Shown here in pieces: positions 1-46,588 of a stretch of 46,588 nucleotides of DNA (position 1 is the first letter of the stretch; each line of letters begins with the position of its first letter). This stretch comes from a virus, in the IMG/VR virus record IMGVR_UViG_3300047462_000092, positions 1 to 46,588 of that record; one strand, 5' to 3'. The translations under genes were made by a program, and so were the position numbers. The notes beneath the pieces were generated by a model, which was given only the letters and a program-made list of their open reading frames with translations, was not told the DNA's origin and searched no databases.

Positions 1-1953
1 CCGACTTCGGCGAATCCTCGCTCCTGCCTGAGCGGTTTCCGCTCTCCTACCATCGTGTCTCTCACGCGTATCTTGCTGCGCGCACTCCGACGTCCACCAC
101 GCGCACAGATTGGACAGCTACCGACGATCTGGGTGCCAGATCACCACTTGCTCCAGACGCACACGAAGGCGCTCGCGAACCTAGCCGAGAGCATGAAGCT
201 CCAGGGCTTCTTCAAGACGCTCTCCCGCGGAGCCGATCCAGGCACGCCCAACTGCTTTCTCTTCCCGCTCGATAAGGGCGGCTTCAAGGTCTATCGCTTC
301 GGGCAAGGCACGAACGAGGCCGATACTTGGACGCAGGACGGTGACGGCTGGACGACATGCTTCTACAACCGGCAGCCGGACCTAGCCGTCGCTGCCAAGG
401 CAATGGGCGGTGTCGAACGACAGAATGGCGGCGGCTTCGTATTCGATACGGCGAGCAAGGCGCTGGAGGCAGCCGAGGCCCTCGGCCGGAAGATTTCTGT
501 CCCGGAGAAGATGGAAGGCCGGGAGACGGTGTTGAAGCGGAACAAGGATGGTCGCCTCATCATTGAGATTCAAAAGCGTGATGGCGACGAAGGCATGGCC
601 GGCTGGGAAGCCAAGAAGGATAAGTGGGCTCGCGTCTTCGACACGCAGACCGACCGTAAGCGAGACGATGTTGGCCATGCCGAATATGACTCGATGCTGC
701 GGCAGCTCGTGACGCCGGCCGGCGAAGATGCCGGCTGGTATCTGAAGGGTAAAGATGGGGAGTGGCGTCGATTCGCGACGGAGAAAATCAAGTTCGCTTT
801 GGCCCGGCTGGGTAACAGCGACTCAGAGATCAAGTTTATCCTCGGTGGCCCCGTCTTCGAGCCCTGGCACCTGGTCAACATTCCATTCCAGCCAGAGTAC
901 GTCGGCGGCCGACAGTGGAATCTTGGCGCGGCACAGTATCGCTACCAGCCCGCCGTGCTCTCTGATGACGAGGCGGCTCGGCATCCACACTGGGACCGAA
1001 TCCTGCGGCACTGCGGCCAAGACCTTGACGCCGCGCTGAAAGATGCCGAATGGGCCGTCCGCGCGAACATTCGGACGGGCGGCCAGTATTTGCTGTACTG
1101 GGCAGCGTGCATGTTACGCGATGCGTTCGAGCCGCTGCCCTATCTGTTCTTCTACGGCGAGCAGAATAGCGGCAAGTCGATCTTCCACGAGGCCCTCGAA
1201 CTGCTGATGACGAAGGGCGTGACCCCGGCAGACAAAGCTCTGACTAGCGCTGGCGACTTCAATGCCGAGCTGGCGAATGCAGTGCTCTGTTACGTCGAGG
1301 AAAAAGACATCTCTCTCGCGGGCGAGTCCGCCTACAACAAGATCAAGGATTGGGTCACGTCGCGGACCATCGCAATCCATGAGAAGCGGAAGAATATCTA
1401 CCGCCAGCCCAACACGACACACTGGGTCCAGTGTGCCAATAAGCGTGAGGCGTGCCCGATATTTCCCGGCGACACACGCATCACGATGATATATGTCCCG
1501 GACCTTCAACCGGGCGAAGAGATTCCAAAGAAAATCCTGATCGAGCGTCTGGAAGCTGAGGCTCCGCATTTCATGCGGACGCTTCTGGACTTGCAACTTC
1601 CAGCGATCGAGGGCCGCCTCCGGCTGCCAGTCGTCAACACGCACAACAAGCGCCGTGCAGAAGAGCTGAATCGCGACCCCGTACAGCACTTCATCATTGA
1701 GCACTGCCACGATGTCCCTGGCCAGATGATTCTGTTCGCCGAGTTCTATGAGCGATTTGTGGAGTCGCTCCAGGACGATGAGAAGTATCAGTGGACAAAG
1801 ATTCGCGTCTCCAAGGCCATCCCTGACAAATACCCTACCGGCGCTCATGGTGCGAACAAGAAGTATATTGGCAACATCGCCTGGGAGCCGGCCGAGGCCA
1901 GCGCGCCATTCGTAGTGTCAGGCGGCAAGCTCCGCCGGCAGGAGGCGAAGTAA
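1..1953 (+). CDS. Phage primase/SF3 helicase (P4/D5-like), 5' end cut by window edge
   Basis: Replicative helicase, probably the C-terminal part of a primase-helicase. The frame is open to base 1, so the true start lies outside; a GTG at 55 would be the first in-window start. Counting from that GTG (632 residues), a Walker A motif GEQNSGKS lies near residue 368, an acidic Walker B-like stretch (CYVEEKD) near 412, and a sensor-like segment with N and R (VQCANKREACP) near 458, the layout of superfamily 3 helicases used by P4-type phages and plasmids. The last ~80 residues look like the winged-helix tail common in this family. It is the first gene of a + strand replication operon and its stop overlaps the next start (TAATG). 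The role, unwinding at phage replication initiation, is inferred from family knowledge. Codons before about 130 are less convincing than the rest. Confidence 0.85.
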   Translation, partial: PTSANPRSCLSGFRSPTIVSLTRILLRALRRPPRAQIGQLPTIWVPDHHLLQTHTKALANLAESMKLQGFFKTLSRGADPGTPNCFLFPLDKGGFKVYRFGQGTNEADTWTQDGDGWTTCFYNRQPDLAVAAKAMGGVERQNGGGFVFDTASKALEAAEALGRKISVPEKMEGRETVLKRNKDGRLIIEIQKRDGDEGMAGWEAKKDKWARVFDTQTDRKRDDVGHAEYDSMLRQLVTPAGEDAGWYLKGKDGEWRRFATEKIKFALARLGNSDSEIKFILGGPVFEPWHLVNIPFQPEYVGGRQWNLGAAQYRYQPAVLSDDEAARHPHWDRILRHCGQDLDAALKDAEWAVRANIRTGGQYLLYWAACMLRDAFEPLPYLFFYGEQNSGKSIFHEALELLMTKGVTPADKALTSAGDFNAELANAVLCYVEEKDISLAGESAYNKIKDWVTSRTIAIHEKRKNIYRQPNTTHWVQCANKREACPIFPGDTRITMIYVPDLQPGEEIPKKILIERLEAEAPHFMRTLLDLQLPAIEGRLRLPVVNTHNKRRAEELNRDPVQHFIIEHCHDVPGQMILFAEFYERFVESLQDDEKYQWTKIRVSKAIPDKYPTGAHGANKKYIGNIAWEPAEASAPFVVSGGKLRRQEAK

Positions 1954-2207
1954 TGGCTCGCCTGATCCGGTACAACGGCAAGACGGAGCAGGTTGAAGTC
2001 CCGCTCACGCTCACTGCCTTTCAGATTCACGTCGGCGGTTCCATCGAGTTCATCGAGCTGGAGTCCGGCGATCTCCTCGTCGTCAACGAAGAGATCAACC
2101 GCCGTGCCCAAGACTTCGCTCACTTCTCTAATCCCGCAGCCACGGTCATCGCCGGCCTTCCCGTGTTGGGCGACGTGGTGATTTGTTCCCCTTCGGAGGT
2201 TGCATGA
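1953..2207 (+). CDS. DUF3846-like small protein
   Basis: 84-residue soluble protein whose ATG overlaps the stop of the helicase gene by one base. It has the pattern I associate with DUF3846: a beta-rich start, GGSIEFIEL, then LLVVNEE, and a late GDVVIC strand. These proteins are common in phage and plasmid early operons; their function is not known to me. Its stop overlaps the start of the kinase gene (ATGA), so translation is probably coupled. Family assignment is from pattern only. Confidence 0.6.
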   Translation: MARLIRYNGKTEQVEVPLTLTAFQIHVGGSIEFIELESGDLLVVNEEINRRAQDFAHFSNPAATVIAGLPVLGDVVICSPSEVA

Positions 2208-2998
2208 AGATCATTGGGCTGGGCCACTATTCCCGTACCGGCAAAGACACGCTCGCCAACGCCATGATCGAATGGTTCGGGCAGTTCTCGCCAGGTGTGA
2301 AGGTCATAAAGCTGTCGTTTGGCTGGAAGGTAAAGCAAACGACCCACGAGCTATATGCGTGGGCCGGCCTTCGCGAACCGGAGTTCTACGAGACACCCGA
2401 AGGAGCCAAGCTGCGGGACGTTGTGCTACCGTTGCTTGGCATGACCCCGGTGGATATTTGGGTCAAGTTCGGGACCGATGCCGTTCGCAACCAGGTCTAC
2501 GAGAACACCTGGATCGACTACGTGACGAAGAACGAGCACAAGGCCGACGTGGCGATCGTGCCCGACGTTCGGTTTCCGAACGAGGTGGCCGCCATGCGAG
2601 CTGCTGGTGCCAAGCTGGTCAAAGTAGTGCGGCCGGGCTTCGGGCCGAAGAAGACGAAGGCCGATCGGGCGCTTCTGGGTTACACCGGCTGGGATTACGT
2701 CGTGGGTGCCTCCGGTGAGATCGCCGAGCTGCGGTGGTGGGCCGGCTGGCTCAGCATTGCCTTGCTTGACGAGCTGGACGGCTCGGCAACACCGCGGTGG
2801 CGTCCACATACGGCCGAAGAGAGGGCCGAGGCTTCTAAGGTCGAAGCGATCGACCCTTGCGAGTTCGATCCAGTGTCACCGTACATCGAAACCGTACCGA
2901 CGTGGCTCACATATCCGAGCGAGAGCCTCCTGCCGCCGGCCGCGGTTGATCGGGGCTTCGAGCAGCTCCGCGTTATCAACAGCGGCAACACGCTATGA
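2204..2998 (+). CDS. Deoxynucleoside monophosphate kinase-like P-loop protein
   Basis: 264-residue protein. I chose the ATG at 2204, not an upstream in-frame start at 2183, because CGGAGGT lies 4-9 bases upstream and the ATGA overlap with the previous stop is typical here. The N-terminus has a P-loop (GHYSRTGKDTLA, residues 5-16) of the phage dNMP kinase type. A second conserved-looking stretch (VPDVRFPNE, about residue 122) fits the nucleotide-binding core. The predicted role is phosphorylating dNMPs for phage DNA synthesis, consistent with neighbours in replication. The C-terminal ~80 residues look like an added region of unknown role. It could also be another P-loop nucleotide kinase. Confidence 0.75.
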   Translation: MKIIGLGHYSRTGKDTLANAMIEWFGQFSPGVKVIKLSFGWKVKQTTHELYAWAGLREPEFYETPEGAKLRDVVLPLLGMTPVDIWVKFGTDAVRNQVYENTWIDYVTKNEHKADVAIVPDVRFPNEVAAMRAAGAKLVKVVRPGFGPKKTKADRALLGYTGWDYVVGASGEIAELRWWAGWLSIALLDELDGSATPRWRPHTAEERAEASKVEAIDPCEFDPVSPYIETVPTWLTYPSESLLPPAAVDRGFEQLRVINSGNTL

Positions 2999-3618
2999 CG
3001 AAGACCTACTCCGGCCTCGTGAACCTCAACGGCAACCTCATGGCTGCCGTAGACGTGGAGACGACCGGCGTTCGCGCCGGCTACCACGAGATCATCCAGA
3101 TTGCGGTGGTCCCGCTCAACAGTGACATCCGGCCGCTGGCGGGTATCCGGCCGTTCTACACGACCGTGAAGCCCCTGTACCCAGAACGCTGGGACAAGGC
3201 GTCGGGGCATGTTCACCAGCTCAAGCTGGAGGATTTGCTGCTCTATGCCCCAGAGCCCGACCGCGTGGCGGACCTATTCGTCGAGTGGGTCGCCAAGCTG
3301 GAGCTGCCGTTCGACAAGAGGCTAGCCCCGCTCGCCGCGAACTGGCCCTTCGAGGCTGGATTCTTGCAGGCTTGGCTCGGCACAGACCAGACGCAGGAGA
3401 TATTCAACTTCGCCCACGTCCGCGACGTGATGATTGTCGCTCGACACATGAACGACAAAGCGGCCTTCGCCGGTGAAACAGCGCCATTCAATAGAGTCGG
3501 CCTCGGCTCGCTCTGCCGGCGGCTGAACGTCGTGAACGCCAATCCACACGACGCGCTGGCAGATGCGATGGCCGAGGCCGAGGTGTACCGGTCGATGCTA
3601 CGCATCGACCTCTTCTAA
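2995..3618 (+). CDS. DEDDh-type 3'-5' exonuclease (DnaQ/RNase T-like)
   Basis: 207 residues; ATG overlaps the previous stop (ATGA). Motif I is VDVETTG (catalytic D20 and E22). Motif III is HDALAD near the C-terminus (HxxxxD, with H and D as catalytic residues). The motif II region reads LAANWPFEAGFL, where the usual Asp after Phe is Glu, a noteworthy substitution. The family removes nucleotides from 3' ends of DNA or RNA; here it may proofread or process ends in phage replication. Last gene of the + strand replication operon; its end overlaps the convergent gene at 3598-3927 by 21 bases, and a terminator for this strand follows at 3717. Confidence 0.8.
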   Translation: MTKTYSGLVNLNGNLMAAVDVETTGVRAGYHEIIQIAVVPLNSDIRPLAGIRPFYTTVKPLYPERWDKASGHVHQLKLEDLLLYAPEPDRVADLFVEWVAKLELPFDKRLAPLAANWPFEAGFLQAWLGTDQTQEIFNFAHVRDVMIVARHMNDKAAFAGETAPFNRVGLGSLCRRLNVVNANPHDALADAMAEAEVYRSMLRIDLF

Positions 3619-3927
3619 ATGCGGTCTGAGCGGGCACGCCCGGCAAGCCTTGGGCCGGACTTCTTGGCCGCAGTGCTCCGACTGTGGGTTCTCACAAAAC
3701 GCGATCTCGTACTTGCAGCCGCACGGTTCCGTGCGGCTTTCTTTTTTGCGCAGACTGCAAGGCGGCCAGAGCGGCTTGTACTTCCGCTCCTGCCGCCGGT
3801 AGACCCACTTCCCTGCGGCACAGTCCGTCCTCTCGAACACAAAGCCGATGATGTTCGGCGGTTCGGGGAGCTGGGCCGGGATCAGCAGGTTCCCGTTGCT
3901 GTCCCAATCAATCGGTAGTCTATTCAA
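3598..3927 (-). CDS. Cysteine-rich hypothetical protein
   Basis: 109 residues, last gene of the long leftward block. The start is a TTG at 3927 that overlaps the end of the upstream gene; GGGAG nine bases upstream supports it. No family recognised. The C-terminal half has seven cysteines, including CGCKYE, a C..P..C pattern and CRACP, so it may bind zinc. It is convergent with the exonuclease gene (21-base overlap) and contains that operon's terminator. A + strand frame also crosses this segment but lacks a ribosome site and has the composition of a shadow. Confidence 0.6.
   Translation of the reverse strand: MNRLPIDWDSNGNLLIPAQLPEPPNIIGFVFERTDCAAGKWVYRRQERKYKPLWPPCSLRKKESRTEPCGCKYEIAFCENPQSEHCGQEVRPKACRACPLRPHLEEVDA
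3717..3747 (+). terminator. Rho-independent terminator of the replication operon
   Basis: Perfect 8-bp stem AGCCGCAC (3717-3724) / GTGCGGCT (3731-3738), loop GGTTCC that can add two more pairs, then TTCTTTTTT. It lies 99 bases after the exonuclease stop and inside the opposite-strand gene at 3598-3927, so it also encodes part of that protein. Confidence 0.88.
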
Positions 3928-4567
3928 TGATGTACGCTCCCGACTGCAAATCCTGAGCGCTAATTGGGAAGCCGCTTGGGCATCCCTGGAAATCGACAGG
4001 GATCGCTTCTAATTGTGCCTGAGTACAGGTGCCGCCCACAGCAGACATCGGCTGGCAGGTAAGGTATCCGGTGCTTGATAGGACGATCGCCCAATTCGCC
4101 GGTGGCCCAACATACTGCACGCCGGTCTGAACGTAGAGTGGAACCGTATGGCCAGCCTCGATCTGCCCGTTATAGGAGAAAGCGTCGCCCAAGCCCGCGC
4201 AGATTTGGGGACACGTTTTCTGGTTCTTGTTGTTGCCTCCGCCACCCCCGCCGCCTCCGCCACCCCCGCCACCCCCGCCGCCTCCGCCGCTGCCTTTGCA
4301 GTTGCACCAGACTTGGCCGAGGGCGGTGGTGATCTCGTCCAGGATCGCCTGTGACCAGAGCGTCAACGGTTCCTGGAACTCGATGCTTGGGCAGGTGGCC
4401 GACAACGTGCTCCGTACCGCCTTCACGTCATCGACGCTCCAGATGTGCGGGGCCGTCACCTTTTGGAGCGGCTGCACACTGGGGCACCCACTCGGCGGGT
4501 TCTCGATCGCGTTGTTGACGTTCTGGATGACTTGGTTCCAGTCAGCCAGCGTATACGGCGAAGGCAT
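3920..4567 (-). CDS. Hypothetical protein with long polyglycine linker
   Basis: 215 residues. Two cysteine-bearing halves are joined by a run of 18 glycines (about residues 94-111). The glycine codons are mixed (GGC, GGA, GGG, GGT), which argues for selection on the protein rather than recent slippage. The N-terminal part looks helical, the C-terminal part beta-rich (VPLYVQTGVQYVG). Position just downstream of tail tip and SPFH genes suggests a late structural or surface protein, but no family is recognised. Confidence 0.7.
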   Translation of the reverse strand: MPSPYTLADWNQVIQNVNNAIENPPSGCPSVQPLQKVTAPHIWSVDDVKAVRSTLSATCPSIEFQEPLTLWSQAILDEITTALGQVWCNCKGSGGGGGGGGGGGGGGGGGGNNKNQKTCPQICAGLGDAFSYNGQIEAGHTVPLYVQTGVQYVGPPANWAIVLSSTGYLTCQPMSAVGGTCTQAQLEAIPVDFQGCPSGFPISAQDLQSGAYIIE

Positions 4568-4570
4568 TGC

Positions 4571-5134
4571 TTAGACTCCCATGATCGGATGGTGAGCAGG
4601 CCCCACCTCGTTACCGATCAGCTTGTAGACCTTGCAGGTCGAGAAGTCGGTGACGGCGCACCGCTGCACCGCGACGCCGAACTGGCGGAGCCGCTTGCGG
4701 CAGGCCGCCGTGAGCTTCTTCTCGATGCTCCCAGAAATATCCGTCAGCAGATCGTCGAGCTTGCTCTTGCTGATGACCTCGACTATCGCGGCCTGCGTGA
4801 TGTCGCTCACAGTGGTATCGACATCCCAATTCCGCTTGCCGATGGCCTCAACGATGTCGTTGATCCGGTAAACCACCAAGGTGCCCACAACGATCTGCTG
4901 ACGGTCAGAAGTCATCAGCACTTGGGTTGGCAGATTAAGGGTCTGCCGTGCCGTGACGATAATGCTGATCTCCGTCGTCAGGGGCCAGTACCAGTGAAGG
5001 CCCGGCCCCATCGGACGAACATCTTTACCGCGACGCCATTTAACGCCTTGCTGTGTGGCGCAAACGATGCACATGCGAGGCACGAGCTTGCCAAACGCTT
5101 GAACGATGTCGGCGATCCACGAGAAGGCTTCCAT
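4571..5134 (-). CDS. SPFH/band-7 domain protein (stomatin/prohibitin-like)
   Basis: 187 residues. From about residue 40 the sequence follows the SPFH domain: GPGLHWYWPL, a beta strand with TARQTLNLPTQ, then the signature-like MTSDRQQIVVGTLVVYRI, then a helical AAIVEVISKSKLDDLL. The N-terminus (AFSWIADIVQAFGKLVPRMCIVC) is a weak amphipathic or membrane-touching helix. SPFH proteins form membrane-associated rings or scaffolds in cells; I do not know of a standard role in tail operons. It lies 12 bases below the tail tip gene and is co-directional with it. The C-terminal coiled coil usual in cellular members is short here. Confidence 0.72.
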   Translation of the reverse strand: MEAFSWIADIVQAFGKLVPRMCIVCATQQGVKWRRGKDVRPMGPGLHWYWPLTTEISIIVTARQTLNLPTQVLMTSDRQQIVVGTLVVYRINDIVEAIGKRNWDVDTTVSDITQAAIVEVISKSKLDDLLTDISGSIEKKLTAACRKRLRQFGVAVQRCAVTDFSTCKVYKLIGNEVGPAHHPIMGV

Positions 5135-5146
5135 AACTTACCTCTT

Positions 5147-8005
5147 CTACGCTTGCAGGAACGCCGTCCCGGCGCCCCACTTCTGACCAGTGGTGTCGTA
5201 TTGGAAATTGAAGATCGCCTCGTTGGTCCCATCAGAGAATGTGGCACCGGTCCACACGAGAATGTTGCCGTCTTGGCAACCATCAATGAGAGAGTTCAGG
5301 GCAGCAGTATCACCGTCTTGGTCCGACACGATCGCCGCCGTTGACATCATCAACTGGTTATCCTCGTTGATGCCGGCGAAGAAGGAGCGAAGTGTCGCCC
5401 CGTTCTCCGTCCGCTTGTCGAGAACCAGCGTTCCATCGAGATCAAGCGTCAGGGTGTCCTCTGTGTCATCCTGTTCCGGCAGGTTCCACCTGATGTCCTG
5501 GGACGGCGGGGGTGCATCGTCCGGCACACCGGCGCCGGCTGACGGGACTAGCGGGGCGCCAGGATTACCGTCACCTTGATCGGACGGGCTACCTTGCCCG
5601 ATCGAGCTGTATCGACGCGAGCCAAGCGAGTTGCGATACGGGTCGTTGTTCTGCCACCCAAATTGCAGGTTGCCCGGCCGTGTTGCGAGTGCGCCACCAG
5701 CACCAGGACTCTGGTTCTGGGGGTCCGGTGTCGCGTTGGTGTCGATATAACCCTGTTCCACGTCTACCGGAAGCGGGTATAACAACTGCGGGCTCAAAGT
5801 AGATGGATGAGCAAACGGGTAGACCGTCATCTCGCCGGCCCGAACCGGAACCCAGACCACCAGGGCGACTGAGTTACTGGCTGAATCGTAAGCTGCCTGC
5901 TTCACGATTCCGATGACTTCGCTGCTTGCCACATAGGGCTTGGCGAAGTTGAGGTTCACGCAATCGAACGTCTCCAAGGCCAGCATCGTTAACGGAGCAT
6001 TAAAGCTGAGTTGCTTCCAGGTGTTCGTTTTACGGATCATCCAGAAGGTCATTGCCTTGATGACGAGATCGGCGTTGTTGTAGATGTAGTAGTCGGTGTC
6101 TTCCTCCAGAAGTCCGTACTTGGTGATGTTGCCGCGGAGAATGATCTGGTTTGGCTGATCTTGAGCACCCATCGCCTCCCAAGTTCCGATCGCCTTCGTC
6201 ACCAGACTATCCGAGTCCGGCGTGTAGGTGATCGTCATGCCTTGGTCGGCAAGGATGTCATCTTCCGTGATAGTGGATACCGGCGTCGGTGCTACCGGCA
6301 AGTAGAGCAGATAGAACACCTCATCACGCAGGTAAAGCGCGCAGCGAGCCTGATACGCAATTTCCTGCAACACTTGCATCACCGGCTTCCGATCCGAGAT
6401 CGAGAAGTTGGCCGGGTAGTTCGCCAGATACGTTCGGGCCGCATTGAACGAAGTCGCATCGTAGGAATGCTGGCTGTAGTGCTCAATGAACCAGATCAAG
6501 ATGTCGGCAACGTTTGGTCCCACGGTCGATTGGAAGGTGACGAACACGTCGTCACCGTATCCAGATGACATGAGCCGCGTATCTTCGTAGAGCTGTGGGA
6601 AGCCGCCAGCCCGCTGGATGTACTCCGAATACGGGATCGGCTTCGAGAGCGCATTCGTCACCGTGAGGATCACGGCGCCGACATCACCGAACTGCTCCCA
6701 CTCGACCGTGTAAAAGTCGGTGGGCACATCAAAGAGGTATTGCTGGTAGCCACCACTGATGGTCGCGTTGGCTGTCGCATTGACGACGGTGCCTGGAATC
6801 AAGCTCACGACGTACCGGATTGGTTCGTTGTCCCAGATAGTGACCTGCGAGCCGGCCTGTGCAAAGAACGGCTGCGAGGGGGAGCCGCCCTGTCCAGGTG
6901 TTGCGCCGAAGAAAAACGACTCAACGAACAACCCTGGATTCAGGCTGACCGGCACATTGACGCCACCTGGAACCAGCTCTTCATCCTCGATCACCGGCTG
7001 CATCGGGGTGATCTGGCCGGTGTAGTTGTCGTAAGGCATCGTATAGGAGATGATCGAGAAGATGTCTCCATTGAACGTGCCGTAGACTTTAGCGTTGTCG
7101 ATGTTCAGATTGATTGGGGTGTTTTGCGGGAAGTATTGACCACCGATCACGCGGAACGAAGACTTGTACTTCTGGAGCTGGCCGTTCACGTAGATTTGCA
7201 CAGGCTGCATCGCCTGAAGCGAGAGGTTCGCCTGCTCCTGCAAGTTCTCGTCCATCTGCGCTTGCAGTTGCCAAAACTCGTCGAAGTTGCCCAGCGCCTC
7301 GGCGTTGGACTGCTTGGCCGCGAGCGTGCTGTACCGGAATGCCATCTGAGCTTGCTGGAACTCCATCATCGCAAGCTGGCTGGTGTTGGTGGCGGCCGGA
7401 AAGGTGATCGCCTCGCCGAGCAGGCCGCTGTGGACTCGATCGAGCTGGATCGTTTTCGCGTTGACCGGATAACCGAATGCCATCGGCCAACCGACGCCCA
7501 TCAGCTCGTCGGGGATCGACGTGAAGTAGCCTTGGTTCCCGTCTTCCGGGCTGAAGCCAATCTCAAAGTCTTCGAGGGTCGAGACGGCGGTGATCGTGAC
7601 GGTTCGGTCCTTTTCGCTCCACGTGATCGGCGAGTTGATTTTGCCGGCAAAGAGCAGGAATCGGTCGGTATAGTCCAGCCCTGTAAACCACTGGTAAATA
7701 CGGACATCACGCTTGTGGATGTCCGTCGAGTCCATGATTGCTTTGATCGTGCCATCGGTATCGTCCAGAGTGATGGTGACAGATTGCGACGTTCCGCTGT
7801 CGGTGATGTCCACGATGTCATCCAGTTTGTCCATCTGGGTGATCTTCCCTGGGATGGCCGGCGACGAACTCGTGGCCGCGATGTCGGTATCAGCATACGA
7901 GACGTAGGAGCCGTTCTGCGCCCATGCCACGTCAATCATGCAGATCGGCTCCGTCCCGTACCGATTCGCCAGAGTCGTCTGAGCGTTCGAGGAAAGAGTT
8001 CTCAT
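5147..8005 (-). CDS. Large tail tip / baseplate hub-like protein
   Basis: 952 residues. The N-terminal ~200 residues resemble phage tail tip proteins that begin with an Ala/Thr-rich start, a YGTEP-type strand and repeated beta segments (TITLDDTDGTI, RFLLFAGKI). The middle is beta-rich with aromatic residues. Past residue 770 there is a low-complexity Pro/Gly/Asn linker, and the end looks like a separate small domain. The ATG at 8005 overlaps the stop of the upstream gene (ATGA). Length, position after the tape measure and distal tail genes, and beta content point to the tail tip, probably involved in host contact. The exact family is not certain. Confidence 0.7.
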   Translation of the reverse strand: MRTLSSNAQTTLANRYGTEPICMIDVAWAQNGSYVSYADTDIAATSSSPAIPGKITQMDKLDDIVDITDSGTSQSVTITLDDTDGTIKAIMDSTDIHKRDVRIYQWFTGLDYTDRFLLFAGKINSPITWSEKDRTVTITAVSTLEDFEIGFSPEDGNQGYFTSIPDELMGVGWPMAFGYPVNAKTIQLDRVHSGLLGEAITFPAATNTSQLAMMEFQQAQMAFRYSTLAAKQSNAEALGNFDEFWQLQAQMDENLQEQANLSLQAMQPVQIYVNGQLQKYKSSFRVIGGQYFPQNTPINLNIDNAKVYGTFNGDIFSIISYTMPYDNYTGQITPMQPVIEDEELVPGGVNVPVSLNPGLFVESFFFGATPGQGGSPSQPFFAQAGSQVTIWDNEPIRYVVSLIPGTVVNATANATISGGYQQYLFDVPTDFYTVEWEQFGDVGAVILTVTNALSKPIPYSEYIQRAGGFPQLYEDTRLMSSGYGDDVFVTFQSTVGPNVADILIWFIEHYSQHSYDATSFNAARTYLANYPANFSISDRKPVMQVLQEIAYQARCALYLRDEVFYLLYLPVAPTPVSTITEDDILADQGMTITYTPDSDSLVTKAIGTWEAMGAQDQPNQIILRGNITKYGLLEEDTDYYIYNNADLVIKAMTFWMIRKTNTWKQLSFNAPLTMLALETFDCVNLNFAKPYVASSEVIGIVKQAAYDSASNSVALVVWVPVRAGEMTVYPFAHPSTLSPQLLYPLPVDVEQGYIDTNATPDPQNQSPGAGGALATRPGNLQFGWQNNDPYRNSLGSRRYSSIGQGSPSDQGDGNPGAPLVPSAGAGVPDDAPPPSQDIRWNLPEQDDTEDTLTLDLDGTLVLDKRTENGATLRSFFAGINEDNQLMMSTAAIVSDQDGDTAALNSLIDGCQDGNILVWTGATFSDGTNEAIFNFQYDTTGQKWGAGTAFLQA

Positions 8006-8406
8006 GTTTGCTGAATACCTTCAAAGGTCAGGGTGATGGTCCAGGTTTCCCCGCGTGGCAGTGGAGCCAGTGCTGGGGCGGCACGGGAGGTGCCATCGAA
8101 TTCAAACGGATTGCTCGTGAAGTTGCCGACCCAGATGATGCCGTTGTGGTCGGTCACTTTGATCTGCGAAGCGTAGTACGAGAGGATGAAGTTCCTAAGC
8201 TCAAGCGACTTGTTGCGCGTGAGCGGAAACTCCCACTGCAAACCGCGACGCCCACCCCTCCGCTTCACGTAGGTGTACTGCGTGCCATTCATCGCCTTCA
8301 AATTGCTGACGGTATCCAACAGCTTTTGCTGGTCCCCAAAGCTGGGGTCCGGCAAAATAGTCGTCGTCTGGCACAGCGGGTATGGTGCGGAGAGGTAGAA
8401 CGACAT
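8002..8406 (-). CDS. Minor tail protein (distal-tail-like)
   Basis: 134-residue beta-rich protein. The segment with KRRGGRRGLQWEFPLTR, then LRNFILSYYASQIKVTD, then IIWVGNF, and the final TWTITLTFEGI, matches the layout of small tail proteins that hold LQF/FEFEG-type ends; the 735-residue neighbour has a similar segment (about residues 470-560). Stop overlaps the tail tip start. Its role as an adaptor between tube and tip is inferred from position. Confidence 0.6.
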   Translation of the reverse strand: MSFYLSAPYPLCQTTTILPDPSFGDQQKLLDTVSNLKAMNGTQYTYVKRRGGRRGLQWEFPLTRNKSLELRNFILSYYASQIKVTDHNGIIWVGNFTSNPFEFDGTSRAAPALAPLPRGETWTITLTFEGIQQT

Positions 8407-8417
8407 GGCTTATCGCC

Positions 8418-8903
8418 TTAGAGCAGAATGGGTGCGCGGAACCAAAGCTTCATCGTCGTCGCACTTTCTGCGATGCCGACTTGGACGACGTACTGACCAG
8501 CGGTGGTCGGAGCCGTGGTCGTCAGTTTGCCGGCGGTCGCTGGGTCCAAGTAGTAGATCGAACCTGGCGTGAGGCCACCACTCTCGCCCGTTACCACGGC
8601 GTCCCACTGAGTCGTGGTCGCCGTGAAGATACCATCGGTTTGGACATTGCCCGCGACACTGGTCGCGATTGACGTGTCCTGGACAAGACCGAAAACCGTG
8701 CAGGTGCCGGACGCATTTGCCTCGGCGAGATCAACGTGACCATTGCTCTTCACGTAGACGGCCTGGCAAATGTTGATCGTGCTGGCATTGTCGTTTGTCA
8801 GCGACGAGGCGTCGATCGTCGAGACGGCGCAGTTGAGTGTATCGCCTGTCTGGAGTTGTTGAATCTGGCCACTGACGATGACCAGTGGTTTGCGTGCAGC
8901 CAT
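8418..8903 (-). CDS. Virion structural protein with GQIQQLQ start
   Basis: 161 residues. N-terminus (VIVSGQIQQLQTGD) is the pattern seen at the start of many phage fibre or decoration proteins, and recurs in the fibre protein at 26593-27666 (GQLQQLQAAD). The remaining ~140 residues are clearly paralogous to the C-terminal domain of the adjacent 735-residue protein: both contain YYLDPATAGKLTT or YFLDPATPGRLTT, then TGQYVV/TGQYIV and end in PILL/PTILL. Likely a tail-surface or fibre-tip domain. Confidence 0.65.
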   Translation of the reverse strand: MAARKPLVIVSGQIQQLQTGDTLNCAVSTIDASSLTNDNASTINICQAVYVKSNGHVDLAEANASGTCTVFGLVQDTSIATSVAGNVQTDGIFTATTTQWDAVVTGESGGLTPGSIYYLDPATAGKLTTTAPTTAGQYVVQVGIAESATTMKLWFRAPILL

Positions 8904-8915
8904 TTATGAGTTCCT

Positions 8916-11123
8916 TTACAGGAGGATGGTTGGGGAGAGTTCGATCGCCAACGTCGTGGTCGAGAGGGCTCGGCCCACCGGCACGATGTACTGACCGGTC
9001 GAAGTTGGGGGCACCGTGGTCAGCCGACCTGGCGTAGCTGGATCGAGGAAGTAGATGTAGCCCGGCTGGAGGGTGGATGATCCGGTGACGCCGGTCCAGT
9101 CGTTGCTTGTGACTTCGCCTTCCGTTGTGTATTGCGCCGACACGTTCGCGAGGAAGGTGCCGAGCGACAAGCCGACAACTTGGGCAGTCTGCCCATTGTT
9201 GGCAACGGCGGGAGCGACATGGCCCGCAGCGGTGATGTAGACCGGCGTCCCAGTGACAAGATTCCCGTCTGTCTCAGCGCTGATGGAATCCACATAACCT
9301 TGGGTCTGAGTATCCACCGTGCAGTCACAGGTAATCATGGCGTTGCGGTTCTGGACTGCCACTTGGCTCGTGGAAGAACAACCGAGGTTCGTGATCGGGA
9401 CCGTCTGCTGTGTCCAGGTCGCGTAGACACCCTCAAAGCTGAAGGCCGCCGAGAATGAATCTCGGCTGTCTTGGACGATGGGCTGGTTCGGGTCGGTGAT
9501 GACGCCGATCCAATAGTTCCATTCCCAATCCACGATGCCAACTTGTTGGCCAAGGTGGTTGTAAAGGAAGGTCAGGACCGCGTTTGCCTCGGCCTGATGA
9601 AGTGCGGAGAACTGAAGCACCATCGTCTGCGTCTTGGGCCAGATCGGATCGGCGAAGACGATCAGCTTGCCGCCACGGGTTTCTCGATTGATCCGCTGGA
9701 AGCCGAGCTGATCCTTGTTGCCGAAGTTTGGCGCACGAATCTGTAGGGCATCCGTCACGAGCCCGGACGGTGGGTAGACTACCTGGAAGGCCGGCTGGCC
9801 CGACAGCGGGTATGGGAGCGACGCAGGCGGTGGCGTGGGCGCATTCGGGTCCGTGTTTTCGCCGATAAACGGCGAGTAGAGGAACCGTGTATTCCCCAGT
9901 TCAATTAAGAACGAGGCTCCGTGATTCAGCTCGATCGTCGAAAGAGCTGATTGCGGGGCGTGATCGTTGATGACCGTAGCCGACTGCGACAGACTGAGCG
10001 TCGAACTAGCCGGCAGGGCGGCATCGCCTTGCGCCGAGTGGGCGAAGACGATCGTACTCTCGGCGTCCACGACCTTACTCAGAATTGCGCTCTGAGTGAA
10101 CGAGATCGTGCTGCTTCCCGATACGGCCTGTGCATTCGCCTGCAAATGCTGGACAACGGCCGTATGAGTCAGAGGGATGTTTTGCCAAATCGTCCGGCTC
10201 AACACCTTCGCGACGGTGGCCTCGTCATTGAGGCCAGTGATCGTCGTCGTGGTGATCTCCGTGCCACCGATCGTCACTTGCACGCCGTTGACGGTTTCCA
10301 CCGTACCGCCACCGATCGAGGTGGTTGTGGTGGTCGCCTGCAACAAACTCGTCCCTGTCACATACCTCGGTATGTGGGCGACGATGTTTTGGGCGAGGGT
10401 AATCTGGCTCGATGCTTCGACCGCAAAGATGTTGGTCGTTGCACTATGGTTAAGCGTGATCTCCGTAGGCTGGAGATTGATCTGCCTCCCTGGCCCAAAG
10501 AACCTCGGCCCTTGGCTCACCGACTGATTGAAGGTGATTTGGCTATTGGCCTTGAGGAAGAGGACGCCTTTGTCGGCCTCTTGGTTTAGCGTGAGTTGGC
10601 TCTGGGCAATCTTGATCTTGTCAACGGTTGCCGACTGCGAAAAAGCGATCGTGCTCGCCGCATCACGGATTTTCTCCGTGGTGTCAACGATGCTGGTAAG
10701 AGCGATCGCGCTGTTCGCCGATAGGCGAACGGTGCCATTGAACCCCGACGACTGGCTAAAGGTAAGCGTGCTACCCGCTGAAAGGACCAGCGATTGCGGG
10801 ATATAGGCAGAGTCCGCGAAGACAATCGCGCTGCTGGCGGCGACGTTCTTTGGTCCGACGTAGGCGGCGGCGTCTGATAGAACCAGAGCCGACGCGCCAG
10901 CTAGATGAGCCGGGTACGTGGCCGCAGCAACTTGTGAGAGGCTCAGTGCGCTCGTGGCACGAACGGGGCGACTCTGTAGGTCTTGCGTCTGATTGAGCGC
11001 CAGTACGCTGGTGGCCGAGAGATTGTAGGTAGTTCCACCGCCGCCACTACCGCCAGAAGATGCCCCTGCGCCCAGCTCAAACCTGCCGAGGATCGAGGTA
11101 CTTGTTCCAAATAGCCCGGTCAT
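8916..11123 (-). CDS. Tail fibre-like protein with ~14 tandem 20-residue repeats
   Basis: 735 residues. After a Gly-rich start, residues ~30-410 consist of about 14 imperfect repeats of 18-22 residues with the core Ala-Ser-Ser-x-(I/L)-x-(F/L)-x-Gln-Ser-Ala (for example STLTFSQSS, STIAFSQSA, SQITFNQSV, STISFTQSA), interrupted once by a Thr-rich insert (~250-315). Such repeats suggest a beta-solenoid or fibre shaft. Residues ~430-560 resemble distal tail-type domains (FSALHQAEANAVLTFLYNHLG, then FSAAFSFEGV). The last ~150 residues are paralogous to the 161-residue protein downstream. Probably a trimeric or extended tail appendage; receptor binding is inferred, not shown. Confidence 0.68.
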   Translation of the reverse strand: MTGLFGTSTSILGRFELGAGASSGGSGGGGTTYNLSATSVLALNQTQDLQSRPVRATSALSLSQVAAATYPAHLAGASALVLSDAAAYVGPKNVAASSAIVFADSAYIPQSLVLSAGSTLTFSQSSGFNGTVRLSANSAIALTSIVDTTEKIRDAASTIAFSQSATVDKIKIAQSQLTLNQEADKGVLFLKANSQITFNQSVSQGPRFFGPGRQINLQPTEITLNHSATTNIFAVEASSQITLAQNIVAHIPRYVTGTSLLQATTTTTSIGGGTVETVNGVQVTIGGTEITTTTITGLNDEATVAKVLSRTIWQNIPLTHTAVVQHLQANAQAVSGSSTISFTQSAILSKVVDAESTIVFAHSAQGDAALPASSTLSLSQSATVINDHAPQSALSTIELNHGASFLIELGNTRFLYSPFIGENTDPNAPTPPPASLPYPLSGQPAFQVVYPPSGLVTDALQIRAPNFGNKDQLGFQRINRETRGGKLIVFADPIWPKTQTMVLQFSALHQAEANAVLTFLYNHLGQQVGIVDWEWNYWIGVITDPNQPIVQDSRDSFSAAFSFEGVYATWTQQTVPITNLGCSSTSQVAVQNRNAMITCDCTVDTQTQGYVDSISAETDGNLVTGTPVYITAAGHVAPAVANNGQTAQVVGLSLGTFLANVSAQYTTEGEVTSNDWTGVTGSSTLQPGYIYFLDPATPGRLTTVPPTSTGQYIVPVGRALSTTTLAIELSPTILL

Positions 11124-11163
11124 GGCTCACCCCGATCTGTCAATGCTGGCGAAATGGTAAGAT

Positions 11164-11191
11164 TTGACCCGGCCGGTTTGTGAGATAGGCT
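11164..11191 (+). promoter_or_regulatory. Weak candidate promoter for the acyltransferase
   Basis: TTGACC (11164-11169), 16-base gap, TAGGCT (11186-11191). The -35 is good and the -10 poor. Transcription would start about 20 bases before a clear ribosome site (AAAGGGG, 11205-11211) of the acyltransferase gene, which must have its own promoter because both flanking operons run the other way. Confidence 0.25.
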
Positions 11192-11219
11192 TCGGGTAAG
11201 TCACAAAGGGGCAAAGCTG

Positions 11220-12248
11220 ATGAAACGTATCCTGTCTCTCGACGTGCTTCGCGCCGTCGCCGTCCTGCTCGTTCTGGGGTGCCACGTTGAATGCTTGGCG
11301 GACTACCCCGTAGTGCTCAAGCCGCTGATCTGGGGCGGCGGCTGCGGCGTCGATCTGTTCTTCGTGCTGTCCGGCTTTCTCGTGTCAGGACTGCTTTTCG
11401 AGGGCCAGGACTGGAAGCGATTCCTGGTCCGACGAGGCTTCAAGCTGTATCCGAGCTTCTGGGCCTTCGTAGCGGTGACGGCCCTATTCAGCGGCGTCGA
11501 TTGGCGAGTTGCCGGCGAGCTGCTGTTCATCCAGAACTACCGCCCTGGTCTTTGGGGCCACACGTGGTCGATCGCCGTCGAGGAGCACTTCTATCTCACC
11601 TTGCCATTCTTCCTGATGCTCCTGCCTCGCCGATGGGTCACGTTTGCTGCACTGGCCTCCACGGGTCTGTGCCTGGAGCTGCGGTGCTTGGAGCTGCCGA
11701 CAATCGACTTGCTCGACCCAGCCCAGGTGCAACACCACATGCAGCAGACGCATCTACGATTCGATGCCCTCCTGCTCGGCGTCGCCCTGCGGCACTGGTT
11801 CGCCAGCGAGGCCATCATAGGGTTCTGCCGCCAGCACGCGATCTGGTTGGGAACGGCCGGAGTCATGTTGCTCATGCCACTGTTCGCGTTGCCGCAATCG
11901 CATGTCATCTGGCAGATCGCGTGGCTCACAACGTTCAAATCGCTGGGCTCAGCCTGCCTAGTTGCCGCTCTCGTCGCCCGCGGCGTTCCAGACAACCACC
12001 TGACGCGAGGGCTTGGCTTTATTGGCAAGCATTCGTACTCGGTCTACCTTTGGCACCCACTAGCGCTGATGGTGCCGGGCGTCGGCTGGGCGGCGGTTGT
12101 GGCTTACCTTGTGGTCAGCCTCGTGGCCGGCGTCCAGCTTAGCCGCTGCATCGAGCAACCAATGCTGACCCTTCGCGATCGGTTAGGCACCGGCCCACGA
12201 CATGAGGCTTGCCGCAATGTCATGGGAAGTGTTGTACGAACTGCTTAA
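11220..12248 (+). CDS. Acyltransferase-3 family membrane O-acyltransferase
   Basis: 342-residue multi-pass membrane protein. Hallmarks of acyltransferase family 3 are present: LDVLRAVAVLLVLGCH at the N-terminus (catalytic-type His24), GVDLFFVLSGFL at ~44-55, and WSIAVEEHFYLTLP at ~118-131. At least eight hydrophobic segments follow. The family moves acetyl or similar groups onto surface sugars; phages such as serotype-converting ones carry members that modify O-antigen and block superinfection. It is the only + strand gene within the leftward structural block, with its own ribosome site, and its end overlaps the convergent fibre gene by 66 bases. This is the organisation of a moron. The substrate cannot be told from sequence. 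Confidence 0.85.
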   Translation: MKRILSLDVLRAVAVLLVLGCHVECLADYPVVLKPLIWGGGCGVDLFFVLSGFLVSGLLFEGQDWKRFLVRRGFKLYPSFWAFVAVTALFSGVDWRVAGELLFIQNYRPGLWGHTWSIAVEEHFYLTLPFFLMLLPRRWVTFAALASTGLCLELRCLELPTIDLLDPAQVQHHMQQTHLRFDALLLGVALRHWFASEAIIGFCRQHAIWLGTAGVMLLMPLFALPQSHVIWQIAWLTTFKSLGSACLVAALVARGVPDNHLTRGLGFIGKHSYSVYLWHPLALMVPGVGWAAVVAYLVVSLVAGVQLSRCIEQPMLTLRDRLGTGPRHEACRNVMGSVVRTA

Positions 12249-13106
12249 GAAAAAGCCGACTTGATCCGGTGCGGCGGTAAAGAAGGCGGTTCGCGTCTGG
12301 CTGCCCACCAGAATCCACTGTATGCCGTTATGGCTCAGATAGTAGTTGAGGTTGGTGCCGTCATCCTTGATGGAGAGCCATTTCGGCGACGGTAAGTAGC
12401 CGGTAAAGCGTCCAACTAACGCCGCATCATAGCTGGTCGGACTGTTGAAGTTATAAATCGCGATCGCTGGGAAGACGGTTCCGCCATCCATCGAGATCGT
12501 CAGATTCGAGAGCTGGCCGGTTGTCAAGTTTCTGAACCCGATCCCGAAACCGCTGTATTCCGTTGGGTCGAGTAGGATACCCTCCATCGAAGCGTAGACC
12601 TGATAAGGCGTTCCTGGCGCGCTCCGCGCCAAGAAGCACACGTCTTCGCCGCCGGATGTTTCCTTCGTTTTGTAAATGGTGATTGGCCCGGAGTTTTCAT
12701 CCGTGATCGTGGCCAGACCACCATTCACGACACTGAAGCTGGATTTGGTCAGGATATTGCCACTGGCATCCTGAAGGCGAAAGGGGTTGCGGTTCGAGTC
12801 GTCGGAGAAGGGCTGGTTGTCACGCAGGTAGATTTGATGGGAGCCCTGCGTAAAGATATGAACGACCGACGCATTGACCAGGTGCGTGGCGGCGGTTGAT
12901 CCTTCCGCCCCGCGAACGACGGTGAATGTCGTTCCGCTGACAGCGGTGACGAGCATGATCTCGGTGTCGATCAGAATGCGGAAGTTCCCGGTCGTCGGGA
13001 ATGGTGCGGCGGAGTTGACCGAGAGAGTGGTCACGGAGGTGCTCGCAACGGCCGCGGCCAACGTCGAGCTAGCGTTATTGGCGAAGACTTCACGGACAAC
13101 GGCCAT
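12183..13106 (-). CDS. Tail fibre-like protein with lectin-like C-terminal domain
   Basis: 307 residues. The N-terminal ~90 residues are beta-rich with TTLSVNSAAPFP and TEIMLVTAVSGTTFTVVRG, a pattern common at the start of phage fibre or baseplate-associated proteins. The C-terminal ~170 residues (ASMEGILLDP, FGIGFRNLTTG, WLSIKDDGTNLNYYLSHNG, QVGFFLSS) look like a concanavalin-A/LamG-type beta sandwich, often carbohydrate-binding. A receptor-binding role is likely but inferred. It ends inside the opposite-strand acyltransferase (66-base overlap). Confidence 0.62.
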   Translation of the reverse strand: MAVVREVFANNASSTLAAAVASTSVTTLSVNSAAPFPTTGNFRILIDTEIMLVTAVSGTTFTVVRGAEGSTAATHLVNASVVHIFTQGSHQIYLRDNQPFSDDSNRNPFRLQDASGNILTKSSFSVVNGGLATITDENSGPITIYKTKETSGGEDVCFLARSAPGTPYQVYASMEGILLDPTEYSGFGIGFRNLTTGQLSNLTISMDGGTVFPAIAIYNFNSPTSYDAALVGRFTGYLPSPKWLSIKDDGTNLNYYLSHNGIQWILVGSQTRTAFFTAAPDQVGFFLSSSYNTSHDIAASLMSWAGA

Positions 13107-13126
13107 TGGAGCGACCTTTCAGGGTT

Positions 13127-13273
13127 TTAGCAGGCTTTGGGGTTCATGGGGAGCCGCTTCGGCACTCGCGGTGCCGGGAGATTGCGGCCTTTCACCGGTT
13201 TGGCCGGCGGCATAGGCATGTTGTGTTGATTCGGGGCCACAATCGGCTGCCCGGAGGGGTTGATATTCTTCAT
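13127..13273 (-). CDS. Small proline-rich hypothetical protein
   Basis: 48 residues, Pro- and Lys-rich with no recognised family. ATG at 13273 overlaps the previous stop (ATGA) and AGGAAA precedes it by about 6-8 bases. It lies between two tail-fibre-type genes. A longer in-frame reading to 13522 has the composition of a shadow and would overlap the upstream gene. Confidence 0.5.
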   Translation of the reverse strand: MKNINPSGQPIVAPNQHNMPMPPAKPVKGRNLPAPRVPKRLPMNPKAC

Positions 13274-13485
13274 GGCTGTTTCCTGAAGGATTCGGGGTAA
13301 CGTGCTTTGAGCACGGAAACTATGTTGCTGGGACTGTGGCCGACGCCACCCAGCCAGCGCGTAGCCGCGAGCATCCACGTGACGTTCGAGCAGCCCGCGG
13401 CATGGAGGGCCGGCTTCAAGGCTTCGAGCTGATCCTGCGTGAAGCTGGGACGCTCGTTCCCATTGGGTTGATTGCCGGCCGACAT
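13270..13485 (-). CDS. Small helical hypothetical protein
   Basis: 71 residues starting at ATG 13485 with GAGGT seven bases upstream. Helical, with FTQDQLEALKPAL and IVSVLKARYPESF, and a single Cys. No family recognised. Its stop overlaps the next start by four bases, so the two small genes are probably translated together. Confidence 0.55.
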   Translation of the reverse strand: MSAGNQPNGNERPSFTQDQLEALKPALHAAGCSNVTWMLAATRWLGGVGHSPSNIVSVLKARYPESFRKQP

Positions 13486-13508
13486 TGGTGAACCTCGGTG
13501 TAAAAGGA

Positions 13509-13541
13509 AGCCCAGGCGGCACAGGTAAGACCTATGCCGCC
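13509..13541 (-). terminator. Hairpin terminator or attenuator after the 13568 tail gene
   Basis: GGCGGCA-C-AGGT (13515-13526), loop AAG, ACCT-A-TGCCGCC (13530-13541): 11 pairs with one A/C mismatch. On the minus strand it is followed by TGGGCTTCCTTTTA, a moderately T-rich tail. It lies 26 bases beyond the stop of the gene at 13568-14203. Confidence 0.5.
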
Positions 13542-13567
13542 CAGGCAGCGAGGGAGAGACTCCCGAA

Positions 13568-14203
13568 TTAGCACGACACGGTGTACGTGCCCTTGAGCTG
13601 GTCGCCGTTCTGGACCGGGGCATCGCCCGAATTCCAAAGAGCGGTGGCCCACAGGACGCCGCCCGTGGAGTGGTCGCCCTTGGTGTTGGCACCAGAGACG
13701 CCGCCGCACGTGAAGATGCCCTTAATCGTGCCGCTGGCGGTGATGTTAAACACCATCGTGGTGCTGTTGCTCTTGCTTTGACCCGACGCCGCAGTGGGAG
13801 TCCACACCGGCCGAGTCGAGGAGCTGTTGCCGTTGTTGCCGTCCGTGTAGCTCTGGTTCTCGACCCAGCCGTTACCGGCCTGATTGATGTTGGCGTAGGT
13901 GTCGGTGGCCGCCAGCGAGGTGTAGCTCACGCTGTCGATCAGGCCGCAGTACCAAGAGGTGATCTGAGTCGTCGAGCCGCTCCCACCGAACATCACGTCG
14001 AGCAAGCGGTTCTTGCCTTCGTTGTTGATGCCGTTGTTGAAGTGGTACTCGTTGATGCGCTCGCCGCCTCGCCAATGCTCGATGACGAACTTGCCCTTCA
14101 TGGTGATCTCGGAGGGCGGCGCGAAGAGCGGATCGCCTGGAAGGATCAGCCCGCGGCGGACGATCTGGACCGAAGCGCACTGGTCCAAATTGACATGGTT
14201 CAT
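13568..14203 (-). CDS. Phage tail structural protein
   Basis: 211 residues. A cluster of features I associate with a widespread phage tail/fibre-associated family: GKFVIEHWRGGERINEYHF, NEGKNRLLDVMF, a WYCGLID strand, DTYANINQAGNGW, and a final NGDQLKGTYTV strand. It lies directly downstream of the tape measure gene in the transcript. The first 34 residues precede an internal Met (MKGKF) that is the family's usual beginning; the ATG at 14203 has AGGGAGAA upstream (complement of 14207-14214), so both starts are possible. Confidence 0.6.
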   Translation of the reverse strand: MNHVNLDQCASVQIVRRGLILPGDPLFAPPSEITMKGKFVIEHWRGGERINEYHFNNGINNEGKNRLLDVMFGGSGSTTQITSWYCGLIDSVSYTSLAATDTYANINQAGNGWVENQSYTDGNNGNSSSTRPVWTPTAASGQSKSNSTTMVFNITASGTIKGIFTCGGVSGANTKGDHSTGGVLWATALWNSGDAPVQNGDQLKGTYTVSC

Positions 14204-14261
14204 AGGGTTCTCCCTGGGTTAATGCGCGCAGGCTGAGTCAGGTACTCAGGCTGGCTGGAAG

Positions 14262-14298
14262 TGAAGAAAGAGGCGGGTGCCGGAGATCGACGCCCGCC
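14262..14298 (-). terminator. Terminator after the tape measure gene
   Basis: GGCGGGTG (14272-14279) pairs with CGCCCGCC (14291-14298) with one wobble, loop of 11 bases. On the minus strand the stem is followed by TCTTTCTTC. It lies 12 bases past the tape measure stop and could lower expression of the downstream fibre genes. Confidence 0.55.
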
Positions 14299-14309
14299 GA
14301 AAGAAATGA

Positions 14310-17300
14310 CTAAATGGCGCGACGGCGGCCGAGCCGCTTTAGCGCGGAGGCTACCGCAGTGGCAGTCTGTTGCGGTGCATGGGCACCGTTAACATTGACG
14401 GTCACATCCCCAACGTTGGTGACATGGCCGCCGTTGGACCGGTAGTTGGGCTCCATGCCAGCGTTCATCGCCTGTAGCTGCGGCAAGAAGTTCCTCGTGG
14501 AGCGGGCGTTCATCACGAACTCGCCAGGTGCCAGCATCGCCGGCACACTATCGACGCCCCGTCGCTGACCACCCGCAGCGTAGTAGGCTTCCCCTCCAGA
14601 CCAGTAATGACGGGCGCTGTTGTTCAGAGCCTTAATCAAGCCGCCCGCGGCATGAGCCTGGACACCGGCGGACGCTGCCGGCGCTTGGATGGCGTTCAAC
14701 TTTTCCGCAGCGGATTCGGCCGCCCCGCCAAGATTATTGACGTTGCGAGCTGTAGCCTCGGACGAAGTTGACAGTGTTCCGATCTGGGACCGTGACGCCG
14801 AGATCGCTTGCTGCAACTGCTGGAGCCGTTGCTGCACACCTTGCGGGTTGCCGATGGCCTCGTTCCCCTCACCTTGCTCGTGGAGGTGCATCTTGCTCTC
14901 GATATTCGCCATGACCTTATCCAATTGGGTAAGGGCGAATGCGTTATCGGGATTGAACGAGCGACGCCCTAACGGGCCGAGGTTCGTCGAGTATTCCTTT
15001 TTGGCTTGCTCCAGTGCCTCACCAACCACGTCGTACTGGCTCTTTGTCGGACTCGCGAGCTTCGAGAGAGCGTCGATGGCTTTGGTTAGGTTTTGTAGCG
15101 GCCCGGCGACTGAGCTGAAGGGTCGTTGAATCCGGTCGTTGACCGTGCCTAGCAGGTTCTCATTGACGTTGTTGTAGCCTTCCTGGCTGCGGCGGTTGTT
15201 GTTCGCCTCGCCAAGTTGTGCATTGAGCTTGTTCCACTCCTGCTCCAACTTGGTAGCAACGTCCAAAGCCTGCGAGGGATTGTTGATTGTCTGCCCAGAC
15301 GCGCCCTCCAAAAGCTGCTTTCCAGGAATCTGTCCGATCCCCTGTTGGAGCATTTGCTCGATCTGCTTGGCTCCGTTCGCGATGTCGAAACGAATCTTGA
15401 TCGGGCCAGCAGCCGATAGCTCGCTCTTATACTCTGACACGAACTTGCTGAGGCCGAGGCTATCCGCCAGGCTAATATCTTTCGACGAGAACGCCCTGCT
15501 CTGAATCGCCTGGAGCGCCTTGTTACGTGCAGCGGCTCGTTGAGCCTGCTGGTTAGGCGAAAAACGGTTACCTTCCTTGTCAAACTCGCCAGTATTCTCC
15601 GTGACGATCTTGGCCTGGGCCTTGATCTCGTCAGCAATGTCCTGCTGTCGCTTTTGCTCTTTAGCGAGTGCCTGCTGCCGACTATTCTCAAGGGCTTGAA
15701 GCTGCTTCTCGGCAGCGATGCGCTTGCTGAGCACGTCGAGCACGGCTTGCTGGGCCTGCTTCTGCAATGCCCCGCTATCCTGAGCTTTCGACGCAAACTC
15801 CTGCGAGGCGCTCTCGGCTGCTTGGAAGAGGTGGAGAGCCTCTTGAAGTTGCTGCGGGTTCCCCGCAGCCGTCGAAAGCAATCGCGATGCCCGACTCGTG
15901 AGATCAGCGGTGCGATCCCGTAGAGCGAACGCTTGCTGTCGCGGATTCAGGCGTTGCGTCCGCAGCTCGAAGAGGGTTTGTTCCTGCTTCTGCTGCGTCT
16001 CGAAGACACGCTGCTGAGATTGGACTTGCTGGTCGTGAGCGTTGCCGACTGCCTGCCGTAGCTTGTCAACGTAGGCTTGTCGAGCATCAACCATCTGGCC
16101 GAGGGCCGACTTTACGTTGGCGACTTCCTTGTCGTTGGCCTGCTTCGCGTTCTCGACGTTCTTCAGATAGGTGCCGTTGAGCGTCGCAAGACTATTGTTG
16201 GCCGCTTGAGCGATCTCATTGAACTTCTGTGCAGCGGCATTCCGCTCAGAGTTCTGGGCATCCTTGAATGCCTGGACGTTCTTTTGCTCCTGTTCCTCAA
16301 AGTCGTTGGATGGCTTGTACTGGAAGTGATTGATGAACTGACCCAGCGCCAAACCAGCGGTCGCTGCGATGCCGAGTTTGGCAAGCAGAACATTGAGGCT
16401 GGTGATCTCGGTGCCGAAGGCTAAGCTAACTATCCGTGCATAGGCTGCCTTGCTCGCGTAGGCGGCGAGCGCGACGCCCGCGGCTGTGAGGCCGGGGATC
16501 AACAGGGTAAGGCTACTTGTGATGAAGTCCGCGCCGATGCCGTGATCGGATGCGAAGGCGGCCACCTTCACAAGCGCGCCGCCAAAGTCCACGACGAGCG
16601 CGTTCTTTAGCTTCTGGATTTCACCTTCGACCTTTTGAGCGTCCGACGAAAGTACGTCGAACGCCTTCGAGTTGATAAGCTCACCGTTGCCCGCGTTGCG
16701 AATCGTCTCTAACGCTTGCCCGAACTGTTGGACCTGCGTCTTACCAACGATGATGGCGCCGTTGACGCCACGCATGTTAGGGAAGAGTTGGGCGAATGCT
16801 TGCGAGGTGCCGTCCGTCTGTTGGGCGAGCTTCTGCAACAAGCCGCCGAAGCCGTAGGTGGCAACCGCTTGCTCCGCGCTCTCGACATTGAGCGCGTGGA
16901 AGGCTTCCTTCAGCTCATCGGTCGGCTTCGCCAGCGCGTTGATCGCACCGCGGATTTGCGTCAGAGATTCAGACGGTTTGACGCCGGAGATCGTAATGGA
17001 CGCGATCGCAGCAAGCACGTCATCAAGGCCGACGCCAAGTTGGCGAGCCTGGGGCAATACCCGACCCATCGTGTTCGCCAGGTCGTCCACGCGGACGCGA
17101 CCCAAGCGAACCGTCTCAAAGTATTTCGAGGCTACGGCGTCGGTCTGCCCGACTTCGAGGCCGTAGGCATTGAGGGTTGCAGACAGCAGGTTGACCGACT
17201 GATCGAGCGACGTGACTCCGGCCTTCGCCAGCTTGGCTGCACTGCCCAAGAACTCTTGGCTCTTGGCGGCGTCACCGATCTGGTTCGAGATCGTCTCGTA

Positions 17301-18134
17301 GTAGCCTTCGGCCGACGTGTTGAGCGGCAAGTTGAAGGCGTCCGAGATTTGCCGTACAGTGGCGGCGATCCCGCTGGAGCCGCCGAAATCTTTGGTCGCA
17401 ATCGTGCCGATCTCGGCGACCTGCGTCTGGAACTTGAGGGCACCATCGAAGGCATCGCCGAATGCCTGCCGCATGGCAGACAGGGCGCGCACGACGACCT
17501 GAGTCGAGACGATTCGCACGAATGTCCCGAAGTCAATCGTCAGTTTGTTGATGTTCTGCGAAGCGCTCGTCTGCATAGACGAGAACGCTTGCTTGATCGA
17601 CGACAGCTTGTTGGCCATCGTGTTCGCAGCACCAGTGAAGCTGGAACCGAGGTTCTGGCCGATCACCGAAACCTGCTGAACGGTTTGCTTGCTTTGGGCG
17701 GCGAATTGGGCTGCCTGGGTGATCGCATTCTGGTACTTACGCTGAGCCGTATCCGACGCTTCGGATGGCACAGGGCCATATTGCTGCTGCAACGAAGCAA
17801 TGTGCTGTTGGACTTCGGCTTGATTCGGCTGTCGGTTACGGCCACCTCCGCCGCCACCTCCACCCCCTCCGCCGTTGCCGCCACCATTGCCGTTGTTGAA
17901 GGCGTTCTTCGCCTTGGCAAGACGCTCGAACGCATCGGCTGCCTTTGAGGCATCCGACGCCATTGAGTTGAGAAGTTTGCTCGTAGACGATGCAGACGAA
18001 TTGAACGAACCGAACGCTTGGCCGAGCGCATTGACGCGATCTGCCATCGTCTTCATATCGGTGTTCAGACGGCTGATGGCGCCGATAGCGTCACCAGCAT
18101 CGAAACCGAGTTTTTGGACAATTGCGTCCGACAT
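14310..18134 (-). CDS. Tail tape measure protein
   Basis: 1274 residues; the largest gene, as expected for the tape measure of a long-tailed phage. Start set at ATG 18134, overlapping the previous stop (ATGA); a GTG lies one codon earlier. N-terminal coiled-coil and a glycine run (~residues 103-114) precede a TP901-type core at ~240-420 (LAKAGVTSLDQSVNLLSAT, VDDLANTMGRVLPQARQLG, LTQIRGAINAL), then hydrophobic segments near 535-610 and a very long Gln/Ala-rich coiled coil. It sets tail length; by the usual ~0.15 nm per residue this predicts a tail near 190 nm (inference). Upstream are the chaperone and tube genes, the expected order. Confidence 0.92.
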   Translation of the reverse strand: MSDAIVQKLGFDAGDAIGAISRLNTDMKTMADRVNALGQAFGSFNSSASSTSKLLNSMASDASKAADAFERLAKAKNAFNNGNGGGNGGGGGGGGGGGRNRQPNQAEVQQHIASLQQQYGPVPSEASDTAQRKYQNAITQAAQFAAQSKQTVQQVSVIGQNLGSSFTGAANTMANKLSSIKQAFSSMQTSASQNINKLTIDFGTFVRIVSTQVVVRALSAMRQAFGDAFDGALKFQTQVAEIGTIATKDFGGSSGIAATVRQISDAFNLPLNTSAEGYYETISNQIGDAAKSQEFLGSAAKLAKAGVTSLDQSVNLLSATLNAYGLEVGQTDAVASKYFETVRLGRVRVDDLANTMGRVLPQARQLGVGLDDVLAAIASITISGVKPSESLTQIRGAINALAKPTDELKEAFHALNVESAEQAVATYGFGGLLQKLAQQTDGTSQAFAQLFPNMRGVNGAIIVGKTQVQQFGQALETIRNAGNGELINSKAFDVLSSDAQKVEGEIQKLKNALVVDFGGALVKVAAFASDHGIGADFITSSLTLLIPGLTAAGVALAAYASKAAYARIVSLAFGTEITSLNVLLAKLGIAATAGLALGQFINHFQYKPSNDFEEQEQKNVQAFKDAQNSERNAAAQKFNEIAQAANNSLATLNGTYLKNVENAKQANDKEVANVKSALGQMVDARQAYVDKLRQAVGNAHDQQVQSQQRVFETQQKQEQTLFELRTQRLNPRQQAFALRDRTADLTSRASRLLSTAAGNPQQLQEALHLFQAAESASQEFASKAQDSGALQKQAQQAVLDVLSKRIAAEKQLQALENSRQQALAKEQKRQQDIADEIKAQAKIVTENTGEFDKEGNRFSPNQQAQRAAARNKALQAIQSRAFSSKDISLADSLGLSKFVSEYKSELSAAGPIKIRFDIANGAKQIEQMLQQGIGQIPGKQLLEGASGQTINNPSQALDVATKLEQEWNKLNAQLGEANNNRRSQEGYNNVNENLLGTVNDRIQRPFSSVAGPLQNLTKAIDALSKLASPTKSQYDVVGEALEQAKKEYSTNLGPLGRRSFNPDNAFALTQLDKVMANIESKMHLHEQGEGNEAIGNPQGVQQRLQQLQQAISASRSQIGTLSTSSEATARNVNNLGGAAESAAEKLNAIQAPAASAGVQAHAAGGLIKALNNSARHYWSGGEAYYAAGGQRRGVDSVPAMLAPGEFVMNARSTRNFLPQLQAMNAGMEPNYRSNGGHVTNVGDVTVNVNGAHAPQQTATAVASALKRLGRRRAI

Positions 18135-18640
18135 CACTTCACCGTGAGGCGCGTAGTCTTGAGATACTTGAAGGGGTTAGGCAGCCGCGCACTGGCGGCC
18201 TGAGCGGTAAACACAGCAGCCCCGCGCTCTTGAAAGCCGTAGGGGCCAGGATGCCGCAGCCTGAAGAAGAGCCCCGGATCGGGGTCGATATTGGCGTTGT
18301 TGTACTCGTTGTAGACGAGGTGCGCGAGCGTCGTCGAATACTCAAACTCGTAGACGCCGGTGGAGCTGTCCGTGGTCAGCTTGCCGGTGTTTTCACCGGG
18401 GCTACCCTCCGCCGTGAATGCGCCGGCAGCCGGCACAACGGCTAACGGGAAGCCGACCGCAGCGGCCAGCTCTTGAAAGGTTCGCACCGAGGCCCCGCTC
18501 CAGACCGGTATCGTCGCAGCAGTGGCATTAAGCCACTCACGGGCTGCGGATTGAATCGCAGCCGTGAGTTGCTTATGCAATGCCTGCTGGAAGCCCGACA
18601 CGTCGAGCGACGGGATGACGAGGGTTCCGGTGAACTTCAT
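18134..18640 (-). CDS. Hypothetical minor tail/neck protein
   Basis: 168 residues with no confident family. It has a helical N-terminus (FQQALHKQLTAAIQSAARE), a Ser/Thr/Gly middle and a C-terminal ATDEY-like beta region (STTLAHLVYNEY, GLFFRLRHPG). The overall layout recalls HK97 gp10-like tail completion proteins, but those normally lie before the tube genes whereas this is between chaperone and tape measure. Stop overlaps the tape measure ATG. Confidence 0.5.
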   Translation of the reverse strand: MKFTGTLVIPSLDVSGFQQALHKQLTAAIQSAAREWLNATAATIPVWSGASVRTFQELAAAVGFPLAVVPAAGAFTAEGSPGENTGKLTTDSSTGVYEFEYSTTLAHLVYNEYNNANIDPDPGLFFRLRHPGPYGFQERGAAVFTAQAASARLPNPFKYLKTTRLTVK

Positions 18641-18663
18641 GGTCAGCAGAGACTCCCCGCGGC

Positions 18664-18897
18664 TTAGAACTTGTAGCCGCCTTGAACCAGAGCGACGTGT
18701 TTCTCGTCGTCGTCATGGGAGCGGTGCTGTTCGTAGGCGACGATGAGCGCCTGGGTCCATACGTCGCATTCGTCCCACGACGCTTCTACGCCGGGCGGCC
18801 GAATGCCGAGACGCTCACAAGCTCGCCAAGTTACGAACTCGCCTGATCGGAATTGGGCGAAGCGGATTCGCTTTGCACCTTCTGCTGACCACGCAGA
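18664..18897 (-). CDS. -1 frameshift extension of the tail assembly chaperone
   Basis: A frame in the -1 register of the preceding chaperone gene continues past the chaperone stop (18831) to a TAA at 18664-18666. It encodes a coherent 77-residue segment (EFVTWRACERLGIRPPGVE, WTQALIVAYEQH, VALVQGGYKF) but contains no ATG, GTG or TTG that could start it before residue ~40, and is closed upstream by a TGA near 18925. The simplest reading is programmed -1 frameshifting, as in lambda G/GT, giving a fusion of about 220 residues. The best slip site is GGTTTTT (complement of 18897-18903). The conserved gene order (tube, chaperone with extension, tape measure) agrees. Confidence 0.72.
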   Translation of the reverse strand, partial: SAWSAEGAKRIRFAQFRSGEFVTWRACERLGIRPPGVEASWDECDVWTQALIVAYEQHRSHDDDEKHVALVQGGYKF

Positions 18898-19325
18898 AAA
18901 ACCTCGCGAGCCTGGACGAGCTTGTCTTCATCGAGGCAGTTGGCTTCGAGCACGAGATTCTGGATGCGGTTGATCTCGAAGTGTGCGAAGCCCGCGTCTT
19001 CGAGGTTCTTTCGCCACGTGGTCCACGTAGCGGGCTCGTTGATCTTGACTGTATCCCACTCGATCTCGCTGGGCTCCAGCGACTTGATCGTCATGTAGGC
19101 CATGAACTTCTCGTCGTGAATCGCCTTCACTTGGCGATAGTTCATGTCTTTCGTATCGGGAACCTGACCATCCTTCGTCTGAAGGATCGGCGGCTTGGGC
19201 TCCGGGCAGAGCGCGTTGAACTCTTTGAAGTTGGGAACGGCCTTCGCGCGAATGATGATTTCGCCGTCCCGTAATGGCAGGAAACACTCATGCGGTCCAT
19301 TGACCGCCTTTCCACCGATTTTCAT
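18831..19325 (-). CDS. Tail assembly chaperone (G-like product)
   Basis: 164 residues, ATG at 19325 with GGGAG seven bases upstream. It lies between the tail tube and tape measure genes, the fixed location of tail assembly chaperones. The sequence begins with beta segments (GEIIIRAKAVPNFKEFN), continues with a helical MNYRQVKAIHDEKFMAYM and ends in a polar Ser/Gln tail. In the last quarter, the -1 frame stays open and leads into a 77-residue extension, so about one product in many would be longer. It presumably binds the tape measure until the tube polymerises. No direct family match could be made by eye. Confidence 0.65.
   Translation of the reverse strand: MKIGGKAVNGPHECFLPLRDGEIIIRAKAVPNFKEFNALCPEPKPPILQTKDGQVPDTKDMNYRQVKAIHDEKFMAYMTIKSLEPSEIEWDTVKINEPATWTTWRKNLEDAGFAHFEINRIQNLVLEANCLDEDKLVQAREVFLRGQQKVQSESASPNSDQASS
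18897..18903 (-). other. Candidate -1 slippery heptamer
   Basis: Read on the minus strand as G GTT TTT with codons GTT and TTT in the chaperone frame. After slipping back one base, the A-site TTT re-pairs perfectly while the P-site GTT on GGT is imperfect, so this is not a canonical heptamer. It is the only homopolymer run in the ~90-base window where the two frames are both open. Confidence 0.5.
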
Positions 19326-19370
19326 GCGTTTCTCCCTCGCAAGAAATGAAGTCAGAAGTGACAGAGACAG

Positions 19371-19400
19371 AAAGTGACCGGGCGGCGTACAACCGCCGCC
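19371..19400 (-). terminator. Hairpin between tail tube and chaperone genes
   Basis: GGCGGCG (19381-19387), loop TACAAC, CGCCGCC (19394-19400), perfect 7-bp GC stem. The minus-strand tail (CGGTCACTTTCTG) is only weakly T-rich, so it is better called an attenuator. It lies 27 bases past the tube gene stop and 55 before the chaperone ATG, where expression normally drops steeply. Confidence 0.4.
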
Positions 19401-19427
19401 TGGTGTATGGCCGGAATAGGCCGGAAG

Positions 19428-20510
19428 TTAGATCGGGGCCGTCGTCGAACGAGTGACGGTGGGCTCCATCGCGTTGCATTTGCCCGCGATCGTGATGGTG
19501 GCAGCCTTCGGATCGTAGGCGACGGAATCCCGGCGGAAGTCCGGGAACAAAACCGTCTCGATCTCGGTGCCGTTGCAGGGCGGCGTGTGAACCAGGCGAA
19601 CGTCGATCGCGTAGGGTTCGCAGGGGTCAGCCGAAGATGTGACCCACTCCGAGGCCGCTCCCTCGTTCTTGAGGGCATCGACCGGGCTGATTGTCTCGCC
19701 CGTACCCGTGGTGATGAACTGGTACTGGCAGTCGATGTTGACTTCCATCGGCTGCTGGTCTTGTTCACGTACGGTGTCCAGGTTGCCGCGATCGAGCACG
19801 TACTGGTACTGCTTCTTCTCGGTGAACTTGATGTCTCCCTCGCCGATCTTGATGGTCAAAACTTGCGGGAGGAAGTTCATCGTGTCGTTGTTCGCCGGTG
19901 CGGGGCTACCGAAGGCCGGCGTAAACGTGACAGCGGTCGTCGCACCGGTCAGGGGCGTGCGGCCCTGGACCGTGAAGACGGTCGTGTCGTTCCCAACCGT
20001 ACTGAGCTGGAAGCGGGCACCAACCGGAATCTGGTTCGTCACCTTCGTGTTGAGCGAGACGGTGTTTACCTCGCAGCCGGTATCGGTCGTCGCCGGTGCT
20101 GTTCCTAGCAGGGTGACTGTCGGCACCACCGGCGCGTTGATGCCAGCGGTATTGCTCGTGGGTATCGCGGCGCCTAACGATCCGTCCGCCACGTTGTCAA
20201 CGAACTCCGTGGCCGCAGCACTCAGCGTGACCACGAGATGTTCCGTACCAGTCATACCTCCGGCAGCAGTCCGGTAGATTTTTATGCCGGTCGCATTGTC
20301 CAAGTTCGGTTCGACTTTCACGACGATAGCCTGACCGGCTGCGGTTACGGATGCGGCCTCCGGGCTGCCAGTAGTCTCACCTTCATTGGTCGTGTAGGTA
20401 TACTTGTAAAGGTACGCCCCAGTGAGGCCGGCTCCATCGCCGATTTTCGCGGTGCCAGCCAGACCATCGAGCATCTGAATCTGGCATTCGCGGAGTTGAA
20501 TCAAAGCCAT
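19428..20510 (-). CDS. Major tail tube protein, long copy with FnIII-like insert
   Basis: 360 residues. Residues 1-23 and ~150-360 match the gene just upstream (20547-21293) almost perfectly. Between them, at ~24-137, lies an extra domain with fibronectin type III features (YKYTYTTNEGETTGSP, GIKIYRTAAGGM, a final FVDN). Inserted Ig/FnIII domains are known to decorate tail tubes and bind surfaces. The tube assignment comes from position before the chaperone and tape measure, and beta-rich composition (PQVLTIKIGEGDIKFTEKK). Downstream of it is the hairpin at 19381. It is unclear whether both copies build the tube or one caps it. Confidence 0.72.
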   Translation of the reverse strand: MALIQLRECQIQMLDGLAGTAKIGDGAGLTGAYLYKYTYTTNEGETTGSPEAASVTAAGQAIVVKVEPNLDNATGIKIYRTAAGGMTGTEHLVVTLSAAATEFVDNVADGSLGAAIPTSNTAGINAPVVPTVTLLGTAPATTDTGCEVNTVSLNTKVTNQIPVGARFQLSTVGNDTTVFTVQGRTPLTGATTAVTFTPAFGSPAPANNDTMNFLPQVLTIKIGEGDIKFTEKKQYQYVLDRGNLDTVREQDQQPMEVNIDCQYQFITTGTGETISPVDALKNEGAASEWVTSSADPCEPYAIDVRLVHTPPCNGTEIETVLFPDFRRDSVAYDPKAATITIAGKCNAMEPTVTRSTTAPI

Positions 20511-20546
20511 GTATCACCTGTTCCTGTGCTAAGCGTGGATGGGAAG

Positions 20547-21293
20547 TTAGATCGGGGCCGTCGTCGAGCGAGTGACGGTCGGCTCCATCGCGTTGCACTT
20601 GCCGGCGATGGTGATGGTCGCGGCCTTCGGGTCGTAGGCCACGGAGTCCCGACGGAAGTCCGGGAAGAGAACGGTTTCGATCTCGGTCCCGTTGCAAGGC
20701 GGCGTGTGGACCAGGCGAACGTCGATGGCGTAGGGTTCGCAGGGATCGGCCGAAGAAGTGACCCACTCCGAGGCCGCTCCCTCGTTCTTGAGGGCATCGA
20801 CCGGGCTCACTGTCTCGCCGGTGCCGGTCGTGATGAACTGATACTGGCAGTCGATGTTGACTTCCATCGGCTGCTGATCTTGCTCACGCACCGTATCGAG
20901 GTTGCCGCGGTCCAGAACATACTGGTACTGCTTCTTCTCGGTGAACTTGATGTCTCCCTCGCCGATCTTGATGGTCAAGACTTGCGGGAGGAAGTTCATC
21001 GTGTCGTTCATGGCCGGCGTCGGGGTGCCCCACGCCGGGGTGAACGTGACGCTGGTCGTGCCACCACTCGTCGGCGTCCGCGTCTGCACGGTGTAGACCG
21101 TGGTGTTCATCGCGGTGCTGACTTGGAAGCGAGCGCCAACCGGAATCTGGTTCGTCACCTTAGTGTTCAGCGCGACCGTCGAGACGGTCGTCGTGGTGTC
21201 GGTGGCCATCGGCGTCGCAGTCGTGATCTTCGCCGTTCCAGAAAGGCCGTCCAGGAATTGAATCTGGCATTCGCGGAGTTGAATCAGGGCCAT
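20547..21293 (-). CDS. Major tail tube protein, short copy
   Basis: 248 residues; paralogue of the downstream 360-residue protein without the FnIII-like insert. From NFLPQVLTIK to the C-terminus (about 150 residues) I see only one residue change (Ile to Val in TGETVSP) against it, although the DNA differs at many third codon positions. First 23 residues differ at two positions. Starts at ATG 21293, with a GGAG ten bases upstream. It is the first of the pair to be transcribed. Likely the main tube subunit; the assignment is from gene order. Confidence 0.75.
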   Translation of the reverse strand: MALIQLRECQIQFLDGLSGTAKITTATPMATDTTTTVSTVALNTKVTNQIPVGARFQVSTAMNTTVYTVQTRTPTSGGTTSVTFTPAWGTPTPAMNDTMNFLPQVLTIKIGEGDIKFTEKKQYQYVLDRGNLDTVREQDQQPMEVNIDCQYQFITTGTGETVSPVDALKNEGAASEWVTSSADPCEPYAIDVRLVHTPPCNGTEIETVLFPDFRRDSVAYDPKAATITIAGKCNAMEPTVTRSTTAPI

Positions 21294-21313
21294 GTATGTC
21301 GTCTCCGAAGAGG

Positions 21314-21811
21314 TTAGAGGTAGAGGTGGGTGAAGAGACGGGCATCCACCATCTCTTGCCGCATGTGAGCGTTTGATTCGACTTGGCCGAATCGAAGGAC
21401 GCGGATGCAGTCCTGTGGCCCGACGCGAGGCGTCAGATAGCCAAACTGACTCTGGTCGTCTTGGCCGCCGGTGCCGTACTTGTAGAGGTAGATGGGCTGG
21501 TCAACGGCTTGCTGAAAGATGCCGAGGTTTACTTCGCAGTCGTAGGCGTTCTTCGTGTTCCCGCCGTACTGACTGATAAGAAGGATGTTGACATCGACCC
21601 ATAGCCGATAGACGCCAGCGTCCATCTCCTGCGTCCACGGGCCGTTGATGCGAAGCTCCGCTCGCTCCGGTGCAGTCTGGAACGCATCGGTGCGTTCGCT
21701 CAAACCCTCGATGTACAGAGGGATGTCGTTTTCGGTTGCGATGTTTTGAAAGTACGTCGCGATGGAGGCAAAGACCCACCGCGACCAATTCGGATTGGCC
21801 GGCGTTGCCAT
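21314..21811 (-). CDS. Tail completion/terminator-like protein
   Basis: 165 residues. Layout fits small tail terminator proteins: helical start (SRWVFASIATYFQNIA), then beta strands with RINGPWTQEMDAGVYRLWVDVNILL, then a helical and beta C-terminus. It lies directly upstream of the tube genes and downstream of a connector-type gene, the canonical place. Family not confirmed by motif. Confidence 0.5.
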   Translation of the reverse strand: MATPANPNWSRWVFASIATYFQNIATENDIPLYIEGLSERTDAFQTAPERAELRINGPWTQEMDAGVYRLWVDVNILLISQYGGNTKNAYDCEVNLGIFQQAVDQPIYLYKYGTGGQDDQSQFGYLTPRVGPQDCIRVLRFGQVESNAHMRQEMVDARLFTHLYL

Positions 21812-21828
21812 AGATGCTCCTATCGCGA

Positions 21829-22323
21829 CTAGGAAGTCGCAGCAGCGCCTTGCAGGCTCAGATAACTCGTGGCGCCGAGCAGGAAGATTTGCTCGAAGGG
21901 CTCGCCGATAAGCTGCTTGGTGGTGATGAAGTAGGCCGTCAAAGGCTCGAACTCTTCAAACTTGACGACGCCGTACTTACAGGCGTCGTAAACGACCCAA
22001 TCGTCTTCGGTCAGGCTGAGGTTCGGCGTGTCTCGGCGATCGACGGCAAAGATACGTGTCCGAGTGTCGTACAGGCCACCTTGATCGAACGCACGGTTGG
22101 CGATCTTTTCCGGCGTCGATTGCACCATCTGACGAGCGTAGGTCGCTGGTAAGACGACCGCTCGGTGAACCGGGGTCACGTCCATGCTGACTGTCTTAGT
22201 ACCCGTCTTGGTGTTGATCGTCAGGCCCAGGTTCTTGTAGATGTCGATGGGGGCGCCATAGTCGCGCTTCAGCGTGTACAGGAGCCGGCGACTCAGAATG
22301 TTCAGTCGCGGGTTCACGTACAT
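21829..22323 (-). CDS. Head-tail connector/closure-like protein
   Basis: 164 residues, ATG at 22323. Beta-rich with VHRAVVLPATYARQMV, RIFAVDRRDTP and DDWVVYDACKYGVVKFEEFE; the last resembles small barrel proteins of the head-closure type. Placement between capsid and tube genes supports a neck role. The function is inferred from position. Confidence 0.5.
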   Translation of the reverse strand: MYVNPRLNILSRRLLYTLKRDYGAPIDIYKNLGLTINTKTGTKTVSMDVTPVHRAVVLPATYARQMVQSTPEKIANRAFDQGGLYDTRTRIFAVDRRDTPNLSLTEDDWVVYDACKYGVVKFEEFEPLTAYFITTKQLIGEPFEQIFLLGATSYLSLQGAAATS

Positions 22324-22332
22324 GGTCGCACC

Positions 22333-22872
22333 CTAGCTTGGGATAGTGATTGCGTTCACGGCCGCGACAGTGGTGGCCGCGGTGATTTGTTGGCGGTAGG
22401 AATAGGACTGCTGCGTCAGCGCAAGCAATTGGCCGCCGTAGTTGAGAAGCAGCGTGAAGAGCTGAGCGACGGTCATCGCCTGCCAGACGTTGTTGATGTC
22501 GGCGATGCCGGTCTGATCGGTAAGCTGCTTTTGCCCGGTGGCCTGCGCGAGATGCGTCATGGCGCCGAGCGAGGTGATTCGTGTTTGGTCGTCCACGCTT
22601 GATGGCAGCGTGATCGAGGCGGTGTTCGGGCCGGTGGCATTCGCGATCGTGATTCCGTTCGCGGTCTGCTTGGCGTACCAAGCATCGACAGCGGCGAGCT
22701 GCACAGCCTGGGCGGCAGCGAGCTGATCCGCGGGAGCCCGCGGATCAGCAGCGCCAACGCTTACGGTGCCGTTGTAATACACGATCGTGGTGCCTGGATA
22801 GTCGCTCGCCGAAACAGGTGTGTTGTCGGGGAGCGCCTGTTGCACGACGCCATTACTGATGACGAGTATCAC
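22333..22872 (-). CDS. Hypothetical helical virion-module protein
   Basis: 179 residues. It begins with a beta hairpin (ILVISNGVVQQALPDN) and continues as an Ala/Gln-rich helical protein with LAAAQAVQLAAVDAWY and LFTLLLNYGGQLLALTQQ. No family recognised. The ATG (22872) overlaps the stop of the upstream holin-like gene by one base. It lies among neck genes and could be a minor structural protein or a chaperone. Confidence 0.55.
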   Translation of the reverse strand: MILVISNGVVQQALPDNTPVSASDYPGTTIVYYNGTVSVGAADPRAPADQLAAAQAVQLAAVDAWYAKQTANGITIANATGPNTASITLPSSVDDQTRITSLGAMTHLAQATGQKQLTDQTGIADINNVWQAMTVAQLFTLLLNYGGQLLALTQQSYSYRQQITAATTVAAVNAITIPS

Positions 22873-23105
22873 TAACGGTTCTGGAGTGACTTCTCCAGCC
22901 TTTCCATGACAGTAGTGTTTTTGGCGATGATCTCCGAAGTCTTTGCGACTAACGGGAGAAGCACCTCCGTTTGCTGGGTTTCGAGGGTTTCGATTCGCTT
23001 GCTAAGTCGATCCTCGCGCTTCCAGTCGCGCCAGATGAAGAAGAAGCACGCACCCATTGCAGGGCCGAACGTCTTCAAGAATCCAAATAGTTCGTTTGGT
23101 TCCAT
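22872..23105 (-). CDS. Small membrane protein with coiled coil, holin-like (BhlA/XhlA type)
   Basis: 77 residues. A single hydrophobic segment (FGPAMGACFFFIWR, residues ~14-27) is followed by a charged stretch DWKREDRLSKRIETLE and a coiled coil. This is the architecture of BhlA- and XhlA-like holin-associated proteins. There is no neighbouring recognised endolysin, so lysis function is only a suggestion. The gene follows the capsid gene after a strong hairpin. Confidence 0.5.
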   Translation of the reverse strand: MEPNELFGFLKTFGPAMGACFFFIWRDWKREDRLSKRIETLETQQTEVLLPLVAKTSEIIAKNTTVMERLEKSLQNR

Positions 23106-23125
23106 GCCGAGAGCCGTCCCTGGGC

Positions 23126-23159
23126 AAGAGAAAGGGTGGCCGCCCGAAGGCGGCCACCC
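23126..23159 (-). terminator. Strong hairpin after the capsid gene
   Basis: Perfect 11-bp stem GGGTGGCCGCC (23134-23144) / GGCGGCCACCC (23149-23159). The minus-strand loop is TTCG, the very stable tetraloop, followed by TTTCTCTTG. It lies 21 bases past the capsid stop. It should reduce read-through from the highly expressed capsid gene into neck and tail genes. Confidence 0.7.
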
Positions 23160-23180
23160 GTGGTAATCAGACGCTACGGC

Positions 23181-24617
23181 TTAGCCGAGCAGCACGACGC
23201 CGAGGTTCTGGTCGAGCTGAGCGACGCCCGCCAGGATGTCGAGCACGACGATCGTGCCCTGGTTCTGGATGCTGTATTGCATCGTGACGCGCATGGCCAC
23301 GTCGTTGTGGACGCCCACGTCGGCCATGACCCCCATGCGGCTGTTGGGCAGCGCCAAGGGGCGAGTGACCAGAGCGACGGCCTCGCGGTGGAACGCGAAG
23401 TTGTAGCTGCCAACCGGGCCGGGGAAGCCGGGGTCCGCGGTGTTGATGGCGTTGTCCAGCGGACGGTCCAGCAACAGCGCCTGGTTCCCGCTGACGTTCG
23501 GATCGGGCCGCGAGCTGATGATGACGTAGGTCGCACGCGGGCTGGTGCCCCACGCGATGAGCTGGCCGACCTGCGGAGGCGAGCCGGAGGTGAATCCGCT
23601 GACCGAGATTTCCTTCGCGTAGCCCGCGGCGTAGGTCACGTAGCTCGCAACCGGCTTGTAGTAGGTCACGGCGGCGCTGGCCGCGGTGGCGTTGGCGTTG
23701 GCCTCGTTCAAGGTGAACGCCGTGGTGTTGCCGGTCGTCTCGGTGTGGGCCGTGACGTAGGTCGGCTGGTTGTTGCCGGCCACGACGGCGAAGGCACCCG
23801 TCACCCACGCGCCGGTGATTCCGGTCACGGCCTGCGAGCCACCGGCCCCGGCCGCCAGAGCGTTGGTCACGACGCCGGCCCCGCCGTTCGCGCCCGAGGG
23901 CGTGTCGCCGGAGCTGATGAACGGCACGTTCTGATCCATATAGGTGTTGAACCCAAGGATGCGTCCGAGGGTCGCGTTCTCCAACGCGGTGCCGCCGTCG
24001 CCACGCTCGTTGGCCTTCACGAAGATCGGCGTGTTGAGGAACGCGGTTTCCGAACCCGGCGACAGAACCAGGTTGCGGTTCTGCATGTACGCCTTGTTCT
24101 GGTTGAGGATTTGCCGCGCCTGCAACCCGTAGGTCTGGGCGTTGCTGGAGTTCAGGTTGTTGAGCTGGCCCGAACGGCCGTTGGGACCGCCGAGGAACGC
24201 CGGGATGACACCCGTGACGGCGCGATCGACCGAGCGAGCGATCGACTGCATACCGGGCAACAGGTAGATGTCCACGAGTTCCTGGAACGACTGGCTGGCC
24301 TCGCCGTCGTTGATGGTGAACGAGCAGTAGAAGTGCTGGTTCAACGGAACCTGCACGTTCGTGCTCACGGCGTCCTGGTTGACCACCGTGTCGGTGTCCG
24401 TCTTGCGCATCGGGATGAACGCGCCGGGCCGGCGGGTGTTCACGACATCGCCGAACTCGCGGACCTGGTTCTCGAAGTCACGGTGGACCAAGTTGGCGAA
24501 CACCATGTTCTCTTCGAGGATCACCAGACCTTCCATCGCCCACACTTCGGGGATGAAGGCCGAGTTGTTGTTGCTGTAGCACGCCAACATGGCGGCTGCG
24601 AGGTAAAGGGGATTCAT
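23181..24617 (-). CDS. Major capsid protein (P22 coat-like)
   Basis: 478 residues. Segments such as VNTRRPGAFIPMR, VPLNQHFYCSFTINDGE, SQSFQELVDIYLLPGMQSIARSVDRAV and GFNTYMDQNVP match what I expect for P22-type HK97-fold coat proteins. A region at ~250-350, rich in Gly, Ala and Thr (TAHTETTGNTTAFTLNEAN), looks like an inserted beta domain comparable to the P22 I-domain. A strong ribosome site (AAAGGAAAAG) precedes ATG 24617. The scaffold gene lies just upstream and a stable hairpin just downstream, both usual for a coat gene. Confidence in capsid identity is high, in the P22 subfamily moderate. Confidence 0.8.
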   Translation of the reverse strand: MNPLYLAAAMLACYSNNNSAFIPEVWAMEGLVILEENMVFANLVHRDFENQVREFGDVVNTRRPGAFIPMRKTDTDTVVNQDAVSTNVQVPLNQHFYCSFTINDGEASQSFQELVDIYLLPGMQSIARSVDRAVTGVIPAFLGGPNGRSGQLNNLNSSNAQTYGLQARQILNQNKAYMQNRNLVLSPGSETAFLNTPIFVKANERGDGGTALENATLGRILGFNTYMDQNVPFISSGDTPSGANGGAGVVTNALAAGAGGSQAVTGITGAWVTGAFAVVAGNNQPTYVTAHTETTGNTTAFTLNEANANATAASAAVTYYKPVASYVTYAAGYAKEISVSGFTSGSPPQVGQLIAWGTSPRATYVIISSRPDPNVSGNQALLLDRPLDNAINTADPGFPGPVGSYNFAFHREAVALVTRPLALPNSRMGVMADVGVHNDVAMRVTMQYSIQNQGTIVVLDILAGVAQLDQNLGVVLLG

Positions 24618-24648
24618 GCGAATCTTTTCCTTTGTGTGAAAGTGGAAA

Positions 24649-24684
24649 GAAGTAACTGGTTCGTGACCAGCTACTTCGCTGGTC
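24649..24684 (-). promoter_or_regulatory. Mutually exclusive hairpins in the capsid leader
   Basis: Read on the minus strand: GACCAG, an 8-base loop CGAAGTAG, CTGGTC (24684-24665) forms one hairpin. The right arm can instead join an 11-bp hairpin with a 5-base CACGA loop: AAGTAGCTGGT / ACCAGTTACTT, one G-T wobble (24675-24665 with 24660-24650). The two structures exclude each other, as in an attenuator. It lies between the scaffold stop and capsid ATG. Confidence 0.45.
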
Positions 24685-24698
24685 GAAAAGAGATGAGA

Positions 24699-25562
24699 CT
24701 ACCGGCGTCCGCCGCCGGGTCGCAGTCCGAGGGCCGCGGGATTGGTTTTCCGCAGCTCGCGATACTGCTCGTGACTGAGCTTGGACGGATCGACTTTCCC
24801 GTTTGCTCCGGGAGCGCCGCCGACCGCAGAGTTGGCACCCAGGCCGCCCACGACATTCGCTTTGAACTGGTTGGCGTACTGAGGGTCTTCCTTCATGTGC
24901 TTGACCGCGCCGTCCGGCGTGAATGTCCCAAGGGTCATTTCTCCGGTGGTCTGGTCTTTGATGGGCAACTCGACGACGGCGTTGTACTGCCCGGTCGGTT
25001 TGCCGGTCTTGGGGTCCGCCACAGGCACTAGCTTCGTGTTCTGCTTCAAGAGCAGAGCGACCTGGTTGGGGCTGTAGGCGTCGTTTGCAACCGCGGCGTC
25101 AAGCAACGTGCGGTCGATCGTCTCGGTCTGGTAGCGATGCTCCCACTGCTTCGCGCGCGAGTCGGCATCGGCGAGCTGCCGCTGGTAATCCTCAGCGATC
25201 TTTTTCTTTTCCAGCTCGGCTTGCTGCTCTTTCGTGCGGAGCTGGCCCTGAACCATTTCGAGGTTCTGTTCCAGCGTCGCCCGCTCTTGCGCCGATAGGC
25301 TCTGGCTGTTGGCCAGGAGGTCTTTGTAGGTCTGTTCGGTCTTCTCCAACGCGGCCTTGTGCTTGGCCGTTTCCTTGGCCAGAATCGCATTCACCTCATC
25401 CTGGGTGTGAACCTTCCCTGACGGGGCGGCCGGTGGGGCAGCCGGAGGCGGCGTACCATCGGCAGGCGGAGCGGCAGGAGGCGCGCCGGCAGGTGCGCCA
25501 TCGAAGCAAGCCAGATGCGGAAGGGAGAAGTACGGAGCGCGGACCAGTTCGTAAATCGACAT
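24699..25562 (-). CDS. Capsid scaffold protein
   Basis: 287 residues with a classic scaffold layout: a Pro/Ala-rich disordered N-terminal part (residues ~22-50), a charged coiled coil (~50-150, for example QDEVNAILAKETAKHKAALE and ELEKKKIAEDYQRQL), a compact region (~150-230) and a basic tail ending GLRPGGGRR. It is immediately upstream of the major capsid gene. It would guide procapsid assembly and leave or be cut before DNA packaging. Ribosome site GGAGA is about 10 bases before the ATG. The preceding intergenic region holds the duplicated RNA fold at 25580-25668. Confidence 0.78.
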   Translation of the reverse strand: MSIYELVRAPYFSLPHLACFDGAPAGAPPAAPPADGTPPPAAPPAAPSGKVHTQDEVNAILAKETAKHKAALEKTEQTYKDLLANSQSLSAQERATLEQNLEMVQGQLRTKEQQAELEKKKIAEDYQRQLADADSRAKQWEHRYQTETIDRTLLDAAVANDAYSPNQVALLLKQNTKLVPVADPKTGKPTGQYNAVVELPIKDQTTGEMTLGTFTPDGAVKHMKEDPQYANQFKANVVGGLGANSAVGGAPGANGKVDPSKLSHEQYRELRKTNPAALGLRPGGGRR

Positions 25563-25579
25563 GACGGGGAAATCTCCAA

Positions 25580-25668
25580 CCCTGCCTGATGAGGTGAACG
25601 TGCTGACGCAGGTTTCAGCACCCTCTCGCCCTGCCTAGAAGTGCGACTAGCCGACGCAGGTTTCGGCT
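25580..25668 (-). ncRNA. Tandem structured RNA element (possible H-type pseudoknots) before scaffold gene
   Basis: Two copies ~48 bases apart. Minus-strand reading of copy B (25668-25649) is AGCCGA-AACCTGCG-TCGGCT; copy A (25620-25601) is TGCTGA-AACCTGCG-TCAGCA. The 8-base loops are identical, whereas the 6-bp stems differ at two positions with compensating changes. Each hairpin is followed after 12-13 bases by AGGCAGGG (25636-25629 and 25587-25580), whose GCAGG can pair with loop CCTGC to make a pseudoknot. The element lies 18 bases from the scaffold ATG. A translation control role is inference. Confidence 0.6.
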
Positions 25669-25703
25669 GTCGTGGACACGCTGAGCTGGCGCTTGGTAGC
25701 TGC

Positions 25704-26297
25704 TCAGGAGACGCGGCTTAGCTTCACCGCTTGATCGTCACGCAAGAATGGTCGCAGGATGCGCCATGCGATGGCGCTAGGGACCAAGTTGACGATATGC
25801 TCGACGGGCACGTGTGTCCGGGAATAAGACGTGCGTACCGACGAGTAACCGTGGCTCTCGACTCCGAGATTCTCCAATTCGATCTCAGGGTCTTTTCCAT
25901 CGAGCAACGAGTATGCGATTTCATAGCATGCTCGCACGATGTCATCGGGAACTGCCGTGTCCGTCCCACGAGGGAACTCATGGACTTGGGCGGCTTCCGC
26001 GGCATAGACTTGGGCCGGCGTCGGAAGCTGGATCGCGATGTCCGGGCCGATCTGTACGGCCGGCTGGATGTTGGTCGTGACCATATCCAGCGTTGGGATC
26101 GGATTGTAGGTGCTGAGCAACGCCCAAGTCGAAGCCTTGTAGCCTTTGAACGCGAGGCTGTCGATCGTGCGTGTGGCCGCAAGCAAAGCGGCTTGCTGCT
26201 GAGTGGGCGATGCGTTCACCCACGCATAGTTGTGCAGCTTGTTCTGGAAGTAGGTGTTGGCGTCGTCCAGGCTGCCGTATGTGGTGTAGTCGATCAC
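25704..26297 (-). CDS. Head-tail connector / DnaT-like phage protein
   Basis: 197 residues. The start YGSLDDANTYFQNKL then QAALLAATRTIDSLAFKGYKAS fits the phage protein family often named DnaT-like, usually found among head completion genes. Later, PDDIVRACYEIAYSLLDG is the helical pair seen in adaptor proteins. It overlaps the next upstream gene by four bases. A role in joining portal and tail is inferred from family and position. Confidence 0.62.
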   Translation of the reverse strand: MIDYTTYGSLDDANTYFQNKLHNYAWVNASPTQQQAALLAATRTIDSLAFKGYKASTWALLSTYNPIPTLDMVTTNIQPAVQIGPDIAIQLPTPAQVYAAEAAQVHEFPRGTDTAVPDDIVRACYEIAYSLLDGKDPEIELENLGVESHGYSSVRTSYSRTHVPVEHIVNLVPSAIAWRILRPFLRDDQAVKLSRVS

Positions 26298-26596
26298 GAC
26301 GGATACCTTTGCCGCACTGCGGCGATTTGAGCGTCAATCGCCGCAAGTGGTGCGGGGTTTCCATGCCGGGCCAGGTACAACGCTTCGAGGTGGGCTTGCA
26401 CGTCGGGGTAGGCTTGGTATCGCCACTGATTCGGGTCCGGGGCCGGAGGCGGATCGGCTGGCTCCGGCGTGTTGCCCGCGGCCAGCCATGCTTGGTAATC
26501 GTTCCAGTCACAATTGCCCGGCACGGGTGGGATGAACGCACCATCGGTGAGACGTTGCACGCCGCCATTTGCTTGGACCTTGTAGCCAGTGCTCAT
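26294..26596 (-). CDS. Small protein with tail-fibre-assembly-like start
   Basis: 100 residues. N-terminus VQRLTDGAFIPPVPGNCDWNDYQAW then NTPEPADPP matches the short phage proteins that carry DGA.IP...N.DW..Y..W, often found with fibre genes. C-terminal half is helical (VQAHLEALYLARHG). Overlaps the fibre gene upstream and the connector gene downstream by four bases each. Confidence 0.58.
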   Translation of the reverse strand: MSTGYKVQANGGVQRLTDGAFIPPVPGNCDWNDYQAWLAAGNTPEPADPPPAPDPNQWRYQAYPDVQAHLEALYLARHGNPAPLAAIDAQIAAVRQRYPS

Positions 26597-27666
26597 AGTT
26601 CAGCCGAAATCCAGAGTCGTGCCGTGTCCGTGTTGTAACTCTCGATTACGCACGCCTGGCCAGGAGTTAGCGGAGTCGAGGGGGTGCCCTCAATAGCCCA
26701 CGATGTCAAGGTTCCTGCGCCCACTGCCGACATTGCTGTTGATACTTGGCCATTCGTGGCTACGTTCATGTAGTAGTTCCCTGCCGGATCAGGAAACGTT
26801 ACGGTTGGGATAGTCCGCTTTGAAGCGAAACGGGCAAATGCGATACCGACATAGTTTGGTGCGCCGCCGCTTACCCAGCCACCAGTTGCGAGCGGCCCAT
26901 AGCCGGAGCCTGCGACGATTGACTCGAAATACCGTTGGCACAGTGCCAGCTCTATTGCGTATGGCCGGTACTCGAACTGTGTGGCGTTTGAGCCTTGCTC
27001 GAATTGGACGTGAGCAATGTCGATCGTGAAGCCGCTGTTGATCGGGAATAGGAACAGGACACTAATCCAGTCATCACCGTTTGTTCCGAGCGTCTTACCT
27101 GAGATGCTGGGGATCGAGAACGTGGCCGTAAACTTCTGCCACGATGTCGTCAATGAGAAGGATTGTGCTCCGCCAGCAAGCCCTATATCAGCCGAGGATG
27201 GGCTTCCGCCGCTGCCGTAGTAGCGGTCGAGCCTGACGCTTAGCGTCCGACTCGTATCGGCCTTCGCCCAGAAGCTAACCGTAGCTGTTTGACCAGAAAA
27301 TGTGAAACAGCTTTCGATTCGCTGGTCTAAGGCGAGGACGGTTTGCCCTGTGGCGGCTATGCTGACGCTCGCTTCCAAGTAGTACAAAGGATTATCCGGC
27401 ACGCTCGTCTGGCCAGGAGAGAATGACATCCTCTCGATGCTCAGGTTCGTGCCAGTCCCATCAAAGTCTGCTCGCCACTGGTCTGGGTAATAGGTGCTCG
27501 TTGTCGTGATCGTGCTGAGTGCCGTGCCACGCTGCCAAATGTTGAAGTTGCCGTTCAACACCCGGTTCTTGTGCATGAAGTACGGGATGCCAATGTTGGC
27601 ATAGTCCGCGGCTTGGAGCTGCTGGAGCTGCCCCGCATTGAGCACTACAGGTTGCCGCTGCGACAT
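26593..27666 (-). CDS. Fibre-like virion protein with carbohydrate-binding-type domain
   Basis: 357 residues. The start GQLQQLQAADY matches the N-terminal segment of the 161-residue protein at 8418. NRVLNGNFNIWQRGT followed by YYPDQWRADF is typical for phage fibre proteins with a CBM4/9-like jelly roll. A WAKADTSRTLSVRLDRYYG strand and FEQGSNATQFEYRPYAIELALCQRYF follow, the latter a frequent signature in such proteins. Excellent ribosome site GGAGGT. It is unusual that it lies inside the head module, between the decoration and connector genes. Receptor or polysaccharide binding is inferred. Confidence 0.66.
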   Translation of the reverse strand: MSQRQPVVLNAGQLQQLQAADYANIGIPYFMHKNRVLNGNFNIWQRGTALSTITTTSTYYPDQWRADFDGTGTNLSIERMSFSPGQTSVPDNPLYYLEASVSIAATGQTVLALDQRIESCFTFSGQTATVSFWAKADTSRTLSVRLDRYYGSGGSPSSADIGLAGGAQSFSLTTSWQKFTATFSIPSISGKTLGTNGDDWISVLFLFPINSGFTIDIAHVQFEQGSNATQFEYRPYAIELALCQRYFESIVAGSGYGPLATGGWVSGGAPNYVGIAFARFASKRTIPTVTFPDPAGNYYMNVATNGQVSTAMSAVGAGTLTSWAIEGTPSTPLTPGQACVIESYNTDTARLWISAEL

Positions 27667-27678
27667 CGGACACCTCCG

Positions 27679-27999
27679 CTAGACAGAAATCCAGCTCACC
27701 ACCTGGCCGGCGGCTGACCCGATCACGTAGATCGAAGTCAGGTCATAGACCTTCAGTTCCAGTTCCGCGCCGGGGGCCAGCTCGTAGCCGTTGTTCGCCG
27801 TGACATTCAAGTCTCCGACGTACACCTTGCCGGTGTTCGCCGCCAGGGGCTTGATCTTGACGTACTTCGCGGCATACTGGCCGGTAACGTGAGAGAGCGG
27901 TACGGCTGTCTCTCCGGCCGTCACCTGTCCGTAGAGGAAATTGCCCAGCGACTCTTCCGAGATGCTGTGCGGATGCTGCATGTTACGGTTCGTCGCCAT
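27679..27999 (-). CDS. Small capsid decoration-like protein
   Basis: 106-residue beta-rich protein. VTAGETAVPLSH, KYVKIKPLAANTGKVYVGDLN, YELAPGAELELKVYDL and SIYVIGS form alternating strands as in small virion decoration proteins. The ATG overlaps the portal stop (TAATG). Function is inferred from size, strands and position near the portal. Confidence 0.55.
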   Translation of the reverse strand: MATNRNMQHPHSISEESLGNFLYGQVTAGETAVPLSHVTGQYAAKYVKIKPLAANTGKVYVGDLNVTANNGYELAPGAELELKVYDLTSIYVIGSAAGQVVSWISV

Positions 28000-30086
28000 T
28001 ACTTTGGCCCTTTCTTGATTCGCTTGCCTTTGCCGCGAACCCTCTTGCCTGTGGTGATGACGTTCGGACTGCGGCTGGCAGCCTTCTCTTTCTTGCCCGC
28101 ATTCGGGTCCGCCGAGAAGTCTTTCAAGCCACGAGCCCGTGGGTCATTTCCGGTGGTGCCTTGCTGCTCGATCGCGAGGGGGTCCACGTTCTTTGGTCGT
28201 GGCGGATTGCTCAGATCGACAGCGTTGCGGGCACCAGGGTCACTGGCGTTGCTGTTACCCAGGCCGATGGTCGCGAGGGGATCGGACTCGCCTGGAACGG
28301 TTTCGGTCGGCCCTTGAGCACCGGCAGTCGTGCCCTGCGTCGGGCCGTAGCCATCTTGCCCATCTCGCAGATCGGGGCCATAAGTGTCTTGCCACGGGTT
28401 GATCGGCGGAGACTGGCCGGGCGATGGGGCACCGAAGCCCGGCACCTTGTATGGCGTCTGGGCGAGCATGATGCGTTGCAGCCGTGCGGCATGATCGTTG
28501 CGGGCTACTAGGTACTCGTCTTCGTCGAAGCCGAGGGCCATCGCAGCCGCTTGATCGCCTATGATGCCTTCCGTGCGAGCCTGGATGATGGTATTCGGGT
28601 CGCTCGTGGTATAGTCGGCCTCGTCGATCTCGTCGTAGATCGTGTCGAGAACATCGACGCCAATCTTGCCGCCGAGCAAGGTCGAAACCATCGCCTTTGC
28701 CAGCTCTCGCTTAACGGTCTGGCCAGGGATTGCGCTGACCAGTTCCGCCAGCGCTTGCGATTCGTTGATACGAGCCTGCTCGCTCTTGATCGAGTAGGTT
28801 TCCGGGTACTTGACGACCGGAATTTGTTTGGTTTGCGGATTAACGCTTTCGTAGTCCGCCCAGAACTCACCGATCCGTCGTTCGCCGTTCTCCAGCGTCA
28901 GGCCAATGAAGCTGAGGCCCGATTCGAGATCGCCGCCCGTCGCACTTTGCTGCTGACCGAGGTTCTGTACGGCCAGGTTGACCAGCCGGCGGATGTCGTC
29001 TTGCAGCTTTTCGGCGAGCTTCATCGACGCCATGAGCGGTTCGCTCGGCGGGGCGATGAATGCAGGAGGGTTGGCCTTGATGTCGTAGTAACGACCCTGC
29101 GTCACGCCGACTTTGACTTCATTCGTCTCGGCACCTTGTCCGCCAGTCGTGGCCGAGCCATCAGGTGCCGCGGATTGTTTCAGGTGGGAGCGGGCACCAC
29201 CACGCAAGTCGCTCTGCTCGATGTAGAACGGGAAGTTCGACTTCAGAGCGTAGGCTACGTCGCTCGACAGCAGATTCATCAAGGCGATCTGATGACCAGC
29301 CACGTCTTTGATGAGACTATCGCCGATGTCAAGCACGACGAACGGAATGCGATGCAGCTTCAGGACGGTTGGCCCTGAAATGAGGTTGCCCTCCGCGTCT
29401 ACTTCGTCGCCTTTGAGATTGTAAAACTGGCAGTTGACGTAGCCCGTATCCTGGTCGATCCAGAGCCGGCGGAATCGCTCGAACGTCTGCAACGGCAGGA
29501 GCGTGCGGCGATCGTAGTCAACGACCGTATCCCGGAGCAGGAGGCTCTGAAACTCGGAGGGTGCCTCCGGCTTCGAGCAGGCCCAGCTCAGGATGTCTTC
29601 CGTCTGGTACAGGTACAGGTAAGGACGAGCGCCGTTCAGTGCGGCCTTGGTCTCACCGTTGACCTTGGGCATATCGACATAGACGCCGACCTTGCCCATA
29701 ACTAGCAGCTCGGTCAGCACCTTGTAGCCCATGAAGTAATTCATGGACGAGCCGCGGAGATCGACACCCATGTCGAGCCCAGCAACCGCTCGCATAAAGG
29801 CACTGCTTCCGTCGCGGCGCACGATGTCGCGCATCCGCTGGAAGATGCCGTTGCGAATCTCGTTGATCGCGGACTTCGCGAAGCTCGGCGTCGGCGTGAT
29901 CCGCTTCCGCTCGTTGAACTCGTTGATGTTCTCGCGGTTGCTGAACCGTTCGAGATACTTGTTGCGGAACTCCGGGCCGCCACGATAAGTCAATCGCCAA
30001 AGTTCCCAGTCTGTCATCGTTGACAGAAAATTCGGGTGGCGACTGTCGATTATGCGCGCCGGTTGTACAATTGCTGGCAGACTCAT
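27999..30086 (-). CDS. Portal protein
   Basis: 695 residues; follows the large terminase gene, the expected place. A helical N-terminus with RLTYRGGPEFRNKYLERFSNRE, then AINEIRNGIFQRM, then YLYLYQTEDILSW, matches portal proteins of the DUF4055-like class. The middle carries a helical stem-like part (LMASMKLAEKLQDDIRRLVNLA) and the C-terminal 120 residues are disordered and Pro/Gly-rich, ending very basic (RVRGKGKRIKKG). It would form the 12-mer through which DNA enters. Ribosome site GGGGAGGT is six bases before the ATG. Confidence 0.82.
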   Translation of the reverse strand: MSLPAIVQPARIIDSRHPNFLSTMTDWELWRLTYRGGPEFRNKYLERFSNRENINEFNERKRITPTPSFAKSAINEIRNGIFQRMRDIVRRDGSSAFMRAVAGLDMGVDLRGSSMNYFMGYKVLTELLVMGKVGVYVDMPKVNGETKAALNGARPYLYLYQTEDILSWACSKPEAPSEFQSLLLRDTVVDYDRRTLLPLQTFERFRRLWIDQDTGYVNCQFYNLKGDEVDAEGNLISGPTVLKLHRIPFVVLDIGDSLIKDVAGHQIALMNLLSSDVAYALKSNFPFYIEQSDLRGGARSHLKQSAAPDGSATTGGQGAETNEVKVGVTQGRYYDIKANPPAFIAPPSEPLMASMKLAEKLQDDIRRLVNLAVQNLGQQQSATGGDLESGLSFIGLTLENGERRIGEFWADYESVNPQTKQIPVVKYPETYSIKSEQARINESQALAELVSAIPGQTVKRELAKAMVSTLLGGKIGVDVLDTIYDEIDEADYTTSDPNTIIQARTEGIIGDQAAAMALGFDEDEYLVARNDHAARLQRIMLAQTPYKVPGFGAPSPGQSPPINPWQDTYGPDLRDGQDGYGPTQGTTAGAQGPTETVPGESDPLATIGLGNSNASDPGARNAVDLSNPPRPKNVDPLAIEQQGTTGNDPRARGLKDFSADPNAGKKEKAASRSPNVITTGKRVRGKGKRIKKGPK

Positions 30087-30110
30087 TGCACAACCTCCCC
30101 TCTCAGTTGA

Positions 30111-31778
30111 TTACCAGAACGATTGAATGCTTCGGCCGGTGACTTGCGCGGCCGCGAGTGGCAGAGCGATCTCGCTATATACCGAAGAATGAGCGAAGTG
30201 GTCAGGACCGGTTTCCTTGTAGGTGGCAACCGGGTTGCCGTTTTCGTCTTCGACATACGTCCGAATCGGTGACTTAATGTGCTCGCGGTATTCGAGCGAT
30301 ACGTCTTGCGGCAGCAGTATGCGACCAGGCGTCCTATATCGGCCGAGGGCACACGAGAGCCAGTTCGTTCGATCGACGGTGGCCATCGGAGCGCCGGTAT
30401 CTTCGTCCGTGATCGCGATTTCCTTGGCCACTTGGCCACGTCTGTAACGGCACAGCCAGACGAAGCCAGGAAAGCGCCGAGCGAAGGCGCGGGCCTCGTT
30501 GATTTGCGGATCAGCGTCGATGACGGCGGCCCGCACCTGCCACGTGTGCATCAGCTCGTCGAGCAGATGCCATTCATCTTCGAGGAATTTCAGCTCGAAG
30601 AGGATTTTCTTGACGGCGACCGCATGGATGTCATGCGTGTACTCGACGTTGAACCATTCGGCGATTTCGGCGTAGCACCATTTACCCTGGTCCACACCCA
30701 TCGTGATTAGGCGTCGCCCATCAGTCGGCGGCATGTCCGCTTTTGAATGTTTGCTGATCGCCTTGTCGATCTGTTCGTCCGAGACTTGGGCACCGTGGCC
30801 GACGAATGGCAGCCCAAGCTTCGACTTGTGGAACTCGTGATTGGCGGCCTCGTCACCGAAGCCGCGGAAGTGTGCGACAACGATCTCGCCTGGTGTGACG
30901 GTGTAGCTGTAAAGCTGGTTGACGTAGAACCCGCGGCAGTCGGGATTGGAATTCGGCGCTGTCGGCTGGAAAAACCCGTCCGATAGGAACTCCGGCTTGG
31001 CCTTGTGCTCCAGGCGATGCTTGCATTCCCTGCATTTCAGGAAGGACTCGTGGCAGCGAGGATCGTTGACCGCTTCGCCGATGATCTCGACGCAATCAGG
31101 CCATACAAGCTCTGTGTGGCGTGAACAATGTGGGCAGACGAAGAAGAAGTGTTCTTGCGTCGTGCCGAGGTAGAGCTTATGGATGCCCTGATTAGGGATG
31201 GTCGGAGTGCTGAGGCCCCACACCGTCTTGTGCAGTTGGCCAGAGAGACGTTCCAAGGCCAACCAAATCTGGGCCTCGTCCATCTCGTCCACTTCGTCCA
31301 GGATCAGGTCCGAGACGGGGATGGACTTCAGGTTGCTGTCGCCGCGACTACCGCTGATGTACAGGTTGCAAGTGCCGGCCTGCTTCAAGTTCACCGTGTT
31401 CGTGTCGGTGAAGATCGAGGCCAGGTACGGGCTGTGCTTGAGCGCCGTTGCAAATCGCGTCTTCGAGAACTTGGTAGCGTTCAGTGCGGTCGGCAAGACG
31501 TAGAGCACATCTCGCTTGAGCACGTCGATCACGTAGAACGCACGGTTGATTGCAACTTCGGTGAGGCCGATCTGGGCGGCCTTCATCGAATAGTTGAACG
31601 ATGCCTGCGAATCAAGAATCTCCCGTACCCACGGGTGATACTTCCACGAGTAGGGGCCTGGGAATGGCTCGCCCATCACTCGTCGATTCGCCGACCAACG
31701 CGAGCAGCTCGTCAGCGTCCGGCCTTTTAGACCAGACACGAGGCTGTTAACGAAATCGTTGACAAGGGCGTCACTCAT
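30111..31778 (-). CDS. terL: Large terminase subunit (lambda gpA-like)
   Basis: 555 residues. Walker A-like KAAQIGLTE (residues 66-74), Walker B LILDEVDEMD (158-167), a motif III-like VWGLSTPT (186-193), and a zinc-knuckle type pair CPHC (215-218) and CRECK (249-253), as in gpA-type terminases. The nuclease part starts with TMGVDQGKW (359-367; the Asp as first metal ligand) and has VIDADP (418-423). The enzyme pumps DNA into the head and cuts it. No obvious small subunit is adjacent; the candidate is the first gene of the block, 6 kb upstream. Confidence 0.9.
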   Translation of the reverse strand: MSDALVNDFVNSLVSGLKGRTLTSCSRWSANRRVMGEPFPGPYSWKYHPWVREILDSQASFNYSMKAAQIGLTEVAINRAFYVIDVLKRDVLYVLPTALNATKFSKTRFATALKHSPYLASIFTDTNTVNLKQAGTCNLYISGSRGDSNLKSIPVSDLILDEVDEMDEAQIWLALERLSGQLHKTVWGLSTPTIPNQGIHKLYLGTTQEHFFFVCPHCSRHTELVWPDCVEIIGEAVNDPRCHESFLKCRECKHRLEHKAKPEFLSDGFFQPTAPNSNPDCRGFYVNQLYSYTVTPGEIVVAHFRGFGDEAANHEFHKSKLGLPFVGHGAQVSDEQIDKAISKHSKADMPPTDGRRLITMGVDQGKWCYAEIAEWFNVEYTHDIHAVAVKKILFELKFLEDEWHLLDELMHTWQVRAAVIDADPQINEARAFARRFPGFVWLCRYRRGQVAKEIAITDEDTGAPMATVDRTNWLSCALGRYRTPGRILLPQDVSLEYREHIKSPIRTYVEDENGNPVATYKETGPDHFAHSSVYSEIALPLAAAQVTGRSIQSFW

Positions 31779-31902
31779 TGGTGATTTTGGGACCGCTTTG
31801 TGGTCGGGCTCGCGGTTGACCAGCGGCAGTTATGGCTTCTTGAGCCGGCGGCTGGGTTGTATTGGCGTTCGTCCCGGCGGTCCCAGAAGCGCTTGTCAGC
31901 GC

Positions 31903-32139
31903 TTAGTACACACCGCCTTCGGCGACCGGCTTCGGCTTGCTCGACTGGTACAGGTCGCGGTTCGGATCGGGGCTGTTCGTGTTCTCCGGGACAGACCGGA
32001 CTTCGCTGATGGGATCGCCGTTCGGCACGATCTGCGACACCGGGGCGGCGTTGGAACGCTTGTCCAGCGGCCCAGTGGGGCTCGTGACGGGATCGAAACG
32101 GCCACCTACGGCAGCCGGGGAGGGCTCGACATTTCGCAT
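31903..32139 (-). CDS. Small disordered hypothetical protein
   Basis: 78 residues, Pro/Ser/Asn-rich and probably unfolded. I chose ATG 32139; an in-frame TTG at 32160 would add 7 residues. Purine-rich GAGAAAGAG lies 8 bases upstream of the ATG. The stop lies within a small perfect hairpin AAGCGCT-TGTC-AGCGCTT (31887-31904). The 124 bases between this gene and the terminase ATG hold nothing I recognise. Confidence 0.45.
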   Translation of the reverse strand: MRNVEPSPAAVGGRFDPVTSPTGPLDKRSNAAPVSQIVPNGDPISEVRSVPENTNSPDPNRDLYQSSKPKPVAEGGVY

Positions 32140-32204
32140 GGGAATACTCTTTCTCACCAAGGTGGTGAAGTTGGAGGGTTGAGTGGATGAATCGGATGCC
32201 GGTA

Positions 32205-32810
32205 TTAGCCGGCGACTTCGGCCGCGATCTTCGCTCCGGCGACGGCCACGCCTATCGCGGTCTTGTGCTCGGCGACCTTTTCCTTTGCATCGGCGACCGC
32301 GCCATCGACCTTTTCCTTGGCGGCCTCGGCCGTGTGCTCGGCGGCGGACTCGGCGTTGTTAGCGGCGTGTACGACAGTGGCTTCGGCACTGTGGGCCGCG
32401 TTCACGACGGTGGCCTGAGCGGCACTGGCCGCGCTCGCGGCGGTGGCCTTGGCTCGGCTCGCCGTGCTGGACGCTTTGCCCGCAGCAGCCTTGGCTGCGG
32501 CTTCCGCGGCAGCGGCGGCATCCTTCGTCTTCTGCTCCACGTCAGCGGCGTCAGACTTCAGCTTCGCGTGAAGCTCCTCGGTGAGCTGCTCCCACGAGCC
32601 GTTCACGTAGACCAGCTTCTCGCCGACTGCGTGGCCCCGCGAGGTAAGGTAGCGAGCGAAGTGTTGGAGCTTCGTCTCGTCGGTGCCGGGCGGCACCGCG
32701 ATCTCAGCGACCTTGTGGGACTTGTCCACCGTCGTGGTCAGCGTCTCGGTCGGCGTGACCGTCTCGATCTGGACCTGTGGATGGTTACTCGACGGGACGG
32801 GCAGTTGCAT
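32205..32810 (-). CDS. Alanine-rich LEA/apolipoprotein-like helical protein
   Basis: 201 residues. ATG 32810 is preceded by GAGG; a TTG four codons earlier is less likely. Residues ~1-95 look folded (LQHFARYLTSRG, LVYVNGSWEQLTEELHAKL). From ~95 the protein is almost only Ala, Lys, Glu, Thr, Ser in 11-residue-like periods (AAAEAAAKAAAGKAS, AAEHTAEAAKEKVDG), as in LEA or apolipoprotein-like helices, ending in a mildly hydrophobic KTAIGVAVAGAKIAAEVAG. It could contact membranes or form a long coil. Overlaps the upstream gene by 26 bases. No phage function known to me. Confidence 0.6.
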   Translation of the reverse strand: MQLPVPSSNHPQVQIETVTPTETLTTTVDKSHKVAEIAVPPGTDETKLQHFARYLTSRGHAVGEKLVYVNGSWEQLTEELHAKLKSDAADVEQKTKDAAAAAEAAAKAAAGKASSTASRAKATAASAASAAQATVVNAAHSAEATVVHAANNAESAAEHTAEAAKEKVDGAVADAKEKVAEHKTAIGVAVAGAKIAAEVAG

Positions 32811-33129
32811 GTTTGGCCTCAAGGGTCTTGATTAGTTGGTCAAGCCGATCACGCAGCTTGCGTATGTCGGCGATGGGAGGGTTGGGCATCTCCAGGTCGG
32901 CATAACCTTCGATCATGCCTACGCAGGTGGCCGTCCCAAATGTGACGTGTCGCCAGAGGCGAGTGGCTTCGGAGCAAGCCGTCACTGGCTTTGATTCAGG
33001 CTTTGATTCAGTCTGCGCGTTGCCGCTGCCGGGGCATGTCTTGCACGGCTTAACAACGCCCTCGCCTACCTTGTTCTTGCCTCCGCCGATCGCGGGGCCT
33101 CGGTTGTTTCGAGGGTCGTGGCGAGGCAT
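32785..33129 (-). CDS. Hypothetical protein with N-terminal CxxC
   Basis: 114 residues. GGGKNKVGEGVVKPCKTCPGSG at the N-terminus resembles a zinc knuckle (CxxC) with glycine-rich flanks, the C-terminus is an amphipathic helix (IADIRKLRDRLDQLIKTLEAK). No family recognised. Overlaps the following gene by 26 bases, which suggests coupled translation. Confidence 0.5.
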   Translation of the reverse strand: MPRHDPRNNRGPAIGGGKNKVGEGVVKPCKTCPGSGNAQTESKPESKPVTACSEATRLWRHVTFGTATCVGMIEGYADLEMPNPPIADIRKLRDRLDQLIKTLEAKHATARPVE

Positions 33130-33219
33130 AGCATTGATTTGGTCGCGGTGGGGCCAGGTGCGGTGATGCCGCCCCAGCCCTCACCGCGCTCCGAGGGCCA
33201 GGACTCCGCCTGGCGATGA

Positions 33220-33522
33220 CTACATGAAGAAGGGGATGATCGCGGCGATCAGCGTCAGGATTTGGACGATATGATCCTTGAGCCACTGAAGGACCGCGGA
33301 CCAATTGATCGAGGTGAGGAAGTTGCCAGTTTCCTGTCGGTAGAGCCGGGCAACCCGTCGTTCCAGACGCGCGAGAGCCGGGATTCGTTTCCCGCTACGC
33401 GGGTCACGCATCATCGGCGTGCGGACGATGGCGTCGAGCGACCGAACCTGCGTGGTGGTCACGATTCGCTCGTTGACGGCCAGGTTACGTGCCTGGCTAA
33501 TCGCATTGCGGAAATGATTCAT
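33220..33522 (-). CDS. Small basic protein with C-terminal membrane anchor
   Basis: 100 residues. Arg-rich helical region (ALARLERRVARLYRQETG) then one C-terminal transmembrane helix (IVQILTLIAAIIPFFM), so tail-anchored topology. ATG 33522 overlaps the stop of the thioredoxin-like gene (ATGA). A holin or antiholin role is conceivable but unsupported. The 90 bases after it (33130-33219) hold no gene I can support. Confidence 0.5.
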   Translation of the reverse strand: MNHFRNAISQARNLAVNERIVTTTQVRSLDAIVRTPMMRDPRSGKRIPALARLERRVARLYRQETGNFLTSINWSAVLQWLKDHIVQILTLIAAIIPFFM

Positions 33523-34430
33523 GGTCGTTTGGGGGTGAAGTGTGGCACGTACACTGCCGGCCCGACTCGCGGCACGAAGTAATTGACACGTTCCGGCTGA
33601 GCGACCGAGACTTGCAGGAAGTTGTACTTATCCGGTTTGGGAGTCGGTTCCGGCTTCTGGTCAGCTTCCTTGATGACGAACCTCGTGATGTCGGCCACGT
33701 CGGTGAGCCCCACGAATCGCTTCGTTTCCTTGCGCTTGTCCATGACGACGAACGTGGGGACCGAGGCGAGCTTGAACTGCTCTTTCAGATCGGGGTACTC
33801 GTCGATGTCATAGACGTATACGAGGTAGCCATCCTTCCGAAGCTTCTCGATCTTCGGATACATCTGCCGGCATGGTTTGCACCATTTCGCCGTGAACATG
33901 ATGAGGTAGTTCTTGTCACAATCCTTGTTCTTGCAGACGAATGGCGGGCACTTGCAATCTTTGCCGCAAGGGCAGTCGTGGCCGTCTACTTGTTCTGGGA
34001 AGTGCTCGTCGAGTCCGTCAAGTTCGCCTCGTTGGCCTTCCGTTCGCTGTTCCTCCGACGCAGCCACGCGATGAGACGCCCCTGGAATCGGCGTTGCTTC
34101 ACCGGGGCGGCACTCTGATCCGTCATCGGTGCCGGCGGGGTTGTCGGCTTTGACGGAGCTGCGGTCGAGTTCGGGATCGGCTGGGATGTCGGCTCGCTGG
34201 CCGGCGTTGGGTTGTTCGGTGTTGGGTTTGGCACTTTTGGCACCCCCTCTTTGTCCAGGGCTGAGTTTACGATCCCCAGGAGATCGCTGATCTCGGCTGT
34301 CCAGTCCACCGGCTGCTTTCGGCCGAGTTTGATACCCAGATTCCGCAGCCACCGCACGAACCGCCGCCAGATCAGGAACATTGGTCGTTACTCCCGCGAT
34401 CAGAGTCGCGATCAGGAACAGATTTTTCAT
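33519..34430 (-). CDS. Exported thioredoxin-like protein
   Basis: 303 residues from ATG 34430, with GAGGT eight bases upstream. A signal-peptide-like start MKNLFLIATLIAGVTT is followed by ~130 residues of low-complexity linker, a cysteine-rich knot (CPCGKDCKC, CKNKDCD) and a thioredoxin domain: IMFTAKWCKPCRQMYPKIEKL (CxxC) and cis-Pro segment ASVPTFVV. It ends with a Pro-rich tail. Probably reduces or forms disulphides outside the cytoplasm. The linker region is also covered by a second good frame (33986-34381), so part of this DNA appears to code in two frames. An alternative GTG (within HRVAAS) would give a shorter protein without signal. Confidence 0.68.
   Translation of the reverse strand: MKNLFLIATLIAGVTTNVPDLAAVRAVAAESGYQTRPKAAGGLDSRDQRSPGDRKLSPGQRGGAKSAKPNTEQPNAGQRADIPADPELDRSSVKADNPAGTDDGSECRPGEATPIPGASHRVAASEEQRTEGQRGELDGLDEHFPEQVDGHDCPCGKDCKCPPFVCKNKDCDKNYLIMFTAKWCKPCRQMYPKIEKLRKDGYLVYVYDIDEYPDLKEQFKLASVPTFVVMDKRKETKRFVGLTDVADITRFVIKEADQKPEPTPKPDKYNFLQVSVAQPERVNYFVPRVGPAVYVPHFTPKRP
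33986..34381 (-). CDS. Small juxtamembrane-type hypothetical protein overlapping thioredoxin gene
   Basis: 131 residues in a different frame from, and wholly inside, the thioredoxin-like gene. ATG 34381 has GGGAG nine bases upstream. The start is aromatic/basic (FLIWRRFVRWLRNLGIKLGR), then DWTAEISDLLGIVNSALDK, then a Pro/Asn/Thr-rich linker and a basic end (RLIAWLRRRNSERKANE). It looks more like a real protein than the other frame does in the same stretch. Either both are made or one is spurious; codon preference does not decide. Confidence 0.45.
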   Translation of the reverse strand: MFLIWRRFVRWLRNLGIKLGRKQPVDWTAEISDLLGIVNSALDKEGVPKVPNPTPNNPTPASEPTSQPIPNSTAAPSKPTTPPAPMTDQSAAPVKQRRFQGRLIAWLRRRNSERKANEANLTDSTSTSQNK

Positions 34431-34547
34431 CGGGTTGTACCTCGGAGGAGAGTTGAGCCATCTTCCTGATGACTTTGAGTTCGGAGAGTTCTCTGTGGTC
34501 GCGCCACCATTCATCCAGATTTACGGCCGCGACCATAGGTGGTTTCC

Positions 34548-35543
34548 TTACCGTGGAATGAGCATGTAGTTGAGCGGTTGCCGCTTGTAGCCGACGTAGT
34601 TGCTCAAAGCAAAGCTGTCTTCTTTACCGAGCATCTGGTCGATCACGTCGGCGTCTGCCCAGAACGCGCTGGCCGGGGTGCCGAGCTTGTGCTTTGGGCC
34701 GCTCGTCCAGCTCGGCGGCCACCAGTTCAGGATCAAACCGCCGGGCCGCTTGCTCTTGTCGTCGATGCCGGCGAGGAGCAGTGCGTGCCACCAGGTTGGA
34801 CCAGGGCTGAGGAAGCCGTCGCCGTCGGACTGCGAATTGAAGCCGACATCGGAACCAATGACGACGGGGTAGCCATTTGCCACCAGATCGCGAGCTTCGG
34901 ACCAGCAGGTCGTAAGCTTCGCCATCTTGACGGGATGCTCTTTGGCGATCGCTTCAAGTTGGCTCGGTACACCCACGCCGCGGGAGCCCCACTGGCGGGC
35001 AAGCTGAGCGTTGTATTCGGTCAGATCAATGGCGCCGTATTTCTGACGGAGAAGAACGCCGTACTGTTGGACCCAATCACAGGCCCAACTGACGCACGCA
35101 CCATCACGGCGAGATGGAATCTTGCTGCCGCCGATCTCGACACGAGCGCCTGCATGAATGGGCTCGGTGGCAGCCATCGCCACCCAGCGCTCGGGACGGC
35201 CGTGCATGAGAATCTGGACGGCCGTCAGGATGTTGACGCCCATCGCCGTGGCGTGTGACGTGCAATCGCCGATGTCCTGGATCGAGGGGTAGTATTTCTT
35301 CCCCATGACTTTTTCCAGGTACGGCCAGAGCAGGACTTGCTTCCCCTTGCCGCTCCCGGTGATCTCACCAGCAAAGTCGGCGTAGTAGGGTCGCGATTGC
35401 CCTTTGATCCACTCGCGATGGAGAGCTGGGTCATTCAGCCAGCCGAAGTCTCTCCGCTGGCCACGAACAGCGGCGAAGGCCGGCTTTACACCAGCGATCA
35501 GGCCGCCGGCAAGAATCAGTGCTTCACGGCGGCTGATCTGCAT
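34548..35543 (-). CDS. Tat-type exported papain-like cysteine peptidase
   Basis: 331 residues. The N-terminus is a twin-arginine signal: SRREALILAGGLIAG with AFA before residue ~25. The papain-type catalytic set is visible: Q89 and C94 in IQDIGDCTSHA, H253 in TWWHALLLAGID and N273 in LILNWW followed by PSW. Family members cut peptides; exported and phage-encoded, this could degrade the host envelope or be a virion or lysis enzyme. Neighbours are other exported proteins. I see no peptidoglycan-binding domain. Lysin function is inference. Confidence 0.72.
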   Translation of the reverse strand: MQISRREALILAGGLIAGVKPAFAAVRGQRRDFGWLNDPALHREWIKGQSRPYYADFAGEITGSGKGKQVLLWPYLEKVMGKKYYPSIQDIGDCTSHATAMGVNILTAVQILMHGRPERWVAMAATEPIHAGARVEIGGSKIPSRRDGACVSWACDWVQQYGVLLRQKYGAIDLTEYNAQLARQWGSRGVGVPSQLEAIAKEHPVKMAKLTTCWSEARDLVANGYPVVIGSDVGFNSQSDGDGFLSPGPTWWHALLLAGIDDKSKRPGGLILNWWPPSWTSGPKHKLGTPASAFWADADVIDQMLGKEDSFALSNYVGYKRQPLNYMLIPR

Positions 35544-35546
35544 GAG

Positions 35547-35789
35547 CTAGCTCGCGAGAGGTTGGTCAATGACGATGGTGTTTTTGAGGCTCGTGACCGT
35601 GACCTTACGACCGACGTTGTTGTAGCCACGCAGCTTGTAGCTTGGGGCGGCTGCGCCGGGACGAGTCTCGAACTCGATCTGGCTCACGGTCATCTTCTGG
35701 AGCCACATGCTTGAACCCCGTCGCACGGGATAGACGCACGTGTCACCGACCTTGATCTCACGGTCGGTGAAATCGAGGGGTTTGCTCAT
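35547..35789 (-). CDS. Small beta-rich hypothetical protein
   Basis: 80 residues, ATG 35789 with GGGAG seven bases upstream. Short strands (IKVGDTCVYPVRRG, QIEFETRPG, NVGRKVTVTSL) suggest an SH3/KOW-like barrel. No family recognised. It lies three bases before the peptidase ATG and three bases after the exported protein upstream, so all three are probably co-translated. Confidence 0.55.
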   Translation of the reverse strand: MSKPLDFTDREIKVGDTCVYPVRRGSSMWLQKMTVSQIEFETRPGAAAPSYKLRGYNNVGRKVTVTSLKNTIVIDQPLAS

Positions 35790-35792
35790 GCT

Positions 35793-36587
35793 TTAGCTCC
35801 CCAAGGTGCTCGCGTACTGAGCCAGACCTTGTGCGATCTGTTCCCAGACGGCGATATGGGCGAGGCCGTCCGGCAGCTTGCCGGCCGTGTCCATCGTCTT
35901 CAATTCGTTTTGCAAATTGGTGAAGAACGGCGACCAGTTCTTCAGGTTGTCAATGCCAAGCGCCTTCAGGTTCGATTGCGTTGTAGCCTGGACCATCGCG
36001 TCAGGCGTCATGGTCGCGCTCTTGGCGGCCTCGGCAACGCTGGAGAAGCTCTGTGCGAGCTTGGTCAGGTCTTCACGCTTCGTCGGCGAGTTGACCGACG
36101 CACACCACTGACCGACTTTGGCCGCGATACTGGCGTCGGGGCCGATGGTCGCCGCGGTCGGGCGTCCGGTCACAACGATCCGCCAGGTCTTCACGTCCAC
36201 TGTTCCGTCTTTGGCACCGCCGACGATGAGCATGTAGCTGTCGGCCGTCTCGTCAATCGAGGTGGTGAAGTGGGCTCGCTTCCCGTTGTCGATCACCTGG
36301 AAGTTCTCGGTCGAAGGGACCACTTCCCAATCGAAGCTGTCGGCAACGCTATCGCTCACGTCGATGGTGGCGAGCTGGCCGACCTTGATCGTCGTCGGGG
36401 CCTTGATCGAGATGCTTGCCTTATTCGGGTCAGCGGCAGCCGGGGCCTGTTCGGGCACGTTGAAGGCGACTTCATCTCCAACCAGATCGAACGTCGGAGC
36501 CGGATTGTAGGCGACGTAGGCAGTTGGGACAGCGGTGGCAGCCACGGTGAGCGCCATGATGGCGCCTAAAACGATTCGTTTCAGCAT
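35793..36587 (-). CDS. Exported Ig/PKD-like protein
   Basis: 264 residues with a signal peptide (KRIVLGAIMALTVAATAVPTAYVAY) and GAGGT before ATG 36587. Residues ~55-140 form an Ig-like or PKD-like beta domain (ISIKAPTTIKVGQLATIDVSD, SFDWEVVPS, YMLIVGGAKDG, TWRIVVTG). The C-terminal ~120 residues are helical. It should act outside the cytoplasm or on the virion. No exact family. Confidence 0.6.
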   Translation of the reverse strand: MLKRIVLGAIMALTVAATAVPTAYVAYNPAPTFDLVGDEVAFNVPEQAPAAADPNKASISIKAPTTIKVGQLATIDVSDSVADSFDWEVVPSTENFQVIDNGKRAHFTTSIDETADSYMLIVGGAKDGTVDVKTWRIVVTGRPTAATIGPDASIAAKVGQWCASVNSPTKREDLTKLAQSFSSVAEAAKSATMTPDAMVQATTQSNLKALGIDNLKNWSPFFTNLQNELKTMDTAGKLPDGLAHIAVWEQIAQGLAQYASTLGS

Positions 36588-36589
36588 GA

Positions 36590-36781
36590 TTACCTCGGAG
36601 TTGTGGTGAAAAGAGCCCGTCCCTGGCGCTTTATTGGGTCAGGCAGTGTCGTGTTGACGCTGCTGTCTTTGCCGTTCCAGCGTTGTTGGTCGCCGGCCCA
36701 GCAGTTTTCGCATCGCTCTTCGTTCGAGTAGACGATCGGGTTTCCGCAGGCACACAGGTAGTTGCCGGAGGGACTTCGCAT
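36590..36781 (-). CDS. Small zinc-ribbon-like protein
   Basis: 63 residues. CACG near residue 10 and CENC near residue 24 form a possible zinc ribbon, followed by a polar tail. The ATG at 36781 follows the hairpin at 36804-36831. No family recognised. Confidence 0.5.
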   Translation of the reverse strand: MRSPSGNYLCACGNPIVYSNEERCENCWAGDQQRWNGKDSSVNTTLPDPIKRQGRALFTTTPR

Positions 36782-36794
36782 CGAGCCTCGTGAG

Positions 36795-36831
36795 AGGAAG
36801 GAAAGCTCCCGCGCGTCGCCGCGCGGGAGCT
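36795..36831 (-). terminator. Hairpin terminator/attenuator
   Basis: Perfect 12-bp stem AGCTCCCGCGCG (36804-36815) / CGCGCGGGAGCT (36820-36831) with a 4-base loop. On the minus strand it is followed by TTCCTTCCTCTC. It lies 17 bases past the stop of the 36848 gene, before the start of the next. Confidence 0.6.
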
Positions 36832-36847
36832 GGGATCAAATGGACGA

Positions 36848-37027
36848 CTACTTCTTGTGGTGGAAGCCTTCCAGCGTCTTGGCCAGAGCCACTTCACGCC
36901 GGGTCGTCGGGTTCTTGTGGGCCTCGTGGATGTATTCGGACACCGTTTGTCCGGCGGCCTTGGCCTTGCGGGTCAGGGCTCCAGGATGCTTGATGGCACC
37001 CTTGATCCAGTTCTTCTTGGCTCCCAT
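36848..37027 (-). CDS. Small basic phage protein (KNWIKGAIKHPGAL type)
   Basis: 59 residues from ATG 37027, with AAAGG eight bases upstream; a longer frame to 37138 is probably upstream non-coding. KNWIKGAIKHPGALTRKAK then VSEYIHEAH and REVALAKTLEG is a pattern I associate with small helical proteins common in phage genomes, function unknown. Very basic, so possibly nucleic-acid or virion associated. Confidence 0.65.
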   Translation of the reverse strand: MGAKKNWIKGAIKHPGALTRKAKAAGQTVSEYIHEAHKNPTTRREVALAKTLEGFHHKK

Positions 37028-37063
37028 AGGCAGAACCTTTCTGCCCGAACGGGCTACTGAGGT

Positions 37064-37120
37064 GAAAAAGACCGGCCGAGAGAAAGCGTGCCTTGCGGCA
37101 GAGGCCCGGCCGGTTTGTTT
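37064..37120. terminator. Possible bidirectional terminator
   Basis: ACCGGCC (37071-37077) pairs with GGCCGGT (37108-37114) across 30 bases. The plus side ends TTGTTT; the minus side ends CTTTTTCACC. The large loop lowers confidence. Confidence 0.35.
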
Positions 37121-37188
37121 GACCAGACCTTTATGCACGTGCTATGCAGAGGTGCGACTGGTGTGATTGAGAACGCCCGTCGGCGCGA

Positions 37189-37209
37189 TCCTGGGATGCT
37201 ATCCCAGGA
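37189..37209. repeat. Perfect 9-bp inverted repeat in an intergenic region
   Basis: TCCTGGGAT-GCT-ATCCCAGGA. It lies in the 307-base stretch 37028-37334, which holds no gene I can support apart from the possible terminator. No T-tail, so it is more likely an operator or RNA stem than a terminator. Confidence 0.5.
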
Positions 37210-37334
37210 GGGGTGTCCGTTGATTCGCCAGGCCGGCTCAACGGAAAAGCCTTTGATCGCACCCAAGGGCCGTCGCCAAGTTGGGTGTCTAGCAAATTGT
37301 CAGCGGCGAATGCCTCGCGGCGGTGACTTACGCA

Positions 37335-37589
37335 TTAGGCCGCGGGGGCAGCCGCGGGTGCGGCTTTGGGGTCCGACGCGGGAGCCGCGGCCGGAGCCGC
37401 CGGCACCTGCGTCAGCAGGCGGAGCACGACGTTCGTCACACCGAGGGCGGTCCCGATACCGGCGACGGCCTTCGGATTGCTGGCGACCAGCTCGCTGCCT
37501 TGGAAGTAGGTCAGCGCGGCGGTGACGGCCGTCAGGATGTTGACGATATGCGTCGGGTCTTGGAGGAAGGTGCGAATCTTCGCGAGCAT
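37335..37589 (-). CDS. Small two-helix membrane protein, holin-like
   Basis: 84 residues from ATG 37589; an upstream in-frame start at 37649 would overlap the preceding gene. Two hydrophobic stretches (IVNILTAVTAALTYFQG and VAGIGTALGVTNVVLRLLT) are followed by an Ala/Pro-rich tail. Small class II holins have such a layout, but many phage membrane proteins do too. The ribosome site is weak (AGAG). Confidence 0.5.
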   Translation of the reverse strand: MLAKIRTFLQDPTHIVNILTAVTAALTYFQGSELVASNPKAVAGIGTALGVTNVVLRLLTQVPAAPAAAPASDPKAAPAAAPAA

Positions 37590-37620
37590 GGGCTCTACTC
37601 TTGGGTTCGTGGTTCGTGGG

Positions 37621-38166
37621 TTATTTGTCTTCGACGGGGTTCTGAGCACTGGAGACTGCTGTCACGAGGCGAGCGACGATCTTGTCGATCTTTTCCTCGA
37701 AGCCAGGGGTGCCCTGAAGCTCGTCAATGATGATCTCGCATAGGGTCTGGCTCAGCCTGAGCAGAGCTGGTTTCCCAAGAAGCACACCGAGATTCTGTTC
37801 AATCGCATTCGCTGATTTGACCAGCTTCTCCACAGTCAAGAGCAAGCTGTTGATTGGACCGTAGGCTGCTAAGAGATCGGCGTCAGTTTTGATGAGGTTG
37901 AAACGCTTCTCGATCAGCATTCGAGTAAGCGCGATTTCCTCACGGAGAGTTTTGACTTGCTCATGCTCAGAGAGCTGGGCCAGGCGAGTCCGATACTGGG
38001 CCTCGGTCAGACGGTACAGCCGTTTTTCCTCTGCGTCGGCTGCAATGTTGCCGCGTGCGTGAACCTCGCAGTAATCGCTGCCGGACACTGCCTCATTCAA
38101 GCACTGAGCCGATTGGCTCGTGCCTTTGCAGCGGCGGGGATCAGCGGGGTCAGAGACGCGGGGCAT
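37621..38166 (-). CDS. Zinc-knuckle helical protein, possible small terminase subunit
   Basis: 181 residues from ATG 38166 with GGAAG eight bases upstream. N-terminal RRCKGTSQSAQCLNEA then YCEVHARG is a C..C..C..H knuckle of the type found at the start of some phage small terminases and related DNA-binding proteins. The rest is helical (EHEQVKTLREEIALTRMLIEKRF, LLLTVEKLVKSANAIEQNLG). It is the first gene of the leftward block, where small terminases often lie, but 6 kb away from the large subunit. The assignment is tentative. Confidence 0.55.
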   Translation of the reverse strand: MPRVSDPADPRRCKGTSQSAQCLNEAVSGSDYCEVHARGNIAADAEEKRLYRLTEAQYRTRLAQLSEHEQVKTLREEIALTRMLIEKRFNLIKTDADLLAAYGPINSLLLTVEKLVKSANAIEQNLGVLLGKPALLRLSQTLCEIIIDELQGTPGFEEKIDKIVARLVTAVSSAQNPVEDK

Positions 38167-38370
38167 TCGGTGTTCTTCCAACTAAAGGGTCACTAATAGA
38201 TTAGGGCCAAATGGTTCTTCATTTTCAGAACATCCAGAAAAATCTGCACAATTCTTAGATTTGCCGCGTCCATTGTTGCCGGAACTCCAATAATCTCGTC
38301 CCGCACCGGGGAACCGTGGCCGCGTGATTGCTGTTTGAGAGATAGACAACATTCCCCTTCGAGGCCAAAC
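38167..38370. promoter_or_regulatory. Divergent control region between the leftward and rightward operons
   Basis: 204 bases with no gene. Locally AT-rich (38200-38270), unlike its surroundings. It must hold the promoter of the leftward structural block and that of the rightward accessory genes. I see CTAAT-AG-ATTAG (38192-38203), a small inverted repeat, but no convincing -35/-10 pair. The final 43 bases carry the leader element shared with 42235. Confidence 0.5.
38328..38370 (+). promoter_or_regulatory. Leader element, copy 1
   Basis: TTGCTGTTTGAGA (38328-38340), then a TAG-C-like segment, and GGCCAAAC directly before the ATG. The same 13 bases occur at 42235-42247, with almost equal distance to the next ATG (30 and 31 bases) and GGCAAAC before it. 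Confidence 0.5.
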
Positions 38371-38676
38371 ATGCGACGCCAATACTGCATCCTGTACAAG
38401 CGCCACGGCTCGCCGGACTACACGCGGCTGGAGCCCCACACCCAGGCGGCGATCTACGACCGGCCGGAAGTGAACCACGCCGTCGAGATCGTCCGCACGA
38501 CGCCGTACATCAAGGGCGTCGCGTTGATCGTCGGTGACGAAGCGTTCAACGTCGTCGAGCTGGCCACGCAGGAGGCAATCGCCCCGCGTGCGTTTGTGTT
38601 CCAGGAGCCGGCCGAGGCCGCCGCTCTCGGAACGGTTCTCGATGCCTCCGTCGTGACGACCGCAGGGCAGGCATGA
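38371..38676 (+). CDS. Hypothetical protein
   Basis: 101 residues from ATG 38371; an in-frame TTG at 38335 lies within the shared leader and is unlikely. Compact alpha/beta (QYCILYKRHG, AVEIVRTTPYIKGVALIVGD). No family recognised. First gene of the rightward accessory operon; its stop overlaps the next start (ATGA). Confidence 0.6.
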   Translation: MRRQYCILYKRHGSPDYTRLEPHTQAAIYDRPEVNHAVEIVRTTPYIKGVALIVGDEAFNVVELATQEAIAPRAFVFQEPAEAAALGTVLDASVVTTAGQA

Positions 38677-39173
38677 GTAAACCGAAGCTCAAAGCACAGC
38701 AGATTCCCGTCTACCGGGTCCGCGCCGCTGACTTCGAGGAGTATGTCGGGACGGTCTACAACATCCGCGAATACGATTTCGCGCTCGATGTCGGTTGCCA
38801 ACCCGGCGAAGTCTTCGAGTACCAGATCACCGGTCGGCCGCCGCAGACGGTCAGCTTCGCCGACAAGCTCCAGCAGATACGGCGAGGGCATCGCGTAAGG
38901 CGATACCCAAACCTGATGCTCGAAGCTCTGGTCATGGACGGCTACATACCAGCCGGCAAGTACATCATCGACACGCGGCCAGACTCGCCGCTCATCGTGC
39001 AGTACACGCAGTTGATGCAACGCCACGGAGGGCCGACGGCGCCGGAATGTATCCGGTTCCTAAACCAGCATCGCAACGACCGGACGTTCCAAAAGCGGGC
39101 CAAGACGCTCAACGAGTGTTGGGGCGGGAAGGTCGCCCGCGATCTCGACAAAGAACTCGGAGCAAAAGCGTGA
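38673..39173 (+). CDS. Hypothetical protein
   Basis: 166 residues. Begins KPKLKAQQIPVYRVRAADFEEYVGTVY and has a helical C-terminus with paired Arg and Asp. It is soluble, with two cysteines; no family recognised. Overlaps both neighbours by four bases, so translation is coupled. Confidence 0.6.
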   Translation: MSKPKLKAQQIPVYRVRAADFEEYVGTVYNIREYDFALDVGCQPGEVFEYQITGRPPQTVSFADKLQQIRRGHRVRRYPNLMLEALVMDGYIPAGKYIIDTRPDSPLIVQYTQLMQRHGGPTAPECIRFLNQHRNDRTFQKRAKTLNECWGGKVARDLDKELGAKA

Positions 39174-39550
39174 TCCTGGCCTGTGGCATGTGCGGTGGTG
39201 TCATCGAGCTGGCGGCGGCCGGCGGCGTAGTCGGCCTGTCCGCCGTGCTCACTCAACTTTGGAACCGGCGAATGAAGCTCAGAACTCTATTTTCGGATTG
39301 GCGGAAACGCAAGAAGGTCATGGCCTACACCCGTGGCTTCGGCTTCGAGGGCTGCGACATCCAATCGCTCGGTAACGGGTGCTTTGTCACCGTGACCACC
39401 GCCCCAGCTTTTCCCGGCGACAGTGGCGACGTGACGGAGATCGTGTCGCTTGACCGGCCACAGCCACCGAAGTGGCTCGCCTCGGCCGTCGTGATCGCCT
39501 CGATCCTGGCTTTCTTCGCCCTCATGTTCGCCGTCAACCCGCACCGATGA
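39170..39550 (+). CDS. Two-segment membrane protein
   Basis: 126 residues from GTG 39170, overlapping the preceding stop (GTGA). Hydrophobic segments lie near residues 1-25 (VIELAAAGGVVGLSAVL) and 103-121 (WLASAVVIASILAFFALMFAV), flanking a basic and beta-rich loop. No family. A shorter start at ATG 39188 is possible. Confidence 0.55.
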   Translation: MILACGMCGGVIELAAAGGVVGLSAVLTQLWNRRMKLRTLFSDWRKRKKVMAYTRGFGFEGCDIQSLGNGCFVTVTTAPAFPGDSGDVTEIVSLDRPQPPKWLASAVVIASILAFFALMFAVNPHR

Positions 39551-40011
39551 CCAGCAACTACGACTTCCTGCCACCATCCGACCAGCTCGACATCAAGCCG
39601 GACTCCGGCGACGCGAACGGGCTGTTGATCGCCGCCGGCCAGCGGCTCGGCGTATTGAGTCTGGCGACGGGCAAGCAGCATCCGATCTTGCAGGCCAAAG
39701 CCCAGGAGCACGCGCAGTACCAGGCCGATCACCAGGAGCAGGGGCACCAGCTCTGGGACCAGCGATACCACGAGCTGTATCAGCTCGTGCCAGAATGCCA
39801 GGAGTTCAAAGAGGTGTGCGCGGAGTCCTGGCCGGAGAACACCGAGGCGGAGGCCGCCGAGGAGATGTACAACTCTTGGCGTCATTCACCCGGTCACTGG
39901 TCCGCGGTCAACGGACGCTGTGACTTTTGGGGCTACGCGATGGTGCGCGGATCGAATGGCATTTGGTATGCGACTGGCCAATTCGGGCTTCTCCAGCAAG
40001 AGGCGAGCTGA
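39547..40011 (+). CDS. CAP (SCP/PR1-like) domain protein
   Basis: 154 residues from ATG 39547 (ATGA overlap). The CAP fold pattern is visible: a helix with QRLGVLSLA, ILQAKAQEHAQYQADH (the His-bearing helix), CAESWPENTEAEAAEEM, SWRHSPGHWSAV and a final YAMVRGSNGIWYATGQFG. CAP proteins are often secreted and implicated in binding lipids or defence; a bacterial phage role is unknown to me. No signal peptide is seen, so it might act in the cytoplasm. Confidence 0.65.
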   Translation: MTSNYDFLPPSDQLDIKPDSGDANGLLIAAGQRLGVLSLATGKQHPILQAKAQEHAQYQADHQEQGHQLWDQRYHELYQLVPECQEFKEVCAESWPENTEAEAAEEMYNSWRHSPGHWSAVNGRCDFWGYAMVRGSNGIWYATGQFGLLQQEAS

Positions 40012-40186
40012 TGCCTTCGACCGATCGCCCCTCCTGATTCTGGGGCGCAGGCACGCTGAGCTGATCGCCCCGTGGTTCTTTCTCGCGCAAGATCAACTAG
40101 CGCTCACGGAGGAAGAGTGGGAGCTGGTGCGTCGGTTCCAAGAGGCGTTTCCCGACCTGATGCTGCCAATCGCTAGGACTTCTTAG
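39969..40186 (+). CDS. Small hypothetical protein, start uncertain
   Basis: 72 residues if it starts at ATG 39969, overlapping the CAP gene. From 40030 the residues look real (RHAELIAPWFFLAQ, LTEEEWELVRRFQEAFPDL), but no ribosome site marks a start. Its 3' end overlaps the convergent gene by 14 bases. Confidence 0.35.
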
Positions 40187-40481
40187 TCCGCTTCTTCGGT
40201 GCCACTTTCGGTGGGGCGGCTCGCTTCGCGGCTGCCTGGAGCTGCTCGGACACCTTGTCCGCTTCTGTCAAAATCGCGGTCATGCAATTCCTCCACGAAG
40301 CCATGTCCATGCGGCCTAGTGGTGATTGTGCAGATACGCCACTGAAGTAAATCTTGATGTCAGGGTTGCGCCCAGTGCGCGGCTTCTCGACCTCAACCAC
40401 AATCTCGATTTCTGGTCGTCGTTCCTCAAATGGACGACAGCGCAGGCGCGTACCCCATCCTGTTTTCTCTGTCTCGATCAC
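40173..40481 (-). CDS. Hypothetical protein with basic tail
   Basis: 102 residues from GTG 40481, preceded by GGGG about 8 bases away. Alternating strands (IEIVVEVEKPR, DIKIYFSG) then a helix and a Lys/Ala/Pro-rich tail (KKRTKKS). No family recognised. Co-directional with the recombinase-like gene located upstream. Confidence 0.55.
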   Translation of the reverse strand: MIETEKTGWGTRLRCRPFEERRPEIEIVVEVEKPRTGRNPDIKIYFSGVSAQSPLGRMDMASWRNCMTAILTEADKVSEQLQAAAKRAAPPKVAPKKRTKKS

Positions 40482-40602
40482 CGTTATAACCCCAGTCGCT
40501 CACGTTGAGCCCGCTTTGCTTCGTGCTGGCCCCGCCAACCCTAGATCAAGAATCGGCATGACGCAAACGGCGGATTGTTAGAAATGTGCAAACTAGGGGA
40601 GA

Positions 40603-40616
40603 TTTGACTTGTCAAA
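40603..40616. repeat. Inverted repeat TTTGAC-TT-GTCAAA
   Basis: Six-base arms with a 2-base centre at the 3' end of the recombinase gene. The GTCAA half-site also occurs three times upstream of that gene, hinting at a shared binding site. The 118 bases from 40482 to 40599 hold nothing else I recognise. Confidence 0.4.
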
Positions 40617-41493
40617 CGGTGGTAAGTTCAAGCCGACCAATCTTCTGCACGTCGGTCGCCGTAAAGACGTGACCATCCGGGAGGGCATAACCTTCTTTGG
40701 CGAGCTGTTTGGAGATCGCACCAGGGTCCATTCCACCTTCGGCCAGCTTTTGAATCAGCTTTATTGGTGGTTTGTACGCACGTTGGGGCTCCGGCTTCAT
40801 TTCCCTGATTGAGGGCAGTCGTTGCACGATACGCCAGACGGCCGTCCCCGTGAATGGCTTGCCGGCCGTCGTCAGGTGATCTTTGATGGTGAGCCAGTCG
40901 GCGATCGCCTGGTAGCTCCAGCCGGCGGCCACACGTTCCAGCATTGGCTGCTCGATGCCTTTGTAGGCTTCCTTCGCACGCAGGCTCCGGTTCTGTGCCG
41001 AAACGATCGTTGCCTTCTTCTGGCCACGCAAATGTTCCCGACCTTTCCAGTGTCCGCGGCGAGCCGAGCCGAGCTTCGTACCTGCCTCTTTGGCTGCGGC
41101 CAGAGCGTCTTTTTGACGCTGGCTGGCAGCCCGCTCGGCTTCTTCGGCCGCTTGAATGAAGGTCTCGATCGTCCGCTGACTGACTCGCCCGAAGTCGAGC
41201 GCTTTGAACTCGACTTGGTGGTCCCTCAGAATCTTCAGGAACGACGGACTTTTCACCAACCGATGCAGTCGCGGTATAATCAAGGTCGCATCGTGCTGCT
41301 TGGCCATTGCGACCACCTGCATGAGCTTCGGCCATTGCTTGAGCCGAGCAACACGAGGCGGCCTGCTTTCGATGACTTGACCGACCACCTCGACTTTGTG
41401 CTTGCCCGCATAGCGTTGCAGCTCTTCTTTCTGCTGCTCAAGCCATGTCGGCAGGTACTTTTTAGTCGTCCAGAGGTAGGCGACGATCGCCAT
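40612..41493 (-). CDS. Degenerate serine recombinase (resolvase/invertase-like)
   Basis: 293 residues. The resolvase domain is recognisable: AIVAYLWTTKKYLPTWLEQQ in place of the usual YxRVST...Q, IIPRLHRLVKSPSFLKIL in place of RLDRLSR, then VEFKALDFGRVSQRTIETF and a long helix (QAAEEAERAASQRQKDAL). The catalytic Ser of the first motif is Thr and the preceding Arg is Trp. A recombinase-type DNA-binding segment (IEQPMLERVAAGWSYQAIADWL) and a final helix-turn-helix-like part follow. It may be inactive as a recombinase and act as a DNA-binding regulator, or be an unusual integrase. Confidence 0.72.
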   Translation of the reverse strand: MAIVAYLWTTKKYLPTWLEQQKEELQRYAGKHKVEVVGQVIESRPPRVARLKQWPKLMQVVAMAKQHDATLIIPRLHRLVKSPSFLKILRDHQVEFKALDFGRVSQRTIETFIQAAEEAERAASQRQKDALAAAKEAGTKLGSARRGHWKGREHLRGQKKATIVSAQNRSLRAKEAYKGIEQPMLERVAAGWSYQAIADWLTIKDHLTTAGKPFTGTAVWRIVQRLPSIREMKPEPQRAYKPPIKLIQKLAEGGMDPGAISKQLAKEGYALPDGHVFTATDVQKIGRLELTTV

Positions 41494-41507
41494 ACGGGTT
41501 CCTTTTA

Positions 41508-41572
41508 GTCAATGTCGATGTAATGCCCTAAGCAAGAATAACCCGGCCGGTCGATAAGTCAAGCAAAGTCAA
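41508..41572. promoter_or_regulatory. GTCAA tandem sites, possible operator
   Basis: GTCAA at 41508, 41558 and 41568 in the region upstream of the recombinase. The last two are AAGTCAA repeats exactly 10 bases apart, one helical turn, on the same face of DNA. The inverted form TTGAC..GTCAA is at 40603. Binding by a phage regulator is inference. Confidence 0.35.
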
Positions 41573-41636
41573 TCCGCATAGATCGACCAGGAACATTAAA
41601 GTTTCGGTAGTTCTAATCAAAAGACTGAACTTTTTA

Positions 41637-41665
41637 TTGAATCGGTCTTGAATCAAAGCTAATGT
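41637..41665 (+). promoter_or_regulatory. Candidate promoter for the 41735 gene
   Basis: TTGAAT (41637-41642), 17 bases, TAATGT (41660-41665). It lies in an AT-rich patch 70 bases before the ATG. The whole 241-base gap 41494-41734 is otherwise without a gene and separates divergent transcripts, as in a genetic switch. Confidence 0.4.
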
Positions 41666-41734
41666 AACGGAAGTGGGTTAAAGGTCTGTACCTCACAAGA
41701 ACTAATTTCCCCCAACTAAGCCAAGGAACCACCA

Positions 41735-42232
41735 ATGAGTCACGAAGCAAATGACTCGGCCCCTCGGTTCTGCATTGAAACGCCGATGGCGAGGGCGCTT
41801 CGAGAAGGCGTGCAGGAATATGTCCCCGTTTTGGAAGGCTTTGATTTCCGTCCCGAAGACGGTGATGCTGCAAATTCGCTCTCCAATCTCCGACAACTAC
41901 GGAAGGCCGGCAAAATCGTCACAGGCTTTATCGCTGGGCCACATGGCGTGTTGGTCGAATTCAATGACGGCACCCAATACCTAGCGATCGGCTTTTCTAT
42001 CGGTGAAACTGTCTACCATGACGGAGCCGACGTACCTGCACCCGGCGTGACGGCCTTTGCCGAGTTTGCCGCCAAAGACTGCAATTTCGGTTCGGTCGTA
42101 CTCTGGCGCCAGCATCTTCTCAGCTTCACGGCAGATCACGTGCAGCGCATCCCCTGGGACGAGACGATGCGGGCTGCCAAGGGCGCAGGCAGCAGCGGCC
42201 GTCCGAAGATTTATCGGGAACCATCCGTCTAG
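41735..42232 (+). CDS. Hypothetical protein
   Basis: 165 residues; AAGGA eight bases before ATG 41735. A helical start (MARALREGVQEYVPVL) precedes beta strands (GVLVEFNDGTQYLAIGFSIGE) and SVVLWRQHLLSFTADHVQ. No family recognised. First gene rightward from the proposed control region, so it may be an early regulator, but no DNA-binding motif is obvious. Confidence 0.6.
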   Translation: MSHEANDSAPRFCIETPMARALREGVQEYVPVLEGFDFRPEDGDAANSLSNLRQLRKAGKIVTGFIAGPHGVLVEFNDGTQYLAIGFSIGETVYHDGADVPAPGVTAFAEFAAKDCNFGSVVLWRQHLLSFTADHVQRIPWDETMRAAKGAGSSGRPKIYREPSV

Positions 42233-42234
42233 GT

Positions 42235-42278
42235 TTGCTGTTTGAGAAGTAGCACACGCACTTCTCTAAACGGCAAAC
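42235..42278 (+). promoter_or_regulatory. Leader element, copy 2
   Basis: TTGCTGTTTGAGA (42235-42247) and GGCAAAC just before the ATG, as at 38328. Here a hairpin GAGAAGT / ACTTCTC (42244-42250 with 42260-42266) lies between; copy 1 lacks it. Confidence 0.5.
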
Positions 42279-42533
42279 ATGCTCGATCTCCTGATTGCAT
42301 CTTGGCAATGCGAGCGCGGACGGCTCGTAGGTGATCTCGACTACTACGTAGTTTGGGCTACAGGTCACTCACGGGTTCAAGTCGCGCGAATCGTCAAGCG
42401 AATCGCGAAGCTCGATTGCCGCATCTCAACCGCGGAAGTGTTGAGACGGCGGTATCTACCCGCGCGTGAGCCGTCGTCGCTTGAGCACGCTTCGGCCATT
42501 GCGGCCCTGCTCGCCGAGGGTGGCAATGTTTAA
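42279..42533 (+). CDS. Hypothetical helix-turn-helix-like small protein
   Basis: 84 residues. GHSRVQVARIVKRIAKLDC followed by ISTAEVLRRRYLP looks like paired helices that could bind DNA, but no family is recognised. It follows leader element copy 2, and its stop overlaps the next start. Confidence 0.5.
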   Translation: MLDLLIASWQCERGRLVGDLDYYVVWATGHSRVQVARIVKRIAKLDCRISTAEVLRRRYLPAREPSSLEHASAIAALLAEGGNV

Positions 42534-42729
42534 CCACCACAACTGCGCCGAGGCCGTCGAAGATTTCCTCTTCGGCCCGTCGATCGAAGAGCTTCAGCGT
42601 CAAATCGACCCGGACCCGATGTCGCGGCTCTGTGGTCAGCTCACGTGTTCACACCTGCGTCGTGACTGGCTTCGCGGCATGTGCCGCGATTGTGGCGTCA
42701 CCGACGACCAGGTGCAGAGGGTGGCCTGA
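42526..42729 (+). CDS. Small zinc-ribbon-like protein
   Basis: 67 residues from ATG 42526 with GAGGGTGG upstream. LCGQLTCSHL and MCRDCG supply C..C..H and CxxC groups. ATG overlaps the preceding gene; its stop overlaps the next ATG (TGATG). Confidence 0.5.
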   Translation: MFNHHNCAEAVEDFLFGPSIEELQRQIDPDPMSRLCGQLTCSHLRRDWLRGMCRDCGVTDDQVQRVA

Positions 42730-42887
42730 TGCAGTTCGGGTTGAAACACTTGTTCCTCGTGACGGCGCTGGTCGCGATCGGCGTCTGGTGGTATCTGCAC
42801 TTGGCCGTCCGGCTCGAATGCGAGCCGATGACCTACGCCAACGACCAGTTCCGCTGGGACTACTCGGTCGTCATTGAGGTGCATTGA
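42729..42887 (+). CDS. Small membrane protein of planctomycete style
   Basis: 52 residues from ATG 42729. The start FGLKHLFLVTALVAIGVWWY is a single transmembrane segment in the FSLKTLL-like style widely seen in planctomycete small membrane proteins. The remainder is polar. This is one of the cues to the host group. Confidence 0.5.
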   Translation: MQFGLKHLFLVTALVAIGVWWYLHLAVRLECEPMTYANDQFRWDYSVVIEVH

Positions 42888-43144
42888 TGGACGAGCCCAT
42901 CGTGTTCCCGCAGAGCTTCATCGACACCATGAGCGAGAGAATCAGGCGGCACATTGAGCGTCAGATCGTCTACGGCGATATGTCCGACTGGTTTGGGCCA
43001 GTCAGGCACCGCGGGCTCTCCTCGGTGAACACCGGGGCTCGATGGGGACCGGCGATGAACACCGAGCAGTTCGCGGCGAACCTGTACCTGAATAGTTGGA
43101 GATTCCTGTGCCCGACGAACATCTTGAAGACGCACTCGCCATGA
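42887..43144 (+). CDS. Hypothetical protein
   Basis: 85 residues from ATG 42887, overlapping the previous stop by one base. Helical start (SFIDTMSERIRRHIERQIV), then polar. No family recognised. The last 12 residues overlap the next gene if that starts at GTG 43108. Confidence 0.5.
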   Translation: MDEPIVFPQSFIDTMSERIRRHIERQIVYGDMSDWFGPVRHRGLSSVNTGARWGPAMNTEQFAANLYLNSWRFLCPTNILKTHSP

Positions 43145-43431
43145 TAGAGGGATTCGTTGTGGCACTATCAGCGATTCTGTCCACGGCAGACATATTGGTC
43201 GGCGCCCTTATCGGTGGCGTTGTGGCCCTGATCGCCGTGGGTGCCTCCTGTTTCGTGGCCACCTGGACGATAACGGACAGATCGCTACGCGAAGAGTTCT
43301 GGTGGGGCGTCCACAACCTGATCGCCCATCCGCTGAGCGAGCTGCTCTACTGGACTATAGGCGAGCGGGCGGCTAATTGGCTGCACGACGCCACGGTGCC
43401 GAAGCACAAGAAGGGGACCGGGCGTGGCTAA
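43108..43431 (+). CDS. Small two-helix membrane protein
   Basis: 107 residues from GTG 43108, preferred because GGAG lies six bases upstream and residues PDEHLEDALA look real; ATG 43141, overlapping the previous stop, is the alternative. Hydrophobic segments FVVALSAILSTADILVG and VVALIAVGASCFVATW lie side by side. The tail has EFWWGVHNLIAHPLSELL, seen in some small phage proteins, and ends basic. Confidence 0.55.
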   Translation: MPDEHLEDALAMIEGFVVALSAILSTADILVGALIGGVVALIAVGASCFVATWTITDRSLREEFWWGVHNLIAHPLSELLYWTIGERAANWLHDATVPKHKKGTGRG

Positions 43432-43741
43432 GCAGCAAGGTCCAAGCGCCGAGTTGAAGCTCTCGTGCTTCGACTGCGAGCATCGACAAGGTGAGCGGGA
43501 AGAGGATGAAGACGGCAGCCGAAGCTGGCTACATTCCTGCACGCACCCAGACATGCCGGCCGAGGAGAGGAACCTCGGCTACAACACGCGGACGCCAGAC
43601 ACGTGCCCGCTTCGAGCTGCGGTGATCGCGGCGGCCCTCCGACCGCTCGGCTTCATCTCGATCGGGGCCATGAAAGAGGCCGCAAAGGGGCTCGACCGTG
43701 AGTCGGCCAACTGGCTGCGACAGGTGATTGACGATGCTTAG
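43424..43741 (+). CDS. Hypothetical protein with cysteine cluster
   Basis: 105 residues from GTG 43424. CFDCEH, then SCTHPD and TCPLR form a possible zinc site. The C-terminus is helical (MKEAAKGLDRESANWLRQVI). No family. Overlaps both neighbours by eight bases. Confidence 0.5.
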   Translation: MAKQQGPSAELKLSCFDCEHRQGEREEDEDGSRSWLHSCTHPDMPAEERNLGYNTRTPDTCPLRAAVIAAALRPLGFISIGAMKEAAKGLDRESANWLRQVIDDA

Positions 43742-43898
43742 AGTCTGGTGGGTCTACGCATTGCCGCACGGGCTCTGCTGTGCCTATTACGACTTCGGGC
43801 CTGGCCAGGGCGGCGACATGCTCACGTGCTTTCAGCACGAGCTGAAACAACGATTGGAGGAACTAGCTCGTGAGCGACGCCCGATTTCCACGTGCTGA
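43734..43898 (+). CDS. Small hypothetical protein
   Basis: 54 residues from ATG 43734, overlapping the stop of the previous gene. Reads RVWWVYALPHGLCCAYYDFG, then GGDMLTCFQHELKQRLEELA. No family recognised, but the tight overlap on both sides, and the coherent composition, argue for a real gene. Confidence 0.45.
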   Translation: MLRVWWVYALPHGLCCAYYDFGPGQGGDMLTCFQHELKQRLEELARERRPISTC

Positions 43899-44136
43899 AG
43901 TCACTTTCATCGGCCATTGCGACGACGGGAGCTGCGATCTTGGCCGAGTCGAGTACAAATGCCCAGTTTGCAAGCGCCCTGTCACCGATTATGACATCTG
44001 GTGGCACCACGACGAGATACTCAAAGGCGGCGAGCACAAGTTTCAATGCGATCATTGTCGCCGGGTGCTCGTCTTCACCTACCATGCTGATCTCTTCGGC
44101 ATCTGGTGCGAAGCGGTCCCTTACGCACCGGTCTGA
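43870..44136 (+). CDS. Zinc-ribbon-like protein
   Basis: 88 residues from GTG 43870 with GGAGGA nine bases upstream. KCPVCKRP and CDHCRR, separated by ~35 residues, form a classic four-Cys ribbon, with HCDDGSCD before it. It might bind nucleic acid. Last gene of the overlapping small-gene run. Confidence 0.58.
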   Translation: MSDARFPRAEVTFIGHCDDGSCDLGRVEYKCPVCKRPVTDYDIWWHHDEILKGGEHKFQCDHCRRVLVFTYHADLFGIWCEAVPYAPV

Positions 44137-44240
44137 CAGTTGCTCCGCTTCCCTCGGTGGGCTATCTTCAGCCCATCAGCAAGAATTTCGTGAAAGGTTC
44201 TTGCAACCACAGGCGTATCACCAGTGAGGAGAAGCATTTT

Positions 44241-44567
44241 ATGACGCGAGTTTTGACGAATAACGTGTCCAAATCGGAGCAAATTCGCCAGATTGGACGA
44301 GAAATCGGGCCTGGTGCGCGTCCGCGGGACGTGATCGCGAGGCTCGCGGAGAGGGGCGTGACCGTTTCGTCGGCCCAGGTGAGCACGGTGCTTGCCGCTG
44401 ATGCGAAGAAACGCCGCGCACGACCTGGGCGCCGGCCGGCGATCATAACGACCGTGGCCTCGACGCTCACCTTGGACTCGTTGATCGCCGCGAAGAAGCT
44501 CGCGACGCAGCTCGGCAGCGTTGAAGCGGCCAAGACGGCTGTGGATGCTTTCGCGAAGCTCGCATAA
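44241..44567 (+). CDS. Helix-turn-helix-type regulatory protein, planctomycete-like
   Basis: 108 residues from ATG 44241, with GAGGAGAAG upstream. SKSEQIRQIGREIG then ARPRDVIARLAERGVTVSSAQVSTVL is a helix-turn-helix-type arrangement that I associate with small planctomycete proteins; a basic linker (KKRRARPGRRP) and an Ala-rich helical tail follow. A DNA-binding role is likely. It may be a host or a phage gene; its position at the end of the phage-like gene run leaves this open. Confidence 0.6.
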   Translation: MTRVLTNNVSKSEQIRQIGREIGPGARPRDVIARLAERGVTVSSAQVSTVLAADAKKRRARPGRRPAIITTVASTLTLDSLIAAKKLATQLGSVEAAKTAVDAFAKLA

Positions 44568-44713
44568 GGGTCTTCGGGACTCATTTTTGGCCAAACGCTG
44601 CTCGTTTCCGAAATTTTCCACCGTCCGAAGCGCAAAAATGGTCTCGACAATCCGCTTTTTGTAGAGTTTTTTCTTCATCACGCCAGCTTTGATTTAATTT
44701 ATTGATTTTGTGC

Positions 44714-44741
44714 TTGTCACAGGTGCCGATCTCGTTAGAAT
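44714..44741 (+). promoter_or_regulatory. Sigma-70-like promoter
   Basis: TTGTCA (44714-44719), 16 bases, TAGAAT (44736-44741): five of six matches in each box. It is set within an AT-rich stretch (44680-44720). Transcription would start near 44748, four bases before the folded segment. Confidence 0.6.
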
Positions 44742-44747
44742 CGTGGA

Positions 44748-44903
44748 AATGGGTTGGCCCGAAGCGGGCACCGGGGCATGGATCAGTCCCAAACACGCAT
44801 CGCGTGTGCCAGCCACAAGATAACCGGGACTTTCAAGCAGGCTTCGTGACCGGCAGCCCGTGTTGCGGTCGATTAACCCCGCCGCGCACGGGCTGCCATT
44901 TTT
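44748..44903 (+). ncRNA. Candidate small structured RNA
   Basis: No open frame fits between the promoter at 44714 and the terminator at 44903. The segment 44752-44814 can fold as a closed junction: GGTTGGC (44752-44758) pairs with GCCAGCC (44808-44814); inside lie CCG-AAG-CGG, a weak GGG/CCC arm and ACACGC-ATC-GCGTGT (44793-44807). It looks tRNA-like in topology but lacks the T-loop consensus and is too short, so I do not call a tRNA. Could also be a leader of the gene at 44999. Confidence 0.45.
44852..44903 (+). terminator. Terminator of the candidate small RNA
   Basis: Perfect 11-bp stem GGCAGCCCGTG (44852-44862) / CACGGGCTGCC (44887-44897) with a 24-base loop that can pair further (GCGG/CCGC), then ATTTTTC. 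Confidence 0.68.
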
Positions 44904-44998
44904 CACCCTGAGTCAGGGACGCCAGGAAGGCGACATACCTGCCGGTCGCGCTTGGGGTAGGGAAACACTGAGCGCGGCTACTTTTATTGGAGCAACGC

Positions 44999-45352
44999 AT
45001 GGCCTACGCAACGACGATAATCCACTTCGACAAGAGCGATCGCACGATACTCGTCGTCGGGACCGATGACGTTGGACGTATTCGGCGAGTTCTGCCGTTC
45101 GAGAAGCCGAACAGCGATGCGGACGCGGAGACCGCCGCGAAAGAACTGCTAGGGCGAGACGGGACCACTCGCGTCATGGTGCTGCGGATCGAGTGTGTCT
45201 TCACTCAAGAGAAGCGTGAGCATCGCATCAGTCCCCTTCCGATTCCGCCAAGCTCTTCTGGTGATGCCGATGCACACTGCGACGACGAACAGCGGCAGGA
45301 CGACGGCCATGAACTGAGCGAAGACCAGTATCAGAGGGCCGAGCATCGTTAA
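44999..45352 (+). CDS. Hypothetical protein
   Basis: 117 residues from ATG 44999, with GGAG six bases upstream. Residues 1-70 look real (TTIIHFDKSDRTILVVGTDDVG, RVMVLRIECVFTQ) and could be a small alpha/beta fold. The C-terminal ~45 residues are low-complexity and run antisense to the membrane gene at 45149-45346, so the last part may be poorly constrained. No family recognised. Confidence 0.5.
   Translation: MAYATTIIHFDKSDRTILVVGTDDVGRIRRVLPFEKPNSDADAETAAKELLGRDGTTRVMVLRIECVFTQEKREHRISPLPIPPSSSGDADAHCDDEQRQDDGHELSEDQYQRAEHR
45149..45346 (-). CDS. Small membrane protein
   Basis: 65 residues from ATG 45346, two bases after the stop of the gene upstream. A single transmembrane segment (LILVFAQFMAVVLPLFVVAVCIG) then a basic stretch (TRRAWRNRK). 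The last 20 residues overlap the opposite-strand gene at 44999 and look less constrained. Confidence 0.48.
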   Translation of the reverse strand: MLGPLILVFAQFMAVVLPLFVVAVCIGITRRAWRNRKGTDAMLTLLLSEDTLDPQHHDASGPVSP

Positions 45353-45882
45353 TCCTTCGGCTTCACGTAGGGGTTGAGCACCTCGACATCGCCGCCGTTG
45401 AACGTCGGCCATTCGTGGTACTCCAAAGTATAGCTCTTGCTGTACGATCTGCCGGCCGACTGCATCGAGTTGCCGGGCCGGCCGCTGCCGTAGCCACCGA
45501 AGCCACCGCCGTAGCCGCTTTGTTGATCGCCTGCACCGAGGTAGCCGGCGTATCCGCCCGATCCGCCGAACCCTCCGGCGCCGACGCCACCGCCGAATCG
45601 CGTCTGCCCGGCGCTCGCGCCTTCGGTGACGTAGCCGTACCGCACGCGGTCGGAGTACGGGTAGGCTGCCTCGCGGTTGCGCCGTCGAGCCATAAGGTTC
45701 TCGGCGTTGGCGTAGTTGAAGTATTGCTCCGGCGTCATGTCGCGGACCTTCTTCGGCGTCCGCTTGGACACGAGGCCCTCGTAGACTTCGATCCCATTCT
45801 TCATGTGGATGGTGGGGTGGTAAACCTCGGCCGCGTGGGCGGTCGAGCACAACAGCAGGGTGAGCATCAAGGTGTGTTTCAT
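45349..45882 (-). CDS. Secreted glycine-rich protein
   Basis: 177 residues. Signal peptide KHTLMLTLLLCSTAHAAE with cleavage after AHA; a short conserved-looking part (MKNGIEVYEGLVSKRTPKKVRDM); a Gly/Tyr-rich middle (FGGGVGAGGFGGSGGYAGY, FGGYGSGRPG); then a polar end. No family recognised. Exported, possibly surface-associated. The start is at ATG 45882; 15 bases upstream is a 15-base word also found before the gene at 11123. Confidence 0.6.
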   Translation of the reverse strand: MKHTLMLTLLLCSTAHAAEVYHPTIHMKNGIEVYEGLVSKRTPKKVRDMTPEQYFNYANAENLMARRRNREAAYPYSDRVRYGYVTEGASAGQTRFGGGVGAGGFGGSGGYAGYLGAGDQQSGYGGGFGGYGSGRPGNSMQSAGRSYSKSYTLEYHEWPTFNGGDVEVLNPYVKPKD

Positions 45883-46218
45883 ACTCCAAGCATATCATCA
45901 ATGCTGGCGAAACGCTTGAGCGATCGGCGATCCTTACGGAGAAGGAAGGATTCCCATTCGTAGGCAGGTGATCGCCGAGTACCTCACCATCGAGCAGTGG
46001 GACCGGGCCACCACGGAGATAGACCGAGCCGAGCAGCACGGCGGCGAGCCACAGCGGCCCCGTGCGCCCCCGGATCGACTTGCCGCGTCAGTCTGTAGAC
46101 CATGGCGCCGATCCGCGGCTGGCCCGCGTCGGCCCGCGGTCCCCGCGCGGCCGGGGTAGACCGGTTTGACCCACCACGGCTCCCTCACCCCGGCCCTCAC
46201 CCCGATCGGGCGCAGCAC

Positions 46219-46467
46219 CAGCTCCCAGCTTCCCTTTGCCGCGTCAAACGCCTCGCGGCCGGCCCAACTTTTCCCGATCGGGGCTCGGCGGGGCTCGGCG
46301 GGGCTCGGCGGGGCTCGCATCCAGTTCCGACGCCGTACCCAGGGTTCGAGGCTCGAACTCGCCAGTTCTGACCCCGTGGGCACCGGAGCTGGTCGCTTGG
46401 AGCTGGCGGCCGGCGACCGGTGACGCAGCTCCCAGCGTCCGTTTGCCGCGTCAGCCGATCCGCGAGG
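46219..46467. repeat. Dispersed 42-base repeat, two copies
   Basis: Copy 1 at 46219-46260 and copy 2 at 46426-46467 share CAGCTCCCAGC, a TCC.TTTGCCGCGTCA core and a CGCG end, with a few mismatches. A partial match (TTGCCGCGTCA) also lies at 46079. It resembles interspersed intergenic repeats I associate with Gemmata-like genomes. Confidence 0.6.
46281..46317. repeat. 10-base tandem repeat
   Basis: GGGCTCGGCG repeated exactly three times and then seven more bases (3.7 copies). Such short GC-rich arrays can change length by slippage. Confidence 0.85.
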
Positions 46468-46588
46468 CACCCCGTGCGCGTCGAAAGAGCAGCGAATCCC
46501 ATGCCAACCGAATTTCCCGCAAAATCGCTATATCTGACCCAGCCGGTACACTTTCTTTAAGCCGCAAAGCCGCACCAGGCCATACGTT

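Follow-up and report, generated by a model that had tools for sequence, protein, structure and literature searches.

Tandem pseudoknots in the leader of a phage scaffold gene and their probable role in translational control

The gap of 141 nucleotides between the head-tail adaptor and scaffold genes of an IMG/VR virus contig contains, at exactly 25580-25668 of the window (the whole stretch of 46,588 nucleotides analysed here), two copies of a predicted H-type pseudoknot. Since knots of this kind are kept before the scaffold start codon of related phages, and often across the stop codon as well, scaffold translation is probably controlled by RNA structure. Comparison of sequences makes it reasonably probable that a new cis-acting RNA forms the scaffold leader here and that its two pseudoknots gate scaffold translation.

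The head genes of the window, namely terminase, portal, adaptor, scaffold and capsid, are all encoded on the minus strand (Table 1), and the profile matches of the two genes flanking the leader agree with an earlier note on this DNA, which had placed the fold between a connector and a scaffold gene. A tail-fibre-like protein with a carbohydrate-binding domain match is also encoded inside the head cluster, between portal and adaptor (26593-27666).

Table 1. Features of the head gene cluster and positions of the predicted pseudoknots in the window
Feature	Coordinates	Strand	Basis or detail
Terminase gene	30111-31778	minus	
Portal gene	27999-30086	minus	
Head-tail adaptor gene, upstream of leader	25704..26297	minus	phrog_477 E 9.7e-12
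PK1 overall, H-type pseudoknot	25629..25668	minus	sequence; shuffles; two-unit layout also in relatives
PK1 S1	25668-25663 with 25654-25649	minus	AGCCGA/TCGGCT
PK1 loop	25662-25655	minus	AACCTGCG, 8 nt
PK1 S2	25660-25656 with 25634-25630	minus	CCTGC/GCAGG; flanking G 25629
PK2 overall, H-type pseudoknot	25580..25621	minus	sequence; shuffles; unit in 78/102 homologous leaders vs 10/1020 shuffles
PK2 S1	25621-25615 with 25606-25600	minus	GTGCTGA/TCAGCAC
PK2 loop	25614-25607	minus	AACCTGCG, as in PK1
PK2 S2	25612-25608 with 25585-25581	minus	CCTGC/GCAGG; flanking G 25580
Probable Shine-Dalgarno GGAG of scaffold gene, directly 3' of PK2	25574..25577	minus	sequence; relatives have a similar purine-rich site 3' of S2
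Head scaffolding protein gene, 287 aa	24699..25562	minus	phrog_206 E 1.6e-13; viral scaffolding-protein structure matches
PK3, between scaffold stop and capsid start	24650..24684	minus	strict descriptor
PK3 S2	24676-24672 with 24654-24650	minus	AAGTA/TACTT; S1 GACCAG/CTGGTC, loop CGAAGTAG
Major capsid protein gene, downstream of scaffold	23181..24617	minus	PF11651 P22 coat E 5.8e-21; phrog_283

Each leader knot is built from a stem S1 of 6-7 bp and from a second helix, S2, in which GCAGG further downstream pairs with CCTGC of the loop, as the earlier note had proposed for both copies. Its description of a duplicated fold also stands: the two 8-base loops are identical and start 48 bases apart, and the stems differ at two matched positions. 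If the S1 pairs are numbered from the loop outward, pair 3 is C-G in PK1 and U-A in PK2 while pair 6 is A-U in PK1 and U-A in PK2, both changes being compensated. The L3 strands, which run from S1 to GCAGG and are 14 nt long in each copy, have few matching positions, and the parts shared by PK1 and PK2 are therefore the paired parts. S2 of PK2 ends 18 nt before the scaffold ATG, and between them there is only GTTGGAGATTTCCCCGTC.

Among 20,000 dinucleotide shuffles of the window leader, 20 contained at least one match to a strict descriptor of this unit (stem of at least 6 bp, 8-nt loop, 5-bp S2), and none contained two. Across the whole window the descriptor returned PK1, PK2, a third match at 24678 on the minus strand and one on the plus strand. 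Both hairpins are present in the plain minimum-energy fold, the z-score of which is only -1.0 under a fold model without pseudoknots. Searching the window against Rfam 15 gave no family at or above the gathering cut-off, in keeping with the earlier view that the fold belongs to no named RNA class, and among 12 relatives only a tRNA elsewhere reached that cut-off. An intrinsic terminator was considered and rejected, as S1 is followed by AGTCGCAC and GTTCACCT and not directly by a U run.

Relatives were collected by a terminase scan, which gave 68 related contigs, and by capsid and adaptor alignments; from the capsid scans the best 80 of 577 capsid-positive loci were used. Altogether 199 loci with a scaffold gene yielded 117 distinct leaders. 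The loci are metagenomic and represent uncultured phages, some of them closely related. Three of the close matches are loci in Planctomycetota MAGs, and one is in an Anaerolinea MAG; the knot-bearing phages probably infect Planctomycetota. Scans with the scaffold or the capsid as single proteins found no relatives, and a tblastn search of cultured phages gave distant capsid matches only and no scaffold match. A comparable element was not seen in the leaders of P22 and Streptomyces phage Hiyaa. An exact pattern scan of viral contigs with the loop of the window and GGCAGG produced 18 hits, which were nearly all stemless and were judged to be due to chance.

Conservation of the fold does not depend on any one sequence. 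A sequence-free pseudoknot score averages 32.4 in scaffold leaders, against 23.5 in their own shuffles and 24.4 in capsid leaders. A stricter descriptor, in which S2 begins with CC, ends with GG and is followed by G, matches 70 of 99 scaffold leaders, 5.1% of shuffles, 2 of 101 capsid leaders and none of 110 adaptor leaders. When this was refined to A-C...G-G around S2, a signature learned on the very leaders that are counted, matches were found in 78 of 102 distinct scaffold leaders, 10 of 1020 shuffles, none of 103 capsid leaders and 1 of 110 adaptor leaders. Because of this shared origin, independent support comes from the sequence-free score, from the controls with other genes and from a blind-anchor permutation, in which the observed pairing was reached in 0 of 2000 trials. 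The signature occurs at 1.2 per kb in scaffold leaders and 2.5 per kb at the scaffold/capsid junction but at 0.05 per kb elsewhere in the loci, so that scaffold leaders are about 23 times denser in it than the rest.

The refined matches comprise 42 distinct S2 helices. Pair 1 of S2 is always C-G, as the descriptor demands, and pair 2 is mostly C-G, while all four Watson-Crick types occur at pairs 3-6; the invariant nucleotides are few, A-C before S2 and G-G after it. In the stems, 28 G-U pairs were counted against 2 of A-C, as expected of the mRNA strand, although the caller favours G-U and the observation is weak. In one close clade the helices are nearly invariant and a standard covariation count was no better than shuffles. 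MAFFT alignments of three clades misplace the 3' strand of S2, and covariation was therefore judged by descriptors, shuffles and permutations. The earlier note had regarded homologous leaders with neither the stem pairing nor the loop as evidence against its proposal; the pairing is kept in homologous leaders, and the loop sequence common to PK1 and PK2 is not conserved in relatives. As far as sequences can tell, the fold is not private to the window contig but is conserved with many different helices and is absent from the leaders of the neighbouring genes.

The position of the knot is tied to the scaffold gene. From the end of S2 to the scaffold start codon the median distance is 16 nt (quartiles 15-18, with 9-34 allowed), whereas the distance to the adaptor stop codon is variable among relatives, and in nine loci where 0.6-3.2 kb lie between adaptor and scaffold the knot stays with the scaffold. 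A role in scaffold translation, as suggested earlier, is thus supported both by the constant distance from the start codon and by the persistence of the knot where other genes lie in between. The Shine-Dalgarno site often lies within a tiny possible hairpin, GGA..TCC, near the scaffold start codon (for example in L061, L087 and L175).

A second helix with the same flanks is present upstream of the knot in 50 of 76 leaders, compared with 35 of 1520 shuffles, and this upstream unit is itself a pseudoknot in 12 leaders, compared with 1 of 1520 shuffles (as in L113, TGGGCC[AACACGGC]GGCCCA...GCCGTG G). Since relatives share the two-unit plan, the tandem pair of the window is not a private duplication. 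The identity of S2 in PK1 and PK2 is a local feature, because S2 varies freely and units 1 and 2 usually differ in relatives; the identical sequences may be recent. A switch by cross-pairing between PK1 and PK2 is possible in the window but was rejected, as it is not conserved and the two units differ in relatives. In a capsid tree (quick method, root uncertain, labels partly by eye) the tandem form occurs in several clades, and phages without a leader knot, in which the gap is only about 30 nt, form a single supported group among the knot-bearing phages. The existence of this natural clade implies that the element is dispensable. A compact two-unit variant, with S1 of the knot nested in the first helix (ACCGG...CCGGG), was observed in the leaders of L095, L172 and L186.

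The other end of the scaffold gene carries a similar structure. PK3 has the same geometry as the leader knots and lies wholly inside the scaffold-capsid gap of the window, whereas S1 of the junction knot in relatives is inside the scaffold ORF. A pseudoknot overlapping the scaffold stop codon was found in 56 of 104 loci against 24 of 2080 shuffles. Here S1 and the 5' strand of S2 occupy the last scaffold codons, S1 falling in the conserved C-terminal codons E-K-N-P-E-L-L, and the 3' strand of S2 lies just past the stop (examples are L049:14226-14280, L088 and L205). The GGGG of this knot follows the stop codon by a median of 12 nt (quartiles 9-15) but stands at a variable distance from the capsid start (quartiles 57-94). 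In a permutation restricted to synonymous differences, S1 pairing scored 10.4, swaps among phages whose downstream residues are identical gave 7.2, and 0 of 2000 trials reached the observed value; such covariation of synonymous codons points to selection that acts on the RNA as well as on the protein. The stop-codon knot is often present in phages without a leader knot.

Other features were seen in the same gap. L229 has a group I intron between the scaffold and capsid coding sequences (3774-4657, Rfam RF00028), and L065, L067 and L151 have a long scaffold-capsid gap with sequence resembling the core of this intron. The capsid leaders of one clade (L090, L104, L117 and L130) contain an extra hairpin, AAGAAGCCGC...GCGGCTTCTT, with which a TCAAGAA/TTCTTGA pairing may compete.

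In tailed phages, copy number has to increase at the adaptor/scaffold boundary and again at the scaffold/capsid boundary. Since the knots stand at these two successive boundaries, they might act without any ligand, as barriers that protect processed mRNA from decay or stop ribosomes from drifting out of one gene into the next, so that adaptor, scaffold and capsid levels differ. A shape that is kept while its sequence is free to vary fits such a role, and the mRNA of T4 gene 32 is unusually stable too (PMC3014915). Protection from decay, however, would not call for a spacing of 15-18 nt before the scaffold start codon. The stop-codon knot keeps its place relative to the stop and not to the capsid start, and the signature is seldom found in other parts of the loci; we regard the barrier as possible but rather unlikely.

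Other explanations fare considerably worse. A pseudoknot directly before the Shine-Dalgarno site is a common riboswitch layout, but no Rfam riboswitch matched at any threshold tried and the freely varying S1 and S2 leave no conserved pocket, which makes a small-molecule riboswitch very unlikely. Stimulation of frameshifting, for which H-type pseudoknots are the classic elements and for which the stop-codon knot is suitably placed within the coding end of the scaffold, is highly improbable given that none of 83 scaffold genes has an in-frame slippery heptamer upstream of that knot and that the leader knots fall in neither the adaptor nor the scaffold ORF. The presence of two nearly identical inverted repeats of 18 bp, spaced 48 bp apart, could also suggest an element of the DNA, such as a protein-binding repeat or a recombination or packaging site. 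It is the pairing and not the sequence that is conserved between phages, however, the spacing to the start codon is constant and G-U is tolerated in the stems, so that this too seems hardly credible. Least probable of all are chance inverted repeats: the plain fold energy of the leader is ordinary (z -1.0), but shuffles and homologues contradict chance.

We therefore return to translational control, which we infer from the constant spacing at which the knot adjoins the ribosome binding site. The transcribed leader would fold into two adjacent H-type pseudoknots, the last of which would end at about 16 nt from the start codon (18 nt in the window), directly upstream of the Shine-Dalgarno site. 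Placed at the edge of the ribosome landing site, the knot could set the frequency of scaffold initiation through its stability or through a bound partner, and the ratio of scaffold to coat protein would thereby be maintained. The scaffold protein itself would be the likeliest partner, repressing its own synthesis as T4 gp32 does on its own pseudoknot, and the knot over the scaffold stop codon would probably take part in the same control. Autoregulation by scaffold protein binding the knots is plausible; naming scaffold or capsid protein as the ligand is speculative. The few invariant nucleotides would leave little for a sequence-specific binder, which counts against this explanation. The AlphaFold model of the scaffold protein (mean pLDDT 76.5) has a long coiled coil together with a small alpha-beta domain, and a helical hairpin at its C terminus; structure searches with it found no significant solved relative and recognised no RNA-binding fold. 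The middle alpha-beta domain was considered as a double-stranded RNA binding domain on account of a similar layout and was rejected, the best structure match having an E of 0.25.

A more doubtful extension is that matched pseudoknot operators bracket the scaffold gene, double at its start and single over its stop, both read by scaffold or coat protein. If so, translation would receive feedback from capsid assembly at each end of the scaffold cistron, and the knots would represent a new class of phage regulatory RNA. How the proportion of scaffold to coat protein is set after transcription in tailed phages is an old question; dozens of natural variants and one clade without the leader knot make it directly testable.

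Synthesis of the P22 scaffolding protein, the product of gene 8, is autoregulated after transcription, and the likeness to P22 would lie in this control. As a structural precedent P22 does not serve, because 13 nt separate its portal gene from the start of gene 8 and leave no room for such a leader; P22 has none comparable. An H-type pseudoknot in the mRNA leader of one gene is shared with the gene 32 operator of T4, T2 and RB69, the sequence of which diverges between phages while the structure stays similar (PMC3014915, PMC535899). That operator regulates a different gene and has a single knot, which lies about 67 nt upstream and precedes an A+U-rich stretch coated by gp32 (PMC3014915, PMC535899), whereas scaffold leaders usually have two units, the last about 16 nt from the start codon, and lack an A+U-rich stretch running from the pseudoknot through the ribosome binding site. 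The leader of E. coli rpsO (S15) likewise has a pseudoknot in a translational operator under autogenous control (PMC3014915), but of a ribosomal protein gene. Tandem pseudoknots, two in the window leader and with a second pseudoknot unit in some relatives, recall the STAXI motif (RF01728), in which tandem pseudoknots are repeated two or three times, often with UUCG tetraloops, near ssb, integrase, topoisomerase or antirestriction genes (PMC2864571). The scaffold knots, in contrast, adjoin adaptor, scaffold and capsid genes, and the RF01728 model had no match in the window at E<=10. The gene 32 operator is thus nearest in working and STAXI nearest in form, and the scaffold knots belong to neither family; they constitute an unnamed and widespread family of pseudoknots tied to a scaffold gene at its start and stop codons.
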